Of a stretch of DNA of 64,000 nucleotides, positions 1-64,000 are shown piece after piece. The DNA lies in the NCBI RefSeq assembly GCF_900105385.1, contig NZ_LT629772.1:186001-250000 (forward strand), written 5' to 3'. The notes below the pieces were generated by a model that ran no database searches, was not told the origin of the DNA, and was given only the letters and a program-made list of their open reading frames with translations. The translations under genes and the position numbers were made by a program. Within the stretch, counting starts at the first letter, position 1. Every line of letters begins with the position of its first letter. Source of the stretch: Microlunatus soli. Its GTDB lineage: Bacteria > Actinomycetota > Actinomycetes > Propionibacteriales > Propionibacteriaceae.

Positions 1-2
1 CG

Positions 3-275
3 GAGGCGTTCCGACTACTGAACGACGTGATGCGCGACTACGGCGAGTTGTACGCCGACACGCCGTCGCTGCCGATCGAGATCACTCCGCCGGATTGGCC
101 GGGACGTGACGTCCCGGCCGCCCTCAGTGCGACGTCGTCGCTGCTCGGTCCGCGGGTCCGCGAGCATGCGCTGGCCAACGCCGACCGCCGTGGCCTGCGG
201 CACTTGGTCGAACCGCTCGGCACCACCGGACACGACGATCTCGCGCGACTTCCCCCAGGCCGCCCCGCCCGCTGA
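3..275 (+). CDS. C-terminal fragment of an unrecognised protein (5' end outside window)
   Basis: A reading frame is open from the first full codon in this frame to a TGA at 273-275, giving about 90 residues of the end of a protein. The visible part starts EAFRLLNDVMRDYGELY, looks helical, and has no catalytic motif I can recognise. An internal GTG/ATG pair at 27-32 lacks a ribosome site, so a fragment of a longer gene is more likely than a small gene. The tail is Pro/Arg-rich and probably disordered. The next gene starts 92 bp downstream on the same strand. Coding status rests only on the open frame and codon usage. Confidence 0.45.
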   Translation, partial: EAFRLLNDVMRDYGELYADTPSLPIEITPPDWPGRDVPAALSATSSLLGPRVREHALANADRRGLRHLVEPLGTTGHDDLARLPPGRPAR

Positions 276-367
276 CAGCGCGGCAAGCTGAGCCGTCCTC
301 ACTCCGCATCACGTGGCTACATCAGTTTCTCCGACTGCCGACCGCGGCCGTCGCAGCCGAGGAAGAA

Positions 368-1900
368 ATGTCGGTGGGTCGTTCTAGTGTGTTGGACATG
401 ACCAACGGGACGTTCACTGCCGGCGCGGCGGGTGATGCTGCGCCCGAGCGTTCGACCGTCCCGGACTCGTTCGCTCTTGGTCTTCTGGACGGCCCGTCGG
501 AAGATCATCCGTGTTGGGACGAGGGATCACGATGGGAACTCGAGCTACCCGACGATCCCGGTGATCTGGTCCACACCATCGCCCCACCGCTGACCGGTGT
601 GCGGCAGGCAGTCGACCGGATCACATCAACGCAGATGTGGCAGTTGTCCGATACCGAGCTGCTGGAACGACTGGACCAGCTCGGTGGGGTCGCTGACCGG
701 CTCCGCGGCGAACAATTGCGCGTGATCGCCGAAACCCAGCGCCGCCGGATCTGTGAAGACCAACAAGGCTGGACCGTCGCCGACCGGATCACCGACACCA
801 ACCGACTCCGCCCCCGCCAAGGCCGGGCCCTGGTCCGGCTGGCCGAACAACTGGAACGGTTCCCATTGATCGCCGCCGCCATCGACTCGGCAGACCTGAC
901 GGTAGAACAAGCCACCGCGATCTGCACCAGTCTGAAGAACCTCCCCGCTACCGCCGACCCGGTCGAGGTCGAAGGGTTACAGGTCGAGTTGATCATCCGC
1001 GCCGCCGAATTCCCCGCCGATGCGTTGCGCCGGCTGACGAACCGTCTGATCGAACAGCTCGAACCCGACACCGTGGACGAACGACTCGACGCCCAGTTGG
1101 AGGCCGAGGAACGCCGGGCCCGACGCGACCGGTATTTGACCTGGCGGCATGGTGCACACGGATCGATCAATTTCCACGGCCGATTGCCCGCGGTTGCCGG
1201 GGAAGCGTTCATCGGTCAGCTCGATGCCTACGAGAAACAGGCCCTAGCCAAAGGCCTTGATCACCGGATCGACCCGGACACCGAGGTTCCGACGTTGGCG
1301 CAACGCCGCGCCGACGCTCTGGCTGCGATGATCGATGATCTGGCCCGTCGCCAGCTCGCTCCGTCGGTGCATGGTGATCGGCCCCGGGTGGTGATCGTGA
1401 TCGATTACGAGCACTTGTTGGCCGGACTCCGATCCGGTGGAATGATCCTCGGGTCGGAGGAGACCGTCACCCCTGGGGAGGCCCGCCGGCTGGCCTGCGG
1501 CGCGGACCTGCTGCCGGCCGTGTTCGGTGGCCCGTCGACCGTCCTGGATCTCGGTCGAAGAGTGCGGTTGTTCACCGGCGCGCTGCGGCAAGCGTTGACC
1601 CTGCGCGACGGTGGCTGTGTCTTCCCCGGCTGCGATGTGCCACCGATCCGGTGCGAGGGACATCATCTGACACCTTGGTGGGCCGGTAGTGAAACCAACC
1701 TGTCAAACGGGGTCCTGTTGTGCACCCACCATCATCATCTGGTCGAACCCGACCCCACCGCACCGCCGGGCAGTCGCTGGACCATCCGCCTGGACCACCG
1801 AGGGTTACCTGAGGTGATCCCACCGATCCGGATCGACCCCCGCCAGCGACCCCGGCAACATGTCCGCTTCACCGAACGATCCATGCGCCAACGACGCTGA
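368..1900 (+). CDS. DUF222 / HNH endonuclease domain protein (13E12-repeat type)
   Basis: This 510-residue protein matches the architecture of the actinobacterial DUF222-HNH family. A long helical DUF222 region covers roughly residues 60-380. The C-terminal HNH nuclease motif covers roughly 410-460, seen as CVFPGCDVPPIRCEGHH, then TPWWAGSETNLSNG, then LCTHHHHLVE. The paired Cys residues and His-rich end are the expected zinc and metal ligands. The ATG at 368 follows GAGGAAG at good spacing, so I prefer it to the internal ATG at 398. These proteins occur in many divergent copies in actinobacteria, often near mobile DNA, and their role is unsettled. A second, broken copy lies near 62.3-63.3 kb. 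A hairpin terminator and an IS3 element follow directly. Confidence 0.9.
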   Translation: MSVGRSSVLDMTNGTFTAGAAGDAAPERSTVPDSFALGLLDGPSEDHPCWDEGSRWELELPDDPGDLVHTIAPPLTGVRQAVDRITSTQMWQLSDTELLERLDQLGGVADRLRGEQLRVIAETQRRRICEDQQGWTVADRITDTNRLRPRQGRALVRLAEQLERFPLIAAAIDSADLTVEQATAICTSLKNLPATADPVEVEGLQVELIIRAAEFPADALRRLTNRLIEQLEPDTVDERLDAQLEAEERRARRDRYLTWRHGAHGSINFHGRLPAVAGEAFIGQLDAYEKQALAKGLDHRIDPDTEVPTLAQRRADALAAMIDDLARRQLAPSVHGDRPRVVIVIDYEHLLAGLRSGGMILGSEETVTPGEARRLACGADLLPAVFGGPSTVLDLGRRVRLFTGALRQALTLRDGGCVFPGCDVPPIRCEGHHLTPWWAGSETNLSNGVLLCTHHHHLVEPDPTAPPGSRWTIRLDHRGLPEVIPPIRIDPRQRPRQHVRFTERSMRQRR

Positions 1901-1953
1901 ACCGCTGACTCGTCGCAAGAGCAGATCGCACCGCAGACGACCGCTGGAAGACC

Positions 1954-1982
1954 GGGCGCGTCGCCATCCGGACGCGCCCTTC
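1954..1982 (+). terminator. Intrinsic-type terminator after the HNH gene
   Basis: GGGCGCGTC at 1954-1962 pairs perfectly with GACGCGCCC at 1971-1979 around an 8-nt loop, 54 bp after the HNH stop codon, followed by TT. The T-run is short, as is common in high-GC actinobacteria. Confidence 0.6.
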
Positions 1983-1991
1983 ACACGACGT

Positions 1992-2020
1992 CTCAGGGGA
2001 CTGCTGCACGAGTAGGTGAC
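1992..2020 (+). repeat. IS3 left terminal inverted repeat
   Basis: Starts CTCAGGGGACTGCTGCACGA and continues into GGTGACA. It matches the reverse complement of 3243-3272 with four mismatches. Confidence 0.75.
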
Positions 2021-2065
2021 ATCTGATCTGTGATGTCTGTGGGCATCACTGGAAGGATGTTGATC

Positions 2066-2353
2066 GTGCCCAAACCCCATCCACGAGAGTTCCGCGATGA
2101 TGTCGTGGCCGTCGCCCGCAAGGGTGATGCTCCGGTCAGTCAGGTCGCGAAGGACTTCGGCATCAGTGATTCCTGCCTGCGGAACTGGCTGGCTAAAGCC
2201 GATATCGAGGACGGCCGCCGGCCCGGGACGAGTTCGGCGGAGTCATCTGAGTTGAAGGAGTTGCGGCGTCGGAATCGGCTGCTGGAGCAGGAGAACGAGG
2301 TGTTGCGTCGGGCCGCGGCGTATCTGTCCCAGGCGAACCTGCCGGGGAAATGA
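2066..2353 (+). CDS. IS3-family transposase OrfA
   Basis: OrfA is the small DNA-binding protein that is combined with OrfB, usually by programmed frameshifting, to make the active transposase. The 95-residue product has an N-terminal helix-turn-helix (about residues 4-45, containing VSQVAKDFGISDSCLRNW) and a C-terminal leucine-zipper-like coiled coil (SELKELRRRNRLLEQENEVL), the standard IS3 OrfA layout. I chose GTG at 2066 because GGAAGG sits 9 nt upstream and the resulting start MPKPHPREFRDD is typical for this group. Earlier in-frame starts at 2030 and 2057 have poor spacing. The stop overlaps the OrfB start (ATGA). Confidence 0.88.
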   Translation: MPKPHPREFRDDVVAVARKGDAPVSQVAKDFGISDSCLRNWLAKADIEDGRRPGTSSAESSELKELRRRNRLLEQENEVLRRAAAYLSQANLPGK

Positions 2354-3235
2354 TGTACCCGCTCGTCCGCGAGTTGGCCGTCGACGGCATCCCCGTCACG
2401 GTGACGTGCCGGGTCCTCAAGATCGCCCGCCAGCCCTATTACCGGTGGCTGGCCGATCCGATCACCGACCAAGAACTGTCCCGGGCCTATCTGGCCGACG
2501 CCGTTTTCGATGCTCACCGAGACGACCCGGAGTTCGGGCATCGCCTGTTGGCCGACGAAGCCCGCGCCGTCGGACAAGCCGGTTGTGACCGGACGGTGTG
2601 GCGGATCTGTCGAGATCAGCAGTGGTGGTCGGTGTTCGGTAAGAAACGCGGCAAGAACGGCAAGAAGCCTGGCCCACCGGTCCACGACGACCTGGTCCAC
2701 CGCGACTTCACCGCTGCCGGGCCGAACCAGTTGTGGTTGACCGATATCACCGAACATCCCACCGGTGAGGGCAAGGTGTATCTGTGCGCGGTCAAGGACG
2801 TCTACTCCAACCGGATCGTCGGCTATTCCATCAGCGACCGGATGAGGTCCCGACTAGCCATTCAGGCGCTGGAGTCAGCGGTCCGACGACGCCAACGTGA
2901 CGGTGACGACGTGGCCGGCTGCGTTCTGCATTCGGACCGAGGATCGCAATTCCGTAGCCGGAAGTTCGTTCGAGCGTTGCGCCGTCATGACCTGGCCGGA
3001 TCGATGGGTCAGGTCGGAGCCGCCGGCGACAACGCGGCGATGGAATCGTTCTTCGCCCTGCTGCAAAAGAACGTCCTGACCGCCACATCTGGACAAGCCG
3101 TGTCCAGTTGCGGATCGCGATCATCACCTGGATCGAACGCACCTACCACCGCCGACGACGCCAAGACCGACTCCACGGGTTGACACCCATCGAACGCGAG
3201 CTGATCATGAACACACCCGCCACACAGGCGGCCTA
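2350..3235 (+). pseudogene. IS3-family transposase OrfB, frameshifted near its 3' end
   Basis: OrfB carries the DDE integrase domain that cuts and joins DNA. The intact part shows an HTH_21-like N-terminus, then the rve core with NQLWLTDITEH (first Asp), HSDRGSQF (second Asp) and the NAAMESFFALLQK segment holding the catalytic Glu. After ALLQKNV the frame is lost at about 3076-3080. Adding one G would restore LDRHIWTSRVQLRIAII and then TWIERTYHRRRRQDRLHG, ending at TAA 3233-3235 as in normal IS3 OrfB proteins. As written, translation stops at 3183. The three catalytic residues come before the break, so only the last 40-50 residues are altered. A sequencing error would look the same. Confidence 0.85.
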
Positions 3236-3242
3236 ACCCAAC

Positions 3243-3272
3243 TGTCACCAGTTCGTGCAGCAGTCCCCAGAG
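3243..3272 (-). repeat. IS3 right terminal inverted repeat
   Basis: Read on the minus strand it begins CTCTGGGGACTGCTGCACGA and continues through GGTGACA. It is the partner of the left repeat at 1992. It is translated by the minus-strand phospholipase frame that runs into the element. Confidence 0.75.
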
Positions 3273-4793
3273 CTGGGAGCACCGGCCCCGTTCTTGATGC
3301 GGCATCTGCTGCCGGTCGGGAACGGTCGGCATCGCCAACTGGGTGGTCGCGTACTGCTGGAGATTGAAGCCGCCCATGGTGTCGGGCAGCACCGGTGCGT
3401 CGCGACCGTTGCGGAACCGGAACGCCGAGGTCAGGTCGCCGACGGTCTTGCGCCGCCAGTCACTGATGTTGGGTTCCACGACGCCGGTCACCCGCTCCAG
3501 GAAGCGCAGATGCGAGGTGTGGTCGAACGTTTCCGAGCACACCCAGCCGCCGACCGTCCAGGGCGAGACGATGATGCACGGCACCCGAAAGCCCAGACCG
3601 ATCGGAAGCTTGCCGCCCTCCACTCCGGTGGGCGAGGTCGCGGTGACGATCTCCTCCGGCGTACCGTCCGGTGGCGTCGGCGGCGTGACATGATCGAACA
3701 GTCCATCGTTCTCGTCGTAGGTGACGATGAACACCGTCTTGCGCCAGACGTCCGGATTGGCGGCGATGGCGTCGATCTTGCTGGCGATGAACTGAGCACC
3801 GGCAGCCGGGGTCCGCTTGGGATGTTCGTCGTTGAGTGAGGTCGGAAACAGCCAGCTGACCGTAGGAAGTTGATCATTCACCGCGTCATACTCGAACTGG
3901 CCAGGTGGCGACGGCTTCAGGAACTGCTTGTACAGCGGCGATTCAGGGTCGGCAGCTGCCTGCCGATACTGCTTCATCTTCGCCATCGGCGGCAGCCCGG
4001 TAGCGCTGGATTCCTCGTGATAAGCCCTGAAGCTGACCCCTGCCTCCAGCAGTCGTTCGGGATAGCTGGTCCAGGAGTAGGTGCCAGCCTTGGCGCCGTT
4101 GTCCAACGCCGGACCACCTGCCGTGCCATCCGGATCGATCGTTCCGGTCATCCACATGTACCGGTTGGGATGCGTCGGCCCCAGCACACTGCAGTGATAG
4201 CCGTCCAGGATGGTGAACGCATCGGCCAGCGCGTAGTGGAACGGAATGTCGTCGCGGGTGAAATAGCCCATTGTGTACGGCCCGGTCGTATCACCGTCGG
4301 CGGACCGGTGGGCGGGCAGCCAGTTGTCCATCCGGCCCTCGTTCCAGGCCTCGTGCTGCACACTCCACGCGTGGCTGGTGGACGGGATCGCCTGAGCCGC
4401 GCTGGTCCTGCTGTTCAGGTGGTACGGCAGCAGATAGCCGTCCGGGTTGACGGGGTCGGGCTGGTAGAACACCGACCGACCGTGGGACAGCCGCTGGGCG
4501 TGCGGGTCGTCGAATCCGCGGACGCCGGCCAGGGTGCCGAAATAGTGATCGAAGCTGCGGTTCTCCTGCATCAGCAGGACAACGTGTTCGACGTCGTCCA
4601 GCTTGGGGCGATGCGACATCGGAGTGGCCATCGCCCGCTGGACGTTGGTCGGCATCATGGTTGCTGCGGCGGCCAGCCCGCTCGCCGCGGCGGCACCGCC
4701 GAGCAACCGGCGGCGGGTCAGTCGGGTCTCACCGGCAGCAGCCGCTGCCGAAATCTGATCATGGGAACGGGGCGCGTCGGGATCGTCGGGCAT
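3270..4793 (-). CDS. Phospholipase C / phosphoesterase family protein, Tat-exported, 3' end disrupted by IS3
   Basis: The product belongs to the non-haemolytic phospholipase C / acid phosphatase phosphoesterase family, secreted enzymes that hydrolyse phosphoester bonds. A twin-arginine signal (TRRRLLGGAAAASGLAAAA) lies at about residues 24-45. It is followed by the family motif HVVLLMQENRSFDHYFG, whose Glu-Asn-Arg is part of the metal site, and later TYDENDGLFDHVTPP and LGFRVPCIIVSPW. Start at ATG 4793. The frame passes across the IS3 right end near 3270 and reads about 80 foreign residues to 3009. The natural protein should end just after MPHQERG, so only the last few residues are replaced. 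The enzyme may still fold, but with an aberrant tail. Confidence 0.85.
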
Positions 4794-5017
4794 CGGCTCG
4801 CTTCCGGAGCGGAGGGACGGGACCCGATGATCATTTCGGCAGTACGGCCGACGGTGGTCAACGTTGAGATGAATAGCCGTACAAAGGATGCCGACGCGTC
4901 GGCGTCCTGATCTACCGGCGCGAACGCGCCCAGTGATGATCTTGATATCCAGCGCCTGGGCGCGTCGAGGGGTCCCGCAACGCGACCGAGCATTGCGTTG
5001 TGGAGTCGAGGTCGCAG

Positions 5018-5037
5018 CCCTTCGACAAGCTCAAGGC
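5018..5037. repeat. Short interspersed palindromic-type repeat (TTCGACAAGCTCA family)
   Basis: CCCTTCGACAAGCTCAAGGC lies in the gap between the phospholipase gene and serA. Related motifs occur in this window inside recC (53272-53290) and in the hairpin region at 28615-28636. Motifs of this kind are scattered through many actinobacterial genomes. The rest of the 257-bp gap shows nothing else. Confidence 0.5.
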
Positions 5038-5050
5038 CATTGCGGGAAGG

Positions 5051-6250
5051 TCAGTCGGAGATGATCCGCAGCGAGACGGTCTCCGGCAGAGCCTGCAGCT
5101 TGTCGATCAGCTCCGGTGACAGCGGCGAGCCGACGTCGGTGACCACCACACCGAGCGAACCGCGGGTGCTCAGCGTCTGGCTGTCGATGTTGGCGCCGTT
5201 GTCGGCGAGGATGCCGTTGGCGGTGGCCAGCACGCCGGGGACGTTCTGGTGGATGTGCACGATCCGTGCTGCCGCGGTCCGACCGGTGACGGCGACCTGC
5301 GGCAGGTTGACCGACATCGTGGTGTTGGCGTCGGCGACGTAGTCGCGGAGCTTGCCGGCGACGTACTGGCCGATGTCGAGCTGGGCCTCCTCGGTGGAGC
5401 CGCCGACATGCGGGGTCAGGATCACGTTCGGCAGTCCCTGCAACGAGGAGACGAACGGATCGCCGGCCACCTTCGGCTCCTCGGGGAAGACGTCGACCGA
5501 AGCACCGGCGATGTGTCCGCTGACCAGGTTGTCGCGCAGCGCCTCATGATCGACGACGAAACCACGGCACAGGTTGAGGAACAGGCTGCGCGGCCGCATC
5601 CGGGCGAACTGCTCCGCGCCGAACATGCCGGCGTTTCCGGCCCGTCCGTCGACGTGCAGGCTGACCGTCTCGGCGGTCTCCAGCAACTCCTCCAGGCTGT
5701 TGCAGCGACGAGCGTTGCCCAGCGCCAGCTTGTCGGCGATGTCGTAGAAGTAGACCTGCATGCCGAGGGCCTCGGCGACCACCGACAGCTGGCTGCCGAT
5801 GTTGCCGTAGCCCACGATGCCGAGGGTGCGACCGCGGACCTCGTGGGCGCCCTTGGCCGACTTGTCCCAGACGCCGTCATGCAGCGCCTTGTTCTTGTCG
5901 GTCAGATGCCGGGCCATCGCGATGATCTCGGCGATCGCCAGTTCGACGACGCTGCGGGTGTTGGAGAACGGCGCGTTGAAGACGGCGACGCCGCGCTCGG
6001 CGGCGGCGTTCAGGTCGATCTGGTTGGTGCCGATGCAGAAGGCGCCGACGGCCAGCAGGTTTGGCGCGGACGCCAGCGCCTCGGCCGTCACCTGGGTCTT
6101 GGAACGGATCCCGAGCAGGTCGACATCGTGGATCGCGGCCACCAGATCGTCGCCGTCCAAGGCACCCTTGGCCACCTCGACCTCGAAGCCACGCTCGGCC
6201 AACAGCCGTTGCGCGTCTGCGTGGATGTTCTCCAGCAATAAAGCCTTCAT
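5051..6250 (-). CDS. serA: D-3-phosphoglycerate dehydrogenase
   Basis: SerA oxidises 3-phosphoglycerate to 3-phosphohydroxypyruvate with NAD, the first committed step of serine synthesis in the cytoplasm. The 399-residue product has the 2-hydroxyacid dehydrogenase catalytic domain and the Rossmann segment LGIVGYGNIGSQLS at about 150-165. It also has the FLNLCRGFVVD and ILTPHVGGSTEEAQ signatures with catalytic Arg, Glu and His, and a C-terminal ACT-type domain (VPGVLATANGILADNGANID) that normally mediates serine feedback. Length fits the shorter E. coli-type SerA. I chose ATG 6250 because the protein then starts MKALLLENIHADA and GAGGAGCAGGA precedes it. The upstream extension has no family match. 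A hairpin separates it from the Gfo/Idh gene. Confidence 0.92.
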   Translation of the reverse strand: MKALLLENIHADAQRLLAERGFEVEVAKGALDGDDLVAAIHDVDLLGIRSKTQVTAEALASAPNLLAVGAFCIGTNQIDLNAAAERGVAVFNAPFSNTRSVVELAIAEIIAMARHLTDKNKALHDGVWDKSAKGAHEVRGRTLGIVGYGNIGSQLSVVAEALGMQVYFYDIADKLALGNARRCNSLEELLETAETVSLHVDGRAGNAGMFGAEQFARMRPRSLFLNLCRGFVVDHEALRDNLVSGHIAGASVDVFPEEPKVAGDPFVSSLQGLPNVILTPHVGGSTEEAQLDIGQYVAGKLRDYVADANTTMSVNLPQVAVTGRTAAARIVHIHQNVPGVLATANGILADNGANIDSQTLSTRGSLGVVVTDVGSPLSPELIDKLQALPETVSLRIISD

Positions 6251-6296
6251 CGCCGCGTCCTGCTCCTCGCCCTGATCGTCGTACCCCGGCACACCG

Positions 6297-6343
6297 GTGT
6301 CGCCGCACCGAGCCCTCATTCTAGGGACCCGGTGCGGCGACAC
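6297..6343 (-). terminator. Hairpin between the Gfo/Idh gene and serA
   Basis: A perfect 14-bp inverted repeat (GTGTCGCCGCACCG at 6297-6310 and its complement at 6330-6343) flanks a 19-nt loop, 11 bp after the stop of the minus-strand oxidoreductase. It probably ends the thuA-gfo transcript. There is no T-run, so a processing or regulatory role is possible. Confidence 0.55.
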
Positions 6344-6354
6344 CGACAGTGATC

Positions 6355-7482
6355 TCAGCCAGCAACCGCGGTGACGGCATCCTGCGTCAACGCGCTCGGC
6401 GGTGTCGGCTGCAGCCGGACCTCGGTCGATTCCGCCGCCGAGTGGTAGGTGGCGTCCACGATCAGGGCACGGGTCAACGCCTCGTCGCCCTGGTGCCCGG
6501 CCAACTCCTCGGCAGCGACCGCGGCCACGAAGTCGGCGACTGCCTCGGCGTGACCACCGTTCAGCCCCAGCGCCGGCTTCAGGTCGGCATCCACACCGTC
6601 GATCTGGGTCCAGGCCCGCAGCTGCGGCCCCGGCGGGTTCCAGGTCAACTCGGCGCCGCCCTCGGTGCCGTACAGCGTGACGTACATGTCGTCGTGCCCG
6701 ACACCCTGCGCCCAGCTGCTTTCCAGCAGCAGGGTGCTGCCGTTGTCCATCCGGACGAAGGCAGTAGCCAGGTCCTCGACCTCGAACGGCACCGGCTGGT
6801 CGCTGCCCGGTTGACCGGCACCGTAGTTGCCCCGGCCGCGGCCGCGCGGACCGTAGGCGGCGTAGGTGGAGGCGCTGACGGTCTGCACCGACGGCTCGCC
6901 CATCAGGTGCAGCGCCATGTCCAGCATGTGCACGCCGATGTCCATCAGCGGGCCGCCACCGGAGGTGGCCTTGCGGCTGAACCAGTTGCCGACGCCACCG
7001 GGGATGCCGTGATAGCGCATCCAGCCGGCCTTGGCGTAGTAGATCTCGCCCAGCAGGCCCTTGTCGATCAGCTCCTTGGTCGCGGTCACCTCGGCCTTGC
7101 GCCGATGGTTGAACGAGACCTCAAGGATCTTGCCGTTCGCCTTCGCTGCATCGACCATCTGCCGCGCCGAGGCAGCGTCCAGCGCCATCGGCTTCTCGCT
7201 CAGCACGTGCACACCGGCCTCCAGCGCGCCGATCGCGATCGGCGCATGCAGCGACGGCGGGGTGCAGACGCTGACCACGTCCAGTTCGGCGTTCTTGATC
7301 AGGTCGACCCAGTCGGCGTAACGGTGCTCGACGGCGTACTCGTCACCGAGGCGCTGCAGCGGCTCGGCCTCCATCCCGGCGAGTCCGACCAGGTCGACCC
7401 CGGCGGCCCGCTGATATCCGTTCATGTGCTGCTGGCCTGCCCAGCCGAGTCCGACGACCCCCGCACGCAGATTCCTGCTCAC
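6355..7482 (-). CDS. Gfo/Idh/MocA family NAD(P)-dependent oxidoreductase
   Basis: The 375-residue product is a sugar or inositol dehydrogenase-like enzyme. It has an N-terminal Rossmann motif VVGLGWAGQQHMNGY at about residues 9-23 and the family signature HVLSEKPMALD, whose Lys is catalytic. The C-terminal half has the GFO_IDH_MocA beta-sheet fold with GGGPLMDIGVHMLDM. Substrate cannot be read from the sequence. Its start lies 3 nt after the ThuA-like gene, and this pairing is common in operons that handle trehalose-derived or other keto-sugars. ATG 7482 is preceded by a GAGGAG-type site in the junction. Alternative substrates include inositol and glucose-type sugars. Confidence 0.9.
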   Translation of the reverse strand: MSRNLRAGVVGLGWAGQQHMNGYQRAAGVDLVGLAGMEAEPLQRLGDEYAVEHRYADWVDLIKNAELDVVSVCTPPSLHAPIAIGALEAGVHVLSEKPMALDAASARQMVDAAKANGKILEVSFNHRRKAEVTATKELIDKGLLGEIYYAKAGWMRYHGIPGGVGNWFSRKATSGGGPLMDIGVHMLDMALHLMGEPSVQTVSASTYAAYGPRGRGRGNYGAGQPGSDQPVPFEVEDLATAFVRMDNGSTLLLESSWAQGVGHDDMYVTLYGTEGGAELTWNPPGPQLRAWTQIDGVDADLKPALGLNGGHAEAVADFVAAVAAEELAGHQGDEALTRALIVDATYHSAAESTEVRLQPTPPSALTQDAVTAVAG

Positions 7483-7485
7483 TCC

Positions 7486-8289
7486 TCAGACCTCCCCGCT
7501 CTTGTCAGCTTCGGGGTTCAGCTTGGCACCGGTGAACTGCGGCGTTGCCATATTCCGCACTGCGGGCGCGGCGAAGTTCGTGCTCGCGGTCGGGGCGGCC
7601 CACCGAACGCCATTGGCCAGCACCTGCTGGATGTCGGGATGGTGGTAGACCGGGAAGTCCTGGTCACCGGGCGAGAAGTAGAACACCTTGCCCTTGCCAC
7701 GCCGCCAGGTGCAGCCGGACCGGAACACCTCGCCGCCGCTGAAGGACGAGATGAAGACCAGCTCGTCGGGCTGCGGGATGTCGAAGTACTCCCCGTACAT
7801 CTCCTGCTGCTCGATCACGATCGGGCTCGGTACGCCCTCGGCGATCGGATGATCGGCCGCGACGGTCCAGACCAGCTCGGAGTCGTCCTTGCTGCGCCAG
7901 GACAGCGAGCAGCTGGTGCCCATCAGCTTCTTGAAGATCTTGGAGAAGTGCGCCGAGTGCAGCAACAGGATGCCCATCCCGCCGAGCACCCGCTGATGCA
8001 CCTTGTCCACGATCGCGTCGTCGATCTGATCGTGCGCCGCGTGGCCCCACCAGGTCAGGACGTCGGTGTTGTCCAGCACCTCGTCGGTCAGTCCGTGCTC
8101 GGGCTGGTCGCGGGTTGCGGTGCGCACTTCGACGGCATCACCCAACAGCTTGCTCAGGCCGCCGGCAATGGCGCCGTGCATGCCCTCCGGGTAACGCTCG
8201 GCCATCGCGGCCTGGTCGCGTTCGGAGGTCTCGTGGAAGTTCTCGCCCCATACGGTGACGCGAATCGGTCGGTTGAAGAATTGATTCAC
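7486..8289 (-). CDS. ThuA-like (trehalose utilisation) family protein
   Basis: The 267-residue product matches the ThuA domain family, a class I glutamine amidotransferase-like fold found in trehalose and disaccharide catabolism. Visible motifs are VTVWGENFHET near the start, DVLTWWGHAAHDQI, GMGILLLHSAHFSKIFKKL and KGKVFYFSPGDQDFPVYHHP near the end, a typical ThuA C-terminus. The longest open frame extends to 8556, but that extension is Pro/Arg-rich and overlaps the divergent FUSC gene. I chose GTG 8289 (protein starting MNQFFNRPIRV) because GGGGGAAGGA lies about 9 nt upstream. It is the first gene of a two-gene operon with the Gfo/Idh enzyme. Confidence 0.85.
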   Translation of the reverse strand: MNQFFNRPIRVTVWGENFHETSERDQAAMAERYPEGMHGAIAGGLSKLLGDAVEVRTATRDQPEHGLTDEVLDNTDVLTWWGHAAHDQIDDAIVDKVHQRVLGGMGILLLHSAHFSKIFKKLMGTSCSLSWRSKDDSELVWTVAADHPIAEGVPSPIVIEQQEMYGEYFDIPQPDELVFISSFSGGEVFRSGCTWRRGKGKVFYFSPGDQDFPVYHHPDIQQVLANGVRWAAPTASTNFAAPAVRNMATPQFTGAKLNPEADKSGEV

Positions 8290-8418
8290 AAGGCCCCATC
8301 CTTCCCCCTCACCTCGGGGGTTCGTACATCGGGCGCGCCGCCCTTCCCGGCATTCGGACGGATCACCGGCATCATGGGGTCCGGACCGCGGCTGTGACGG
8401 CGACATTGGAGGTGACCG

Positions 8419-9552
8419 ATGGACGGCAACCGGTTCTCGATCCACCGGATGACGCTGCGGGCTTTCGACCTCAGTGAGCGCGGGGCGCGCGCCGGCAAGC
8501 GGTCGGCACAGCGCCGCTGGGAACGGCTGCGGAGTCGGTCGTTCATGATCATCCAATGCGCGGTGACCGCCGGCCTGGCTTGGCTACTGGCCAGTCTGCT
8601 GATCGGGCCGCGCCCCTTCTTCTCCGCGGTTGCCGCGATCATCACGCTGGGTTTCAGCTTCGGCCAGCGCTGGCGCCGTGCGTTGGAGGTGGCGGCCGGT
8701 GTCGCGGTCGGCGTCGGGATCGGCGACCTGTTCGTGCACATCTTCGGCACCGGCACCTGGCAGATCATCCTGGTCTGCATCATCGCGATGGCGATCGCGG
8801 TGCTGCTCGGCGCCGGCAACCTGATGATCACCCAGGCCGGGGTGCAGGCGATCATCGCGATCACCCTGTTCCCCAATCCTGGTGCCGGCGTGACCCGCTG
8901 GCTGGACGCGCTCGTCGGCTGCGGGCTGGCGTTGATCGTCGCGACCATTGCGCCGATCGGTCCGATCCGTCGGCCGGGTCGGCTGGGTGCCGGCTTCCTG
9001 CAGGAGGTCGCCTCCACGGTACGGGCCGCCGCGGCGTCGTTACGCAACGACGACCCGGAGGCCGGTGACGCCGTGCTGGAACGGGCCCGCCGCGGCGAAG
9101 CGCTGCTGGAGGACATCTCCGACGCCGCCGACGAGGGGCTGGCGGTGGTACGCAACTCGCCGTTCCTGCGCGGCCGGCGATCGGAGATCCGGGCCTTCGC
9201 CGGGCTCTATCCGCCGCTGGACCGGCTGTCGCGCAATCTGCGAGTGCTGGCCCGTCGCAGTGCCGTCGCGCTGTGGCGGGACGAGACCGTGCCGTTGGCT
9301 TCGGTGGTGCTGCTGGAACAACTGGCCGACGTGATCAACTTCATGGCCGGCGAACTCTACGAGGGCCGGATCCCCGAGCGGGCCCGGCAACGGCTGCTCG
9401 ATGTCGGGCAGGCCAGCACCCAGGTCGGGCTGGCCGATTCGCTGTCGGCGATCGTGGTGCTGGCGCAGACCCGGTCGATGATCGTCGACCTGCTCGAGGT
9501 GTCCGGGATGAGCGCAACCGACGCCCGTGAGGCGATCGGCGAACTCGACTGA
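8419..9552 (+). CDS. FUSC / aromatic acid exporter family membrane protein
   Basis: The 377-residue product has an N-terminal block of about six hydrophobic helices (residues about 42-175, including FMIIQCAVTAGLAWLLASLL, QIILVCIIAMAIAVLLGAG and ALVGCGLALIVATIAPI). A long soluble, helical C-terminal half follows. This is the layout of the FUSC / ArAE family of inner-membrane proteins, some of which export aromatic acids. The substrate is unknown. ATG 8419 follows GGAGGTGACCG, an excellent ribosome site. It is transcribed divergently from thuA, with starts about 130 bp apart. A perfect hairpin overlaps its stop codon. Confidence 0.8.
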   Translation: MDGNRFSIHRMTLRAFDLSERGARAGKRSAQRRWERLRSRSFMIIQCAVTAGLAWLLASLLIGPRPFFSAVAAIITLGFSFGQRWRRALEVAAGVAVGVGIGDLFVHIFGTGTWQIILVCIIAMAIAVLLGAGNLMITQAGVQAIIAITLFPNPGAGVTRWLDALVGCGLALIVATIAPIGPIRRPGRLGAGFLQEVASTVRAAAASLRNDDPEAGDAVLERARRGEALLEDISDAADEGLAVVRNSPFLRGRRSEIRAFAGLYPPLDRLSRNLRVLARRSAVALWRDETVPLASVVLLEQLADVINFMAGELYEGRIPERARQRLLDVGQASTQVGLADSLSAIVVLAQTRSMIVDLLEVSGMSATDAREAIGELD

Positions 9553-9574
9553 ATCCCTGTGGGCACAGGGATTC
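9551..9574 (+). terminator. Hairpin overlapping the FUSC stop codon
   Basis: GAATCCCTGTG at 9551-9561 is followed after GG by CACAGGGATTC at 9564-9574, an uninterrupted inverted repeat starting in the stop codon. It has no T-run. It probably separates the FUSC transcript from the tRNA unit. Confidence 0.6.
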
Positions 9575-9630
9575 CGAGCCGACCGATCGACTGTCGACGG
9601 TGCGTCTCGGGGGGTCGGGCCAGGCTCGAT

Positions 9631-9659
9631 TTGTCCTACGGGGATGTGTCGGGTAGATT
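9631..9659 (+). promoter_or_regulatory. Candidate sigma70-type promoter for the initiator tRNA
   Basis: TTGTCC (-35, 9631-9636) and TAGATT (-10, 9654-9659) are separated by 17 bp, and the tRNA begins 13 bp after the -10 hexamer. Confidence 0.6.
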
Positions 9660-9671
9660 TCCATCTCGCGA

Positions 9672-9748
9672 CGCGGGGTGGAGCAGCTCGGTAGCTCGCT
9701 GGGCTCATAACCCAGAGGTCGCAGGTTCAAATCCTGCCCCCGCTACCA
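9672..9748 (+). tRNA. Initiator tRNA-fMet (anticodon CAU)
   Basis: A complete 77-nt cloverleaf ending in an encoded CCA. Acceptor stem CGCGGGG pairs with CCCCGCT except for a C1 x U72 mismatch. The anticodon loop is CTCATAA. Three consecutive G-C pairs close the anticodon stem (CTGGG/CCCAG) and the D stem has an A11-U24 pair. The unpaired 1-72 position, the GGG/CCC anticodon stem and A11-U24 are bacterial initiator identity features, so this is the start tRNA and not the elongator Met tRNA. The accessory region from 9.8 to 18.9 kb begins directly downstream. Confidence 0.95.
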
Positions 9749-9759
9749 CCAGCAGGACC

Positions 9760-9792
9760 AAAGAACCTCGGACCATCGGTCCGAGGTTCTTT
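9760..9792 (+). terminator. Terminator of the initiator tRNA gene
   Basis: AAAGAACCTCGGACC (9760-9774) pairs perfectly with GGTCCGAGGTTCTTT (9778-9792) around ATC, followed by GCTTTCC. It is a strong 15-bp stem 11 nt after the tRNA CCA end. Confidence 0.9.
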
Positions 9793-9857
9793 GCTTTCCT
9801 GGGAGCCTCGGGAAGACGTCCGGGGTCATGTCTGACAGAGGTAGTACATTTGCTGTC

Positions 9858-10136
9858 ATGAGGACGGTGTCGAAGCGGGAGCTGAATCAGAACACCGCCG
9901 CGGTGCTGGACGAGGTCACCGAGTCCGACGATGTTGTGGTGACCGAGCGCGGAAAACCGCGATGGCGGGTCAGCGTCGCCCGCGACCAGGACTCCGCGCT
10001 CGATCGCTTGCGACGGGAAGGGCGCTATGCCCCACCGTCGTCCGATCCCGCGTCATGGCCGGATCATCCGGCAGGCCCCACATACAGCGACAGCGACGTC
10101 GACGCCGTGCTGGACGAGATCCGCGGGGACCACTGA
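9858..10136 (+). CDS. Type II antitoxin, Phd/YefM family
   Basis: The antitoxin should bind and neutralise the PIN-domain toxin encoded next and repress the shared promoter. The 92-residue product has the Phd/YefM N-terminus (VSKRELNQNTAAVLDEV, then VVVTERGKPRWRVSV at about 25-40). Its acidic C-terminus, with SDSDVDAVLDEIRGDH, is the likely toxin-binding segment. I chose ATG 9858. The longer frame from 9828 adds residues with no family match. It ends 3 nt before the toxin GTG, so the two are surely cotranscribed. The tRNA terminator lies just upstream, so the pair needs its own promoter near 9815-9850. Confidence 0.88.
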   Translation: MRTVSKRELNQNTAAVLDEVTESDDVVVTERGKPRWRVSVARDQDSALDRLRREGRYAPPSSDPASWPDHPAGPTYSDSDVDAVLDEIRGDH

Positions 10137-10139
10137 TCC

Positions 10140-10547
10140 GTGGCATCGACGGTTGTCTACCTGGATACATCGATAGCACTTCGCACGATTCTCGATGTCC
10201 CCGAGCGACAGCGTTTGCAGGAGTGGATGCAGACTCCGGGCACGACCTTCGTCTCGTCCCGACTGCTGCGTACCGAGGTGATTCGCGTCCTCCGACGGGA
10301 CGGTCGGCCGGTCTCCGACGGAGCGCCGCTGCTCGACCGCGTCGGACTGCTCGATATCACCCGCGAGACCCACACGATCGCCGAATCGTTCGAACGGCAC
10401 GTCAAGACCCTTGATGCGCTTCACCTCGCGACGGCGCTCCTCATCGGCGATCCTGTCACGGTCGCGACGCATGACGCGACCATGAAGGTCGTTGCCGAGC
10501 AGTTGGGCCTGCGAGTGGCGGACCCAGTGGCCACGTCCGGCCCGTAG
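10140..10547 (+). CDS. vapC: VapC-type PIN-domain ribonuclease toxin
   Basis: A 135-residue PIN-domain protein predicted to cleave RNA with Mg2+. The acidic active site is visible: Asp9 (VVYLDTS), Glu46 (LLRTEVIRV), Asp92 (TLDALHLATA) and Asp112 (THDATM), the VapC arrangement. GTG 10140 follows the antitoxin stop by 3 nt. VapC toxins target tRNA or rRNA, and enteric VapC cleaves initiator tRNA. The adjacent gene here is an initiator tRNA, which may be chance. The target cannot be read from sequence. The cognate antitoxin is of Phd rather than AbrB type, a common pairing in actinobacteria. Confidence 0.9.
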   Translation: MASTVVYLDTSIALRTILDVPERQRLQEWMQTPGTTFVSSRLLRTEVIRVLRRDGRPVSDGAPLLDRVGLLDITRETHTIAESFERHVKTLDALHLATALLIGDPVTVATHDATMKVVAEQLGLRVADPVATSGP

Positions 10548-10677
10548 CTGTCTCGGTTCCGCTATCGTCGCAACCCGGAACCTCGTCCAGCGGTTCACCG
10601 GGCCGAAGCGCTTGGCACGGCCTGGTCAGCAGCCCAGCATTGACTGGGATGGATCGAAGTCGAAACCCGGAGGACGG

Positions 10678-11007
10678 ATGCGAGGACTTGACGCCCCAGG
10701 GATGGTCGACCTGGTGGGAGAGGAGCAGACGGGTGAGATCTCGCTGATCATCTCCCATGACAAGGCCTGGACCGACGAGCCCGTCGAACTGGAGCGACTC
10801 GCAACAAAGATCAACAACTACGCGTCCTTCGCACTGGATGGCGGCTTGCTGAACCAGTTCCCGGAGTCGGCGGGCAGGCCGCTGCGGATCCTCGTCGACT
10901 GCGTCACCGCGCCGACCCCGGAGGTGAGTGCCCTGCTGCATCGTGCGGAAGCCCAACTTGCGACCTACTCGTTGGGTCTTGCCGTCAACTATCCGTTGCG
11001 GGGTTGA
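10678..11007 (+). CDS. Small DUF6572-like protein of unknown function
   Basis: The 109-residue product begins MRGLDAPGMVDLVGEEQ and contains ISLIISHDKAWTDEPVELE and LATKINNYASFALDGGLL. This pattern resembles DUF6572, a small cytoplasmic family often found near polymorphic toxin loci, but I cannot confirm the family. ATG 10678 has GGAGGACGG just upstream and is preferred over the longer frame from 10492, which overlaps the vapC 3' end and is poorly coding. It is oriented toward the Rhs immunity cluster and ends 35 bp from the LRR pseudogene on the other strand. Confidence 0.65.
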   Translation: MRGLDAPGMVDLVGEEQTGEISLIISHDKAWTDEPVELERLATKINNYASFALDGGLLNQFPESAGRPLRILVDCVTAPTPEVSALLHRAEAQLATYSLGLAVNYPLRG

Positions 11008-11041
11008 GCAATTCGATCCGGTCCGGCACCGTCCCGGTCAC

Positions 11042-11476
11042 TCACGTCTCGGGTAAGCCAGCCTGGACGTCCTGGACGCTCGGCCGGTGGTGTCGTCGGT
11101 CTGCATCCGCAGGCCCTTCAGCCGAGGCAGTACTTCCAGAGGCGTCAGATCACCATCGGTAACGATGGTATATCCGTACAGGATGATCGATTCGATCCTG
11201 CTCAACCCTGACAGCGGTGCGAGGGAGGGGATCTCTCCCCCATCGCTGAACTCAAAGGTTCGAGCTCGCGCGGTCGCACGCCACCGGTCAGCGGCTCCAA
11301 CCGTTCCAGGTTCTCGATCAGACCGCCGTCCAGCCGCGACACCGTTGAGCTCCCATGAATCTCCGCCCGCCACAGTCGTAGCACCTCGGTCACCTCATCC
11401 AATGGTGCACGGACAAATCCGATGCTCGACGTCACCGGCGCTACCGGTCCCCGAACAGCGTTACGTCACCCGTCAT
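11042..11476 (-). pseudogene. Leucine-rich-repeat immunity-like gene, broken by three frameshifts
   Basis: The gene can be followed only by changing frame. ATG 11476, with GAGGAACGTC upstream, reads MTGDVTLFGDR and then a stop. A second frame from about 11435 reads VTSSIGFVRAPLDEVTEVL and on to NLERLEPLTGG. A third from about 11270 reads RTFEFSDGGEIPSLAPLSG and DGDLTPLEVLPRLKGL. A final shift near 11075 gives RHHRPSVQDVQAGLPET and a stop at 11042. The pieces join into an LRR-like product of about 145 residues with the SPL.LPRL repeat pattern. It is the last gene of the minus-strand Rhs operon, 8 bp after the pentapeptide-like gene. Either a decayed immunity gene or clustered indel errors would explain it. 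Confidence 0.7.
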
Positions 11477-11484
11477 GACGTTCC

Positions 11485-12414
11485 TCAGCTACCGGTTTGC
11501 GCGCACTCGAATGCCCGCCGCATCGTGGCTTCAAGCTCAGGTTCATCGAATCCGCGCAGGTCGAAGCACGCGTCGGAGTCCTCGGCCCCGGGCGCCTTGA
11601 GTGCGTATTCCAGGTAAGCCAATGCCCCTTGAGCCGAAGCATCGTTCGGCTGCGAGGACAGCCACGCGGCGGCGCGGCGGTAGACGGCCGGATAGTGTCG
11701 GGCGACGAACAGGCCGGCTTGATCAGGGAGCTTGACGCGGTCCAGCACGTATCCGGTGATGCTGACGTCGGTGAACTCCGCCTGACTGAAATCCGCCGAG
11801 AACGCACTGGGTGACACCGGATACCGATGGCCGCGCCCGTCGATGATCATCTCTCTGGCAGGGCCACGGAATGTACAGTCGACGACCTCACTGTCCTGAA
11901 ACTTGAGCGACCTGGACGGCGCATCAAAGCTGCAGTCGATCAAGACGCACCCGGTGAGCGACGAATCGACGAGATTGGCACGATCGAACGCAACCCGGCG
12001 CCACACGTTCCGCCGCCCGAGCCACTCGCCTGTTCCCAGCCCGCCACTGCCCCGCAGATCGGCTCGGCGGAAGGAGCAGTCGGTGACCTCGGTGCCCCAC
12101 AGCCGCCAGTCCAGCAGGCTTGCCGAGTCGAACAGGCAATTCTCGATCTCGGAACCGAAGAACCGGGCCGCGTCGATCTGAGCCCGCCGGAGATCCAGCG
12201 ACTGCCAGTGCACACCGGCCGTGGGATTGTCCTTGTCCCCGAGGGTGAACGGCGAGGCCGCCAGCGGGATCCCGCGCAGGTCGACCCGTCCGTAGACCTC
12301 GGACAGCCCATCGGGTCGATGCCCCCGACCGAGCAACCAGTCACGGACGGCACGGGTCAGTCTCAATCCGTCCGATGCGTACCAGCGCTGTCTCAGCTCC
12401 GCGGCGGTCGCCAT
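11485..12414 (-). CDS. Pentapeptide-repeat-like beta-helix protein in the Rhs operon
   Basis: The 309-residue product has a central region (about residues 60-195) built of short repeats of the A(D/N)LXX type, such as LDLRRAQIDAARFFGSEIEN, CSFRRADLRGSG, RANLVDSSLTGCVLIDCSFD and VVDCTFRG. This is the pattern of pentapeptide-repeat right-handed beta-helices. A helical C-terminal domain of about 80 residues follows (HYPAVYRRAAAWLSSQPNDA). ATG 12414 has GAGGA 7 nt upstream. Position between kptA and the LRR pseudogene suggests a role in immunity or toxin modulation, but this is inferred from context only. No enzymatic motif is seen. Confidence 0.7.
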   Translation of the reverse strand: MATAAELRQRWYASDGLRLTRAVRDWLLGRGHRPDGLSEVYGRVDLRGIPLAASPFTLGDKDNPTAGVHWQSLDLRRAQIDAARFFGSEIENCLFDSASLLDWRLWGTEVTDCSFRRADLRGSGGLGTGEWLGRRNVWRRVAFDRANLVDSSLTGCVLIDCSFDAPSRSLKFQDSEVVDCTFRGPAREMIIDGRGHRYPVSPSAFSADFSQAEFTDVSITGYVLDRVKLPDQAGLFVARHYPAVYRRAAAWLSSQPNDASAQGALAYLEYALKAPGAEDSDACFDLRGFDEPELEATMRRAFECAQTGS

Positions 12415-12522
12415 GCAACATCCTCGGTCAGTCGGCGAAGATCAAGGTCTCCCGGATTCCCGTGATCGTAGTCCGACTCGTGCTTCGGTCGTGATCATCT
12501 TGACGACATAGCCGCCAGCTGA

Positions 12523-13074
12523 TCAGTCCGCGACAGCAACGAATTCGGCTGGCACCTGATCAGCGAGCCACACGACCTCATTACCTTCGTAGAAGGTCAC
12601 GCCTGCCGCCGCGGCGGCTACCGAGTCCACACTCAGCACGATCGGATCGGCGCTCTTGCGCCGCCCGACCGACACAGCGGTCTCGCGATCTATGGACAGA
12701 TGAACGAACTGTCGCCCCATCGGGATCAAACCTTCGGACCTGATCGCCGACCACGAGTCAGGGGCCGTCCCATGGAACAAGCGGCTCGGCGGTGTAGCAG
12801 GTCGACGACGGATCCGGCCGGGGATCGAGTGGCCATAGATCGCCCGGATACGGTCTCCGTCGATCTCGTGACGACGTTTTGTCGCCGTGGCGAGCATGTT
12901 CTGCAAGGCAGTCCGGTCGACCGAAGCCCACACGCCACCCTGCTCGCGAATGGCCTCGATGAGTTGATCGATAGGCACCCAGCCCTCGTCGTCCAATTCC
13001 AGCTCGTACAACCATGGCTGGTGGCGCAGCGCGTGAGACACCAGTCGACTCAGATCCGCGTCAGTCGTACTCAA
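12523..13074 (-). CDS. kptA: RNA 2'-phosphotransferase (KptA/Tpt1)
   Basis: KptA/Tpt1 enzymes remove a 2'-phosphate from RNA using NAD+, as at ligated tRNA splice junctions. The 183-residue product begins LSRLVSHALRHQPWLYEL (the conserved Arg-His of the family) and has DDEGWVPIDQL and RIRAIYGHSIPGRI. Its ART-like half has SRLFHGTAPDSWSAI, FVHLSIDRETAVSVGRRK and a final VWLADQVPAEF. All expected blocks are present. The start is TTG 13074 with GGAGG 6 nt upstream, inside the 3' end of the immunity gene (14-bp overlap), so translation is coupled. Bacterial KptA usually stands alone. Here it sits in an Rhs toxin operon, which suggests a job linked to toxin-damaged RNA. Confidence 0.93.
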   Translation of the reverse strand: MSTTDADLSRLVSHALRHQPWLYELELDDEGWVPIDQLIEAIREQGGVWASVDRTALQNMLATATKRRHEIDGDRIRAIYGHSIPGRIRRRPATPPSRLFHGTAPDSWSAIRSEGLIPMGRQFVHLSIDRETAVSVGRRKSADPIVLSVDSVAAAAAGVTFYEGNEVVWLADQVPAEFVAVAD

Positions 13075-13414
13075 TCAAGTCCTCCACTGCTTGGCGCAGC
13101 CAAGCGTAGAACCCGTCGAACTCCGCCTGCTGCTCCCAGCCGGGTGAGGCGAAGTCGTGGATGATCGACACCCTGCCATCGCCTCGGCGCAGGTCCCAAC
13201 AACCGACGTCATCGTTATCGATCCGCCGAGCGAACGGCACCAGCAGTCGCGTCGGATATCGCTCACCCAGACCATCCAGACGCTGTGCAAGCTCCTCACC
13301 CTCGAGGATTCGCCATGGCTCCAGGTCGGTCAGCCCGAGCTCCACAACCCGAATGAACTCCGGCGGATACATGAACCCGCCGGGAAGCTCGGCAGGGCCC
13401 AGCAGAGTAACCAT
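13061..13414 (-). CDS. SMI1/KNR4-like (SUKH) immunity protein of the Rhs toxin
   Basis: The 117-residue product has features of the SUKH superfamily, the commonest immunity fold of polymorphic toxins: VTLLGPAELPGGFMYPPEFIR, then LEPWRILEGEELAQRL, LLVPFARRIDNDDVGCWDL and the C-terminal FDGFYAWLRQAVEDLIEYD. The start is set at ATG 13414, which overlaps the Rhs stop (TGATG) and has GAAGGGAAC just upstream. In-frame ATGs at 13456 and 13438 lie inside the Rhs gene without ribosome sites. The overlap couples immunity to toxin translation. It is the obvious candidate antidote for the Rhs tip domain. Family assignment is by pattern only. Confidence 0.75.
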   Translation of the reverse strand: MVTLLGPAELPGGFMYPPEFIRVVELGLTDLEPWRILEGEELAQRLDGLGERYPTRLLVPFARRIDNDDVGCWDLRRGDGRVSIIHDFASPGWEQQAEFDGFYAWLRQAVEDLIEYD

Positions 13415-16400
13415 CAGTTCCCTTCGTAACCAGTCCATGGCGAACCGTTCGGCCATGCGTTGCGATAGCCCGCACTTTGGTTGCCGATTCGGTTGCTAGC
13501 CGCCTCGCCCCAAGTCTCAGGGATGACACCCTTGCGCGACGGGAAACGTCCTGCGTGCTCGCCAGGGATCAGATCGTCGAAGCCGTGGACATTGGCCTTG
13601 ACGTCGATACCGGCCATCTTCGCCGCAAGCAGGCGCCGGTTGTCGAGCGACGTGAGGCCGCCATCCTGCATCTTGACGACATCGATCGGGTCGCCCTTCC
13701 AGCCGTTGGCACGCATGCTGTCCCTGATCTCCGCAACCCCCGCTCCAGCCTTGTTCTGACTGAACCGTACCGAGTCGGACGGGATCGAAGTTCCAGGGCT
13801 CGGCTTCGGTCGCACCTTCTGCAACACCTTGCCGCCGACGGCAGCGAGGCCGTGTCCCGCAGCGCCACCGGCGCCGCCGAGTGCGGCACCTGACACGGCG
13901 CCGGTGCCGGTCGCGGTGAGGAAGCCACCGACGGTGTGCGGACCAGGTCCGGTGGAGTAGCGGTAGGCGCCCATCCCGGCGCCGCCGACGCCACCGGACA
14001 CCGCACCGGTGATCGCGGCGGCCTTCAGACCGGTGGCCCCGACCTTGGCCGCGACACCCAGACCGCCGACACCGCCGAGGGCACCGGAGACCGCGACCTC
14101 ACCCCAGTTGACCTCGCCGGTGGTGGCCTTCTGGATGATCGTGTCGGCGCCGGCGGAGATCAGCATCATGCCGGCGGGACCGCCGAAGCCGGTGGCGACC
14201 ATGACACCGCCGGCCAGCACCATCGCGCCGCCGGCCAGGTATTCCCAGTTGTTCTTGACCCAGCCGGTCGTCGCGTCCCAGGCCTTCTCGTACCAGGGCT
14301 TGCGGGCGTTCTCCAGATCGGCCTGGGAGACCGGTTTCAGACCGGTCGGATCCAAGGCCTGCAACGGATCGTTGCCGGCATAGGAGTACGGATTGCCGGC
14401 CCACCCGGCGCCGAGCTCGGGTTCCAGCGGGTCGACCGACAGGAAGCCGCGGGTGCTCGGATCGTAGGCCCGGGCATGGAGCCATTCCAGGCCGGCGATG
14501 TTGAGTTCCCCCGCCGCGCCGATGCTCAGGCCACCGGGAAGATCCGTCGCACCACCGTTGTCGATGGTCCACGGATCATGACCGGTCGCCCGGCTGGGAC
14601 GCCAGCCGGTCGCTGTCCACTGATCACCGATACCGACGGCGGCGGGAGTGCCGAGCACCGAGGCGTCCCCGACCTGCACCAGACCGGGCGCGTACGGGGT
14701 GGCAGTGTCCCAGTAGGTCGACAGCTCGCCCGACTCCCCCGCGATCGACGCGAGCTGACCGGTGCTGTCGACCTGCATCCGGGTCGTCCGCACCCGGTCG
14801 CCGACCCGATCGGTGACCCCCGACAGATAGCCGGTCGGCGACCAGGAGTAGTCCCGCTGCCGGCCGTCGGCGAAGTCGGTCCGAACGCGGCGGCCTGCGT
14901 CGTCGTAGTGGTAGCTGGTCGTGCCCCCGGCATCGGTCGAGGAGATCAGTTGGGCTGCCGCGTCGTAGTCGTAGGTCCGGGACTGCCCGTCCCGGGTCTC
15001 GGCGATCAGCCGGCCCGCGGCGTCATAGCGCCACCGGGACACGGACTCGCCGAGCCCGTCGACCAGCCGGGCGGCGATCAGCTGGCAGGCCTCGTCGTAG
15101 TCGAAGGTCGTCGATCGCCCGGAGCCGTCGACGTCGTCCCGGTCGATCCGGGTGATCCGGCCGTCGTCGTCGCGATCGATGGTGGTTCGGACGGATCCGT
15201 CGGTGCGGCTGACGGTGTGCGCGGAGACGAAACCGTCGGCGTAGCCCCAGGTCTGGGACTCAGCTCCGGCGGTCGCGCCGATCAGCCGACCGGACCGGTC
15301 GCGGGTGAATCCGGCACGGCCGAGCAGCGGATGGTCGACGACGGCCAGCCGGTTCGCGGCGTCGTAGCTGTACGTGGTCCGATTGCCGTCCGGCGTCGTC
15401 ATCGAGGTCCGCCGACCGGCGGCGTCGTAGCTCCACTGCACGGCGTTGCCGTCGCGTTCCTGCCGGATCAGTTGATCACGCCGGTTCCACTCCAGCTGCT
15501 GGGTGCTGACCCGATCGGGACGGCTGCGGTCGGTGATGGTGACCCGACGGTTGCGCAGATCCCGTTGGATGGAGCTGATCTCGCGGCCGTCGACGGCGAT
15601 CGAGGCGACCCGGCCGGCGGCATCGTAGGTCCATTCGGTCCGGCGACCACCGGGCTCGGTCTGCCAGACCTGGTGCCCGACCGCGTCGTACCCGGCGGTG
15701 GTGGTCCGGCCGAGAGCGTCGGTTTCGGCGATGCACCGGTTCTCGGCGTCGAACTCGCGCCGGGTGACGTTGCCCAACGGATCGGTGATCGTGGTGTTGC
15801 GGCCGGCCGCGTCGTAGTCGTAGCGGGTGACACCGCCGTTGCCGTTCACCACCGACGTCAGCTGCCCGGCGGAGTCGTAGCGGAACCTGCGTCGCCCGTT
15901 GTCAGGATCTCTGGCCACGATCACCCGGCCGGCGAGATCGTAGCCGTAGCTGGTGGTGCCGATGCCGGGCGAGAAGGTCGCCGTGATCCGGCCGCACCGG
16001 TCGTAGCTGGTCCAACCGACCTCGCCGGTCGGCAGCGTGACCCGGACCGGTCGGCTGTCGGCGTCGTAGCCGATCGTGGTGCGTCCACCGAGCGGGTCGA
16101 TGGTCGCACTCCGCCGGCCGCACTCGTCGTACTCGAATCGGGTGACGTCACCGACCGGGGAGGTGAACGCGATCGGCCGGCCCGCGGCATCGCGTTCGAT
16201 CCGGGTCAGCGCACCCTCGGGGTCGAGCAGTTCGACCGGACGGCCGCAGCGATCGTAGGCGGTGATCGCCGCCGAATCGTCCAGCTGTCCGACGGCGATC
16301 GGACGGCCGAGCGGGTCGAAGCGGTGGGTGACGGTGCCGGTCTCGTCGCGGGAGATGATCTCGCCACCGGCCGCGTCGGAGCTGACCGAGATCTCGTGGC

Positions 16401-18912
16401 CCAACGGATCGACGACCCCGGTGGGCGATCCGTCCCGGCCGTACTTCCAGGTCCAGGAATGCCCGGCGGGCGTGGTGGTCGTCGACAGCCGGGACAACGA
16501 GTCATGGCTGAAGCGCCAGCTGCTGCCGTCGGGAAGTTCGACCGCAGCCAGGTTGCCGAGGTCATCCAGCCGCCGCTGCACCGTCCGGCCCAGCGGGTCG
16601 ATGGTCCGCGACTCCTCGCCGTCCTCGCCGTACTCCAGCTCGGTCCGAGCACCGGTCGGGTCGACGGTCGCCGCCAGCCGACCACCGGCGGTGTACTCAT
16701 AGGTCGACACCGCGCCGTCGGGGTCATGGCGCTCGGTGATGCCGTGCGCGCCGTGCACGAAAGTGGTGCGATTGCCGCTGGGCGTGACCGCGGCAACGAC
16801 CCGCCCGGCAGCGTCGTACTCCAGCCGCGCGGAGTTGCCGGCGGCGTTGGTCGTTGCGATCAGGTCGCCGTGTTCGTTGTAGTCGAACTGCAGCGCGACC
16901 CCGGTCGGATCAACCATCCGGACCAGCAGACCGTCGCGCCAGAACAGCCGGGTGACGCCGCCCTCCGGATCGGTCAGCTCCGACGGGTTGCGCTGGCTGC
17001 CCTGATAGCCGTACGTGGTCACCGCACCCTCCCCGGTGACCACGGTCAGGAGCCGGTCGGAATCGTCCCAGCCGTACTGGATCTCCGCACCGGACGGGCT
17101 GACCTCGCGCAGCACGTGACCGCGCTCGTCGTATTCGCGGACCGTCGCCCGTCCGTCCCGACCGACGACCTGGACGGGATTGCCGTACGTGTCGTAGCTG
17201 GTGGACTGGCGCTGGTCGAAGCTGTCGATGATCCCGATCAGCCGGCCGCGTCCGTCGTGCAGCCAGGTGTTGGCGCGGGTCCCGTCGAGGTCGGCGACCT
17301 CGGTCACGTTGCCGGGCAGGTAGCTGTAGCGGCTGGTCCGTCCGTGCGGCGACCGCTGACTGGTCACCCGGCCCTGGCCGTCGTAGCTGTTATGCACCTC
17401 GACGACCCCGTCGGCATCGACCACCTCGGTGATCAACCCCGCGTCGTCCCACCGATAGGACCGGGTTCCTCCCTCACCGGTGGCCGCCGTCAACCGTCCG
17501 GCGGAGTCGTAGTCGTAGCTGACCCGGCGCCCGTCCGACGCCGTCGCGGCCACGACCAACTCGCCGTCCCATTCCAGCGTGATCGAACGGCCACGTTCGT
17601 GCTCCAGGGCGACCAACCTGCCGTCGGTACGGCGGAAGTTGATCATGGTGCCCTCGCCACGGTCCTGGGAGAGCAGGGTGCCGGCGGTCGTGAAGCGCCA
17701 GGTGCCGCCGTCGTTGTCGGTGACCCGGAGTTCGTCGGCAGCGTCGTCGCGCTGCAGCCACAACGACAACCCGATCGCCCGGCCCCAGCCGGTGCCGCTG
17801 CGCGGGAACTCGACGACCCGCCCGTCCGGTTGGGTGAGGTAGCCGGCCTGGTCAGTGAAGTTGATCTTGGACTCGGTCCAGCTCGTCCAGCCGGGGCCGA
17901 ACGCACCGACGCTGTGGTTGAAGGAGTTGTACATCCGGTTCAGGCTCAGCGAACCGCAGCCGCCGGCGAACTCCAGGTCGGCCTCGGGCTCGACGAAGTT
18001 GCCGGTCGACGTGTTCACCGGGTCATCGGAGTAGCCGGTAGTGGGTGCGACCCCGAGCCGGGCCGGCGAGGTCGGCGGGATGTCGGTTCGGTTGACCGAG
18101 ACGCCGGCCCGCTGCACGCTGGCGGTCAGCGCACTGTTGGAGACCGTCACCATGCTCCCGGAACCGCCGGCCTTCTCGAAGGCCGACGCCACCGCCCCGA
18201 CCCAGGTCTGGTCCTGCTGGTTGAGCTTGTGATAGGTGCCGAACGCCGTATAGACCGCCGATCCGTTGACACCGGTCGTCCCGTCGACACCCCAGTCGAA
18301 GCCGGAATTGAAATCCGATTCGAGGCCGGACAGCTTGCTCGATCTGCCGTTCATCGCCTCGATCTCGCCCGACCCGCTCTTGGCGAAGTCCCGCAACGCC
18401 GACGGGCGTGCCGATGACGTCGAGCCGCCACCACCGCCGCCGCCGCCCTCACCGGGCATCGGGTTCTCGCGGTCCTTGGCATTGGCCGAATACTGCTTCG
18501 GTGCCGGCGGCGGCTTCGGTCCCTCCGGCGGGTCCTCGTCGCCACCGAGGTCGGAGAGCGTGATGTGCGCCTTGTCCTCGTCGTGCCGCTTCTTCCACTC
18601 CCGGGCCTCGCGTCGCCGCCTGTTCTCGTCGGGGACCAGGTCCTTGATGTACTGGACCTGCCGCGCGATGTCATCCAGCGCGGTGGCGATCTGCCCGCCG
18701 TCCTCGTTGGCAATTCCCTGATTGCGTTCGAAGATCTGCGAGAACAAGCCCTTGAAATCGTTCATCGCCGAGGTGGTGTGCGTCCGCCGATTGGTGCACT
18801 GGGTCCTGATCTTGGAGGCCGCGTCCTTGCATCCCGAGATCAGCGAATCGGCCGCCGTGTTGTCGATCTTGACATCGGGTAGCCCACCCCAGGTATCCGG
18901 ATCACTACTCAC
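13414..18912 (-). CDS. Rhs/YD-repeat polymorphic toxin with a ParB-like C-terminal tip
   Basis: An 1832-residue contact-competition toxin. The N-terminus (about 1-130) is helical and WXG100/LXG-like with a charged linker, then a Gly/Pro-rich stretch. A DUF6531 block (DDPVNTSTGNFVEPEADLEF) lies at about 295-340. More than 20 YD repeats such as YDAAGRL build the shell, and the Rhs core (ARAYDPSTRGFLSVDPLEPE then NPYSYAGNDPLQALDPTG) lies at about 1480-1527. A Gly-rich hydrophobic segment (about 1550-1690) may help entry. The last 115 residues (FSQNKAGAGVAEIRDSMRAN, DPIDVVKMQDGGLTSLDNRR, PETWGEAASNRIGNQSAGYR) resemble ParB/Srx-like nuclease toxins. GTG 18912 is chosen because GGGGAGGA lies 8 nt upstream. 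ATG 18939 lacks a site. Confidence 0.85.
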   Translation of the reverse strand: MSSDPDTWGGLPDVKIDNTAADSLISGCKDAASKIRTQCTNRRTHTTSAMNDFKGLFSQIFERNQGIANEDGGQIATALDDIARQVQYIKDLVPDENRRRREAREWKKRHDEDKAHITLSDLGGDEDPPEGPKPPPAPKQYSANAKDRENPMPGEGGGGGGGGSTSSARPSALRDFAKSGSGEIEAMNGRSSKLSGLESDFNSGFDWGVDGTTGVNGSAVYTAFGTYHKLNQQDQTWVGAVASAFEKAGGSGSMVTVSNSALTASVQRAGVSVNRTDIPPTSPARLGVAPTTGYSDDPVNTSTGNFVEPEADLEFAGGCGSLSLNRMYNSFNHSVGAFGPGWTSWTESKINFTDQAGYLTQPDGRVVEFPRSGTGWGRAIGLSLWLQRDDAADELRVTDNDGGTWRFTTAGTLLSQDRGEGTMINFRRTDGRLVALEHERGRSITLEWDGELVVAATASDGRRVSYDYDSAGRLTAATGEGGTRSYRWDDAGLITEVVDADGVVEVHNSYDGQGRVTSQRSPHGRTSRYSYLPGNVTEVADLDGTRANTWLHDGRGRLIGIIDSFDQRQSTSYDTYGNPVQVVGRDGRATVREYDERGHVLREVSPSGAEIQYGWDDSDRLLTVVTGEGAVTTYGYQGSQRNPSELTDPEGGVTRLFWRDGLLVRMVDPTGVALQFDYNEHGDLIATTNAAGNSARLEYDAAGRVVAAVTPSGNRTTFVHGAHGITERHDPDGAVSTYEYTAGGRLAATVDPTGARTELEYGEDGEESRTIDPLGRTVQRRLDDLGNLAAVELPDGSSWRFSHDSLSRLSTTTTPAGHSWTWKYGRDGSPTGVVDPLGHEISVSSDAAGGEIISRDETGTVTHRFDPLGRPIAVGQLDDSAAITAYDRCGRPVELLDPEGALTRIERDAAGRPIAFTSPVGDVTRFEYDECGRRSATIDPLGGRTTIGYDADSRPVRVTLPTGEVGWTSYDRCGRITATFSPGIGTTSYGYDLAGRVIVARDPDNGRRRFRYDSAGQLTSVVNGNGGVTRYDYDAAGRNTTITDPLGNVTRREFDAENRCIAETDALGRTTTAGYDAVGHQVWQTEPGGRRTEWTYDAAGRVASIAVDGREISSIQRDLRNRRVTITDRSRPDRVSTQQLEWNRRDQLIRQERDGNAVQWSYDAAGRRTSMTTPDGNRTTYSYDAANRLAVVDHPLLGRAGFTRDRSGRLIGATAGAESQTWGYADGFVSAHTVSRTDGSVRTTIDRDDDGRITRIDRDDVDGSGRSTTFDYDEACQLIAARLVDGLGESVSRWRYDAAGRLIAETRDGQSRTYDYDAAAQLISSTDAGGTTSYHYDDAGRRVRTDFADGRQRDYSWSPTGYLSGVTDRVGDRVRTTRMQVDSTGQLASIAGESGELSTYWDTATPYAPGLVQVGDASVLGTPAAVGIGDQWTATGWRPSRATGHDPWTIDNGGATDLPGGLSIGAAGELNIAGLEWLHARAYDPSTRGFLSVDPLEPELGAGWAGNPYSYAGNDPLQALDPTGLKPVSQADLENARKPWYEKAWDATTGWVKNNWEYLAGGAMVLAGGVMVATGFGGPAGMMLISAGADTIIQKATTGEVNWGEVAVSGALGGVGGLGVAAKVGATGLKAAAITGAVSGGVGGAGMGAYRYSTGPGPHTVGGFLTATGTGAVSGAALGGAGGAAGHGLAAVGGKVLQKVRPKPSPGTSIPSDSVRFSQNKAGAGVAEIRDSMRANGWKGDPIDVVKMQDGGLTSLDNRRLLAAKMAGIDVKANVHGFDDLIPGEHAGRFPSRKGVIPETWGEAASNRIGNQSAGYRNAWPNGSPWTGYEGN

Positions 18913-19279
18913 TGCTGCGTTCCTCCCCCAGCTATCCACCCCATCGGGCGCGCGGCGACGATCGCACGTCGTGATGCTGCCGCCCGATCGGCACGCCGTC
19001 CCCGACGATCCCGCGCGCCGCTCCCGATCCCTGGCCGACGACCCGCCACATCGCGAATCCGTTCGATAACTCCTGAAGCCCCAACGCTACAAGTGGCGGA
19101 GTTCACCGATCGCCCCGGACCGGGGCTTTCTTGCGATCCGCACGATAACCATCGGACGGGAATGTCCGGTGAATCGGAATTCTCGGATCGGAATCGTCGC
19201 ACCCCGGGGCTTGACCGTGCCCCAAGGACACGGTTTCTGATGGTGTCCGGATAGCAGATATGAGCGACGAGAGGACACG
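18913..19279. other. Divergent intergenic region between rhs and the secreted peptidase
   Basis: This 367-bp gap must hold the promoters of both divergent genes. A GC-rich hairpin followed by TTTCTT lies at 19112-19130 (GCCCCG, GAC loop, CGGGGC) and looks like a small plus-strand terminator or attenuator, although no plus-strand gene precedes it. No small ORF with a convincing ribosome site was seen. Confidence 0.4.
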
Positions 19280-20902
19280 ATGGATCGAACGAATCGAGGA
19301 CGGATCGTACGGGGCTTGGCGATGACGCTGGCGGCAGCGGTCGGTGGGTCGCTGACGATCGCACCGGCCATCGCCGACGACGTGACGGCGGAGGCGCCGA
19401 CGGTGAGTTGGGGTGCCTGCCCGAAGGATGTCGCCGACGAGGCGGTCGGGATGCAGTGCGCCGAGGTGCCGGTGCCGCTGGACTACGACCAGCCCGACGG
19501 CACGAAGATCACGGTGATGATCTCCCGGGTGGCCAGCGCGAAGCCGGCCGACCGCCTCGGTGTGCTGATGCTCAACCCGGGTGGCCCGGGCCTGGCCCTG
19601 TCCCAGCCGGCCGACATGATCAACTTGGGCCTACCGACCTCGGTGACCGACTCCTACGACCTGATCGGGATGGATCCCCGAGGCATCGGCCATTCGACGC
19701 CGGTGCACTGCGGCTTCACCGCCGAGGAGGACTACCGCGGCAACGTCGCGCCCTGGGCGAAGGACGCGGCCGCCGTCGCCCGGCAGGCCAAGGCGGCCAA
19801 GGCCGTAGCCGAGCGCTGCGCGGCCAACGACAAGGACAGCATCCTGCCGCATCTGTCGACAGCCAACATCGCCCGCGACATGGATCACATCCGCGGTCTG
19901 CTCGGTGAGAAGAAGATCAGCTACTACGGCGCGTCCTACGGTACGGCGCTGGGCTCGACCTACGCTTCGATGTTTCCCGAGCGGACCGACCGGGTCGTGA
20001 TCGACAGCAATCTCGGCGCCACCACGAGCAACCGGGCGAGCATCCGCCGGTTCGGTCTCGGGATGGAGGATCGATTCGGCGACTTCGCGACCTATCTCGC
20101 CGAACGGCACGACAGCTACGGACTGGGCCGAACCCCCGGCCAGGTGCGGAAGAACTACCTGGCCATGGGCGAAAAGCTTGATCAACAACCGATCGCCGGG
20201 GTCGACGGTGCCCTGTTCCGGTTCACCACCTTCGCCTCGCTGTACGGCGACAGCAGCTTCCTGCCCCAGGCCCGGCTCTGGCAGTCCCTGGTCGACGGTG
20301 ACGAGTCGGCGGTCCGCCGGAACCTCGACCACGATCAACTGGCCGGTGCTCCCGGCGTTCCGCCGGTCAGCGACCCGACCTCGCGGGCAGCCGAGCCGTC
20401 GCCGTACGACAACATCTGGTCGGCCTACCTCGGCATCACCTGCAACGACTCCCCGTTCCCCCGTGACGTCCGGACCTACCAACGTGATGTCGCCCAGGAC
20501 CGCAAGCGGTATCCGCTGTTCGGTGCGGCCAGCGCCAACATCACCCCGTGTGCCTACTGGCCGGAGCCGGCCGAGAAGCCGGCCACGATCACCGACGACG
20601 GACCGGCCAACATCCTGATCCTGCAGAACCTGCGCGACCCCGCCACCCCGCACCGGGGCGGCGAACTCGCCCGGGCGAAGTTCGGTGACCGTGCGCGGCT
20701 GGTGAGCATCGACCAGGGCGGTCACGGTGCCTACGTCTACAACGACAACGCCTGTGGGCTGGACGTCACGACGAGCTACCTGGTCGACGGCACCTTTCCC
20801 GACGATGACGTCTTCTGCCCGGCGACCAAGGGCTCCGGCCTGAAGCTCGATGCCGCGGGGAAGCAGCGGCGAGCCGACACCCTGAAACGCCTCGACCGCT
20901 GA
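19280..20902 (+). CDS. Secreted alpha/beta hydrolase, tripeptidyl aminopeptidase (TAP) family
   Basis: The 540-residue product is an exported serine peptidase-like enzyme that removes peptides from N-termini. A signal peptide (about 1-33: RIVRGLAMTLAAAVGGSL, cleavage near AIADD) is followed by the TAP signature. That comprises WGACPKDVADEAVGMQCAEV, the oxyanion segment LMLNPGGPGLALSQP, GMDPRGIGHSTPV, and the nucleophile elbow YYGASYGTALGS with Ser about 219. The TAP C-terminal domain has ILILQNLRDPATPHRGG (Asp) and DQGGHGAYVYN (His). The catalytic triad is complete. Start ATG 19280 follows GAGAGGACACG. It is monocistronic. The family also includes clavulanate-type hydrolases, so a non-peptide substrate is possible. 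Confidence 0.88.
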   Translation: MDRTNRGRIVRGLAMTLAAAVGGSLTIAPAIADDVTAEAPTVSWGACPKDVADEAVGMQCAEVPVPLDYDQPDGTKITVMISRVASAKPADRLGVLMLNPGGPGLALSQPADMINLGLPTSVTDSYDLIGMDPRGIGHSTPVHCGFTAEEDYRGNVAPWAKDAAAVARQAKAAKAVAERCAANDKDSILPHLSTANIARDMDHIRGLLGEKKISYYGASYGTALGSTYASMFPERTDRVVIDSNLGATTSNRASIRRFGLGMEDRFGDFATYLAERHDSYGLGRTPGQVRKNYLAMGEKLDQQPIAGVDGALFRFTTFASLYGDSSFLPQARLWQSLVDGDESAVRRNLDHDQLAGAPGVPPVSDPTSRAAEPSPYDNIWSAYLGITCNDSPFPRDVRTYQRDVAQDRKRYPLFGAASANITPCAYWPEPAEKPATITDDGPANILILQNLRDPATPHRGGELARAKFGDRARLVSIDQGGHGAYVYNDNACGLDVTTSYLVDGTFPDDDVFCPATKGSGLKLDAAGKQRRADTLKRLDR

Positions 20903-20998
20903 TCGACCGCACGGAAGACCGGATCGCCTGGTCGGCCCCGTCCGGCCAGGTGATCCTGGCCACCGTCCGCAACCGATCTACACGTACGATCGGGCGCT

Positions 20999-21568
20999 GT
21001 GGGATTCAGCCGAGCCGAGTTGGAGAGCTACCGCGACACCGTCGTTCCCGACCTGGTCGGTCCGGGGCTGCGGCTGCTGTTCGTCGGCATCAATCCGGGA
21101 TTGTGGACCGCGGCGACCCAGACCCATTTCGCCCATCCGGGCAACCGCTTCTATCCGGCGCTGAGGCGGGCCGGGATCATCGACCGCGCCATCGACCAGG
21201 CCGCCGGATTCACCGATGCCGATCGGCGCTACCTGATCGCGCGCGGGATCGGCAACACCAATCTGGTCGCCCGGGCCACCGCCCGCGCCGACGAGCTCGG
21301 CCGCGATGAACTGGTGGCCGGCGGCGAGACGCTGCGGGCGTTCGTCGCCGAGCATCGTCCCCGGGTGGTGGCGATCGCCGGCATCACGGCGTACCGGACG
21401 GCCTTCGGCCGCCGCCAGGCCAAACCGGGCCGACAGCCGGAATCGTTGGAGGGCGCCGAGCTGTGGGTGGTGCCCAACCCGTCGGGTTTGAACGCCCACG
21501 AGACGGTGGAGTCGCTGGCCGAGGTCTACGCTGCCGCCGCCCGCGCCGCGGGCGTCCTCGACTCCTGA
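20999..21568 (+). CDS. mug: Mismatch-specific uracil-DNA glycosylase (Mug family)
   Basis: Mug-type enzymes remove uracil or thymine opposite guanine, starting base excision repair. The 189-residue product shows both family motifs: LLFVGINPGLWTAATQTHF (active-site Asn of GINPG) at about 27-45 and VVPNPSGLNAHETV at about 155-168, plus PGNRFYPALRRAG and IGNTNLVARATARAD between them. GTG 20999 starts the protein at the expected place. It follows the peptidase gene after 96 bp and ends 3 bp before the convergent glycosidase stop. No unusual residue is seen. Confidence 0.9.
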   Translation: MGFSRAELESYRDTVVPDLVGPGLRLLFVGINPGLWTAATQTHFAHPGNRFYPALRRAGIIDRAIDQAAGFTDADRRYLIARGIGNTNLVARATARADELGRDELVAGGETLRAFVAEHRPRVVAIAGITAYRTAFGRRQAKPGRQPESLEGAELWVVPNPSGLNAHETVESLAEVYAAAARAAGVLDS

Positions 21569-21571
21569 CCT

Positions 21572-22756
21572 TCAGTGCCGCTGCAGCTCACGGAAGCCGT
21601 CCAGCCAGAAGCCGGGCGCTGACATCGCCTCACCGCGGCTCCGCACCGTGTACGGCGCGAAGACGCTGTTCAGCAACCAGGGCGTCTTGGTCGGCCCGAA
21701 GTTCTGCACCATCAGATCGTCCTGCTTGAAGCCGTAGCCGGCGACGGCGAGCCGGCCGGTGCCGCGGTAGAGCCGCAGTTGGTCGGCGAGGAAGTCGGAC
21801 TGCTCGACGAACCACGGGTTGCTGATCAGGAAGTCATGCCACTGCCGTTCGCTGAAGGGTTCGTCGATCGCAGATCTGATCACCTGCCAGACCTGGGTGT
21901 CGGGAGCGATGCCGTAGCTGTCCGCATACTCGGGAGAGACGGTGTCGCGCAGGTGTTGTTGCCAATACCAGACCAGCGAGAACTCGGTGACCAGGAACGT
22001 CTGGTCCGGGCGCATCCGCGGCAGAATGTAGTCCAGGAACGGTTGCGCGGCGGCGGGGTCGGGCAGGTGGGGATGGATGTCGACGCCGGCGATCTGAGGC
22101 GTCTCACGGACGAAGCTCATCCAGCGTTCCACGGCCGGCGTGCGACGGTCGGGAAGGTCGAGTCGATTGAGTGCACCCATGTAGAGCGCGGTGCCGCACG
22201 CTTCGGAGCACTGTGCGGAGCGGACGTCGATCACGTGCCGGGCGACGGTCTCGTAGAAGACGTTCAGCCGCTCGTCCCGCTCCTCGGGCAGGCTCTCGAT
22301 GAAGGGTTCGTTGCCGATCGTGATGATGTCGACGGTACCGAGCACCGTCGGCAGCACCCGGTCCAGGCGTGCGAGTTCCGCGGCCATCGCCGCCGACCCC
22401 GGTTGCGGGAACGAGTCCTTGTTGTACGGGAACTTCAGGCTGAGGATGGTGTGGTAGCCACGGTCGGACAGACCGACGATCGTCTTGATCGCGAAATGCT
22501 CGGCAGGGTCGCCGTCGTCTGCTGCCGGCATCGGGAAGAAGCCGCGGACCCAGTCGGTCCCCGACAGCCGCAGCTCCCGGTCGTTCACCGCGTCCAGATT
22601 CTGATTGAAGTTGGCCGCCAGGGCCCCGTACGCGCCGGCGACGGGTTGCGGCCGTTCCGGATCAGCCTCGGTCGGCGCCGTAGCGGCCGCGGACGCCGGC
22701 AGCGCCAGCAACGCACCCAGAACAACGATCGGCAGCCGTCCCCACATCCGAACCAC
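21572..22756 (-). CDS. Secreted glycoside hydrolase-like (clan GH-A) protein
   Basis: The 394-residue product has a signal peptide (WGRLPIVVLGALLALPASAA, cleavage about residue 25) and a (beta/alpha)8 barrel-like sequence. Two Glu residues sit where clan GH-A enzymes have acid/base and nucleophile: IITIGNEPFIES (Asn-Glu) at about 145 and TFLVTEFSLVWYW (Glu) at about 255. I cannot assign a GH family. The catalytic role rests on these two motifs. A perfect LacI-type operator lies 27 bp upstream of the start, so the gene is probably controlled by a sugar-responsive repressor encoded elsewhere. It converges with mug. Confidence 0.7.
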   Translation of the reverse strand: MVRMWGRLPIVVLGALLALPASAAATAPTEADPERPQPVAGAYGALAANFNQNLDAVNDRELRLSGTDWVRGFFPMPAADDGDPAEHFAIKTIVGLSDRGYHTILSLKFPYNKDSFPQPGSAAMAAELARLDRVLPTVLGTVDIITIGNEPFIESLPEERDERLNVFYETVARHVIDVRSAQCSEACGTALYMGALNRLDLPDRRTPAVERWMSFVRETPQIAGVDIHPHLPDPAAAQPFLDYILPRMRPDQTFLVTEFSLVWYWQQHLRDTVSPEYADSYGIAPDTQVWQVIRSAIDEPFSERQWHDFLISNPWFVEQSDFLADQLRLYRGTGRLAVAGYGFKQDDLMVQNFGPTKTPWLLNSVFAPYTVRSRGEAMSAPGFWLDGFRELQRH

Positions 22757-22782
22757 TCCTCTGTGTTGGATCCCGAGATCGC

Positions 22783-22800
22783 AATGGTAGCGCTACCATT
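22783..22800. promoter_or_regulatory. LacI-family operator upstream of the secreted glycosidase
   Basis: AATGGTAGCGCTACCATT is a perfect 18-bp palindrome with the central CG and flanking TGG/CCA typical of LacI-family operators. It lies 27 bp before the ATG of the minus-strand glycosidase. It could also affect the plus-strand DGPF gene, whose start is 127 bp away. Confidence 0.8.
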
Positions 22801-22926
22801 CGGCCCCGCCATAGAGCGGATCGCACGCGGCCGCGAAGAAGATTTCCAGCGCTGTCGATCCGGCGAGGCGCAGAACCGTCGAGAATGGTGAGCGGCCCAT
22901 CAGGGGCCCGAGCGAGAGGCAGCACC

Positions 22927-23295
22927 ATGGCCAGGTACATGATCTTGATCCTCGGCGACGAGAAGCAGTGGGACGCGATGACGCCGGAGGACAGTTCGAC
23001 GATCGAGAAGGGACACCTCCGGTTCCGGGAGGTCGCCGATTCCGTCGGTGCCACCATCCTGGCGGCCGGTGAGCTGGAGTCGTCCTCGACCACCACGACG
23101 CTGAAAGCGGTCGGCGACGACCGGCCGACCGTCACCGACGGACCGTTCCTGGAGTCCAAGGAGGCGCTCGGCGGGTTCTACGTGGTGCGGGCCGAGGATC
23201 TGGACGCGGTGATCGCGATGGCCTCAGCCCTGCACGAGGTCCGCGGAGGGCACAGCGCGGTGGAGATCCGCCCGCTGGTCGACCATGGTGAATGA
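22927..23295 (+). CDS. DGPF/YCII-domain protein
   Basis: The 122-residue product is a YCII-related protein with the DGPF signature itself (TVTDGPFLESKEALGGFY at about 70-87) after MARYMILILGDEKQWDAMTP. DGPF proteins are small ferredoxin-like-fold proteins of unclear enzymatic role. They are the usual neighbours and targets of ECF42 sigma factors, and one is encoded directly downstream here. ATG 22927 is chosen because the family starts MxRYMxLI. The frame from 22885 adds a non-conserved extension. RBS is the purine-rich AGAGGCAGCACC just upstream. Confidence 0.9.
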   Translation: MARYMILILGDEKQWDAMTPEDSSTIEKGHLRFREVADSVGATILAAGELESSSTTTTLKAVGDDRPTVTDGPFLESKEALGGFYVVRAEDLDAVIAMASALHEVRGGHSAVEIRPLVDHGE

Positions 23296-23316
23296 TCGTC
23301 GGTCGAGATCCTGATC

Positions 23317-24588
23317 ATGGTCCCCGAGCAGCGATCAGGACCCGAGGCCGATTCGGCAACGGAGGTGGTGCGCCGCGCGATCGCTGCGGCGCACCGCGCC
23401 GAGTGGACCCGGGTGCTGGCTGCCACCACCCGGCTGACCCGCGACCTCGACCTGGCCGAGGAATGCACCCAGGACGCATATGCCCAGGCGCTGCGGTCGT
23501 GGCCGACCTCCGGTGTTCCGGACCGGCCCGGGGCCTGGCTGACCACGGTCGCCGGCAATCGGGCGCGGGACCGGCTGCGGCGGGAATCGGCCGGCCGGCG
23601 GGCGATGCAGCTGGTGATACCCGAGGTCACCTCCCCTGCCGCCGACGAGGCGGCCGACGACGAACGACTCAGGCTGATCTTCACCTGTTGCCACCCCGCC
23701 CTGGCGATCGATGCCCAGGTGGCCCTGACGCTGCGCCTGGTGTGCGGTCTGTCGACGGGTGAGGTGGCACGCGCGTTCCTGGTCTCCGAGAGCACCATGG
23801 CCGCTCGGATCACCCGGGCCAAGAAGAAGATCTCCACCGCCAGGATCCCCTACCGGGTGCCGGCGCCGGAGCAGTTCGGCGAACGCCTGACCGCGGTCCT
23901 GACGGTGGTCCACCTGATCTTCACCACCGGGCACACCGCCCCGACCGGCGAGCAGTTGGTGCGTCGCGACCTGACCGACAGCGCGATCGACCTGGCACGG
24001 TTGCTGCATCTGCTGATGCCCACCTCGGCAGAGGTGGCCGCGCTGCTGGCGTTGTTGATCTTGAACGACGCCAGGTCGCCGTCCCGGACCACGGCCGACG
24101 GCCGGTTGCTGCTGCTGGCGGATCAGGACCGGTCCGGCTGGGACCAGGAGTTGATCAAGGAAGGCGTCGGACTGCTCACCACGGCCCTGGCCCGGGAGCG
24201 GCCCACCCGGTATGCCGTGCAGGCCGCGATCGCCGCTGTGCATGCCGAGGCACCGAGCTTCGAGGCCACCGACTGGTCCGAGATCGCAGCACTCTACGAC
24301 GTCCTGCTCACCCTGTGGGACTCCCCGGTGGTGGCGTTGAATCGGGCGATCGCGATCGGCTTCCGGGACGGACCACAGGCCGGACTCGCCGCGTTGGCTC
24401 CGCTCGCCGAGGAGCCGGCGTTGGCGACCTACGGCTATCTGAGTGCGGCCCGTGCCGACTTCCTCCGGCGACTCGGCCGACGATCCGAGGCCGTCCTGGC
24501 CTATCAGGAGGCGCTGGCACTCACCGACAACGGTGCCGAGCGCAGCTTCCTGGCCGACCGACTCGCCGAGGTCGAAGCCGACGACTGA
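23317..24588 (+). CDS. ECF RNA polymerase sigma factor, ECF42-type with C-terminal extension
   Basis: The 423-residue product has sigma region 2 (TRLTRDLDLAEECTQDAYAQ, then GAWLTTVAGNRARDRLRR, about 40-90) and region 4 (LTLRLVCGLSTGEVARAFLV, then ESTMAARITRAKKKI, about 130-175). The DUF6596-type helical extension follows (VLTVVHLIFTTGHTAPTGEQ), with TPR-like helices to the end (YLSAARADFLRRLGRRSEAV). Length near 420, the extension and the adjacent DGPF gene identify the ECF42 group, which lacks an anti-sigma factor and is thought to be controlled through its extension. Start ATG 23317, 21 bp after the DGPF stop. The two genes are probably cotranscribed. Confidence 0.92.
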   Translation: MVPEQRSGPEADSATEVVRRAIAAAHRAEWTRVLAATTRLTRDLDLAEECTQDAYAQALRSWPTSGVPDRPGAWLTTVAGNRARDRLRRESAGRRAMQLVIPEVTSPAADEAADDERLRLIFTCCHPALAIDAQVALTLRLVCGLSTGEVARAFLVSESTMAARITRAKKKISTARIPYRVPAPEQFGERLTAVLTVVHLIFTTGHTAPTGEQLVRRDLTDSAIDLARLLHLLMPTSAEVAALLALLILNDARSPSRTTADGRLLLLADQDRSGWDQELIKEGVGLLTTALARERPTRYAVQAAIAAVHAEAPSFEATDWSEIAALYDVLLTLWDSPVVALNRAIAIGFRDGPQAGLAALAPLAEEPALATYGYLSAARADFLRRLGRRSEAVLAYQEALALTDNGAERSFLADRLAEVEADD

Positions 24589-24644
24589 CCATCGGTCCGG
24601 ACGCCGCGCGACGAACCATTGAAGCGGTGTGCTGAGATGGGCCC

Positions 24645-25976
24645 ATGACAGCAACCGGCTCCGCGCGTCGTACGGGAACTTCAGGGACCGCCGGCACCGC
24701 ATCGACAGCGGAGCTGGGCTATCCGATCAGTGAACGCGTCCTGGACAACGGCCTGCGGGTGATCGCCAGCCCCGATCACGCCGGCGGGTCGGTGGCGGTC
24801 AACCTCTGGTACGACGTCGGATCCCGTCACGAGGAGCCGGGACGGACCGGCTTCGCCCACCTCTTCGAGCACCTGATGTTCCAGGGTTCGGCCAACGTCG
24901 CCAGCGCCGAGCATTTCGGCCTGCTGCAGCCGGCCGGCGCCTCGGTGAACGCCACCACCTGGTTCGACCGGACCAACTACTTCGAGGCGCTGCCCGCCGG
25001 CGGTCTCGATCTGGCGCTCTGGCTGGAAGCCGACCGGATGGGCACGCTGCTGGATGCCCTGTCGCAGGAGAACTTCGAGAACCAGCGCGAGGTGGTCAAG
25101 GAGGAGAAGCGGCAGCGCTACGACAATGTCCCGTACGGCGATGTGATCGAGTTGATCATCGGCCAGGTCTTCCCCGACGGCCATCCTTACAGCCACACCG
25201 TGATCGGTTCGATGGACGACCTGAACGCCGCCGGTGTCGAGGATGCCCGGAACTTCTTCCGGCGCTTCTACATGCCGAACAACGCCGTACTGTCGATCGT
25301 CGGTGATGTCGACGCCGAGACCGCCTTCGCCAAGGCCGAGCAGTATTTCGGCACCGTCCCGGCCGCCACCCGCCCGGAGAAGTTGATCACCGAACCGTTG
25401 CCGCCGCTGACCGGCCTGCCGCGGTTGGAGACCACAGCCGACGTACCGGCCGAGGCGGTCTATCTGACCTGGCGGCTGCCGGCGGACCGGGCTCCCGGCT
25501 ACGACGCGCTGGAGTTGGCGTTCGGCGTGCTCGGCCAGGGCCAGAGCGCCCGCCTGACCAAGAATCTCGTTCGCGGGCGGGAGATCGCGGAGTCGGCGTT
25601 CGCCAGCGCGATGGGATTGGTCGGCGGCAACTCGCTGGGCATGGTCGGTGGTAGGACCCGCAGCGGCGTCACGCCGGAGGAACTCGAGGCCGCATTGATC
25701 GAGCAGATCGACGGTCTGATCACCGAACCGCCGACGGCTGCGGAGCTGGAACGGGCCAAGGCGCAGTTCGAGCGGCACTGGATGCACGAGCTCGCCCGGA
25801 TCGATTCCCGAGCCGACCAGCTCAGCGGATTCGCCACCCTGTATGACGATCCGACCTTGATCAATACCCGCTTCGCCGAGATCGAGGCGGTCACCCCCGA
25901 GCAGGTGTCCGCGGCGATCTCCGACTGGTTCACTGCCGACCGCCGGGCAACGCTGATCTACCGCCAGGAGAGCTGA
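24645..25976 (+). CDS. M16 family zinc metallopeptidase (catalytic subunit)
   Basis: M16 peptidases degrade or process peptides in a clamshell of two related subunits. The 443-residue product carries the inverted zinc motif HLFEH (His72, Glu75, His76) in GFAHLFEHLMFQG and the third ligand Glu in NQREVVKEEKRQRYD at about 147-158. The M16 C-terminal domain includes AEAVYLTWRLPADRAPGYDA. The Ser/Thr/Ala-rich first 20 residues are probably disordered, and no signal peptide is seen. Its stop overlaps the start of a second M16 gene (TGATGA), indicating coupled synthesis of a heterodimer. Confidence 0.92.
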   Translation: MTATGSARRTGTSGTAGTASTAELGYPISERVLDNGLRVIASPDHAGGSVAVNLWYDVGSRHEEPGRTGFAHLFEHLMFQGSANVASAEHFGLLQPAGASVNATTWFDRTNYFEALPAGGLDLALWLEADRMGTLLDALSQENFENQREVVKEEKRQRYDNVPYGDVIELIIGQVFPDGHPYSHTVIGSMDDLNAAGVEDARNFFRRFYMPNNAVLSIVGDVDAETAFAKAEQYFGTVPAATRPEKLITEPLPPLTGLPRLETTADVPAEAVYLTWRLPADRAPGYDALELAFGVLGQGQSARLTKNLVRGREIAESAFASAMGLVGGNSLGMVGGRTRSGVTPEELEAALIEQIDGLITEPPTAAELERAKAQFERHWMHELARIDSRADQLSGFATLYDDPTLINTRFAEIEAVTPEQVSAAISDWFTADRRATLIYRQES

Positions 25977-27334
25977 TGACCACGTCCCCGCGTCCGACGA
26001 GCACGCCGCGCCCGACCATTGCGGCGCCGAAACCGTGGAGCTTCCCGACCCCCGACCGGACGACGCTGGACAACGGGCTGGAAGTGATCAGCTACCAGCT
26101 GCCGGGCCAGCATGTCGTCTCGGCGAGCCTGGTGCTGGATCTTCCGCTGGCCGCCGAACCGCGTGCGGTGGAAGGGATCGCGTCGATCACCAGCCGGACC
26201 CTGGACGAGGGAACCACGACGCACAGCACCGACGAATTCGCCGAGCTGTTGGAGACCGCCGGCGCCGGCTTCGGTGTCGATATCAGCTCCGCGGGCCTGC
26301 AGTTGATCTTGGACGTACCCGATCGGCGTCTGGATCCGGCTCTCGGGCTGCTCGCCGAAGCCGTGATCACCCCGTCCCTGGCGGCCGCCGACATCGACCG
26401 TCAGGTCCAGCTCCGACTGGCCGAGATCGAACAGGCCCGGGCCAACCCGACCCAGGCAGCAGCGATCGCCTTCCGGCGTTCGGTGTTCGCCGACGGGTCC
26501 CGCTACACCCGGATGACCGACGGCGAGCCGGACACCGTGCAGGCGATCACGGCCGATGCCGCGCAACGCTTCCACCGTGATCATTTCGGCCCGCGGGGCG
26601 CGAAGCTGGTGATCGCCGGCGAGCTGCCGACCGACGTGGATTCCCTGGTGGCCAAGCATTTCGGCGGCTGGCTCGGCGACACTCAGCGCGAGGTCGGGCA
26701 CCAGCCGCCCGCCGCCGGACAGCGCCGAGCCGTCCTGGTGCACCGTCCCGGCGCTGTTCAGGCCGACGTCCAACTGGGTGGTTTCGGGATCGACCGCGCG
26801 GATCCCCGCTGGGCCGACATCAGTGTCGCCTCCTACATCATGGGCGGTGCGTTCCTCTCCCGGCTGAACAGCGTGCTGCGTGAGGACCTCGGCTACACCT
26901 ACGGCGTGCGGATGGGCTTCCAGCCGCTCCGCGCCGGCGGCACCTTCGCGGTGTCCGGCTCGTTCCGGACCGAGGTGATCGGCGATGCCCTGACCCAGGC
27001 CCGCAGCCTGCTGTCGATCAAGGATGCCCCGTTCACTGCCGAGGAGGTGGGCAACGCCGTCACCTACTTCGCCGGTGTCTCCCCGCTCCGCTTCGCCACC
27101 GCCGACGGCGTCGCCGACCAGGCCGCCCTGCAGGCCTTGGCATTGCTCCCCGACAACTACATGGACCTGCGGTTGGCTGCCCTGCGCAAGGTGACGCCGG
27201 AGTCGGCCGCCGAGGCGTACACGTCGTTGGTCGATCCCGACCAGCTCACCCTGGCCATCTCCGGCGACGCCGAGCAGATCAGCCAGCCGCTGAAGGACGC
27301 CGGCTTCGAGGACCTGCAGACGATCGAGCTGTAG
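25976..27334 (+). CDS. M16 family peptidase-like protein (non-catalytic partner)
   Basis: The 452-residue product has the M16 fold but not the zinc motif. Where HxxEH is expected it reads GIASITSRTLDEGTT. The C-terminal domain keeps the substrate-binding Arg-Tyr type segment (LREDLGYTYGVRMGFQPLRA, then GGTFAVSGSFRTEV). This is the usual R/Y-containing inactive partner of bacterial M16B heterodimers. ATG 25976 overlaps the stop of the catalytic subunit. The Pro/Thr-rich N-terminus is probably disordered. Substrate is unknown. Confidence 0.9.
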   Translation: MTTSPRPTSTPRPTIAAPKPWSFPTPDRTTLDNGLEVISYQLPGQHVVSASLVLDLPLAAEPRAVEGIASITSRTLDEGTTTHSTDEFAELLETAGAGFGVDISSAGLQLILDVPDRRLDPALGLLAEAVITPSLAAADIDRQVQLRLAEIEQARANPTQAAAIAFRRSVFADGSRYTRMTDGEPDTVQAITADAAQRFHRDHFGPRGAKLVIAGELPTDVDSLVAKHFGGWLGDTQREVGHQPPAAGQRRAVLVHRPGAVQADVQLGGFGIDRADPRWADISVASYIMGGAFLSRLNSVLREDLGYTYGVRMGFQPLRAGGTFAVSGSFRTEVIGDALTQARSLLSIKDAPFTAEEVGNAVTYFAGVSPLRFATADGVADQAALQALALLPDNYMDLRLAALRKVTPESAAEAYTSLVDPDQLTLAISGDAEQISQPLKDAGFEDLQTIEL

Positions 27335-28559
27335 CAACCGGTGTCGAGCTCGACGCGGATCGGCGACAGATCATCCAGATCGTCGGCGGGCAGCTGCGCG
27401 TGCTCCATCCGTCCCGAGTGGCACTCGATCAGGATGATCGCTCACGAAATGTCTTGGCGGCGGCCCGGATGTTGTCGTGAAACGCCTGCCACCACGTGGC
27501 GTCGCCCATCTGCGTGATGTCGGAGCCCGTCGTGCCGTCGATTTGCTCACCGATGGCCCCTCTCGGTGTTCATCCGTCGGAACCCTGGCCTACACAAGAT
27601 CCGGGATCGGTCGGCCCAGTTGCGATCATAGGGAGCATAGGGCTGATCCGGAGCGGACAGCGAGTAGCCGAACGCAATCGCTCGACTATCGAGTCGTCTG
27701 CACGGGTAGGGATCTCGGTCGCACGGCAGCGGCGAGCAGCAGCAAGGTCCCGGCAACGTAGCGGGCGCTTGCGGTGGCGCAGGTTGTTCGTGATCATGGT
27801 CACCAAGTTGACCGAGCAGATTGTCGTCCGAGACGCGTTTTGGCAGCAACCTTCTCGGGCAGCTTCGCCGCGCACCAAGCTGAGCGTCGGGAGGCAGAGA
27901 ATGTCAGCCATCTCGTGGGCAGGATTCTCCTGGTGCTCAGTCGCAACATCCACACCGACACCGGATGTCTTGCGGACCGACCTGAAGAGCTCACCCACCT
28001 CCTCACCAAGCAGCAGACACTTCTGAAGAACTGATCGCCATGCCCACCGGACCGACAGTCAGGACACGTGATGATTGCCTAGTCGAGCGTCGACCGCCAA
28101 GAACGCAGCAGCACTGTGCTCTCCCCCTGGGGATTCGCCAGGGTCGCCGCCAGTGCTGGTGCGAAATCGGCGCCGGGTGTTCGTCGCAGACACCGCGATC
28201 AACCAGTGTCGCCGAACGCGGATCACCCAGGTCTCGAGTAGTTCCCGGGGATCTGCGCAGCGAGCCGACACCGTCACCAAGCTGACCGAGAGTTCCGCTG
28301 TGATTGGGCCTGTTCGGCAGCAAACGTCTCGGGCACGTTCGTCGGGCATCGGCATCCCGCACAGTCTCGGGCGACAGCGACGCACCCAGGACGTTCCACC
28401 GGGAACGCTCTGCCCACCCGGTTTGGATCGGCTCTCGGCAACCTACTCGAGCTTGGTGTTGTCGATCCTCGATCCTGCGAACTCGATCCTCGAGTAACTC
28501 GCAGACGCCGAACGCGACCAGTCAGAGGAGCAACGCGGAACGCGGGTCGCCCGCCCGAC
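27335..28559. other. About 1.2 kb without an intact gene; contains a diverged duplication
   Basis: No frame here has a convincing combination of ribosome site, codon usage and recognisable motif. Two stretches about 475 bp apart (27799-27868 and 28273-28342) share GTCACCAAG.TGACCGAG, then 25 unrelated bases, then GGCAGCAA...TCTCGGGCA..TTCG. They look like decayed copies of the same unit. The region is most likely gene remnants ahead of the IS110 insertion. Confidence 0.5.
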
Positions 28560-28682
28560 GTGCCGTTCGGTGTGGCTGAGGGGGCGCTGGGTGGGTCGGG
28601 CGTTTGCAACTCAGCTGGTCGAGCTTGCGAGACCAGGTGAGGCTGCGAGGGCGGGCGCCCCCTCAGCCACACCGAACGGCAC
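28560..28682. repeat. Large hairpin: perfect 28-bp inverted repeat around a REP-like palindrome
   Basis: The arms at 28560-28587 (starting GTGCCGTTCGGTGTGGCTGA) and 28655-28682 are perfect reverse complements. The 67-nt spacer contains a second hairpin CTGGTC...GACCAG at 28615-28636 whose loop GAGCTTGCGA is related to the TTCGACAAGCTC motif seen elsewhere in the window. The right arm ends exactly where the IS110 element appears to begin. It may be an interspersed repetitive element or the original terminator of the minus-strand UPF0182 gene. Confidence 0.75.
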
Positions 28683-28689
28683 CCCCCGT

Positions 28690-28860
28690 TACCTTTCTGG
28701 TGGCCCTTGAGGCAAGGGCTTCGGTCGCCGGGCTTGGTATGACTTACTGCCCCTGTTGTCAATGATCCGGGGGGTGTTGTCGCCGGGCCGGGTGGCATCG
28801 GGTGACCGCTGATAGGGACACGGCCCAGTGAGGTCTCGTCGTAACGTGGCTGCCGGGACT
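28690..28860 (+). ncRNA. Candidate bridge RNA of the IS110 element
   Basis: The region lies between the left element end and the transposase gene, where IS110-group elements encode a bridge RNA. It starts with a perfect hairpin GCCCTTG-AGG-CAAGGGC (28703-28719). ATAGGGACAC at 28812-28821 is identical to the right end of the element (30117-30126), as a left donor guide should be. GTAACG at 28841-28846 is the reverse complement of CGTTAC at the left end (28687-28692), as a right donor guide should be, and pairing extends to 8 of 9 bases. GGGGGGTG at 28770-28777 is complementary to CACCCCCC at the insertion site and may be a target guide. RNA ends and folding are inferred. Confidence 0.55.
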
Positions 28861-28905
28861 TGATGCCTGATCGGTGACCGACTCGACCGCAGAGGAGAGT
28901 CAGCG

Positions 28906-30108
28906 TTGGATGCAGACGAGCCGATCACGATCTGGTGCGGACTTGACGTCGGCAAGAGTGCCCATCACGCATGCGCGCTGGACAGGCAGGGCCACCGCGT
29001 CTTCGATGCCGAACTGCCGCAGGACCAGGAACGCCTGGAACGACTGTTCACCGAGCTAGCTGCTCGAGGACGAGTCCTCGTCGTGGTCGATCAACCCAAC
29101 ACGATCGGCGCGCTGCCGGTCGCGGTCGCTCGGGCGATGGACATCGAGGTCGCCTACCTGCCAGGGCTGGCGATGCGGCGGATCGCCGACTTGCACCCCG
29201 GCAGCGCCAAGACCGATGCCCGCGATGCCTATGTGATCGCCGATTCTGCCCGCACCATGCCGCACACCCTGCGCCGGGTCGACGTGGGCGAGGATGTGTT
29301 GGCTGAGTTGAAGGTGCTGATCGGATTCGACGACGACCTCGCTGCCGAAGCGACACGGTTGAGTAATCGGATCCGTGGCCTGTTGACACAGATCTTTCCT
29401 GCCCTGGAAAGGATCCTGGGCCCCCGCCTGCATACCAAGGCTGTGCTCGCGTTGATCATGAAATACGGCGGACCGCGGGGCATGGCAGCGGCCGGCCGAG
29501 CAAGGATGATTACGACCGCTACCGCAGCCAACCGCCGGGGCGCGGCAGAACTCGTCGACCAGATCGTCTCCGCACTGGCCGAGCAGACCGTCACCGTCCC
29601 CGGCGCAGCAGCAGCCGAACGCGTCCTGCCCAGGCTCGCCAAGAGTCTGACCGAGGCCCTGGATCAGCGGGCTCACCTGGCAGCCGAGGTTGAACAGGTG
29701 CTCGATGCTCACCCTCTTGCCGAGGTCCTGACCTCGATGCCCGGCGTTGGGGTCAGGACCGCAGCAAGAATCCTCGTCGAAGTCGGCGACGCGTCCACCT
29801 TCCGCACCAGCGGCCACCTGGCTGCCTACGCCGGCCTCGCCCCGGTCACCCGACGATCCGGCACTTCGATCCGCGGCGAGTTCCCGGCACGTTCGGGCAA
29901 CCGCCACCTCAAACGAGCGTTCTTCCTCTCCGCGTTCGCAGCACTACGGGCCGACCCGGCCAGCCGGGCCTACTACGACCGCAAACGAGCCGAAGGCAAG
30001 AAACACAACGCCGCACTCATCTGCCTGGCGCGACGCCGCTGCGACGTCCTCCACGCCATGATCAGAACCCGAACTGTCTACCGCCCAAAGCTACCCGCAA
30101 CCAGTTGA
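28906..30108 (+). CDS. IS110-family DEDD transposase (bridge-RNA-type recombinase)
   Basis: The 400-residue enzyme has the N-terminal RuvC-like DEDD domain (WCGLDVGKSAHHACALD with first Asp, VVVDQPNTIGALPVA, SAKTDARDAYVIADSAR with the paired Asp residues). It also has the C-terminal Transposase_20 domain (LTSMPGVGVRTAARILVEVG, AAYAGLAPVTRRSGTS) with the conserved Ser region (RSGNRHLKRAFFLSAFAALR). All core motifs are intact. The start appears to be TTG 28906, preceded by AGAGGAGAG. The nearest ATG is out of frame. The stop codon lies only about 20 bp from the right end of the element. Confidence 0.9.
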   Translation: MDADEPITIWCGLDVGKSAHHACALDRQGHRVFDAELPQDQERLERLFTELAARGRVLVVVDQPNTIGALPVAVARAMDIEVAYLPGLAMRRIADLHPGSAKTDARDAYVIADSARTMPHTLRRVDVGEDVLAELKVLIGFDDDLAAEATRLSNRIRGLLTQIFPALERILGPRLHTKAVLALIMKYGGPRGMAAAGRARMITTATAANRRGAAELVDQIVSALAEQTVTVPGAAAAERVLPRLAKSLTEALDQRAHLAAEVEQVLDAHPLAEVLTSMPGVGVRTAARILVEVGDASTFRTSGHLAAYAGLAPVTRRSGTSIRGEFPARSGNRHLKRAFFLSAFAALRADPASRAYYDRKRAEGKKHNAALICLARRRCDVLHAMIRTRTVYRPKLPATS

Positions 30109-30165
30109 CATCCGACATAGGGACACCCCCCCACCAAGATCGCGATAGGAAGCGAGGGTGAGCGA

Positions 30166-33024
30166 TCAGCCGCCGCCCAACGCCTTGATGGCTGCCTGCA
30201 CCGCATCCTGCGCTTTCTGGTTCTGGTCCTGGTATTCCGACAGGTTGCCGCCCTTGAGTGCCTCGTCGGCGGCCTTGAAGGCTGCGGTCGCGATGTCCAA
30301 CTGCTCCCGGGCGGTGGCCTCGTCGGCCGGCCCTCCGGGCTTGCCGGTGCTGGCACCGGAGGTCCCGGTGCTTTCCTCACCGGTGCTGGCACCGGCGTCA
30401 CCCTTGAAGACCTGGTCCAGGGCGTCCTGCAGGGTCGCGCCGATGCCGACATTCTGGCCGAACTTCACGACCACGTACCGCAGGATCGGATACTGACCGC
30501 CGCCGCTGCCCTGCTGCTGGGTGTAGATCGGCTGGACGTACATCAGCCCGCCGCCCAATGGCAGGGTCAACAGGTTGCCCCAGGTCACACTCGCAGTGCC
30601 CTGGGTGAAGGGTCTCAAGGCGGTGGCGACGGTGTCGTTGGCCCTGATCGCGTTCGAGGCCTGGCCCGGTCCGTCGATCTGACTTTCGGCGGGGACCCGG
30701 AGCAACTCCCACTTGCCGTAGTTCGGACTGGTCGGATCGGAGTTGACGGCCGAATAGGCGGCCATGTTCTGCCGGCCGTTCGGTACGTACACACTGGTCA
30801 GACTGAACGAACCACTCTCCTGGCCGGGCATCCGCACGGTCAAGTAATAGGGCGGTTCCTTGGTGTCCTCGCCACCGGCCGCGCTCGGATCCGAAGGCAC
30901 CGTCCACTGGTCGGTGCCGGTGAACCAGTCGGCGGCGTCGGACACGTGGTACTTGCCGAGGATCTGCCGCTGCACCTTGTACATGTCCTGCGGGTAGCGC
31001 AGGTGCTTGGTCAGGTCAGCGCTGATGTCGGACTTCGGCTGCACGGTGCCCGGGAACGCCTTCTCCCAGGTCTTCAGCACCGGGTCGTTCTCGTCCCAGG
31101 CGTACAGCTTCACCGAGCCGTCGTAGGCGTCCACCACCGCCTTCACCGAGTTGCGCATGTAGTTGATCATGGTGTCCGGCTGGGCTCCGATGGTGCCGAC
31201 CCGGCTGCGGGTGTCGCTGGTCGCGTCCTGCAACGAGACCCGCTGGCTGTTCGGGTAGGTGTCGGCAGTGGTGTAGCCGTCGACGATCCAGACCACGCGG
31301 CCGTCGACGACGGCCGGGTAGGCGTCCCGGTCGACGGTCAACCACGGCGCGACCGCTTCCACCCGCTGTTTGGGATCCCGGTCGTAGATGATCTTGGTGT
31401 CGCCCTTGGTCCGGTTGGACAGCACCAGGTTGGCGTCGAAATACTTCAGCGCGTAGATCAGCCGCCGCCAGCCGTTCAGCTGGACGCCGCCCTTGCCGTC
31501 GTAGGTGTTGTACTTCGGCCCGTTGTCCTTGCCGCCGGTCGGAGTGTCGAGTTCGAGGGAGTTGCCGTTCGGCTTGGCACCGACGATGGAGTAGGTGTCC
31601 TGCATCTCGCCGAAGTAGATCCGGGACTCGTGCTCCCCGAGCTCGCCGGTCGGTGGCAGGTCGCGTTCCAGCCAGTCCGGCTCGCCGTTGGGGCCGGCCT
31701 TGCTGCCGTTGGCCGCGACCATGCCGTAGCCGTGCGTGTAGACGGTGTGATCGATGTTCCAGTTGCGGTCCTGGATGCCGGCCATGTTGAGCTCACGGAC
31801 CGACACCACCGCGTCGGTCGTCGCCTTGTCCTTGCCGAGCTGGTAGCGGTCGACGTCCAGCTCCGGCGGGAACTGGTAGTAGCCCTTGACCTGTTGCAGC
31901 TGTTCGAAGGCCTGACCGATCCGGGCCGGGTCCATCAATCGGATGCTGGGCAACACCGAGGCGTCCTGCCGCAACTGGCCGGCGGTGGCGGTGGTCTTGG
32001 CGTTGTACGTCGTGGTCTTGACATCGGAGACGTCGTAGGCGGCGCGGGTCGCGTCGATGTTCCGCTGGATGTAAGGACGTTCCTTGTCGCCCTCGTTCGG
32101 GCCGGCGGTGGTGCCCTGGACGATCGCCGGATACAGCAGGCCGAGGATGATCGAGGACAGCACCAGCAGCACCAGGCCGATGGTCGGCACCACCCAGCGA
32201 CGCAGTACCGCGTTGACGAAGAACAGTGCCGCGATGATCACCGCGATCACGGCGAGGATGGTGTGCGCATTCAACGTCGCATGATCGGTGGTGTAGCGCA
32301 GACCGGTGAACCGCGGACCGTCGTCCAACTGCAGGCCGTAGCGGTCCATCCAGTATTGGGCGCCGCGGACCAGCACCGCCAGACCGACCAGGATGGACAG
32401 GTGCGCCTGAGCCGCCGGGGTACCACCGCGTCGGGGCGCGTTCACCCGGATCGCACCCATCACGTAGTGCACGATCGCCGCAGCCATCGCACTCAGCACC
32501 AGCGTGGTGAAGATGAAGCTCAGGATGTAACGCCACCACGGGTAGTCGAAGACGAAGAACGACACGTCGATCCCGAATTTGGGATCCTTGGTGCCGAACG
32601 GGGTCGAGTTCTGCCAGGCCAGATAGGTCTGGGCCTGGCCGGTGGAGACGCCACCGGCGAACAGTCCGGCGATCACGGCCAGCACCACCATCACGATGGT
32701 GAAGCGTGACTCCAGCATCATCCGGTAGCGCTCCAGCATCGGGCTGGTGTTGGCGGCCGCTCTGGAACCCGGACGGACCCGGTGCGCGATCGCCACGTTG
32801 GCCGCGACCACCGCAGCCATGATCAACCCGAACGAGACGAACAGCCCGGCCCGGACCAGCAGCAGCTTGGTGAACACCCCGGAGAAGCCGATCGATTCGA
32901 ACCACAGCCGGTCGGTCCAGATACTGGTGTAGATCGCGATCGCCACCACCAGGGCGGCGATGATGATCAAGAACGGCAGTACAGCGCTCCGGCGCCGCTG
33001 CGTCCGCGCCTGCATCGTGCTCAC
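30166..33024 (-). CDS. UPF0182 family integral membrane protein
   Basis: The 952-residue product is a UPF0182 member, a large conserved actinobacterial envelope protein of unknown function. About seven transmembrane helices fill the first 310 residues (for example VLPFLIIIAALVVAIAIYTS). A large extracytoplasmic domain follows with the family stretches ATRAAYDVSDVKTTTYNAKT, QQVKGYYQFPPELDVDRYQL and DYPWWRYILSFIF, and an acidic Ser/Thr-rich tail with a final coiled helix. GTG 33024 is chosen. It has AGGAGAA upstream and starts 7 nt after the PPA1309-type gene stop, whereas the longer frame from 33111 overlaps that gene. It corresponds to M. tuberculosis Rv3193c in its conserved neighbourhood. 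Confidence 0.92.
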   Translation of the reverse strand: MSTMQARTQRRRSAVLPFLIIIAALVVAIAIYTSIWTDRLWFESIGFSGVFTKLLLVRAGLFVSFGLIMAAVVAANVAIAHRVRPGSRAAANTSPMLERYRMMLESRFTIVMVVLAVIAGLFAGGVSTGQAQTYLAWQNSTPFGTKDPKFGIDVSFFVFDYPWWRYILSFIFTTLVLSAMAAAIVHYVMGAIRVNAPRRGGTPAAQAHLSILVGLAVLVRGAQYWMDRYGLQLDDGPRFTGLRYTTDHATLNAHTILAVIAVIIAALFFVNAVLRRWVVPTIGLVLLVLSSIILGLLYPAIVQGTTAGPNEGDKERPYIQRNIDATRAAYDVSDVKTTTYNAKTTATAGQLRQDASVLPSIRLMDPARIGQAFEQLQQVKGYYQFPPELDVDRYQLGKDKATTDAVVSVRELNMAGIQDRNWNIDHTVYTHGYGMVAANGSKAGPNGEPDWLERDLPPTGELGEHESRIYFGEMQDTYSIVGAKPNGNSLELDTPTGGKDNGPKYNTYDGKGGVQLNGWRRLIYALKYFDANLVLSNRTKGDTKIIYDRDPKQRVEAVAPWLTVDRDAYPAVVDGRVVWIVDGYTTADTYPNSQRVSLQDATSDTRSRVGTIGAQPDTMINYMRNSVKAVVDAYDGSVKLYAWDENDPVLKTWEKAFPGTVQPKSDISADLTKHLRYPQDMYKVQRQILGKYHVSDAADWFTGTDQWTVPSDPSAAGGEDTKEPPYYLTVRMPGQESGSFSLTSVYVPNGRQNMAAYSAVNSDPTSPNYGKWELLRVPAESQIDGPGQASNAIRANDTVATALRPFTQGTASVTWGNLLTLPLGGGLMYVQPIYTQQQGSGGGQYPILRYVVVKFGQNVGIGATLQDALDQVFKGDAGASTGEESTGTSGASTGKPGGPADEATAREQLDIATAAFKAADEALKGGNLSEYQDQNQKAQDAVQAAIKALGGG

Positions 33025-33031
33025 GTGTTTC

Positions 33032-33679
33032 TCACTTCTCCTGAACTGTGCCGGTTTGAACGGTGCCAGGTTGACCTGTGCCGGGTTCGTCGTCGAGGTC
33101 TGGTTCGACAAGCGTATGCGCCAGTGCCTCGGTCAGCCCCGGAACCAGATCCGGAGCGCCGAGCAGGTCGTCGGGACGGGATCGCACCCGGGCCACCCCG
33201 TGCCGATGCTCGGCTCGGTCGACGCCGACGACGACCCGCATCTCCTGCTGCGCGGCGTGACCGGCGACGTACTCGGCGGCGGCCTGCGGATCGTCGGGGA
33301 TGTCGGCCTCGGCGTCGGCCGGCAGGAAGCTGCTCTCCAGGGTCAGCGCGCAGCCGTACACCGCCTCCGGCCAGACGATCTCGGCCAGATCGGTCAGCAG
33401 GTCCGCCGACGGCTTGAAATGATCTTGTTCGATCGCGGTCAGCGCGTCCGGGTGACCGCCGTCAGCACTGCCGCGGAGGCCGAGCTGCTCGACCAGTTGC
33501 GGTTCGGCGGCGATCACCGCATCGGTGCGGACCAGCGCGAACAACCGCGGCGGCTGATCCCAGCCACCCTGACCGACGTGCCGTTCGAGCTCGAGCAGGG
33601 CCGCCACCAGGGCATCGGAACCGTCTGCACCCTGGTCGGTGTCGATGGTGGTCGGATCGTCCGGATGATTCTCAGTCAT
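33032..33679 (-). CDS. PPA1309 family protein
   Basis: A 215-residue cytoplasmic protein of unknown function, typical of Propionibacteriales and relatives. Visible blocks are DALVAALLELERHVGQGGWD, QPPRLFALVRTDAVIAAEP, EIVWPEAVYGCALTLESSFL and the end of the domain RPDDLLGAPDLVPGLTEALA, in the family order. A Thr/Gly/Val-rich tail (TGQPGTVQTGTVQ) is a short tandem repeat. It lies between the YlbL-like gene and UPF0182 on the minus strand, with only 7 bp to UPF0182, so the three are likely one transcript. ATG 33679 is the only good start. Confidence 0.85.
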   Translation of the reverse strand: MTENHPDDPTTIDTDQGADGSDALVAALLELERHVGQGGWDQPPRLFALVRTDAVIAAEPQLVEQLGLRGSADGGHPDALTAIEQDHFKPSADLLTDLAEIVWPEAVYGCALTLESSFLPADAEADIPDDPQAAAEYVAGHAAQQEMRVVVGVDRAEHRHGVARVRSRPDDLLGAPDLVPGLTEALAHTLVEPDLDDEPGTGQPGTVQTGTVQEK

Positions 33680-33737
33680 TGCTCGTCTCGGGTCGGGTTC
33701 GGTTGGGTCGGATGCGATCGGGATCGGGTCGGATGGG

Positions 33738-34820
33738 TCAGCAGTGCGGCAGGTCCGCGGTGTGGTGGTCGTTCAGGTCGTCCAGTGCACCGATCGCGTC
33801 CTGCAGCGTGCCGACCTTGATCAACTGCAGGTCGGTCTTCAGCCCGGCGAGATCCTCACAGTTGGCCGCCGGCACCAGGAACACCGTCGCCCCGCCGGAG
33901 GTCGCAGCGCCGATCTTCTGTTGGATACCGCCGATCGGGCCAACCGTGCCGTCGGCGCTGATCGTGCCGGTCCCTGCCACCCGTCGGCCCGCCAGCAGTG
34001 GGCCGGGGGTGATCTTGTCGTAGATCGCCAGCGAGAACACCAGTCCGGCGCTCGGCCCTCCGATCTCTTCACCCAGGTCGAAGGAGATCTTCGGACCGTA
34101 CTGATAGCCGTTGCCGATGGTGATCCCGGACAGTTGATCGGTGTTGCTCTCGTCGTCGGCTCCTCGGGCGACCTTGATCAACTTCTGCTTCCGGTCTCGC
34201 AGCACTTCGAAGATCAGTGTGCTGCCGGGCCGGCGGTCCCTGATCAACTCGGCGGCCTGATCATTGGTGGTGACGTCGGTGCCGTTGATGGAGACGATCA
34301 GATCGCCCGGCTGCAGCTTGTTGTAGGAGGAGCTCCCCACCGTCACCGAGGACACTGCCGGGCGCTGCACGATCCGTTGGCCCGCCGCCCGGAGCGCTGC
34401 GACCACCGAATTGTCCTGCGAGGTCTCCATCATCACCCGCTGCTCGCTGTTCACCTGGTCGGCGGTCTTGCCCGGTGGGTAGACGATGTCGCGAGGCATG
34501 GTGTCGCGATGCGGCAGCCAGTAGGACAGCAACGCCTCCGGCAGCGAAAGTCGGGAGTCGGCCCTGGTCTCCGACACCGTGGTCAGACTGAGCTCGCCGG
34601 TCGTCGGGTAACTGGTGGTGCCGCTGATCTTGATCACCGGGGTGTTGCCGACCTTGCCCAGGGTGTTCGTGGTCGAACCCGGCGTCCAGCTCACGTACGG
34701 GACCGGCAACGTGACCATCCCGACCGCTACCAGCACGAAGGCCAACGCGGCCACGAAGGCGGTCCAGGTCTGCCGGGTCAAACTCGCCTGCCAGGACCTG
34801 CTCCGGGTCTGGCCACTCAT
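33738..34820 (-). CDS. YlbL-type membrane-anchored PDZ/Lon-like serine protease
   Basis: The 360-residue product has one N-terminal transmembrane helix (AFVAALAFVLVAVGMVTLPV, about 17-40). A PDZ domain lies at about 155-235 (SSYNKLQPGDLIVSINGTDV), and a C-terminal Lon-like protease domain has the Ser nucleophile in EEIGGPSAGLVFSLAIYDKI and the Lys in GGIQQKIGAATSGGATVFLV. The Ser-Lys dyad is intact. The protease faces outside and may act in envelope quality control. ATG 34820 is chosen because it overlaps the moaE stop (ATGA). The frame from 34835 starts inside moaE. It is equivalent to M. tuberculosis Rv3194c next to a UPF0182 gene. Confidence 0.92.
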   Translation of the reverse strand: MSGQTRSRSWQASLTRQTWTAFVAALAFVLVAVGMVTLPVPYVSWTPGSTTNTLGKVGNTPVIKISGTTSYPTTGELSLTTVSETRADSRLSLPEALLSYWLPHRDTMPRDIVYPPGKTADQVNSEQRVMMETSQDNSVVAALRAAGQRIVQRPAVSSVTVGSSSYNKLQPGDLIVSINGTDVTTNDQAAELIRDRRPGSTLIFEVLRDRKQKLIKVARGADDESNTDQLSGITIGNGYQYGPKISFDLGEEIGGPSAGLVFSLAIYDKITPGPLLAGRRVAGTGTISADGTVGPIGGIQQKIGAATSGGATVFLVPAANCEDLAGLKTDLQLIKVGTLQDAIGALDDLNDHHTADLPHC

Positions 34821-35281
34821 GGCAGGCCGACCCATTCGGCGACTCCGTCGTCGAAGGTCTGTTCCTTCCAGATCGGCACGCCCGCCTTCAGTTCGTCGAT
34901 CAGCTGTCGGCAGGCGAGGAATGCTTCGCCCCGGTGTTCGGCGCCGACCGCAACCACCACGGCCAGATCGCCGATCACGAGGTGACCGACCCGATGCTCG
35001 ACGGCAACGGCACGTACCCCGTGTACGGTCGCGGCACGGGCGGCGACCTCGGCGAGTCGATCGACGGCCAGTGGATGAGCGGTGTAGTCCAGCGAGGTGA
35101 CGCCGCGCGTCGTCCCCGCGGAATCGCCGTCGATCGTCGGATCAACGGGCGCATCGTGATCACGGACCGTGCCGACGAACAGCACGATCCCGCCGACCGC
35201 GGGGTCGTTGACCGTCGCGAGCAGCCGATCGACACTCAACGGCTGCTCGGTCACGGCCGCGACCCGAACCGGTTCAGACAT
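34817..35281 (-). CDS. moaE: Molybdopterin synthase catalytic subunit MoaE
   Basis: MoaE with MoaD converts cyclic pyranopterin monophosphate to molybdopterin. The 154-residue product shows GGIVLFVGTVRDHDA, VTSLDYTAHPLAVDRLAEVA, AVEHRVGHLVIGDLAVVVAV, AEHRGEAFLACRQLIDELKA and the catalytic Lys segment PIWKEQTFDDG, all conserved family blocks. Length is normal. No moaD is nearby, so the partner is encoded elsewhere. The stop overlaps the start of the YlbL-type protease, so cotranslation is likely although the functions are unrelated. ATG 35281 start. Confidence 0.95.
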   Translation of the reverse strand: MSEPVRVAAVTEQPLSVDRLLATVNDPAVGGIVLFVGTVRDHDAPVDPTIDGDSAGTTRGVTSLDYTAHPLAVDRLAEVAARAATVHGVRAVAVEHRVGHLVIGDLAVVVAVGAEHRGEAFLACRQLIDELKAGVPIWKEQTFDDGVAEWVGLP

Positions 35282-35331
35282 GAAGTCAGCCTACTTGGCG
35301 ACCCTGTGCACTCTCGCGACCGCGTACCGCG

Positions 35332-36075
35332 TCACCGGGCGCCGTCGCCGCTGATGCGGCCGAGCCACTCGCCGAGCAGCAGCCGCTCACCGTCGCTGAA
35401 TGCCGACAGCGCAGGCACAACAGCTCGCAGGGTCACCGCCGCGGCCGCTGCGGCGGCGTCGTCGGAGACTGCGACCGCGTCTTCGGGTGCCGGCGTCAGC
35501 ACCTGTCCGAGAACGGCGGCGAACATGCTGGCAGCAAGGTCCTGATCGCGTTGCTCGGGCGGCATCGCGAGCAGCACCTGGACGGTGCCGATGCCGGCGG
35601 CGTGGATCAGGTCGACCGCATGGTCCTCCCGCACCCGGAGTCGACCGTGCGTTGCGACCCGATGCACTCGCGCCCGCAGGATCTCCCGTCCGGTCCGGGC
35701 GGCCGGAGAGTCCAGTGCATGGTTCGGGTCGTTGAGCAGCCGGAAGATCGCGGGGTTGGCCAGGCCGAAGTCGATCTGGGTGTCCCATCCGATCCGCAGG
35801 TCCTCGATCGGATCGACAGCGGTCGCCGACGCCGCCCGGACCACCTCTGCCTTGGCAGCCACGTGGTCGGCCATCACCTGCTCGGCGACGGCCTGCATCA
35901 GCCCGTCCTTGTCGCCGAAGAGCCGATAGATCGTCGGTGGTTGCGCTCCGGCAGCCTCGGCGACCCGGCGGGTGGTGACTGCCTCGGGTCCCTGGTCGCG
36001 GAGCAGTTGCGAGGCGACGTCGACGATCCGGGAACGCACCTCGTCCCGGCCGGCTGCCTGTACGGACTCGCTCAC
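35332..36075 (-). CDS. TetR/AcrR family transcriptional regulator
   Basis: The 247-residue product has the TetR N-terminal helix-turn-helix (IVDVASQLLRDQGPEAVTTR then RVAEAAGAQPPTIYRLFGDK, about 15-60). A helical ligand-binding domain follows, ending in ALLGEWLG-like helices. The start is a GTG at 36075. It is divergent from an NmrA-like reductase gene with two palindromes in the 82-bp gap, the classic arrangement of a regulator repressing itself and its neighbour. The inducer is unknown. Confidence 0.9.
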   Translation of the reverse strand: MSESVQAAGRDEVRSRIVDVASQLLRDQGPEAVTTRRVAEAAGAQPPTIYRLFGDKDGLMQAVAEQVMADHVAAKAEVVRAASATAVDPIEDLRIGWDTQIDFGLANPAIFRLLNDPNHALDSPAARTGREILRARVHRVATHGRLRVREDHAVDLIHAAGIGTVQVLLAMPPEQRDQDLAASMFAAVLGQVLTPAPEDAVAVSDDAAAAAAAVTLRAVVPALSAFSDGERLLLGEWLGRISGDGAR

Positions 36076-36085
36076 GGTCCAACGA

Positions 36086-36101
36086 TAACGCAGATACGTT
36101 A
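36086..36101. promoter_or_regulatory. Candidate TetR operator 1
   Basis: TAACGCAGATACGTTA is an inverted repeat (TAACG and CGTTA, 6-nt centre) 10 bp upstream of the TetR start codon, in the gap shared with the NmrA-like gene. Confidence 0.5.
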
Positions 36102-36115
36102 GCGCTGTATTTCCA

Positions 36116-36128
36116 GTGATAACATCAC
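36116..36128. promoter_or_regulatory. Candidate TetR operator 2
   Basis: GTGATAACATCAC is a perfect 5+3+5 palindrome about 30 bp upstream of the NmrA-like gene start, overlapping its likely promoter. Confidence 0.5.
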
Positions 36129-36157
36129 ACTGATTCCATCGTTATTAGGAGATGTTC

Positions 36158-37015
36158 ATGATCGTTGTCACCGGGGCCACCGGCGCCCTGAACGGCGCAA
36201 CCGTCGACCACCTGCTGGAGCGGATGCCGGCCACCGAGATCGCGGTGGCCGTCCGCGACCCGGCCAAGGGCCAGCGCTTCGCCGACCGCGGTGTCACCGT
36301 CCGCCACGGGGACTACGCCCAGCCCGACTCCCTGCCCGCCGCCTTCACGGGCGCCGACCAATTGCTGCTGGTCTCCTCCAGCGATCCGGCGGCCGACGCC
36401 GTGGCCCTGCACCGGACCGCGATCGACGCTGCGGCCGCCGCCGGCGTCGGGCGGATCCTCTACACCAGCCACCAGGGCGCGGCCGCCGACAGCCCGTTCG
36501 GACCCGCTCGGGATCACTTCGCCACCGAGCAGCTCCTGGTCCGCTCCGGCATCGCCTGGACCTCGCTGCGCAACGGCTTCTACGCCCACAGCCTGACCTG
36601 GCTCGCCGGTCCCTGGCAAGACACCGGCCGGATCACCGTTCCGGCCGACGGCCCGGTGTCGTGGACCGCACGCGAGGACGCCGCCGAGGCGGCCGCGATC
36701 ATCCTCGCCGAAGGAGCCGGCTACGACGGACCCGTCACCCTGACCGCCGACGCCGCACCGACCTTCGTCGACGTCGCCGAGATCGCCTCCGAACTCGTCG
36801 GCCGGACGATCGAACGGGAATTGGTCGAGCCGGACGCCTGGCTGGCCGGGCAGGCGACGGCCGGCCTCCCCGAAGCCGCGGCCCGCTTCACCCTCGGCAT
36901 GTATCAGGCCGCCGAGCAGAAGTACTTCGCCGGCACCGATCCGTTGCTGAGCAGGCTTCTGGGCCGCCCGGCGCGGTCCGTACGCGATGTTCTCGGTTCG
37001 GCCCTCGGGGAGTGA
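36158..37015 (+). CDS. NmrA-like NAD(P)-binding reductase (QorB/SDR-a type)
   Basis: The 285-residue product has an N-terminal Rossmann motif IVVTGATGALNGATVDHLLE and the segments RDPAKGQRFADRGVTVRHGD, ADQLLLVSSSDPAA and RILYTSHQGAAADSPF. This is the pattern of atypical SDR/NmrA proteins such as QorB quinone reductases. No Tyr-Lys pair of classic SDRs is evident. I chose ATG 36158 because AGGAG sits 6 nt upstream. ATG 36152 directly abuts the site. Divergent from and probably repressed by the adjacent TetR regulator, it may respond to quinone or electrophile stress, which is an inference. Confidence 0.85.
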   Translation: MIVVTGATGALNGATVDHLLERMPATEIAVAVRDPAKGQRFADRGVTVRHGDYAQPDSLPAAFTGADQLLLVSSSDPAADAVALHRTAIDAAAAAGVGRILYTSHQGAAADSPFGPARDHFATEQLLVRSGIAWTSLRNGFYAHSLTWLAGPWQDTGRITVPADGPVSWTAREDAAEAAAIILAEGAGYDGPVTLTADAAPTFVDVAEIASELVGRTIERELVEPDAWLAGQATAGLPEAAARFTLGMYQAAEQKYFAGTDPLLSRLLGRPARSVRDVLGSALGE

Positions 37016-37199
37016 CGGGAGGACCACACCGCGGTGCCGAGCCCGCCGGCAGGGCCCCGATGCCTCCGCTGGTAGCGAACGACACGCGCCCTGCTCTTCG
37101 ATGAGTTGGACCGGTGCGCTTCAATGGACTGTCTGGACTTGAGCGAGGTCGGCTCAGGTACTGACGTGATCAACCGACGACTCCAACAGGAGCAGTGAT

Positions 37200-38813
37200 A
37201 TGGCCGACGATTCGCGACCTCGCGACGAAGACCTGCCCGAGGACCCGTTCGGCGAGGGGAACGGTAGCGAGGCCGGCAGTGGCAGCACCGGTGGCAGCGA
37301 GCCGCAGCGGCCACTCGGCCCGACGCCCGGCGACCACTCCCCTTCCTCGCCCGGAAACGGCCCGATCGGCTTCGGCAGCACCGGTGCCGGCGGCAATCAG
37401 GCCGGAGCCAGCGGCAATCAGAACCCGTTCGAGGCGTTGTTCGGCGGGATGGCTGGGCCAGGTGGCGAGATGCCGGACATGAATGCCCTGATGCAGCAGC
37501 TGCAGGGTGCGTTCCAGATGTTCGGCGGCGGTGGCTCGATGTTCCCCGGTGCGGCGCCGGACGGCGGCGTGAACTGGGACGTCACCAAGGACACCGCCCG
37601 CAAGACCGTTGCGGCCAAGGGCTCCGATCCGACGCCGGACGACGGCCAGCGCCGGGCGATCGTCGACGCGGTGTCGTTGGCCGAGACCTGGCTGGATCAG
37701 GCCACCGAACTGCCTCGCGGAGCCCGTACGGTCGCGGCCTGGAGCCGGGCCGACTGGGTGGAGCGGACGATGCCGGTCTGGCAACGGCTGATCGAGCCGG
37801 TCGCCACCCACATCGCCGATGCGATGGAGGGTGCCCTGAGCCTCGGTGGCGAGGACCAGCCGGGCCTGCCGCCACAGATGCAGGGCATGGAACAGATGTT
37901 GCGGCCGATGCTGCGCAGCTCCGGCGCGAGCATGTTCGGGCTGCAGGTGGGCCAGGCCCTCGGCACCCTGGCCACGGAGGTCAACGGCACCACCGACATC
38001 GGCCTGCCGCTGGCACCGGAGGGGCAACTGGCGCTGCTGCCGACCAACGTCGCGGCGTTCGCCGAGGGCCTGCAGCAGTCCGCCGACGACGTCCGCATCT
38101 ACCTGGCGCTGCGGGAGGCCGCCCGGCAGCGGTTGTTCGCCTCCGCGGGCTGGCTGCGGGAGCAGATGCTGGCGCTGGTCGCGGAGTACGCCCGGGGGAT
38201 CACCATCGACACCTCCGCGCTGGAACAGGCCGTCGGCGAGATCGAGGGCGGCAACATGGAGGAGCTCTCCTCGGCACTGGAAGGTGGCCTGTTCGAACCG
38301 CAGAAGACGCCGGCCCAGAAGGCGACCCTGGAGCGGCTGGAAACGATGCTGGCGCTCGTCGAGGGTTGGACCGATGACGTGGTCAGCCAGGCGGCCGCCC
38401 GCTGGATGCCGTCGGCGGAGGCGATCGCGGAGATGGTGCGCCGGCAACGCGCGACCGGTGGCCCGGCGGAGGCGACGTTCGCGACCCTGGTCGGACTCGA
38501 GTTGCGGCCACGGCGGCTGCGTGATGCGGCCAACCTGTGGGCAGCGGTCCGCGCCGAACGCGGTGCGGCCGGGCGGGACGCGATCTGGGCCCACCCGGAC
38601 CTGCTGCCGGGCTCGTCGGACCTGGACGATCCGATCGGTTATGCCAAGGGCGAGCACAAGTCCGGCGAGGACGACGCCTTCGACGCGGCCCTGCAGGAAC
38701 TGCTGAACGATCCCGGCAACTCCGCCAAGGGTGATGCCGGCCGGAGCAGCGACAAGCAGGACGGGGACGAAGGGAATGACGGCCAGGGCGGGGACGACAC
38801 CAAGAATTCCTGA
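37200..38813 (+). CDS. TIGR03624 / DUF2342 family protein (zincin-like putative hydrolase)
   Basis: The 537-residue product has a Gly/Ser/Asp-rich disordered N-terminus (about 1-80). A Met/Gly-rich segment (MNALMQQLQGAFQMFGGGGS) and a helical core follow, with AWSRADWVERTMPVWQRLIE, GASMFGLQVGQALGTLATEV and PTNVAAFAEGLQQSADDVRI. The C-terminus is acidic. This is the DUF2342/TIGR03624 family found beside UPF0182 and YlbL genes in actinobacteria (as Rv3195). Family relatives have a zincin fold. Where a HExxH-like motif might be expected this protein reads YLALREAARQRLF, so catalytic activity is doubtful. ATG 37200 has AGGAGCAG upstream. A strong hairpin follows the stop. Confidence 0.82.
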   Translation: MADDSRPRDEDLPEDPFGEGNGSEAGSGSTGGSEPQRPLGPTPGDHSPSSPGNGPIGFGSTGAGGNQAGASGNQNPFEALFGGMAGPGGEMPDMNALMQQLQGAFQMFGGGGSMFPGAAPDGGVNWDVTKDTARKTVAAKGSDPTPDDGQRRAIVDAVSLAETWLDQATELPRGARTVAAWSRADWVERTMPVWQRLIEPVATHIADAMEGALSLGGEDQPGLPPQMQGMEQMLRPMLRSSGASMFGLQVGQALGTLATEVNGTTDIGLPLAPEGQLALLPTNVAAFAEGLQQSADDVRIYLALREAARQRLFASAGWLREQMLALVAEYARGITIDTSALEQAVGEIEGGNMEELSSALEGGLFEPQKTPAQKATLERLETMLALVEGWTDDVVSQAAARWMPSAEAIAEMVRRQRATGGPAEATFATLVGLELRPRRLRDAANLWAAVRAERGAAGRDAIWAHPDLLPGSSDLDDPIGYAKGEHKSGEDDAFDAALQELLNDPGNSAKGDAGRSSDKQDGDEGNDGQGGDDTKNS

Positions 38814-38821
38814 CCTGCGAT

Positions 38822-38856
38822 CAGAGCCTGGCGCACCGGTGGTGTGCCAGGCTCTG
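38822..38856 (+). terminator. Terminator after the DUF2342 gene
   Basis: AGAGCCTGGC (38823-38832) pairs with GCCAGGCTCT (38846-38855), extended by C-G at the base. It lies 9 bp after the stop codon and lacks a T-run. Confidence 0.7.
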
Positions 38857-38957
38857 TCGATCCCAGGATCGCCGGTGCCCTTCACGATCGGCAGATTCGG
38901 GTGCAGAGTTGCTGTCGGAACTTCCCCTCCGGAAGTTGATCTTCGAAAGGAACGGCT

Positions 38958-39827
38958 ATGACCCGCACCGCCCTCCCTGGCGGCACGTTCACCCTTGCCG
39001 AGGACATCACACTCACCCGGTTCGGCTACGGCGCGATGCAGTTGGCCGGTCCCGGCGTCTTCGGACCGCCGAGGGACCGCGACGCCGCGATCGCGGTCCT
39101 GCGTGAGGTGATCGAACTCGGGATCAACCACATCGACACCTCCGACTACTACGGACCGTATGTGACCAACGAGATCATCAAGGAGGCGCTGCACCCCTAC
39201 CCCGATGATCTCCATCTGGTCACCAAGATCGGATCCCAACGGGACGACGAGGGCAACTGGATCCCGCATCTGACCTCGGAATCACTGCGGCAGCAGGTAC
39301 ACGACAACCTGGACCGGCTCGGACTGGACGTGCTCGACGTCGTCAACCTCCGGGTCGGCGGCTTCGCCGGTCCCGAACCGGGCTCGATCGCCGACAAGGT
39401 CGAGACGATGGCAGCCTTGCAGGCAGACGGCCTGATCAAGCACATCGGGATCAGCACGGTGAACGCCGATCAGCTCGCCGAGGCGCAGTCGATCGTGCCG
39501 ATCGTCTGTGTGCAGAACATGTACAACATCGCCCACCGCGAGGACGACGAACTGGTGGATTCCCTTGCCCAGCAGGGAATCGCATACGTCCCGTACTTCC
39601 CACTCGGCGGCTTCTCCCCGTTGCAGTCCGAGGCGCTGGACAAGATCGCCGCCGGCGCCGGCAGCACCCCGCTGGCCGTCGCACTGTCCTGGTTGCTGCA
39701 TCGCTCGCCGAACATCCTGCTGATCCCGGGGACGTCATCGGTCGACCATCTGCGCGATAACGTCGCCGGCGCCGGCCTGGAACTCTCCGACGACACGCTC
39801 ACCGAGCTGAACGCCATCGCCGGGTGA
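38958..39827 (+). CDS. Aldo/keto reductase family oxidoreductase
   Basis: The 289-residue product has the AKR barrel with LTRFGYGAMQLAGPGVFG, the catalytic Asp/Tyr segment GINHIDTSDYYGPYVTNEII at about 52-72, the Lys in DDLHLVTKIGSQ and the NADPH-binding end ILLIPGTSSVDHLRDNVAGA. At the usual catalytic His the sequence reads DVVNLRVGG, as in a subgroup of AKRs, so substrate handling may differ. ATG 38958 is preceded by AAAGGAACGG. Its stop overlaps the GTG start of a NUDIX hydrolase gene, which suggests one transcript. Substrate unknown. Confidence 0.88.
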   Translation: MTRTALPGGTFTLAEDITLTRFGYGAMQLAGPGVFGPPRDRDAAIAVLREVIELGINHIDTSDYYGPYVTNEIIKEALHPYPDDLHLVTKIGSQRDDEGNWIPHLTSESLRQQVHDNLDRLGLDVLDVVNLRVGGFAGPEPGSIADKVETMAALQADGLIKHIGISTVNADQLAEAQSIVPIVCVQNMYNIAHREDDELVDSLAQQGIAYVPYFPLGGFSPLQSEALDKIAAGAGSTPLAVALSWLLHRSPNILLIPGTSSVDHLRDNVAGAGLELSDDTLTELNAIAG

Positions 39828-40363
39828 GTCTTTCTCGAACCTGCCAGGAGGTGCTGGTCCGGTGGTCACCGCCGGACCAGCAGCAGTCGGCATTGCGCGA
39901 TCGGTACCTTGATCATCTGCGGAGTACCTCCGACGGCTGGTCCCGGAGTTGCGCCGGACAACATCTGACCGCGAGCAGCCTGATCATCTCGCCCGATCGT
40001 GACCGGGTGCTGCTCACCCTGCATGCCCGGATCAAACGCTGGCTGCAGACCGGCGGCCACATCGAGGCCGCCGATCCCGACCTCGGCGCCGCCGCACTCC
40101 GGGAGGCACGGGAGGAGTCCGGGCTCGCTGATCTGGTGCTCGGTGACCTGCTGCTGTTGTCTCGGCACGAGGTGCCCTGCGGCCCGGTCCGGCCCTGTTT
40201 CCATCTGGACGTGCAATATCTGGTCACCGGCGACCCGGACCAGCCGCCGGTGATCAGCGACGAGTCCGCCGACGTCCGCTGGTTCGGTCTGGACGAGTTG
40301 CCCGAGCTCGATCAGTCCGTCCGCGATCTGATCAGCGCAGCGACTGCTGCTCCAGCGGGGTAG
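39824..40363 (+). CDS. NUDIX hydrolase
   Basis: The 179-residue product contains a Nudix box at about residues 75-99 (GGHIEAADPDLGAAALREAR then EESGL) inside a NUDIX fold (LIISPDRDRVLLTLHARIKR then WLQTGG). The REx2EE core is intact, while the first acidic position of the box is Asp where Glu is standard. Such enzymes hydrolyse nucleoside diphosphates linked to another group. The substrate is not readable. GTG 39824 overlaps the upstream stop (GTGA), indicating coupled translation with the aldo/keto reductase. Confidence 0.88.
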   Translation: MSLSRTCQEVLVRWSPPDQQQSALRDRYLDHLRSTSDGWSRSCAGQHLTASSLIISPDRDRVLLTLHARIKRWLQTGGHIEAADPDLGAAALREAREESGLADLVLGDLLLLSRHEVPCGPVRPCFHLDVQYLVTGDPDQPPVISDESADVRWFGLDELPELDQSVRDLISAATAAPAG

Positions 40364-40408
40364 GCAGTCACCTCGTCACCGCCCCGGGCCGCAATCCCCT
40401 TCGCGCGA

Positions 40409-41017
40409 TCAGCCGAGCGGCGCGGTGATCAACAGCCGGACGTTGTCCCAGCCCTCCAGCCGCGGATCGAGCCGGTGAACCGCTTCGGGCGTCCGGAGCC
40501 GGTGCCAGCCCGGGGTGTGCACCACCAGATTGCGGCGCGGTGCGGCCTCGCCGAGGTCCTGGTACGGATCGAGGTCAAGATCGAGGTCGCGATCGAGCCA
40601 CGCCGGCCAGGGCAACCGGACACCGGCAGCGGCCAGCCCGGCACCGCCGATCTCGGGCGCCAGGGCGACATCTGCCCGGGCCAGCGCCTTGGCGATCTTG
40701 GCGATGATCAGCTCCGGTAGGTCCGGGACGTCGGCGGCAACGACGATCAGCTCGGTCGCGTCGTCGAGCTGATCGGCGATCGCGCGGACGGATCGTCCGT
40801 CGCCGGCGAACACCCGATCGCTGGGCCAGCGGATCTCCTCCAGCGACTCGGCATCGCCGGCCAGCCCGGCCCGGATCTCCGACAGTCCGGCGATCACCTC
40901 GTAGCTGTCGGCCAGACACGCCTCGGCGTAGGAGTCGGCCGCGATGCCCGGTGGCGGCACGGCTCGATAGCCCGCCAGCACCACCGCCCAGCGCCCGGTT
41001 GCAGGCCCGCCCGTCAT
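40409..41017 (-). CDS. DUF2064-like nucleotidyl/glycosyltransferase-fold protein (putative)
   Basis: The 202-residue product begins MTGGPATGRWAVVLAGYRAV and contains ATELIVVAADVPDLPELIIA then ALARADVALAPEIGGAGLAA. This pattern is like the D-x-P-x-L and VLGPxxDGG motifs of DUF2064 / CofC-type nucleotide-sugar transferase folds. The match is partial and the enzyme activity is not assured. ATG 41017 is chosen because it overlaps the stop of the upstream metallopeptidase gene (ATGA). The longer frame to 41248 lies inside that gene. The two genes are surely cotranscribed on the minus strand. Confidence 0.6.
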   Translation of the reverse strand: MTGGPATGRWAVVLAGYRAVPPPGIAADSYAEACLADSYEVIAGLSEIRAGLAGDAESLEEIRWPSDRVFAGDGRSVRAIADQLDDATELIVVAADVPDLPELIIAKIAKALARADVALAPEIGGAGLAAAGVRLPWPAWLDRDLDLDLDPYQDLGEAAPRRNLVVHTPGWHRLRTPEAVHRLDPRLEGWDNVRLLITAPLG

Positions 41018-41679
41018 CCGACGTCCCCGCGGCCTGCGCCGGTGGTCCCCGACGCCGCCTGGAAACCCTCCAGATATCCCTGCGCCTTGTCCGCCTCGGG
41101 ATAGACGTTGACCAGCCGCCAGAAGCGCCGGGAATGGGAGGCCTCGACCAGGTGCGCCAACTCGTGCAGCAACACGTAGTCCACCACCCAGGACGGCATC
41201 GGCTGCATCCGGTGGGACAACCGGATCGCTCCGGAACTGGGCGTACACGAACCCCAGCGGTGATTCTGATTGGTCACCCAGGTCACCGAGGACGGCTCGG
41301 GGGCATGGCCCAGTTGGGGTGCCAGGTAGCGCTCGGACAGCTCCCGGGCCCGCTCGGCCAGGGCGACGTCACCGCGCGGAGCGGCCGTCCGGGACTCCCG
41401 GGCCAGCACCTTGGCCACCATGTCCTCGACGTAGACCCGCTCGTCGGCCTTGGTCATCCGCTGCGGGATCAGCACCACGATGCTGTCGGCCTCCCGGTAG
41501 GCGGTCACGGTGCGCTTGCGGCGGGCACTGCGCCGGACGACGACGGTCGGCGCCGGGCCGGCACCGTCGGGCGCGGCACCGGCGCCACTGGACACCAGTG
41601 GAGACGGCGCCTCGGTCTCCGCGGTCGGATCCAGCAGTGACGGCTGCGCCGGGTCCCGCCGCCCGCTTCGTCGCGCCAT
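41014..41679 (-). CDS. YgjP-like zinc metallopeptidase (DUF45/WLM type)
   Basis: The 221-residue product has a positively charged, low-complexity N-terminus. The YgjP/DUF45 domain follows with SSVTWVTNQNHRWGSCTPSS, AIRLSHRMQPMPSWVVDYVL and the HExxH zinc motif in LLHELAHLVEASHSRRFW, where the downstream His is the third ligand. Length and motif order are normal. In E. coli YgjP sits with UTP-related functions, but the substrate in actinobacteria is unknown. ATG 41679 starts the gene, and the next gene overlaps its stop. Confidence 0.9.
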   Translation of the reverse strand: MARRSGRRDPAQPSLLDPTAETEAPSPLVSSGAGAAPDGAGPAPTVVVRRSARRKRTVTAYREADSIVVLIPQRMTKADERVYVEDMVAKVLARESRTAAPRGDVALAERARELSERYLAPQLGHAPEPSSVTWVTNQNHRWGSCTPSSGAIRLSHRMQPMPSWVVDYVLLHELAHLVEASHSRRFWRLVNVYPEADKAQGYLEGFQAASGTTGAGRGDVG

Positions 41680-41856
41680 CGCCCCTCCCTACCTCGGATC
41701 CGCCTGCGTTGGATCTGCCTACCCGGGTGCTGCCCGCTCTCGGGTCCGGTTGGGCAACCCCAGACCCGACCTGACTCTTCCAACGGTAGCCGTGGACGCC
41801 GACATCTCACGGACTGACCACGCGGGAATAAATTCCGAGACCCGGGTGAACGACAG

Positions 41857-41988
41857 GTGTCCACAAGCCGACACGCGTACGACCGGGCAACCACCCTGCG
41901 GCGTCCACACCGCGAGGCGGACGGTACACAGTCCGTCCACAGGGTTATCCACCGCGGTGGATCCCGTCGAGGTTTGACGTGTGGACGA
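41857..41988. promoter_or_regulatory. Cluster of five DnaA-box-like sites
   Basis: GTGTCCACA (41857-41865), GCGTCCACA (41901-41909), CCGTCCACA (41933-41941), TTATCCACC (41945-41953) and, on the minus strand, TCGTCCACA (41980-41988) are each one or two changes from TTGTCCACA or TTATCCACA. No dnaA or dnaN gene is nearby, so this is not an obvious origin. DnaA titration, DnaA control of the flanking genes, or chance are all possible. Confidence 0.4.
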
Positions 41989-42010
41989 TTTACCCAATAA
42001 CGTGCAGATC

Positions 42011-42084
42011 ACGAAACCTCCGGATGGTCGGCACGCTCGCAGGGGAAGGCAAGCGATCCGATGTTCCTGGAGGTTTCGTCTTTT
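42011..42084 (+). ncRNA. Structured RNA or terminator: 11-bp outer stem, inner stems, T-run
   Basis: ACGAAACCTCC (42011-42021) is perfectly complementary to GGAGGTTTCGT (42069-42079), followed by CTTTTT. An inner alternative pair CGGAT/ATCCG (42021-42025 and 42056-42060) lies within the loop. It resembles a terminator-capped leader or small RNA upstream of the DUF5679 gene. I could not match it to a riboswitch class. Confidence 0.45.
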
Positions 42085-42226
42085 TCGGCCCACTCCCAGG
42101 GCAGGAGACGGGGTCGGGCCCGACACACCGAGGCGCGGACCGGTGTCGACCCTCCGTTTGAGGCATACTCACGTACAGTTAACGGCGCGAAGAGACCTTT
42201 TGCGCACGTACGAGCGAGGAGACAAC

Positions 42227-42385
42227 GTGGCAGAGACCTACAGTGGCGAGTTTTACTGTGTGAAGTGCAAGGCGAAGCGCGAGGCCACCGGCGAGGTCCA
42301 GGTGAACGACAAGGGCACCCGGATGGCCAAGGCGAAGTGCCCCGAGTGCGGGACCAACCTGAACCGCATTCTCGGAAAGGCCTGA
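42227..42385 (+). CDS. DUF5679 small zinc-ribbon protein
   Basis: A 52-residue protein, MAETYSGEFYCVKCKAKREA onward, with two Cys pairs (CVKC at 11-14 and CPEC at 38-41) forming a zinc ribbon, and a basic middle. This is a common small actinobacterial family of unknown function, possibly nucleic-acid binding. GTG 42227 has GAGGAGACAAC directly upstream, an excellent site. A symmetrical hairpin follows 30 bp after the stop. The upstream region is unusually structured, so regulation in the leader is possible. Confidence 0.85.
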   Translation: MAETYSGEFYCVKCKAKREATGEVQVNDKGTRMAKAKCPECGTNLNRILGKA

Positions 42386-42414
42386 CCGACAGGTTCAACC
42401 TGCGACGACTTCCC

Positions 42415-42447
42415 ACGGGGACGACACCACCACGGTGCCGTCCCCGT
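42415..42447 (+). terminator. Terminator after the DUF5679 gene
   Basis: ACGGGGACG (42415-42423) and CGTCCCCGT (42439-42447) form a perfect 9-bp stem with an inner CACC/GGTG pair, 30 bp after the stop codon. Confidence 0.75.
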
Positions 42448-42527
42448 CGTCATGTCAGAACCGGCCCGGCCAGCCTCCCTGTGGATGACGGCCCGTCGGT
42501 CGGCTCGATCGGCCGCACAATCATCGG

Positions 42528-43481
42528 ATGCTGGACATCGGCCCTGACATGGCGACTCGATCGGTCCCCCGGCTCGCGCCCTGGCTGCCCCTGTTGCAGC
42601 GTGGCCCCGGAGAACTGCAGGTCGGGATCGGCGCCGAAGCAGGGCTGGTGCTGTCCGGCGTCCCTGACGGGGTCGAGCAGGTCCTCCAGCTGGCTGACGG
42701 GCGACACACCACGACCGAACTGCACTTGCAGGCCATCCGTCGGGAGATCGAACCGGCGCTGATCGACCGGATCCTGCGGCTGCTGCAGACCGCGGGCCTG
42801 CTGATCGAGTCCGACGCCGGCAGCAGCCGGCTGATCGATCTCGACGGTCTACGGGTCCGTCTGCTGGGAGCGGGTGTCCTCGGCAGCGCGGTGGCCAGGA
42901 CGGTGCTGCGAGCCGGCGCTGCCCGGCTCTACCTGGTCGACAATGATCCGGTGGATCCGACGACCCATCCGCGCGCCGGCCTGGCCACCACCCAGGCCGA
43001 GGCGCTCGCCGTCGGACTGGACGACCGGGTCGAGGTCGTCGACCATTGGAGCAAGCCCGAACATTCCGCACCGGATCTGACCCTGATCGCCACCGATCTG
43101 GCCGAACCGGACCCGGCGATCGGGGACGATTTCGTCAGCACCGGCCATCGCCATCTCTATCTTCGGCCGACCCGCGGCGGCGCCGTGGTCGGCCCGTTCG
43201 TCCATCCCGGTCGGACGCCGTGCCTGCGCTGTCTCGACCTGACCCGCCGCGACGCCGACCCGCGGTGGCCGACCCTGCTCCCCCAGCTCTGCCGGACCAG
43301 GCTGCCGATCGACCGGGTGCTGGCCGACTGGGCGGCCTCGACGGCCATCACCCAGGTCGTCTCCGACCACGCCGGCAGGCTGCCGAGCACGCTGTTCGGC
43401 ACGCTGGAGATGACCGCCGACGAGTGCGAGGCGAAGTTTCGACGGTGGCCGATGCACCCGACCTGTGGGTGCGCCGGATGA
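42528..43481 (+). CDS. ThiF/E1-like adenylyltransferase-fold protein (cyclodehydratase-related)
   Basis: The 317-residue product has an N-terminal winged-helix-like domain similar to peptide-binding regions of TOMM cyclodehydratases (VEQVLQLADGRHTTTELHLQ). A Rossmann ThiF fold follows with LRVRLLGAGVLGSAVARTVL and AARLYLVDNDPVDPT. The zinc Cys pairs are in TPCLRCLDLTRRDADP and the final HPTCGCAG. This protein is widely conserved as a single gene in actinobacteria beside an ABC1 kinase gene (compare Rv3196), without a precursor peptide, so a natural-product role is doubtful. The start (ATG 42528 or 42549) is uncertain. It ends 3 bp before the ABC1 gene. Confidence 0.8.
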   Translation: MLDIGPDMATRSVPRLAPWLPLLQRGPGELQVGIGAEAGLVLSGVPDGVEQVLQLADGRHTTTELHLQAIRREIEPALIDRILRLLQTAGLLIESDAGSSRLIDLDGLRVRLLGAGVLGSAVARTVLRAGAARLYLVDNDPVDPTTHPRAGLATTQAEALAVGLDDRVEVVDHWSKPEHSAPDLTLIATDLAEPDPAIGDDFVSTGHRHLYLRPTRGGAVVGPFVHPGRTPCLRCLDLTRRDADPRWPTLLPQLCRTRLPIDRVLADWAASTAITQVVSDHAGRLPSTLFGTLEMTADECEAKFRRWPMHPTCGCAG

Positions 43482-43484
43482 GAG

Positions 43485-44831
43485 ATGACGGTGAGCAACA
43501 ATGGCGGTATGAGTTCGGACGACAAGTCGCTGGCCCGGTCGGCCCTTCGGCGAGGTGCCAAGTTGGCCTCACTGCCGTTGGGAGTCGCGGGTCGCAAGAC
43601 GCTCGGTTTCGGGCGCCGGCTGGGCGGGCAATCCGCCGACACGGTGAACGAGCAACTCCGGGAGCGGACCGCCGAGCAGCTGTTCCGGGTGCTCGGCGAG
43701 CTCAAGGGCGGCGCGATGAAGGTCGGCCAGGCGATGAGTCTGTTCGAGGGCTTTCTGCCCGATGAGGTGGCCGGGCCGTATCGGGAGAAGCTGTCGATGC
43801 TGCGCGACTCCGCGCCGCCGATGCCGACCTCGCGGGTGCACACCGTGCTGGCTCGCGAACTCGGGGCCGATTGGCGCGACCGATTCATCAGTTTCGAGCC
43901 ACGGCCGGCCGCGGCCGCCTCGATCGGCCAGGTCCATCGCGCGGTCTGGCACGACGGCCGGACGGTTGCGGTCAAGGTGCAGTATCCGGGTGCCGATGAA
44001 GCGCTCCGCTCCGACCTCAAGCAGCTGTCCAGGATGGCGTCGATCGCCGGACCACTGGCCGGTGGGATGGACGTCCGTGCCGTTGCCGACGAGCTGACCG
44101 CCCGGATCGACGAGGAGCTGGACTATCGGCTGGAGGCCCAGGCACAGTCCGGCTTCGCCGAGGCCTTCGCCGACGACCCGGAATTCGTCGTACCGCGGGT
44201 GCTGGATGGCACCGGCAAGGTGCTGATCAGCGAGTGGATCGACGGTGTTCCGTTGACCACGATCGCCGATTGGCCCGATGACGACCGCAACGAGGCCGGG
44301 CTGAAATACGTACGTTTCCTGTTCGCCGGCCCGAGCAGGGCGGGGATGCTGCACGCCGACCCACATCCGGGAAACTTCAAGATGCTGCCCGACGGACGAC
44401 TCGGCGTGGTCGATTTCGGCCTGGTCGCGCGGATGCCGGCCGGGCTGCCCGACGAGATCGGCGAGACCCTACGGATCGCGATGACCGGCGACGCCGAGTC
44501 CGCGGTCGCCGGGCTGCGGCAGGAAGGCTTCCTCACCCATGACGTCGACGCCGAACTGGTGATGGACTACCTCGCTCCGTTCGTGGAACCGGCGGCAGAA
44601 CCGGAGTTCGCCTTCGACCGGGCCTGGATGCAAGGGGTCTACCGGCAGGCCAACGGTGACACCGCGGCCGCCGCCGAATTCGGCCGGGCCTTCAATCTGC
44701 CGACCGACTACCTGCTCATCCACCGGGTCTGGATGGGTGGCATCGCCGTACTGTCCCAGCTGCGGATCACCGCCGGGTTCCGGGCGGTGCTGGACGAGTT
44801 CCTGCCCGGATTTGCCGCCGAGCCTGCCTGA
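43485..44831 (+). CDS. ABC1/AarF/UbiB-family atypical protein kinase
   Basis: The 448-residue product shows the full ABC1 signature. The KxGQ motif is GGAMKVGQAMSLFEGFLPDE. The Ala-rich loop is AAAASIGQVHRAVWHDGRTV with the Lys in VAVKVQYPGADEALRSDL. The catalytic segments are MLHADPHPGNFKMLPDGRLG and VVDFGLVARMPAG. In bacteria and mitochondria this family supports isoprenoid-quinone metabolism, and actinobacterial members sit in this conserved cluster (compare Rv3197). ATG 43485 is chosen (GGATGAG upstream). An in-frame ATG at 43509 has no ribosome site. It follows the ThiF-like gene after 3 bp, so they form an operon. Confidence 0.93.
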   Translation: MTVSNNGGMSSDDKSLARSALRRGAKLASLPLGVAGRKTLGFGRRLGGQSADTVNEQLRERTAEQLFRVLGELKGGAMKVGQAMSLFEGFLPDEVAGPYREKLSMLRDSAPPMPTSRVHTVLARELGADWRDRFISFEPRPAAAASIGQVHRAVWHDGRTVAVKVQYPGADEALRSDLKQLSRMASIAGPLAGGMDVRAVADELTARIDEELDYRLEAQAQSGFAEAFADDPEFVVPRVLDGTGKVLISEWIDGVPLTTIADWPDDDRNEAGLKYVRFLFAGPSRAGMLHADPHPGNFKMLPDGRLGVVDFGLVARMPAGLPDEIGETLRIAMTGDAESAVAGLRQEGFLTHDVDAELVMDYLAPFVEPAAEPEFAFDRAWMQGVYRQANGDTAAAAEFGRAFNLPTDYLLIHRVWMGGIAVLSQLRITAGFRAVLDEFLPGFAAEPA

Positions 44832-44859
44832 CCCGCACCGACCTGCAAGGATCGGCGTC

Positions 44860-45237
44860 ATGCTCGATCACTTCGGAATCAACGTTGCTGACATGGCGAC
44901 CGCCAGCGCCTTCTACGACAAGGTGCTCGGCGTGCTCGGTCACCGCCGGATCATGGACTTCGACGTCGCCATCGGCTACGGCACCACCGAGCCGGACTTC
45001 TGGATCTCCACCTTCGACGGAGTCGGAGCCAACCGCGAGATGCATGTCGCCTTCACCGCACCCGACGCCGCGACCGTACGGGCCTTCGGTGAAGCCGCCG
45101 AATCGCTGGGAGCGGAGATCCTGCACGCACCCCGGCTGTGGCCGGAGTATCACGAGCACTACTACGCCGTCTTCGTCCGCGACACCGAAGGAAACAACGT
45201 GGAAGCCGTCTGTCAAACGGCCGACGAGGGCGACTGA
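44860..45237 (+). CDS. VOC family protein (glyoxalase/dioxygenase fold)
   Basis: The 125-residue product is a single vicinal-oxygen-chelate domain: MLDHFGINVADMATASAFYD, LGHRRIMDFDVAIGYGTT, REMHVAFTAPDAATVRAFGE and the C-terminal YYAVFVRDTEGNNVEAVCQT. His4, Glu/His near 68-70 and the Glu in NNVEAVC are the usual metal positions. The reaction is unknown. ATG 44860 begins at the expected place, 28 bp after the ABC1 kinase stop. A long hairpin terminates the unit. Confidence 0.9.
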   Translation: MLDHFGINVADMATASAFYDKVLGVLGHRRIMDFDVAIGYGTTEPDFWISTFDGVGANREMHVAFTAPDAATVRAFGEAAESLGAEILHAPRLWPEYHEHYYAVFVRDTEGNNVEAVCQTADEGD

Positions 45238-45269
45238 ACCACCCAGCCCGCGCACCGTAGGCCCGGACG

Positions 45270-45319
45270 GAGAAGCCCGCCTGACCGGCAGCCGTAGCTG
45301 CCGAACAGGCGGGCGTTCT
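45270..45319 (+). terminator. Long hairpin terminator after the VOC gene
   Basis: GAGAA plus GCCCGCCTG (45270-45283) pairs with CAGGCGGGC (45306-45314) plus TTCTC, with an inner CGGCAGC/GCTGCCG stem. It ends the ThiF-ABC1-VOC transcript and may also serve whiB7 from the other side. A short 21-nt tandem repeat (GGTTCTCTGCGCT twice, 45324-45356) follows. Confidence 0.75.
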
Positions 45320-45504
45320 CATCGGTTCTCTGCGCTACCTCATTGGTTCTCTGCGCTGCCGGGGCGCGCCGGGCATGCTGTCCGGCACTGTCCAACCGTC
45401 CCCTGGACAGGCCCACTGTCAGGAGAGGGCGCGACCCAACCAGAGTCGGACGGCGTGGTACATCCGACTTGCCAGACCGCCGGATGTCCTACCGTCCGAT
45501 CCGG

Positions 45505-45870
45505 TCATGCTGCGCGCTCACCCCCGGAGCGAACCTGACGGCCGTGGCCCCGCCGCTCTCGCGGCAGTTCCCATCGCCGTGCCACCGCTGGGGCGATCTC
45601 CGGCTCCGGAAGCGGGTGCTTCCGAGGCCGGCCACGCGGACGCTTCCGCGCGACGATCTCACCCTGGACGATCAGCTGTCCGCCCCACACGCCCCACGGC
45701 TCGCGCCGGTCCTGGGCGCTGGCGAGGCATGCTTCCTGGATCGGGCAGCTCATGCACAGCGACTTGGCGTACTCCACATCAGCAGGTTGCTCGGCGAAGA
45801 ACACCTCCGGGTCCACGAGATGGCATGGCAACTCGCGGACAGACCCCTTGTTTCTTCCTGCGTCAAACAT
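45505..45870 (-). CDS. whiB7: WhiB7 antibiotic-resistance transcriptional regulator
   Basis: WhiB7 is an Fe-S protein that binds the primary sigma factor and activates intrinsic resistance genes when translation is inhibited. With the start at ATG 45870 the 121-residue product has the four cluster Cys at 16, 39, 42 and 48 (LPCHLVDPEVFF and AKSLCMSCPIQEACLA), the GVWGG turn in RREPWGVWGGQLIVQG, and the diagnostic AT-hook KRPRGRPRKHP. The AT-hook separates WhiB7 from other Wbl proteins. AGAAGAGAAG precedes the start. The frame from 45954 adds a non-conserved N-terminus. A hairpin and a leader ORF upstream suggest attenuation control. uvrD2 lies further upstream, as in mycobacteria. Confidence 0.93.
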   Translation of the reverse strand: MFDAGRNKGSVRELPCHLVDPEVFFAEQPADVEYAKSLCMSCPIQEACLASAQDRREPWGVWGGQLIVQGEIVARKRPRGRPRKHPLPEPEIAPAVARRWELPRERRGHGRQVRSGGERAA

Positions 45871-45959
45871 TTCGGCCAACTTCTCTTCTTTGAACGGCCC
45901 GGTTCGGCGTTGGATTACGCCGAGCAGCACCGCTCTCGTTCGGCCGGGAAACACGAAGG

Positions 45960-45990
45960 CCGTGAATCCCGGATTGCCTGGGGTTCACGG
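45960..45990 (-). promoter_or_regulatory. Candidate attenuator hairpin in the whiB7 leader
   Basis: On the minus strand CCGTGAAC-CCC pairs with GGG-ATTCACGG (45960-45970 with 45980-45990, one bulge), between the stop of the leader ORF (46018) and the whiB7 start (45870). The following bases are not T-rich. It may instead be a plain terminator of the leader ORF. Confidence 0.5.
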
Positions 45991-46017
45991 CCTTGAGTTG
46001 CCTTGGTGAGAGTGTCT

Positions 46018-46446
46018 CTACACCGGTGGACTCGGAGGTCTGGAACCCAGACTGATGACAAAGGCGCCCTTGCGGCTGATACCGGCACCCTGGCCATCGA
46101 CGACGCCGCACGGCTTGCGCGAGTCGAGCAGCGCGACAGCGTCATAGGAGGTGATGGAGTTGTGGTTGTGCCCCTTGACGGCACCCGTAGCGGCCACCTG
46201 GACGGCCTTCGACGGATCCGACATGACCGAGCCCGACCCGATGGTCCGGCTCGGCTGGCTCGACTGGGCGGACGTGCCCACCATGACGGTCTGCTCCGAC
46301 AGTGCGATGCCGGTCGGCGCAGCGGTGCGAACACCAGAAGCCACGATCGATTCGAGAGCACGCGGCAGTGACATCGTCAGCCGTGGGCGCGATGCGATTG
46401 CGATCGTGGTGGACCGCGTGAACGAGCTGCTGGTCAACGTCGCCAT
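46018..46446 (-). CDS. 142-residue ORF in the whiB7 leader, unknown function
   Basis: ATG 46446 is preceded by GAGAGGAGGCAGTGAC, one of the best ribosome sites in the window. The product is rich in Ser, Thr and Ala (MATLTSSSFTRSTTIAIASR at the start, RKGAFVISLGSRPPSPPV at the end) and has no family I recognise, no membrane segment and no Cys pair. It lies between uvrD2 and whiB7 on the same strand. The promoter at 46540-46568 would transcribe it first. It may be an independent gene or the translated leader ORF that controls whiB7. Composition is less typical of a folded protein. Confidence 0.5.
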   Translation of the reverse strand: MATLTSSSFTRSTTIAIASRPRLTMSLPRALESIVASGVRTAAPTGIALSEQTVMVGTSAQSSQPSRTIGSGSVMSDPSKAVQVAATGAVKGHNHNSITSYDAVALLDSRKPCGVVDGQGAGISRKGAFVISLGSRPPSPPV

Positions 46447-46539
46447 GTCACTGCCTCCTCTCGATTGATCAGCATCGTCAGTCTCCTGACTCGGTGTCCG
46501 AGTGATGATTTTCTGCACTCCGAATGAGGTGCATCCGAA

Positions 46540-46568
46540 ACACTATGGTGTCTGGGGCGCCAGAGCAA
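46540..46568 (-). promoter_or_regulatory. Candidate promoter for the leader ORF-whiB7 transcript
   Basis: On the minus strand TTGCTC (-35, 46568-46563) and TAGTGT (-10, 46545-46540) are separated by 17 bp. The AT-rich stretch ATAATTC directly upstream of the -35 element resembles the AT-rich motif bound by WhiB7 at its own promoter. Confidence 0.45.
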
Positions 46569-46618
46569 CCGAATTATCCCGATTGTGTGAGTTATTTTCT
46601 CAGGACCTGTATCCGGAC

Positions 46619-48790
46619 CTATCGATGCCGACCCTGACGGCCGGAACGGCCGGTGTGCCGGCTGTCGTCGTGATCGGTCCCGGCGGTGTCGTCGTTGACG
46701 ACCTCGAGGACGTCGGCTCCGTACTTGCTGATCTTGGTCGCACCGATCCCGGGGACCTTGATCAACTCCCGCGCGGTCCGCGGTCTGGCCTCGGCGATCG
46801 CGATCAAGGTGGCGTCGGTGAAGACGACATAGGCAGGCAGCCGCTCGGCCTCCGACCGGGATTTGCGCCAGGTCCGCAGCCGGTCCAGCGTCGGTTCGTC
46901 GTAGCTGGCCGGGCAATCGGTATGGCGGCCGAGCTTCCGTTCGGCGGCGTCGACCAGATGCCGACCACAGGAACGGCAGGTCGCCGCCAACACACTGGAC
47001 CGATTCCGCCGTACGGGGCCGGGCCGGGAGGTGCCCGCTCCGGCACTGTCGCCGCGTAGACCGGACAGGAACCGGGAAGGACTGCGCTGACCGGAGCCGT
47101 TGCGGGTCCGGGCCCAGGACACCCGCAGGTGTTTGCGAGCCCGGGTGACGCCGACGTAGAACAGCCGGCGTTCTTCGGTGATCTGTTCCTCGGTGGTCGC
47201 CAGCACGAACGGCAACGACCCCTCACAGACTCCGACCACCGCCACACCGTCCCACTCCAGCCCCTTGGCCGAGTGCAGCGTGGACACGGTGACGCCGTTG
47301 GCCGACGGCACGTGCTGGGTCTCGGCGCGGCGCTGCAACTCCGCCACCACATCGGTCAGCGTGCAGCCGGGTCGGGTCCGGGTGAGATCCTCCGCCACCG
47401 CCACCAGGGCCGCCAGCGACTCCCATCGCTCCCGGACAGCGCCGGTGCCGGTCGGCGGCTGTTCGGTCCAGCCCAGACTGCCGAGCAGCATCTTCACCTG
47501 ACCGGCGGCCGTCATCGCCGAGTCGTCGGCGTCCTCCGGCGCGTTGCGGACCTGGCTGCGCAGGGCGACCAGCGCCTGCCGCACCTCGGGCCGCTCGTAG
47601 AACCGCTCGCCGCCACGGACCAGGTAGGGAATGCCCCGCTCGGTCAACGCCTGCTCGAAGGCCGGCGACTGGGCGTTGATCCGGAACAACACCGCCAGCT
47701 CGCGATACTCCACGCCCGCCTGGTGCAACGATGCCAGCCAGTCCGCGACGTCGGCGGCCTCGGACGCCTCGTCGGCAGCCTCGGCGAACCGAGCTTCCGG
47801 GCCCGGCTCCCGCTGCGCCTCCAACCGGACTGCTCCGAGCTCGGAGATCTTGCCGCTCCCGGCGATCCGATTGGCGACTTTCACCACCTGTGGTGTGGAC
47901 CGGTAGTCCCGAACCAACCGGACCACCGTGCTGCCGGGGTGCCGCTTGGCGAATCCGGTCAGGAAGGACGCCTGCGCACCGGCGAAGGTGTGGATGGTCT
48001 GCGCCGGGTCACCGACCACACAGATGTCCTGTGACTCACCCCGCCACAGATCCAGCAGGGTCTGCTGCAGCGGACTGACGTCCTGGTATTCGTCGACCAC
48101 CAGATGCCGGTAGGTGCGCCGGATCTCGGCGGCCACCCGGTCGTGGTCGGAGATCATCGCCGCGGTGCAGAGCAGGATGTCCTCGAAATCGATCCGTTGC
48201 CGGTCCCGTTTGACCTCCTCATAGGCCGCGAACACGCGGGCCACGGTCTCGGCGTCGAACGAGGCCAGCTGACGGTCCTGTCGGCCGGCGACTCCGACAT
48301 AACTGTCCGGAGTCACATTGCTGACCTTGGCCCAGCCGATCTCACCGGACAGGTCGCGCAGCGCAGCGGTCTCGGTGGAGACCCGGAGCCGGGACGCGGC
48401 CTCGGCGACCATTCCCCACCGGTTGTCGACCACCGGCGGCAGATCCGACCCGTACGCCTTCGGCCAGAAATACTGCGCCTGCCGCAAGGCGGCGGAGTGG
48501 AAGGTCCGGGCCTGCACGCCACGGACCCCGAGCTGCTGCAGCCGACCCCGCATCTCACCGGCGGCCCGGGTGGTGAAGGTGACGGCCAGCACCGACGTGG
48601 GGTTGTAGACACCCGCAGCGACGGCGTACGCGATCCGGTGCGTGATTGCCCGGGTCTTGCCGGTCCCGGCACCGGCGATCACCGCCACCGGGCCGCCGAA
48701 GGTGGTGGCCACCTCCCGCTGCTCGGGATCCAGCCGCTCGAGCAGTGCATCCACACTCAGAAGCGTGCCGGGAGCTGCTGATGACGTCAC
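46619..48790 (-). CDS. uvrD2: ATP-dependent DNA helicase UvrD2
   Basis: The product (about 723 residues) is a superfamily 1A 3'-5' helicase of DNA repair. It has the Q-motif LERLDPEQREVATTFGGPVA, Walker A AGAGTGKTRAITHRI, motif II HLVVDEYQDVSPLQQTLLD, motif III VVGDPAQTIHTFAGA, motif IV RLVRDYRSTPQVV and motif VI RLFYVGVTRARKHLRVSW. UvrD2 is marked by a C-terminal Cys cluster (here CRSCGRHL then HTDC, so a His replaces the third Cys) and an HRDC domain at the end (LPAYVVFTDATLIAIAEARP, KVPGIGATKISKYGADVLEV). The start is probably GTG 48790. The frame is open to 48853, but the extension overlaps the divergent promoter region. Confidence 0.93.
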   Translation of the reverse strand: MTSSAAPGTLLSVDALLERLDPEQREVATTFGGPVAVIAGAGTGKTRAITHRIAYAVAAGVYNPTSVLAVTFTTRAAGEMRGRLQQLGVRGVQARTFHSAALRQAQYFWPKAYGSDLPPVVDNRWGMVAEAASRLRVSTETAALRDLSGEIGWAKVSNVTPDSYVGVAGRQDRQLASFDAETVARVFAAYEEVKRDRQRIDFEDILLCTAAMISDHDRVAAEIRRTYRHLVVDEYQDVSPLQQTLLDLWRGESQDICVVGDPAQTIHTFAGAQASFLTGFAKRHPGSTVVRLVRDYRSTPQVVKVANRIAGSGKISELGAVRLEAQREPGPEARFAEAADEASEAADVADWLASLHQAGVEYRELAVLFRINAQSPAFEQALTERGIPYLVRGGERFYERPEVRQALVALRSQVRNAPEDADDSAMTAAGQVKMLLGSLGWTEQPPTGTGAVRERWESLAALVAVAEDLTRTRPGCTLTDVVAELQRRAETQHVPSANGVTVSTLHSAKGLEWDGVAVVGVCEGSLPFVLATTEEQITEERRLFYVGVTRARKHLRVSWARTRNGSGQRSPSRFLSGLRGDSAGAGTSRPGPVRRNRSSVLAATCRSCGRHLVDAAERKLGRHTDCPASYDEPTLDRLRTWRKSRSEAERLPAYVVFTDATLIAIAEARPRTARELIKVPGIGATKISKYGADVLEVVNDDTAGTDHDDSRHTGRSGRQGRHR

Positions 48791-48909
48791 AGCACAGACC
48801 CTAGACCGCCGGGCCGACAGTTTGCGCCGGCCACCCACAGCCTGCCGTGCCACCCGGCCGGACGTGAGGCGGTGGAATAGTCGCGACCGCGATGCGGTTA
48901 GCTGGTGAC

Positions 48910-49152
48910 ATGAGCGCGTTCACCATGTACACCACACCCTGGTGTGGTTTCTGCTTCCGCCTCAAGGGTCAGCTGAAGCGGGAGAAGATCGACTTCGACG
49001 AGGTCAACATCGAGGCCCAGCCGGATGCGGCCGAGTTGGTCGCCAAGATCAACAACGGCAACCAGACGGTGCCCACTCTGGTCTTCAGCGACGGCTCCTC
49101 GATGACCAACCCGTCGGTGCGCGAGGTCACCGCCAAGCTCGCAACCCTGTGA
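48910..49152 (+). CDS. mrx1: Mycoredoxin (Mrx1-like glutaredoxin-fold protein)
   Basis: Mycoredoxins reduce mycothiol mixed disulfides in actinobacteria. The 80-residue product has the thioredoxin fold with the active site TTPWCGFCFRLKGQL (CxxC at 12-15), then the cis-Pro segment NQTVPTLVFSDGSSMTNPSV. It closely follows the M. tuberculosis Rv3198A pattern and, like it, is divergent from uvrD2. The dipeptide GF between the cysteines replaces the GY of the relative. ATG 48910 is preferred over the GTG/ATG at 48892. Its stop overlaps the start of a HAD hydrolase gene. Confidence 0.9.
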   Translation: MSAFTMYTTPWCGFCFRLKGQLKREKIDFDEVNIEAQPDAAELVAKINNGNQTVPTLVFSDGSSMTNPSVREVTAKLATL

Positions 49153-49868
49153 GCTCGGCGGAACCTGTGACCTCGACAGAACCGTCGCCTCGGGTGAGCA
49201 CCGACGACCGCCCGGTCATCCTGTTCGATCTGGACGGGACGGTGCTGGATTCGGCGCCCGGCATCGTCGCCGCCCAGCAGGCGGCGTTGCGCGACGTCGG
49301 CATCGAACCTCCGAGCGAAGAGGTGTTGCGCAGCGACCTCGGCCCGCCGCCGGCGGTCCTGTTCGCCAGGGTCGGTGTGCCGGCCGAGCGGATCGACGAG
49401 GCCGGTGCCGCCTACCGCCGGCACTACCTGTCCGAGGGGATCCAGAACGCCACCGTCTTCCCCGGGGTCCGCGAGGTGCTGGCCAGCTTGCAGCAACGCT
49501 TCCGGCTGGCGACCGCGACGATGAAATTGATCAGTACCGCAACGCCGTTCCTTGATCATCACCGACTGACCGAGTACTTCGAGGTGGTCGGCGGTGCCGC
49601 CGAGGGTGGCGCCGGTGACAAGTCGGTGATCATCGACGCCACCTGCACCGCGCTCGGTGATCCCGAACGGCACAAGATGATCATGGTCGGTGATCGCCAC
49701 TCCGACATCAGCGGCGGTCGTGATCATGAGATGGCGACGATCGCCGTCACCTGGGGTTACGGCAGCCGCGACGAGCTCGTGGCATCCGGACCGGATCTGA
49801 TCATCGACTCCCCCGATCAGCTCGAGCCCGCGATCGATCGACTGTTGGCCGACGCCGAGCCGCACTGA
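49149..49868 (+). CDS. HAD-superfamily phosphatase (phosphoglycolate phosphatase-like)
   Basis: The 239-residue product has HAD motif I ILFDLDGTVLDSAPGIVAAQ (Asp nucleophile), a helical cap with GVPAERIDEAGAAYRRHYLS, motif II in LATATMKL, the Lys in GGAGDKSVIIDATC and motif IV in KMIMVGDRHSDISGGRDHEM. The cap-1 fold and motifs match Gph/PPase-type enzymes. Substrate may be phosphoglycolate or another small phosphate. GTG 49149 overlaps the mycoredoxin stop (GTGA). A second GTG lies at 49167. It is likely cotranscribed with the mycoredoxin. Confidence 0.9.
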   Translation: MSSAEPVTSTEPSPRVSTDDRPVILFDLDGTVLDSAPGIVAAQQAALRDVGIEPPSEEVLRSDLGPPPAVLFARVGVPAERIDEAGAAYRRHYLSEGIQNATVFPGVREVLASLQQRFRLATATMKLISTATPFLDHHRLTEYFEVVGGAAEGGAGDKSVIIDATCTALGDPERHKMIMVGDRHSDISGGRDHEMATIAVTWGYGSRDELVASGPDLIIDSPDQLEPAIDRLLADAEPH

Positions 49869-49892
49869 ACCTCGGCATCGGACGGCCGTGGG

Positions 49893-50573
49893 TCACAGCG
49901 CGACGTACGGCAGTTCGGCTCCTTCGCGTGCGGTGTGCGCGGCCCAGTAATGCCGAGCGATCGTCTCGGGCTGGGTTTCGGGCCCGCCGGAGCCGATCCA
50001 GGCGAAGATCGGGACGTGGGCCACGTACACCCCGGTGTCCGCGGTTGCCTGGTGCAGCTTGAGCGCGTAGCTGCGCAGCGCGCCGCTGCCGATGCTGGTG
50101 GTGGCGAATTCGGCGGGCCCGGCGAGCGGATCCTTCGACGTACCGCCGGTGCTGTAGAGAATCGTTCCGCTGCCACGCTCGATCATCGCCGGCAACACCT
50201 GCTCGGTAGCCGCGATCCCGCCGTAGAGGTAGTAGTCGATCTGCGGCTGGATGTTGGCTCTGGTCGCCTCCAACGGCGACGGATTGTCCAACCCCGGAAC
50301 GGGCGCGTGCGGAGCGGGTGAATACTCCAGGACGTCGACGGCTCCGAAACGCTTCGTGATCCGGCCGAAGGCGGCGGCGATCGAGGCCGGCTCCAAGACA
50401 TCGGCGGCGAAGCCGGCAGCTTCGATCCCTGCCTCGTTCAGCTCAGCGGCGAGGGCGGCGAGCTTGGTCTCGGTGCGGGACAGCAGCGCCACGGAGTATC
50501 CGTTCGATCCGAAGGCCTTGGCGATCGATCGGCCGAGGCCGGATCCGGCGCCGACGATGGCAATGGTGGGCAT
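49893..50573 (-). CDS. Short-chain dehydrogenase/reductase (SDR) family protein
   Basis: The 226-residue product has the SDR cofactor motif IAIVGAGSGLGRSIAKAFGS at about 4-23 and a Rossmann core (GFAADVLEPASIAAAFGRI). At the active site the usual Ser-Tyr-Lys is not conserved (ILYSTGGTSKDPLAGPAEFA has no YxxxK), which suggests altered catalysis or a non-catalytic role. ATG 50573 has GAAAGGAACC upstream. The gene is divergent from an HxlR regulator, a frequent arrangement in which HxlR represses the reductase in the absence of an electrophile or aldehyde. Confidence 0.83.
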   Translation of the reverse strand: MPTIAIVGAGSGLGRSIAKAFGSNGYSVALLSRTETKLAALAAELNEAGIEAAGFAADVLEPASIAAAFGRITKRFGAVDVLEYSPAPHAPVPGLDNPSPLEATRANIQPQIDYYLYGGIAATEQVLPAMIERGSGTILYSTGGTSKDPLAGPAEFATTSIGSGALRSYALKLHQATADTGVYVAHVPIFAWIGSGGPETQPETIARHYWAAHTAREGAELPYVAL

Positions 50574-50705
50574 GGTTGGGTTCCTTTCGGTGGTTCGCCC
50601 GTCGCGGGGTGGTCCCCGCGAGCTCGGGTGAGGCGTGGTTACTGTTGGTGCGGTAGAGGACGAGATTCGTTATGACGTTGGGAAGTCGAACCCGGAGGCG
50701 AGGAG

Positions 50706-51128
50706 ATGGCGGCAGCGAGGACGGTCGGTGGTCCGTGCCAGGCATGGCCCGAGGACAGTGCCTTCATCCGCGAGGTGCTCGACCGGATCGGCGACAAATG
50801 GACCATGTTGATCATCAGTACGCTCGGTGCAGAAGCAGTGCGCTACTCCGACCTGCAGGCAAGCATCCCCGGGATCTCGCAACGGATGCTGACCCAGACG
50901 CTCAAACACCTCGAGCGCGACGGACTGCTCACCCGCACCGCCTACGCCGAGGTCCCTCCGCGGGTGGAGTACGAGCTGACCGATCTGGGTCGGTCGCTGC
51001 TGGACGCGGTGATGGCGATGGCGGGCTGGGCTGCCGCACACCACGCCGAGGTCGCCAGCAACCGGGCTGCCAGTGAGCTGACCGGGATCGGCCGGGCTCG
51101 GGTCCCGGTCAGTACGCCGACCGACTGA
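50706..51128 (+). CDS. HxlR family winged-helix transcriptional regulator
   Basis: The 140-residue product has the HxlR winged helix: AFIREVLDRIGDKWTMLIIS, RYSDLQASIPGISQRMLTQT, LKHLERDGLLTRTAYAEV and PPRVEYELTDLGRSLLDAVM, in the family order. A Cys at about residue 11 (GGPCQAW) sits where redox- or aldehyde-sensing HxlR proteins carry their conserved Cys. ATG 50706 follows GGAGGCGAGG. It probably controls the divergent SDR gene across the 132-bp gap. Confidence 0.92.
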   Translation: MAAARTVGGPCQAWPEDSAFIREVLDRIGDKWTMLIISTLGAEAVRYSDLQASIPGISQRMLTQTLKHLERDGLLTRTAYAEVPPRVEYELTDLGRSLLDAVMAMAGWAAAHHAEVASNRAASELTGIGRARVPVSTPTD

Positions 51129-51239
51129 GCCGTCGCCCGGCCCCGTCCCTCCCGGTCCGCGTTGCCTGCTCATCTCCTGCCCCTTACCTCACGAGTAGTG
51201 CGTAACACCATCATGAGTCGGTAAAAGGGGCGCTACAAA

Positions 51240-51257
51240 AGGCACTTCGAAGTGCCT
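51240..51257. promoter_or_regulatory. 18-bp perfect palindrome upstream of recC
   Basis: AGGCACTTCGAAGTGCCT is a perfect palindrome 98 bp before recC and 111 bp after the HxlR stop, flanked by CAAA. It could be a regulator operator for recCBD or, on the minus strand where it is followed by TTTT, a terminator stem. Confidence 0.45.
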
Positions 51258-51355
51258 GAACGCCACAGTAGGCCGGCTGCCGGGCCCGCCACGGCTGATC
51301 GGCTGTGTACGCGCCCACCGGATTGTCGGCGACGACCTCTAGAGTGACCGACGCC

Positions 51356-54300
51356 ATGGGACTTCTCCTTCATCGGGCCAGCCGCGCCGATCGGTTGGTC
51401 GCCGGACTCGGCGCGGTGCTGGCCACGCCGCCCGCGGACACGTTCGCGACCGAGATCGTCGCGGTGCCCACTCGCGGTGTCGAACGCTGGCTCGCCCAGT
51501 CGCTGTCCCATCTGCTCGGGACCGGGGCAGCCACCGACGGGGTCTGCGCCGGAATCGACTTCCCCTCCCCGGAGCGGCTGGTCGGCGATGCGGTGTCACC
51601 GATCACCGGCATCGAGCCCCGATCAGATCCCTGGCATCCACGACGCGCCGTCTGGGCGCTGCTGTCGGTGATCGACGCCGGCCGGCATCAGGAGTGGGCC
51701 GAGCCGCTGTGGCGCTATCTCGCCGATCGCGAGCCCGATCATGACCTCTCCCGAGCCGGGGCCGAGGACGAGATCGGGGAGGTGGAGGGCGCCGGCAGAC
51801 GGTACGCGACGGCGTTCCATCTGGCCGAGTTGCTCGCCGGGTATGCCGGCGATCGGCCACAGATGATCATGCATTGGCTGGCCGGCCGGGACACCGACGG
51901 CGGCGGCCGACCGCTGCCGGCGACGATGGCCTGGCAGGCCGAACTGCTGCGCAGACTGCGGGTCGAGATCGGGGTGCCGGGACCTGCCGAACGGTTGCCG
52001 GAGGCCGCCGCCCAGTTGGCCGCCGACCCGTCCGCGTCGACACTGCCGGGACGGCTCTCGGTGTTCGGACCGACCCGGCTGTCGCATGCGACGCTGACGG
52101 TGCTGGCTGCGCTGGCCCACCATCGCGAGGTACATCTGTGGCTGCCGCACGCCTCCCCTGCGCTGTGGCAACAGGTGTCGGCCGCCATCGCCGATCGTCC
52201 CGCGATTCAGTCTCGCTCCGACGATCCGACCGCTGACCTGCCGCGGCATCGGCTGCTCGGCTACCTGGGCCGCGACGCCCGCGAGTTCCAGGTCGGCCTG
52301 TCCCGGTTGGACACCGAGATCCATGATCAACTCCTGGACGAGACCGACGAACGGGTGGACGATCCGGCGACGGCTCCGGCGGGCGGTCCCCTGTTGCGGC
52401 GCCTGCAGGACGATCTGGCTGCCGACCGCCCGTTGCGGACCGCCGACACGTCGGCACCGATCGCCGCCGACGACCACAGCATCGGCGTGCACGCCGCGCA
52501 CGGGCCGGATCGGCAGGTGGAGGTGTTGCGGGAGTTGGTGCTCGGGCTGTTGGCCGACGACCCGACCCTGGAGCCACGCGACATCATGGTGATGTGCCCC
52601 GACATCGAGACCTTCGCCCCGCTGGTCTCGGCCGCGTTCGGCGCCCAGGCCGTCGATGCCGATACCGAACCCGACGGTCATCCCGGCCATCAGCTCCGGG
52701 TCCGGCTCGCCGACCGGTCGCTGCGTCAGCTCAATCCGTTGTTGCAGGTGCTGTCCCGGCTGTTCGACCTGGCCGAGTCGCGGATCGAGGCGTCGGCGAT
52801 CGTCGACCTGTGCGGCACCGATCCGGTGGCGACGCAGTTCGATCTGCGAGCCGAGGATCTGCTCCGGCTGCGTGAGCTGGTCGCCCGGTCCGGTGTCCGG
52901 TGGGGATTGGACCCGCGGGACCGGCAGCGGTTCGCGATGGGTGACTTCGCGCAGAACACCTGGGCTGCCGGTCTGGACCGGATGCTGCTCGGGGTGGCGA
53001 TGGACGAGGACGGCGAACACTTCATCGGCACCACGCTGCCGATGGACGATATCGACGCCGGCGACGTCGAGCTCGTCGGTCGGCTCGCCGAGGTGGTCGA
53101 CCGGTTGAACACCGTGATCGCCTCGTTCGACCGCCGACAGTCGCTGCGGTCCTGGATCGACGCCTGCCGGACGGCCCTCGATCTACTCACCGCGGTCCCG
53201 TCCAACGACAACTGGCAGCTCGCCCAGGCCTACGGCGAGCTGACTCGGATCGGCGAGTCGGCGGCCGGCGATTCGACAGGCTCAGGACACCGCCGGGATG
53301 ATCTGCTGCTGACCCGTCGGGAGGCGCGTGCGGTGCTCTCCGACCTCTTCGCGGGCCGGCCCAGCCGGGCCAACTTCCGGACCGGTACGTTGACCGTCGC
53401 GACGCTGATGCCGATGCGTTCAGTGCCGCATCGGGTGGTGTGTCTGCTCGGTCTGGACGACGGCGTGTTCCCGCGGGCCGGCCGGTTGGACGGTGACGAT
53501 CTGCTCGCGGTCGACCCGTGGATCGGTGACCGGGACCGGCGCAGCGAGGACCGGCAGCTGCTGCTGGACGCGATCATGTCGGCGACCGAGCATCTGATGA
53601 TCATCTACTCCGGCGCCGATCCGCGGACCAATGCCGATCGGCCGCCATCGGTGCCCCTCGGAGAGTTGCTCGACGTGTTGGATCAGACCGCGACCGCTGC
53701 CGACGGCGGGCCGGTGCGGAGCCAGATCCTGCACCGGCATCCGTTGCAGCCGTTCGATGTCGCCAACTTCGTGACCGCCGACGGCCGACCGCCGGGTAGC
53801 TTCGACACCGCCGGGCTGGCTGCGGCACGGGCGACGCTGCAACCTCGTACGGAGCCGACTCCGGTCTACTCCCCCGAGCCGCTGCCGGCCTACCAACTGC
53901 CGGCCCTGTTGCCGGTGGAGGAACTGGTCCGCTTCTTCCGGCACCCCGTGCAACGCTTCCTGCGGACCCGAGCCGGGATCGGTCTCTACACCGAGGAGGA
54001 CCCGACCACCGACGAGATGCCGGTGCAACCGGACGGTCTGCAGGGCTGGGCGATCGGCGACCGGATGCTGCGAGCCCATCTGGCAGGTGTTTCGATCTCT
54101 CATCTGGCGACGGCCGAACGACTGCGCGGTGAGGTGCCGCCGAAGGAGTTCGGTGGACGATTCCTGCGACCGATCACCGACAACGTCGCCGAGATCGCCG
54201 ACCGGGCCCGTCCCGAGTTGTCAGGCGCCCGGCACAACGTCGACATCAACGCCGAGCTGACGCTGCCACCGCCCGGTTCCACCGACGCGGACGAAACGGC

Positions 54301-54859
54301 GGACCGGACCGTCTCGGTGGTCGGCACCGTGGCCGGGGTGTACGGGGATCGGCTGGTCACGGTGCACTATTCCCGGCTCGGACCCAAGCAGCGGCTGCAG
54401 TCCTGGATCCAGCTGCTGGCGATGACCGCCACCGAGCCCGGACCGTGGCAGGCGATCACCATCGGACGCGGCAACCGGTGGTCCCCGGGCACCTCCCGGC
54501 TCGGCCCGGTTCCAGCCGACTTCGCCCGCGAGGCGTTGGCCGATCTGGTCGACATCTATCGGGCCGGGATGACCTCGCCACTCCCGCTGCTGCCGCTGGC
54601 CGCAGCGGAGTACGCGACCCTGATCGGCTCCGGCAAACGGTCACCCGAGCTGCTCCGCGGCCGGGTTGCCCAGCAGGTCCAATTCGATCTTGACGACACC
54701 TACCGTGCGGTCTTCGGTACCGACTTCAGCTTCGAGAAGTTGATCAAGATCCCCGCCCGGCCCGGTGACGCCCGGGAGGGACTGAGTGCACCCAGCCGGT
54801 TCGGGGCCCTGGCCCGTCGGGTCTGGCATCCCCTGTTGAATGCGGAGGAGCTGGCGTGA
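51356..54859 (+). CDS. recC: Exodeoxyribonuclease V gamma subunit RecC
   Basis: RecC splits duplex ends and recognises Chi in the RecBCD helicase-nuclease. The 1167-residue product has the RecC N-terminal helicase-like domain (AVPTRGVERWLAQSLSHLLG, DFPSPERLV, WALLSVIDAG), HRLLGYLGRDAREFQVGLSR and the central DDPTLEPRDIMVMCPDIETF. It also has MPMRSVPHRVVCLLGLDDGV and the nuclease-like C-terminal domain PVEELVRFFRHPVQRFLRTR. Length fits RecC. ATG 51356 starts MGLLLHRASRADRL. The longer frame from 51305 is not conserved. The gene overlaps recB by 4 bp (GTGA). A REP-like repeat is embedded in frame near 53272. Confidence 0.93.
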   Translation: MGLLLHRASRADRLVAGLGAVLATPPADTFATEIVAVPTRGVERWLAQSLSHLLGTGAATDGVCAGIDFPSPERLVGDAVSPITGIEPRSDPWHPRRAVWALLSVIDAGRHQEWAEPLWRYLADREPDHDLSRAGAEDEIGEVEGAGRRYATAFHLAELLAGYAGDRPQMIMHWLAGRDTDGGGRPLPATMAWQAELLRRLRVEIGVPGPAERLPEAAAQLAADPSASTLPGRLSVFGPTRLSHATLTVLAALAHHREVHLWLPHASPALWQQVSAAIADRPAIQSRSDDPTADLPRHRLLGYLGRDAREFQVGLSRLDTEIHDQLLDETDERVDDPATAPAGGPLLRRLQDDLAADRPLRTADTSAPIAADDHSIGVHAAHGPDRQVEVLRELVLGLLADDPTLEPRDIMVMCPDIETFAPLVSAAFGAQAVDADTEPDGHPGHQLRVRLADRSLRQLNPLLQVLSRLFDLAESRIEASAIVDLCGTDPVATQFDLRAEDLLRLRELVARSGVRWGLDPRDRQRFAMGDFAQNTWAAGLDRMLLGVAMDEDGEHFIGTTLPMDDIDAGDVELVGRLAEVVDRLNTVIASFDRRQSLRSWIDACRTALDLLTAVPSNDNWQLAQAYGELTRIGESAAGDSTGSGHRRDDLLLTRREARAVLSDLFAGRPSRANFRTGTLTVATLMPMRSVPHRVVCLLGLDDGVFPRAGRLDGDDLLAVDPWIGDRDRRSEDRQLLLDAIMSATEHLMIIYSGADPRTNADRPPSVPLGELLDVLDQTATAADGGPVRSQILHRHPLQPFDVANFVTADGRPPGSFDTAGLAAARATLQPRTEPTPVYSPEPLPAYQLPALLPVEELVRFFRHPVQRFLRTRAGIGLYTEEDPTTDEMPVQPDGLQGWAIGDRMLRAHLAGVSISHLATAERLRGEVPPKEFGGRFLRPITDNVAEIADRARPELSGARHNVDINAELTLPPPGSTDADETADRTVSVVGTVAGVYGDRLVTVHYSRLGPKQRLQSWIQLLAMTATEPGPWQAITIGRGNRWSPGTSRLGPVPADFAREALADLVDIYRAGMTSPLPLLPLAAAEYATLIGSGKRSPELLRGRVAQQVQFDLDDTYRAVFGTDFSFEKLIKIPARPGDAREGLSAPSRFGALARRVWHPLLNAEELA
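53272..53290. repeat. REP-like TTCGACAGGCTCA motif inside recC
   Basis: TTCGACAGGCTCAGGACAC lies in frame within recC and encodes DSTGSGH between ESAAG and RRDDLLL. It resembles the intergenic copy at 5018-5037 (TTCGACAAGCTCAAGG). Confidence 0.5.
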
Positions 54860-57800
54860 CCGCCTTCGACGTCTGCGGCGAGCTGCCGACCGGGACCACG
54901 GTGCTGGAGGCGAGCGCCGGCACCGGAAAGACCTACACGATCGCAGCCCTGGCCGCTCGCTACATCGCCGACGGCATCGTCGAGCTGCCGGAGCTGATGG
55001 TGATCACCTTCGGGCGGATGGCGACCAACGAGCTGCGGATGCGGGTCCGCGAGCGCCTGGTCGCCGTCGAACGCGCGCTCACCGAGTGCCTGGCCGAGGG
55101 CGATGATCAACAACGCGCCCCGGATCGTGATCATGACGATGTCACGAGACTGCTGATCACCGGGACGCCGTCGGTGCTGGCGGCTCGGCATCGTCGGGTC
55201 CGGGCAGCGCTGGCCGAGTTCGACGCGGCCACGATCGCCACCACGCATGAGTTCTGTCAAACCATGCTGGACGAGCTCGGCGTACTCGGTGATCATGAAC
55301 CGGACGCGACCTTCACCGATTCGTTGACCGATCTGACCGCCGAGGTCGCGACCGACTGCTATCTGCAACGCTTCGCCGGGGACAGCACGCCTCCTCCGTT
55401 CGACTTCGCCGAAGCGATCCGGATCGCCACCGACGTGATCGGCGACGAGACGGTCCCGCTGGTTCCTCGACCGGTCGGTGAAGTGGGCCGGACCGACGCC
55501 GATCAGCGGTACGCCTTCGCCACCGACGTCCGTGAGCAGTTGCGTGTCCGCAAGGCGCGTCGTCGGCTGTACAGCTACTCCGACATGCTGACCCGGCTGC
55601 GGGACACGCTGGTCGACCCGGTCCGCGGCGGACCGGCAGCGGACCGGCTGCGGGAACGCTACGCGGTGGTTCTGGTCGACGAGTTCCAGGACACCGACCC
55701 GGTCCAGTGGGAGATCCTGCGGACCGCGTTCGCCGGGCATGCCACGCTGATCCTGATCGGCGATCCCAAGCAGGCGATCTATGCCTTCCGCGGTGCGGAC
55801 GTGTATTCCTACCTGGATGCCGTCACCGAGGCCGGCCAGCTCGGCACCCTGAATGTCAACTGGCGAAGCGATTCCGTGCTCGTCGCAGCGCTGGACCAGC
55901 TGATGGGCGGCGTTGCGCTCGGTGATCAACGCATCACCGTCGGCGGGGTCACCGCGCACCATCAGCAGCGCCGGTTGTTGCCGTCCCAAGATCAACTCGA
56001 CGACTGCCCGGCCACCTCCGACGGCGGGCCCGGTCGGCTGGCGCCGGTCCGCATCCGGTTCCAGCCGCACGAGCCGGAGTCCGAGCAGCTCCCCCGGGTC
56101 GGCAATCTGCGGCGCACCATCACCGCCGATCTGGTTGCCGACATCGCCGAACTGCTGGCGGCTCGCCCGCTGCTCACCATCGGCGAACGGCGACCGGTCC
56201 GGCCGGGTGACATCGCGGTGCTGGTCCGCCGCAATGACCGGGCCGAGGAGATCCGGACGGCGTTGACCGGCGCCGGCATCCCGGCGGTCGTGCTGGGCGT
56301 CAGCAGTGTCTATGCCAGCGACACCGCATCCGAATGGCTGACCTTGTTGACCGCTCTGGAGCAACCGCGCCAGTCCCAGGTGCGGGCGGTCGCGCTGACC
56401 GCGTTCGTCGGCTGGACGATGCCCGAACTGGCCACCGCCGACGAGGACGCGGTGATCGAGCTGTCGGCGCGGATCCGGCGCTGGAGCCGGCTGCTCACCC
56501 ACCGCGGCGTGGCAGCGTTGATCGAGGCCATCACCACCGAGACCGATCTTGGTCGGCGGATGTTGGCGTCGATCGGCGGCGAACGGCGGCTGACCGACAT
56601 CCGGCACATCGGTCAGAGCCTGCACGCCACCATGACCTCGGGCCAGCTCGGGGTCGGTGCCCTGATCGACTGGCTGCGGCAGCGGATCGACGAAGCGCAG
56701 AACACCAGCCTGGACGACCGCAGCCGCCGACTGGAGACCGATGCCGAGGCGGTCCAGATCCTCACCGTGCACCGCAGCAAGGGGCTGCAGTTTCCGATCG
56801 TCTATCTCCCCGAAGCCTGGGATCGCTTCGTCCGCCGTGAGGACGACGGTCGGCTGCTCCGGCTGCACGACGATCGAACCGGTGAACTGGTCCTCGACGT
56901 CGGTGGACTCGGCGGCGCCGGTCGGCGGGAGCGACTGGCCGGCTACCGGGCCGAGGACGGCGGCGAGGACCTCCGGCTGGCCTACGTCGCCTTCACCCGG
57001 GCGCAGACCCAGGTGGTGACGTGGTGGATGCCGTCGCTGAACACCGCCGGCTCGGCCCTGCAACGCTTCCTGTTCCGGTCCCGTGCCGCGGAGTCGGCCG
57101 AACCGGCCGACCGCTACGAGGTGACCAGCGATCCCGGCCTGCTGCCGCACGATGCCGCCCTGTTCTCGATTGAGCAGATCATGCCGCGGCCGGTCGCGGA
57201 GTGGCAGGCCGGGCCGCAGCTCCCCCGGCGACTGGAGAGCCGACGATTCGATCGCGAGCTCGACCAGGACTGGCGGCGGACCTCCTACTCGGCGTTGACG
57301 GCGGCCGCCCACGGAAGCGAGGCCGCGGCCGCAGGCGCCGGAGCCGGGGTGAGCAGCGAGGCCGAACCGACCAAGGAGGACGACGAGACGGCGGTGAGCG
57401 AGTCGCTGTCCGAACTGGCAACCCCGATCGCCGAATCGTCCTCGACGGTCGAAGCCCCCGTCCCGGCCGCTGGTGAGCTGGTGTCGCCGATGGACGCGTT
57501 GCCGATGGGCGCGGCGTTCGGCACCGTGGTGCACGCGATCTTCGAGCAGGTCGATCCGCAGGCCGATGACCTCGGCACCCAACTGCGGACCCTGGCCGGC
57601 GAGGAGTTGTCCCGACTGCCGGCCGGACCGATGACGGCACCGGCGTTGGCCGACGGCATCGAGCCGGCGTTGCTGACCCCGCTGGGTCCGCTCGCCGACG
57701 ACCGCAGGCTGGCCGACATCCCGGTCTCCGACCGGCTTGCCGAGCTCACCTTCGAGCTGCCCCTCGCCGGGGGTGACCAGCCACGCGGCAACGTCCGGCT

Positions 57801-58311
57801 GGGCGACGTCGGACCGTTGCTGGACAAACACCTGGACAGCACCGACCACCTCGCGCCCTATCCGGCGATGCTGGCCGATCCGATGCTGGCCGATCAACCA
57901 CTGCGTGGCTACCTGACGGGCAGCATCGACGCCGTACTACGGGTCGGCGATGATCAACCGCGCTATCTGGTGGTCGACTACAAGACCAACTGGCTCGGCG
58001 AATTCGATCGGCGTCCGCTGCTGGTGTCGGCCTACGCTCCGTCCCGGCTGCCGGAGGCGATGATGCGTGCGCACTATCCGCTGCAGGCGCTGCTGTATGC
58101 GGTTGCCCTGCATCGCTATCTGCGCTGGCGGCAGCCCGGCTACGACCCGGAGCAGCATCTGGGTGGGATGCTGTATCTGTTCGTCCGCGGGATGGCCGGC
58201 CCGGACACACCACGCGAGGGCGGCGTGCCGTGCGGCGTCTTCTCCTGGCGGCCGCCGTCGGCGTTGATCACCGAACTGTCCGATCTGCTGGACGGAGTTG
58301 AGCGACCGTGA
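54856..58311 (+). CDS. recB: Exodeoxyribonuclease V beta subunit RecB
   Basis: RecB is the 3'-5' helicase and sole nuclease of RecBCD. The 1151-residue product has Walker A EASAGTGKTYTIAALAARYI, motif Ia LMVITFGRMATNELRMRVRE, motif II VVLVDEFQDTDPVQWEILR and motif III ILIGDPKQAIYAFRGADVYS. Motif V is TVHRSKGLQFPIVYLPEAW and motif VI is RLAYVAFTRAQTQVVTWW. The C-terminal nuclease domain has TGSIDAVLRVGDDQPRYLVV then DYKTNWLG, the D-x(n)-DYK metal site. The acidic Ala/Glu linker (about 830-870) separates helicase and nuclease. GTG 54856 overlaps recC, and its stop overlaps recD. Confidence 0.95.
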   Translation: MTAFDVCGELPTGTTVLEASAGTGKTYTIAALAARYIADGIVELPELMVITFGRMATNELRMRVRERLVAVERALTECLAEGDDQQRAPDRDHDDVTRLLITGTPSVLAARHRRVRAALAEFDAATIATTHEFCQTMLDELGVLGDHEPDATFTDSLTDLTAEVATDCYLQRFAGDSTPPPFDFAEAIRIATDVIGDETVPLVPRPVGEVGRTDADQRYAFATDVREQLRVRKARRRLYSYSDMLTRLRDTLVDPVRGGPAADRLRERYAVVLVDEFQDTDPVQWEILRTAFAGHATLILIGDPKQAIYAFRGADVYSYLDAVTEAGQLGTLNVNWRSDSVLVAALDQLMGGVALGDQRITVGGVTAHHQQRRLLPSQDQLDDCPATSDGGPGRLAPVRIRFQPHEPESEQLPRVGNLRRTITADLVADIAELLAARPLLTIGERRPVRPGDIAVLVRRNDRAEEIRTALTGAGIPAVVLGVSSVYASDTASEWLTLLTALEQPRQSQVRAVALTAFVGWTMPELATADEDAVIELSARIRRWSRLLTHRGVAALIEAITTETDLGRRMLASIGGERRLTDIRHIGQSLHATMTSGQLGVGALIDWLRQRIDEAQNTSLDDRSRRLETDAEAVQILTVHRSKGLQFPIVYLPEAWDRFVRREDDGRLLRLHDDRTGELVLDVGGLGGAGRRERLAGYRAEDGGEDLRLAYVAFTRAQTQVVTWWMPSLNTAGSALQRFLFRSRAAESAEPADRYEVTSDPGLLPHDAALFSIEQIMPRPVAEWQAGPQLPRRLESRRFDRELDQDWRRTSYSALTAAAHGSEAAAAGAGAGVSSEAEPTKEDDETAVSESLSELATPIAESSSTVEAPVPAAGELVSPMDALPMGAAFGTVVHAIFEQVDPQADDLGTQLRTLAGEELSRLPAGPMTAPALADGIEPALLTPLGPLADDRRLADIPVSDRLAELTFELPLAGGDQPRGNVRLGDVGPLLDKHLDSTDHLAPYPAMLADPMLADQPLRGYLTGSIDAVLRVGDDQPRYLVVDYKTNWLGEFDRRPLLVSAYAPSRLPEAMMRAHYPLQALLYAVALHRYLRWRQPGYDPEQHLGGMLYLFVRGMAGPDTPREGGVPCGVFSWRPPSALITELSDLLDGVERP

Positions 58312-60233
58312 CGATGACCGACCCCGATCCTGGCACCGACTACGCGCCGGACACCGCGCATCGGGTTGCCGGACTGCTGGGTGAGTTCAATCGGGCGGGC
58401 GTGCTCGGGGTGGCCGACGTGCACACGGCGCGGGCGATCGGCCGGATCGCTCATGACGACCGCGAGCAGGTCCAGCTGGCGGTCGCCCTGACGGTCCGTG
58501 CGCTGCGGGCCGGGTCGGTCTGTATCGACCTGCACACCGTCGCCGACGCTGTGTTCGCCGACACCGCTGCCGACGACGCCGATCAACAGGTGGATGTGTC
58601 GAGCCTGGACTGGCCCGAACCGCGGGCCTGGCTCGACGCCTGCTCGGACAGTCCGATGGTCGCCGCCGCCGGTGAACCGGACGGCAAGCCGCTGCGGCTG
58701 ACCGACGGACTTCTCTACCTCGAACGCTACTGGCGGCAGGAGGAGACGGTCCGCAGCCAGCTGCAACGGCGAGCCGCAGCGGTGCCGCCGAGGGTCGACA
58801 CCGACCGGCTCCGTGCCGGGTTGGCGCGGATCTTCGATTCCGCGGGATTGGCCCCGGGTGAACCGGATCTGCAGCGCCGAGCGGCGGCGATCAGCGTGCT
58901 GCGCTGGGTGAGCGTGTTGGCCGGTGGGCCCGGCACCGGCAAGACCACAACGGTGGCCAAGCTGCTGGCACTGCTGCAGGATCAGCACGACCCGGGCCAG
59001 GGGCGGCCGCTGCGGATCGCGCTGGCTGCGCCGACCGGCAAGGCGGCGGCCAGGTTGGAGGAGGCGGTCCGGGCCGCGACCGCGCAGCTGCCCGCGCAGG
59101 ACCGGCAGCGGATCGGCGATCTCACGGCATCGACACTGCACCGACTGCTGGGCTGGGTGCCGCAGAGCCGGAGCCGGTTCGTACACCACGGCCGCAACCA
59201 TCTGCCGTACGACGTGGTGGTCGTGGACGAGATGTCGATGGTGTCGCTGACCCTGATGGCGCGCTTGACCGATGCGTTGCGGCCCGATGCCCGCCTGGTG
59301 TTGGTCGGCGATCCCGATCAGCTGTCCTCGGTCGAGGCCGGTGCGGTGCTGGCCGACATCGCCGGGGCCGAGACCGCGCCGGATCAGGAGCTGGCCACGG
59401 CACTCGCCGAGGTCCTGGACGAGCCGCCGGAGTCGGGCCAGCCGGCCCGTCCGGTCGTCCGCCTGCAGCACACCTGGCGGTTCGGCGGAGCGATCGACCA
59501 GCTGGCGCGCGCGATCCGAGCCTCGGATCCGGACCGGGTGATGGAGATCCTGCGGTCGGGCGATCCCGCGCTGTGGTTCGCCGAGCCGATCGCCGACCCG
59601 ACGGTGGCCGGCGACGCCGCGATCGATGCGACATCCCTGCACCAGTTGCGATCGGAGGTGGTCGGCTCGGCGCGACAGATGCGGGACAGCGCCGAGATCG
59701 GCGACGTCTCCGGTGCGCTGGCGGCACTCGATCAACATCGGCTGCTGTGTGCGCACCGGCGCGGGCCGTACGGCGTCAGTCGCTGGAGCCGGGAGATTCT
59801 GCGCTGGCTCGGTGACGCCATTCCGGGTTATGCCACGGCCGGCGAGTGGTATCCGGGTCGGCCGCTGTTGATCACCGCCAACGACTACGAGCTGTCGCTG
59901 TACAACGGCGACACCGGTGTCGTGGTGCAGACGCCACGCGGAGTCCGGGCAGCCTTCGCCCGTGGCGGTGAGCCGACGATGATCGCCCCGGTCCGGCTGG
60001 ATGCCGTCCAATCGGTGCACGCCATGACGGTGCACCGCGCCCAGGGCAGCCAGTTCCGGACTGTTTCGTTCATCGTGCCACCGGCCGACTCGCCGCTGCT
60101 CACCCGGGAGTTGTTGTACACCGCCGTGACCCGGGCGACCGAGCGAGTGCTGGTGGTCGGGACCGAGCAAGCGATCCGGCGCGCTACGCTGCGACCGGCG
60201 AATCGAGCCAGCGGCCTGCGGACCAGGCTCTGA
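58308..60233 (+). CDS. recD: Exodeoxyribonuclease V alpha subunit RecD
   Basis: RecD is the 5'-3' helicase of RecBCD. The 641-residue product has the RecD N-terminal domain and SF1B motifs: Walker A SVLAGGPGTGKTTTVAKLLA, Ia RIALAAPTGKAAARLEEAVR, II DVVVVDEMSMVSLTLMARL, III RLVLVGDPDQLSSVEAGAVL and the C-terminal VHAMTVHRAQGSQFRTVSFI and LLYTAVTRATERVLVVG. The start at GTG 58308 overlaps the recB stop (GTGA), so recC, recB and recD form one translationally coupled operon. Length is normal. Confidence 0.95.
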   Translation: MTMTDPDPGTDYAPDTAHRVAGLLGEFNRAGVLGVADVHTARAIGRIAHDDREQVQLAVALTVRALRAGSVCIDLHTVADAVFADTAADDADQQVDVSSLDWPEPRAWLDACSDSPMVAAAGEPDGKPLRLTDGLLYLERYWRQEETVRSQLQRRAAAVPPRVDTDRLRAGLARIFDSAGLAPGEPDLQRRAAAISVLRWVSVLAGGPGTGKTTTVAKLLALLQDQHDPGQGRPLRIALAAPTGKAAARLEEAVRAATAQLPAQDRQRIGDLTASTLHRLLGWVPQSRSRFVHHGRNHLPYDVVVVDEMSMVSLTLMARLTDALRPDARLVLVGDPDQLSSVEAGAVLADIAGAETAPDQELATALAEVLDEPPESGQPARPVVRLQHTWRFGGAIDQLARAIRASDPDRVMEILRSGDPALWFAEPIADPTVAGDAAIDATSLHQLRSEVVGSARQMRDSAEIGDVSGALAALDQHRLLCAHRRGPYGVSRWSREILRWLGDAIPGYATAGEWYPGRPLLITANDYELSLYNGDTGVVVQTPRGVRAAFARGGEPTMIAPVRLDAVQSVHAMTVHRAQGSQFRTVSFIVPPADSPLLTRELLYTAVTRATERVLVVGTEQAIRRATLRPANRASGLRTRL

Positions 60234-60254
60234 CGGCCGACCCGAGGGAGAGTC

Positions 60255-61307
60255 TTGATCAACGACAGATCGCTACTGACCGTTGCCGGTCGCGAGGCAC
60301 GACCGTTCCGGACCCGGGTGACGGCGTCCTTCGCGGCGATCGGCGGGCTGCACCTGATCGGCCTGGGTCTGCTGGCGACCAGCCTGCTGCCGGGGCAGCC
60401 GCACGTGGTGACGGTGTCGCTGGCCGTGCTGGCCTATCTGCGCGGGCTGTTGCATTCCTTCGACTTCGACCACATCTCGATGATCGACAACTCCACCCGC
60501 AAATTCATCGCCGAGGGCCGTCGGCCGGCATCGGTCGGCTTGGCGTTCTCCGCCGGTCACTCGACCGTGGTGATCCTGACCGGCTTCGCTCTCGTGCTGG
60601 GCATCGGCGTGGTCCAGCACGCCTTGGACGGCGAATCCCGAACGGCCCAGGTGCTCGGCATCATCGGTCTCTCGGTGTCCGGCTGCTACCTGCTGTTGGT
60701 GGCGATCTCCAACCTGGCTGCCTTCCTGACCGCCTTGCGGTTGCGTCGCCAGCTGCTCCGCGACCCCGATCTTGAGGTGCCGCCGGAGGCGCTGACACCG
60801 CGCGGCCCGGCGGCCCGGATCATGACCGCTCCGCTGCGGCGGGTGCGTCATCCGCATCACATCTACGGCATCGGCTTCCTGTTCTCTCTCGGCTTCGACA
60901 CCTCGAGCCAGATCGGCCTGCTGATGCTCACCGGTGCCGCCGGTCTGAGCGGCGCGGCACCGTTGGCCACGCTGTCACTGCCGTTCCTGTTCGCTGCGGC
61001 GATGACCTTGGGCGACACCTCCAACGGCCTGATGATGCTCAAGATGTACGAAACCGCAGCCAACAACCCGGCGCGCAAGATCAACTTCAACCTGCTGATC
61101 ACCGGCATCAGCATCTGCTCGGCGCTGCTGGTCGGCGTGATCGCGATCTCCAGCATCCTCTCCGACGTCGCCGGACTGCATTTCTCGCCGATCAACGCGA
61201 TCGCCTCGATCGACACCGGCAACGCCGGCTTCGTGCTGGCTGCCGGCTTCGCCGTGATCGGCATCGTCGCTGCCCTGCTCTGGCGCCGCACCCGCGCCGC
61301 GCGCTGA
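60255..61307 (+). CDS. NiCoT family nickel/cobalt transporter (HoxN/NixA type)
   Basis: The 350-residue product has about eight membrane helices and the NiCoT layout. The first signature lies in helix II and normally reads RGxxHAxDADHI. Here it is LRGLLHSFDFDHISMIDNST, keeping His, Asp and the second Asp-His but with Ser-Phe and Phe changes. The second signature LGFDTATE appears as FSLGFDTSSQIGLLM. The third FAAAMTLGDTSNGLMM carries the family aspartate. The changes may alter metal choice. The start appears to be TTG 60255 with GGGAGAG upstream. It follows recD by 21 bp and may be cotranscribed with recCBD. Confidence 0.85.
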   Translation: MINDRSLLTVAGREARPFRTRVTASFAAIGGLHLIGLGLLATSLLPGQPHVVTVSLAVLAYLRGLLHSFDFDHISMIDNSTRKFIAEGRRPASVGLAFSAGHSTVVILTGFALVLGIGVVQHALDGESRTAQVLGIIGLSVSGCYLLLVAISNLAAFLTALRLRRQLLRDPDLEVPPEALTPRGPAARIMTAPLRRVRHPHHIYGIGFLFSLGFDTSSQIGLLMLTGAAGLSGAAPLATLSLPFLFAAAMTLGDTSNGLMMLKMYETAANNPARKINFNLLITGISICSALLVGVIAISSILSDVAGLHFSPINAIASIDTGNAGFVLAAGFAVIGIVAALLWRRTRAAR

Positions 61308-61461
61308 TCACCGTCTCGATGATCGCCGACCCCGGAGTGGGCTCCCGTCGGACCGGCCCGATGGAGTGGCCGCCGAAGCAGACCCGACGCGCGCGAACGA
61401 GTTCGCCCCGCCGGGCATCGGCGGCGAGAACCACGGCCATCGATCTTGGTAGGTTCGGCCC

Positions 61462-62148
61462 GTGACCGTCCACCGCCTCGTTCTCTGGGACATCGACCAC
61501 ACCCTCGTTGACCTCGCCGGAATCGGCAGATCCTGGTACGAATCGGCGTTGCGCGCGATGGATGTCGAACTGCACACCCATCCGGTCTACGCCGGCCGGA
61601 CCGAACGGGCGATCAGTACCGACGCTCTGCTCGCGCACGGTATCGAGCCGTCCGAGGACAACATTCGAACGCTGTGGACCTATCTGATCCAACTGTCGGA
61701 AGGTTCCCGCGACAGTCTGGCCGACGTCGGTCGGGCGCTCGACGGCTCCGCCACCATCATCGCCGAGCTGGACCGACTCGGTGTGGCGCAAACCGTCGTC
61801 ACGGGCAACCTTCCGGAGATCTCCCGCCACAAGCTGATCGCGTTCGGTCTCGAACAGCATCTCGACCTGGAGATCGGCGGCTACGGCACCATCTCCGACG
61901 ATCGGTCGGCGCTGGTGACTCATGCGATCAACGCGGCCTCGGCCAAGTACGGCATGTTCACACCGGATCAGGTCGTAGTCGTCGGGGACACCCCGAACGA
62001 TGTGCGTGCGGCAACGGAGAATGGCGCGGTCGCAGTTGCGGTGGCAACCGGGCACTACGGCGTCGAGGAACTCACAGCAGCCGGAGCAACCGTCGTGCTC
62101 GCCGACCTGGCCGACCTGGACGCCGCGCGCAACGCGATTCTGCAGTGA
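61462..62148 (+). CDS. HAD-superfamily hydrolase
   Basis: The 228-residue product has HAD motif I VLWDIDHTLVDLAGIGRSWY (DxDxT), a helical cap (TDALLAHGIEPSEDNIRTLW), motif II AQTVVTGNLPEI, the Lys in ISRHKLIAFGL and motif IV VVVVGDTPNDVRAATENGAV. All catalytic positions are present. It resembles beta-phosphoglucomutase/phosphatase-type members, with unknown substrate. GTG 61462 starts the frame. A 154-bp gap separates it from the transporter, with no visible feature. It is distinct from the HAD protein at 49.1 kb. Confidence 0.88.
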   Translation: MTVHRLVLWDIDHTLVDLAGIGRSWYESALRAMDVELHTHPVYAGRTERAISTDALLAHGIEPSEDNIRTLWTYLIQLSEGSRDSLADVGRALDGSATIIAELDRLGVAQTVVTGNLPEISRHKLIAFGLEQHLDLEIGGYGTISDDRSALVTHAINAASAKYGMFTPDQVVVVGDTPNDVRAATENGAVAVAVATGHYGVEELTAAGATVVLADLADLDAARNAILQ

Positions 62149-62333
62149 TCGACGAAGACCGGTCTCCGACGCCGACCTGGTCAACGCCACGCTCCGGGGC
62201 CGCCGCCACCTGCTCGGTGACGTCCGCCGGCATTCCCCGACCGGAACGGCATCGGACACCTCCGCACAGGCTCCGCATCCGCACCGCCCCACGCGCACTG
62301 CCTCGAGTGCGATCAGAGGTCGGGAGTTACTGG

Positions 62334-63300
62334 TCAGCTTGCTGCGACTTGGGGCGCGGCGGCATGCCAGGTCGTCTGGGCGAAGGATCCAGATCCGAGA
62401 TCGAAACTGCCGGCCTGATTGACCAGAATGACTCTGCCGTGAGGCGCCCGAAACACGTGTGTTCCGGGCGACGGTTGTCGACGCCGCCAGAAGCCGTGGG
62501 TCGTGACGTTGTGTTCGCCGCGGCCCTTGGGACCGAGATTGTCCTCCCGGGTCTGACCTGGGAACCCCGGCACATACGGGATGCTGTGATCAAGATCAAC
62601 ATACCGTCCGGTGACACCGGAGAACGGAAAGATGCTGCCCGGAAACTTCAGCAGCATCCGCTCCCGCATCGCCTTCGGGATCTCAGAGGAATCCACCGGT
62701 GTCAGATCAGCCGCAAGATCAACAACCGGCTTGACCGTGACATCGCAGCCCCGGAGCCAGTCGGCAACCAGGCTGGACACGATCGGGCCGACGTCCTCGA
62801 CCCGCGCCACGCCGAGACCGTTCTCCAAGGTCTCCCGGGCGATGTGCACATACAACGTGGCATTGGGCCGAAGCTTTGCGGGATCGATCTGTCCGATCGC
62901 CTTGATCGCCAACTCGGCAAGTCGCCGATCCTGCTCGATGCGCGGGAACCGGGACGGCCCGACCGGCACATCATCGCCGGTGTCGTCGTAATCCGGCTCA
63001 GCAGGACGGCCTTGCCCCGGTTCCCGCACGGTGCCCATTCCGCGGCAAGAGCCCGGCCGTCCGAGCGGGCCACTCTTGGCCCGGCGTGGCCGACCATCTT
63101 CGGCAGCCCAGCCAACTGCTGGTCAGCACGCCGATGAAGACGATGCAGATCATGGATCACGTCCCAGTCGTCGGCATTGAAGTCCACTGCCGGTTTGCGG
63201 ATCTGACGGTCGGCAGCACGCACCAGGATTCCGGCCTGCCGATCAGCCTGTGGCGGGATCCCCGCGCCGGCGGCGGAGAGTTCGCGGGGAACCCGCACCG
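62334..63300 (-). pseudogene. DUF222/HNH endonuclease gene, frameshifted
   Basis: The C-terminal part (62334-63038) reads as a DUF222/HNH end. It has LYVHIARETLENGLGVARVE, then SSEIPKAMRERMLLKFPGSI, the HNH-like segment YVDLDHSIPYVPGFPGQTRE, DNLGPKGRGEHNVTTHGFWR and FRAPHGRVILVNQ. The upstream part is in another frame (AADRQIRKPAVDFNADDWDV, LHRLHRRADQQLAGLP, 63090-63298). The frames overlap near 63000-63100, where RPGSCRGMGTV continues the family sequence. No complete start-to-stop gene is possible, so it is a truncated or frameshifted copy of the family also present at 368-1900. The 185 bp before it (62149-62333) shows nothing. Confidence 0.7.
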
Positions 63301-63404
63301 ATGCCGCGACCTCGACCGGTCACCACGGCATTCGGTCCGCTCACGGTGATGAGTGCGCCGAACCGGTCTCGTCGTTCGTACCGCTGTCGATCATGACTCC
63401 ATGA

Positions 63405-64000
63405 TCACAGCTGCGGGACGTCGGCCAGGATGCGTTCCAGTTCGGCGCGATCGGCCAGTCGCGACGGTCGGATGATCGTGTCATCGGGCACCGAGTAGAA
63501 GATCGCGTCGACCTGTTCGGGATCGACGTCGGAGAGCTCGGCCCAGGCGACCCGATAGATCGCCAACTGCAACGGGTCGTGACTCTCGCCGCGGGCGGTC
63601 TTCCAGTCGACGATCTGGTAGCTGCCGGTACCGGTCCGATAGACGGCATCGATCCGGCCGCGGATCACCCGACCGCCGAGCACCAGGGTGAATGGAGCTT
63701 CCAGCGCCATCGGCTGGGAGTTGCCGAACTGACCGTCGGCGAATCGTTCGCACAGTTCCCGGAATTCCGCCTCGTCGCCGATGCCGAGGTCGGCCCGATC
63801 GGTGAGCTCGTCCGGATCCACCAACTGTGCGGCGGCTCCGGCCAACCGGCGTTCGATCCACTGATGGAAGCGGGTCCCGAACCGTTGCCGCCGGGACGGT
63901 CGGCGCGGCATCGGCCGGGCCAGATCGGTCGCGAACGCCTCACCGTCGGCCCGCAACTTCATCAATTCGGTCGCGGTCAACGACTCCGGCAATGCCACCA
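63405..64000 (-). CDS. C-terminal RecB-type nuclease of an AdnA/AdnB-like helicase (5' end outside window)
   Basis: The visible 198 residues are the end of a large UvrD-like helicase-nuclease. SLTATELMKLRADGEAFATD is followed by RRQRFGTRFHQWIERRLAG (nuclease motif with His), QPMALEAPFTLVLGGRVIRG, the PD-(D/E)xK core RIDAVYRTGTGSYQIVDWKT (Asp and DWK) and the QxxxY motif LQLAIYRVAWAEL. This pattern matches the C-terminal nuclease of actinobacterial AdnA/AdnB proteins, which resect double-strand breaks. Which of the two it is cannot be decided from this fragment. The frame is open to the window edge, and the GTG at 63998 is not a real start. Confidence 0.85.
   Translation of the reverse strand, partial: VALPESLTATELMKLRADGEAFATDLARPMPRRPSRRQRFGTRFHQWIERRLAGAAAQLVDPDELTDRADLGIGDEAEFRELCERFADGQFGNSQPMALEAPFTLVLGGRVIRGRIDAVYRTGTGSYQIVDWKTARGESHDPLQLAIYRVAWAELSDVDPEQVDAIFYSVPDDTIIRPSRLADRAELERILADVPQL

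Follow-up and report, generated by a model that had tools for sequence, protein, structure and literature searches.

The stretch of DNA analysed here (the window) comprises 64,000 nucleotides of the Microlunatus soli genome (contig NZ_LT629772.1, positions 186,001 to 250,000), and all positions below are those of the window. On its forward strand lies an insertion sequence of the IS110 group, which extends from about position 28688 to 30126, beginning with GTTACC and ending with ATAGGGACAC if the junction of its joined ends is read as carrying a single C. A second copy (L016) is present elsewhere in the same 6.73-Mb genome; over 28685-30134 the two copies differ at two positions, of which only 29987 lies inside the element and 30132 belongs to the right flank, and the extent of this match, together with the ends seen across the family, fixes the ends of the element. 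The noncoding ends then measure 218 bases to the left of the recombinase gene and 18 bases to the right of its stop codon. A perfect 28-bp inverted repeat (28560-28587 and 28655-28682, with a 67-nt spacer) adjoins the insertion on the left, and the stretch 28600-28680 recurs at six further sites of the genome (L017-L022) with 82-94% identity, resembling a dispersed intergenic repeat. Targeting of such a repeat (REP) was considered and rejected, because the window copy adjoins the 28-bp inverted repeat and the second copy does not.

The recombinase gene (28906-30108, forward strand, TTG start) encodes a protein of 400 aa with the domains DEDD_Tnp_IS110 (PF01548) and Transposase_20 (PF02371). 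The protein matched the NCBIfam model NF033542, 'IS110 family RNA-guided transposase', with 226.6 bits against a cut-off of 140, and phmmer matched it to the solved IS621 and ISCro4 recombinases in the C-terminal domain. D14, D62, D104, D107 and S318 were conserved in 94 to 101 of 101 rows of the family alignment with gaps counted as misses, and of the 98 relatives with a residue aligned to D62 (29089-29091), which is the second acidic position of the RuvC-like site, 97 carry D. The recombinase of IS621, an IS110-group element of E. coli, likewise has a RuvC-like domain and a Tnp domain with a Ser-Gly pair (S241-G242, aligned with S318-G319 here), but is shorter (328 aa) and has E60 where, by spacing, D62 stands here. 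Three further IS110 recombinases in the same genome (L013, L014 and L015) are more distant, with 25-27% identity and, for two of them, equal score.

The family comparison was based on 80 relatives (the best 80 of 177 confirmed), to which pattern hits were added together with further loci from two genome searches: one at E 1e-60, where 4 of 57 genomes had loci, and one within the class at E 1e-90, where 19 of 394 did, the window's genome being counted in both. From 129 extracted loci, 118 had a protein stretch of more than 250 residues, and these gave 101 distinct elements, the window copy and L016 not among them. Within the 101, the left donor guide and the right end could both be read in 81, the left end and the right donor guide in 95, and the right target guide and the right flank in 83. 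Right ends were located by a consensus pattern without the guide; since this pattern fixes some letters, strongly divergent right ends were missed, and that of L096 (AAAAGG type, Propionibacterium record) was not found in its contig. Covariation was mapped on a FastTree phylogeny of the recombinases with 200 branches. Five copies (L036, L037, L041, L070 and L104) have some 500-1200 bases between the end of the recombinase match and the right terminus motif, and for this reason may carry cargo or inserted sequence.

The left noncoding end is predicted to encode an RNA that begins with a hairpin of 7 bp at 28703-28719 (GCCCTTG-AGG-CAAGGGC), which is perfect, as the initial annotation of this DNA had described it. 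A target-binding stem-loop follows at 28724-28796 (stems 28724-28737/28783-28796 and 28740-28743/28779-28782), and then a donor-binding stem-loop at 28794-28867 (outer stem 28794-28801/28860-28867, inner stem 28806-28809/28852-28856), all on the forward strand. Among the left ends of 96 sequences, both stem-loops show compensatory pairs, many of them in the target-binding one, and four of the five consensus pairs of the 5' hairpin are kept in 85-93 rows, with the outermost kept in 71. The consensus fold of these 96 left ends, for which the guides were not specified, paired CGTTAC with GTAACG, each pair being present in 95 or 96 rows; A-U replaces G-C in 6 of them and U-A replaces C-G in 8. The extraction pattern fixed some letters of terminus and guide and allowed all combinations at the two variable places, and the fold treats as RNA a terminus that would be DNA in the cell. 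Folded singly, the RNA was thermodynamically no more stable than shuffles (z -0.20). A covariance-model search of the left end had been suggested as a check and, carried out with Rfam, gave no supporting match: three sub-threshold matches to unrelated families only were seen for the window region, and four relatives, one of them the second copy, gave no family at the gathering score. A plain scan of the inserted form for a promoter and a terminator found neither.

In the donor loop, ATAGGGACAC at 28812-28821 is identical to the right terminus of the element at 30117-30126, and the reverse complement of the left-terminal CGTTAC (28687-28692) occurs as GTAACG at 28841-28846, with 19 nt (28822-28840) between the two segments. 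All three observations had been made in the initial annotation and were reproduced by direct reading of the forward strand. The former segment is assigned as the left donor guide (LDG), which reads the left donor half (LD) at the right terminus, and the latter as the right donor guide (RDG), which pairs with the right donor half (RD) at the left terminus and may continue to pair up to 28848. The complementarity had also been extended over 8 of 9 pairs into the C-run; if the junction is read as carrying one C, the guide can instead pair without a bulge as GTAACGTG/CACGTTAC. Taken alone in a single sequence, each match is only mildly unusual, with a chance of about 1-2%: of 1953 random 26-nt stretches of the window, 21 had a direct match of at least 10 nt with the left end, and of 5000 random 6-mers, 90 had a reverse complement within 28822-28861.

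It is the family comparison that raises these matches above chance. The ends of related copies vary, and the guides vary along with them, where ends that varied without guide changes had been named beforehand as the result that would speak against the assignment. The LDG and the right end are identical over four bases in 79 of 81 elements and occur in five types (57 GGGA, 11 GAGG, 8 GGGG, 2 GAGA and 1 AGGA), the third base being set by the right-end anchor and the other three free; in the two exceptions (L090 and L092) a G-U pair is possible. At the two variable places, the RDG can pair with the left end in 93 of 95 elements by full complementarity (78 + 8 + 7), L187 keeping a G-U pair and L175 having a mismatch, and the compensatory swaps CGTTAT/ATAACG and CATTAC/GTAATG (left end/RDG) occur on several branches. 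On the tree, 6 of 8 LDG changes and 6 of 7 left-end changes fall on the same branch as the change of the partner, where about 0.3 would be expected for each (hypergeometric probability under random placement on 200 branches, 9e-9 and 6e-10 respectively).

Within the target loop, the right target guide (RTG) is GGGGGG at 28769-28774 and is predicted to pair with the C-tract to the right of the cut. In a first set of 51 distinct right flanks, C was found at 90-100% for each of the six places past the right-end motif and at 46% for the seventh. One of the 83 elements with a readable RTG and right flank was cut by a contig end; the others comprise 70 with a G6 guide and 12 of a T-type, with AAAAGG or AAAAAG guides and CCTTTT or CTTTTT sites, such as L106 and L120, which have the guides AAAAGG and AAAAAG and then CCTTTT and CTTTTT. 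An exact CCCCCC flank is present in 62 of the 70 (mismatches in 8), and guide and site fit in all 12 distinct T-type elements. Four of the five RTG changes lie on the same branch as the partner's change, with about 0.3 expected (hypergeometric 5e-5). Covariation with the respective partner is thus seen, in the sequences compared, for the LDG, the RDG, the RTG and the stems.

A further search used the RNA only and selected, in 392 genomes of one genus, taken as Streptomyces, loops whose fourth guide base is not G. Twenty matches were obtained in 16 genomes, two of which (L180 and L181) are not elements; a right end was read in 15 of the 18 elements, none being found by the pattern in L176, L179 and L183. 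Guide and site fit in 14 of these 15, AAAAGG going with CCTTTT in 11 of 11 and AAAAAG with CTTTTT in 3 of 4 (L190 has CTTTTA), and the 15 include L173 and L188, which are the L106 and L120 insertions already seen. The L106 site (Streptomyces albospinus) recurs in the searched genus at 98-99%. Six T-type elements (L174, L175, L176, L179, L183 and L188) have a common left flank ending in TTCGCCCCC, which is the conserved L120 site and which, by eye, looks like an IS5-type transposase gene.

For the left target guide (LTG), the sequence comparison suggests TACTGCCCC at 28745-28753, which matches both local sites at 4 of its 9 positions; the four matches of the window copy all lie in the C-run, as do three of the four of L016. 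In a register test over 108 sites, the match was above shuffles at offsets 0 and -1 (0/1000), but also at the control offset +4 (0/1000 over nine bases, 2/1000 over the first five), and this signal at the control offset indicates that relatedness inflates the test and that the shuffles overstate its significance. An earlier and smaller test (87 sites) looked cleaner.

The joined flanks of five insertions (L106, L120, L119, L131 and L136) were searched in 295 genomes of the same genus. The L106 site is empty in one genome, with 98% identity over query positions 1-406, and reads GACAG-CCCCC-TTTT-GG; in G717 (72% identity) its junction was unreadable and was left out. For the L120 site there are many insertion-free homologues, of which 12 of the 23 read show TTCG-CCCCC-TTTTT and the rest variants thereof, a 10-nt C/T tract being present in 20 of the 23 (not in L152, L153 and L160). 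As the empty sites hold the T-tract uninterrupted, the C/T tract is host DNA chosen by the element.

Comparison of occupied with empty sites favours a donor junction that carries one C, ATAGGGACA-C-GTTAC, or ATAGGGRCA-C-GTTAC in the form of the family. When L106 is compared with L138, a single C remains to the donor (4 + 2 - 5), and in L120 and L175 a sum of 11 across both junctions gives the same; L174 gives one C if its sixth T is the A of the homologues and otherwise two. Two C may also stand at the donor junction, given the L120-site homologues with four C. Gap-free counts at the C-only sites (L119 against L168, L136 against L139) had pointed to a donor junction of at least two C, but C-runs change in length between species, the number of C at these sites was too variable to use and the T-anchored sites give one, so this reading was rejected. 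With one C at the junction, it follows that the long C-run at each end is probably for the most part target DNA.

Among the 89 elements in which both junctions were read, 83 have C as the first core base at the left junction and A at the right one; false right ends (L183, L195 and L212) were left out of this count. The remaining six are L129 and L134, with A at the left, L111, with G at the left, and L032, L044 and L099, with C at the right. In IS621, both top strands are reported to be cut just 3' of a CT core (PMC11208160, PMC11208158). Applying this cut position here suggests a donor core AC and a target core CC, with which the first core bases above agree; only the second base is then shared, which may represent a tolerated mismatch or a one-base core. 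L129 and L134 are two copies in one genome in which A replaces C at the first core position of the left junction and the target guide contains eight G; these features are possibly traces of core-mismatch resolution.

A candidate -35 box, TTGACA (30105-30110), overlaps the stop codon TGA of the recombinase gene (30106-30108), and a candidate -10 box of the form TANNNT, TACCTT (28690-28695), lies at the left end, both on the forward strand; the two are joined only in a circular form, with a spacing of 18 nt in the window. Across the joined ends, TTGAC(N) is followed by TANNNT in 79 of 79 elements with both ends, at 18 nt in 62 and at 17 nt in 17. The background for TTGAC is 1.1% of random 21-mers of these loci, and coding constraint contributes to its conservation since TGA is also the stop codon in the window; in the -10 box the final T is present in 79 of 79, and the TA, as part of the search anchor, provides no test. 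The sequence feature TTGACA-18-TACCTT suggests a junction promoter, comparable to the sigma-70 promoter that is reported to be rebuilt across the circle junction in IS621 (PMC11208160, PMC11208158).

Taking these features together, we consider that the insertion sequence belongs to the IS110 group and that a bridge RNA guides the recombination by which it moves, with a probability of about 0.93 on sequence evidence. By all sequence features tested, apart from the LTG match and a shared core dinucleotide, the element is a bridge-RNA element of the IS110 group. In the proposed mechanism, the recombinase would excise the element as a circle with the joined ends ATAGGGACA-C-GTTACC, this junction would form a sigma-70-like promoter, and an RNA would be transcribed from about the 5' hairpin through the target and donor loops. 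In the donor loop, the LDG (28812-28821) would read the right end and the RDG (28841-28846) pair with the left end, while in the target loop the RTG (28769-28774) would pair with the C-tract and the LTG (28745-28753) with the sequence to the left of the tract, and the recombinase would then join donor and target. The LTG (9 nt) would cover the left target up to the cut, the RTG and RDG (6 nt each) one base to the left of it and five to the right, and the LDG (9-10 nt) the left donor half.

Repeated end motifs are common in transposons, and ATAGGGACA and CGTTAC could instead be protein-binding repeats (iterons) that the recombinase reads as DNA with no RNA guide, for which the strong conservation of both end motifs may be cited. 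We regard this as very unlikely: the guide model requires one direct and one inverted match, which is what is seen, the stems whose loops contain both motifs show compensatory changes, and the target guide covaries with host DNA outside the element, which a protein-site model does not predict. That the guide matches reflect chance or shared ancestry without function would agree with the 1-2% for each match in a single sequence, but is hardly credible beside the same-branch co-changes (6/8 for the LDG, 6/7 for the left end, 4/5 for the RTG) and the 14 correct sites out of 15 in the RNA-only search.

A different question is whether the C-tract after ATAGGGACA belongs to a bridge-RNA element itself and not to its target. 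Nearly all G6 elements have six C after ATAGGGACA, and the gap-free counts at L119/L168 and L136/L139 leave more than one C if the lengths of the C-runs are unchanged; against this, a sub-clade reads CCTTTT or CTTTTT at the same place, element-free homologues (L138 and those of the L120 site) hold the T-tract, and near-identical copies differ there (CCCCCC in L063, L064 and L066, CCCCCT in L067). A tract within the element is thus improbable, if somewhat less so than the iterons, and we retain the reading in which it is target DNA.

The initial annotation had proposed a new bridge-RNA recombinase. As a new member of the group this stands; it is not a new kind, such recombinases having been known since 2024, and one more bridge-RNA element is to be expected given that bridge RNAs are reported as predicted in 85.7% of IS110s (PMC11208160). 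The fit to the bridge-RNA model in order and orientation, also noted in the initial annotation, was borne out by the reports on IS621, where the left-end RNA likewise consists of a 5' stem-loop, a target loop and a donor loop (PMC11208160, PMC11208158), with the guides in the order LTG, RTG, LDG and RDG and with the same polarity, the left guide reading as the top strand and the right guide pairing with it. IS621 differs in its RTG of 4 nt against 6 nt here, longer RTGs being described for some orthologues (PMC11208160, PMC11208158), in its split RDG, which here can pair contiguously, and in that the target guide of the window element is a homopolymer and its target and donor cores are CC and AC.

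Among the best ten plasmid records listed, the closest named relative was ISRhosp8 of Rhodococcus (annotation of NC_008271.1), with 70.2% DNA identity over 93% of the query. It shares the LDG ATAGGGACAC, the RDG GTAACG, the RTG GGGGGG, TTGACG before the right end and a CCCCCC flank, and differs in its LTG (CCTTGCCCC against TACTGCCCC), its host and its sites. ISEc21, described with its seekRNA (PMC11187229), is also of the IS110 type with an upstream noncoding region and an RNA that matches both target strands, and its target lies in the transposase gene of another IS family, which may hold for the six T-type relatives here; its target is different, however, and it belongs to a cluster with shorter recombinases of 345-385 aa (PMC11187229). 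Elements of the IS1111 group have a DEDD recombinase and a guide RNA as well (PMC11208160, PMC11208158, PMC11187229), but the guide RNA is usually downstream of the gene, with long subterminal inverted repeats, whereas it is upstream here, and the long right end of the IS1111 type is absent from the window element, which has 18 bases past the stop.

Candidates for all four guides of this element can be read from sequence, and covariation supports three of them. In the literature covered, including PMC11208160, PMC11208158, PMC11187229, PMC12500396 and PMC11946415, neither a C-tract target code nor natural retargeting of this kind was found described. With D in place of E in the active site and a longer protein, the recombinase is a useful distant comparison for IS621 and ISCro4. 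We tentatively propose, at somewhat less than even odds, that this actinobacterial clade represents a natural re-aiming of the bridge RNA, in which the target code is a six-base homopolymer half-guide that accepts any C6 and to which the left guide adds little, has switched from C6 to C2T4 and C1T5 with the sites following, and tolerates a mismatched core (donor AC, target CC) of which one shared base is enough. The natural target code, runs of C, is unusually simple. If the LTG and the first core base matter little, recognition would follow a looser rule than in IS621, which bears on the specificity attainable with such recombinases. The RTG has changed naturally along with the insertion sites, and this provides evidence from evolution for a re-aiming of bridge RNAs in nature.
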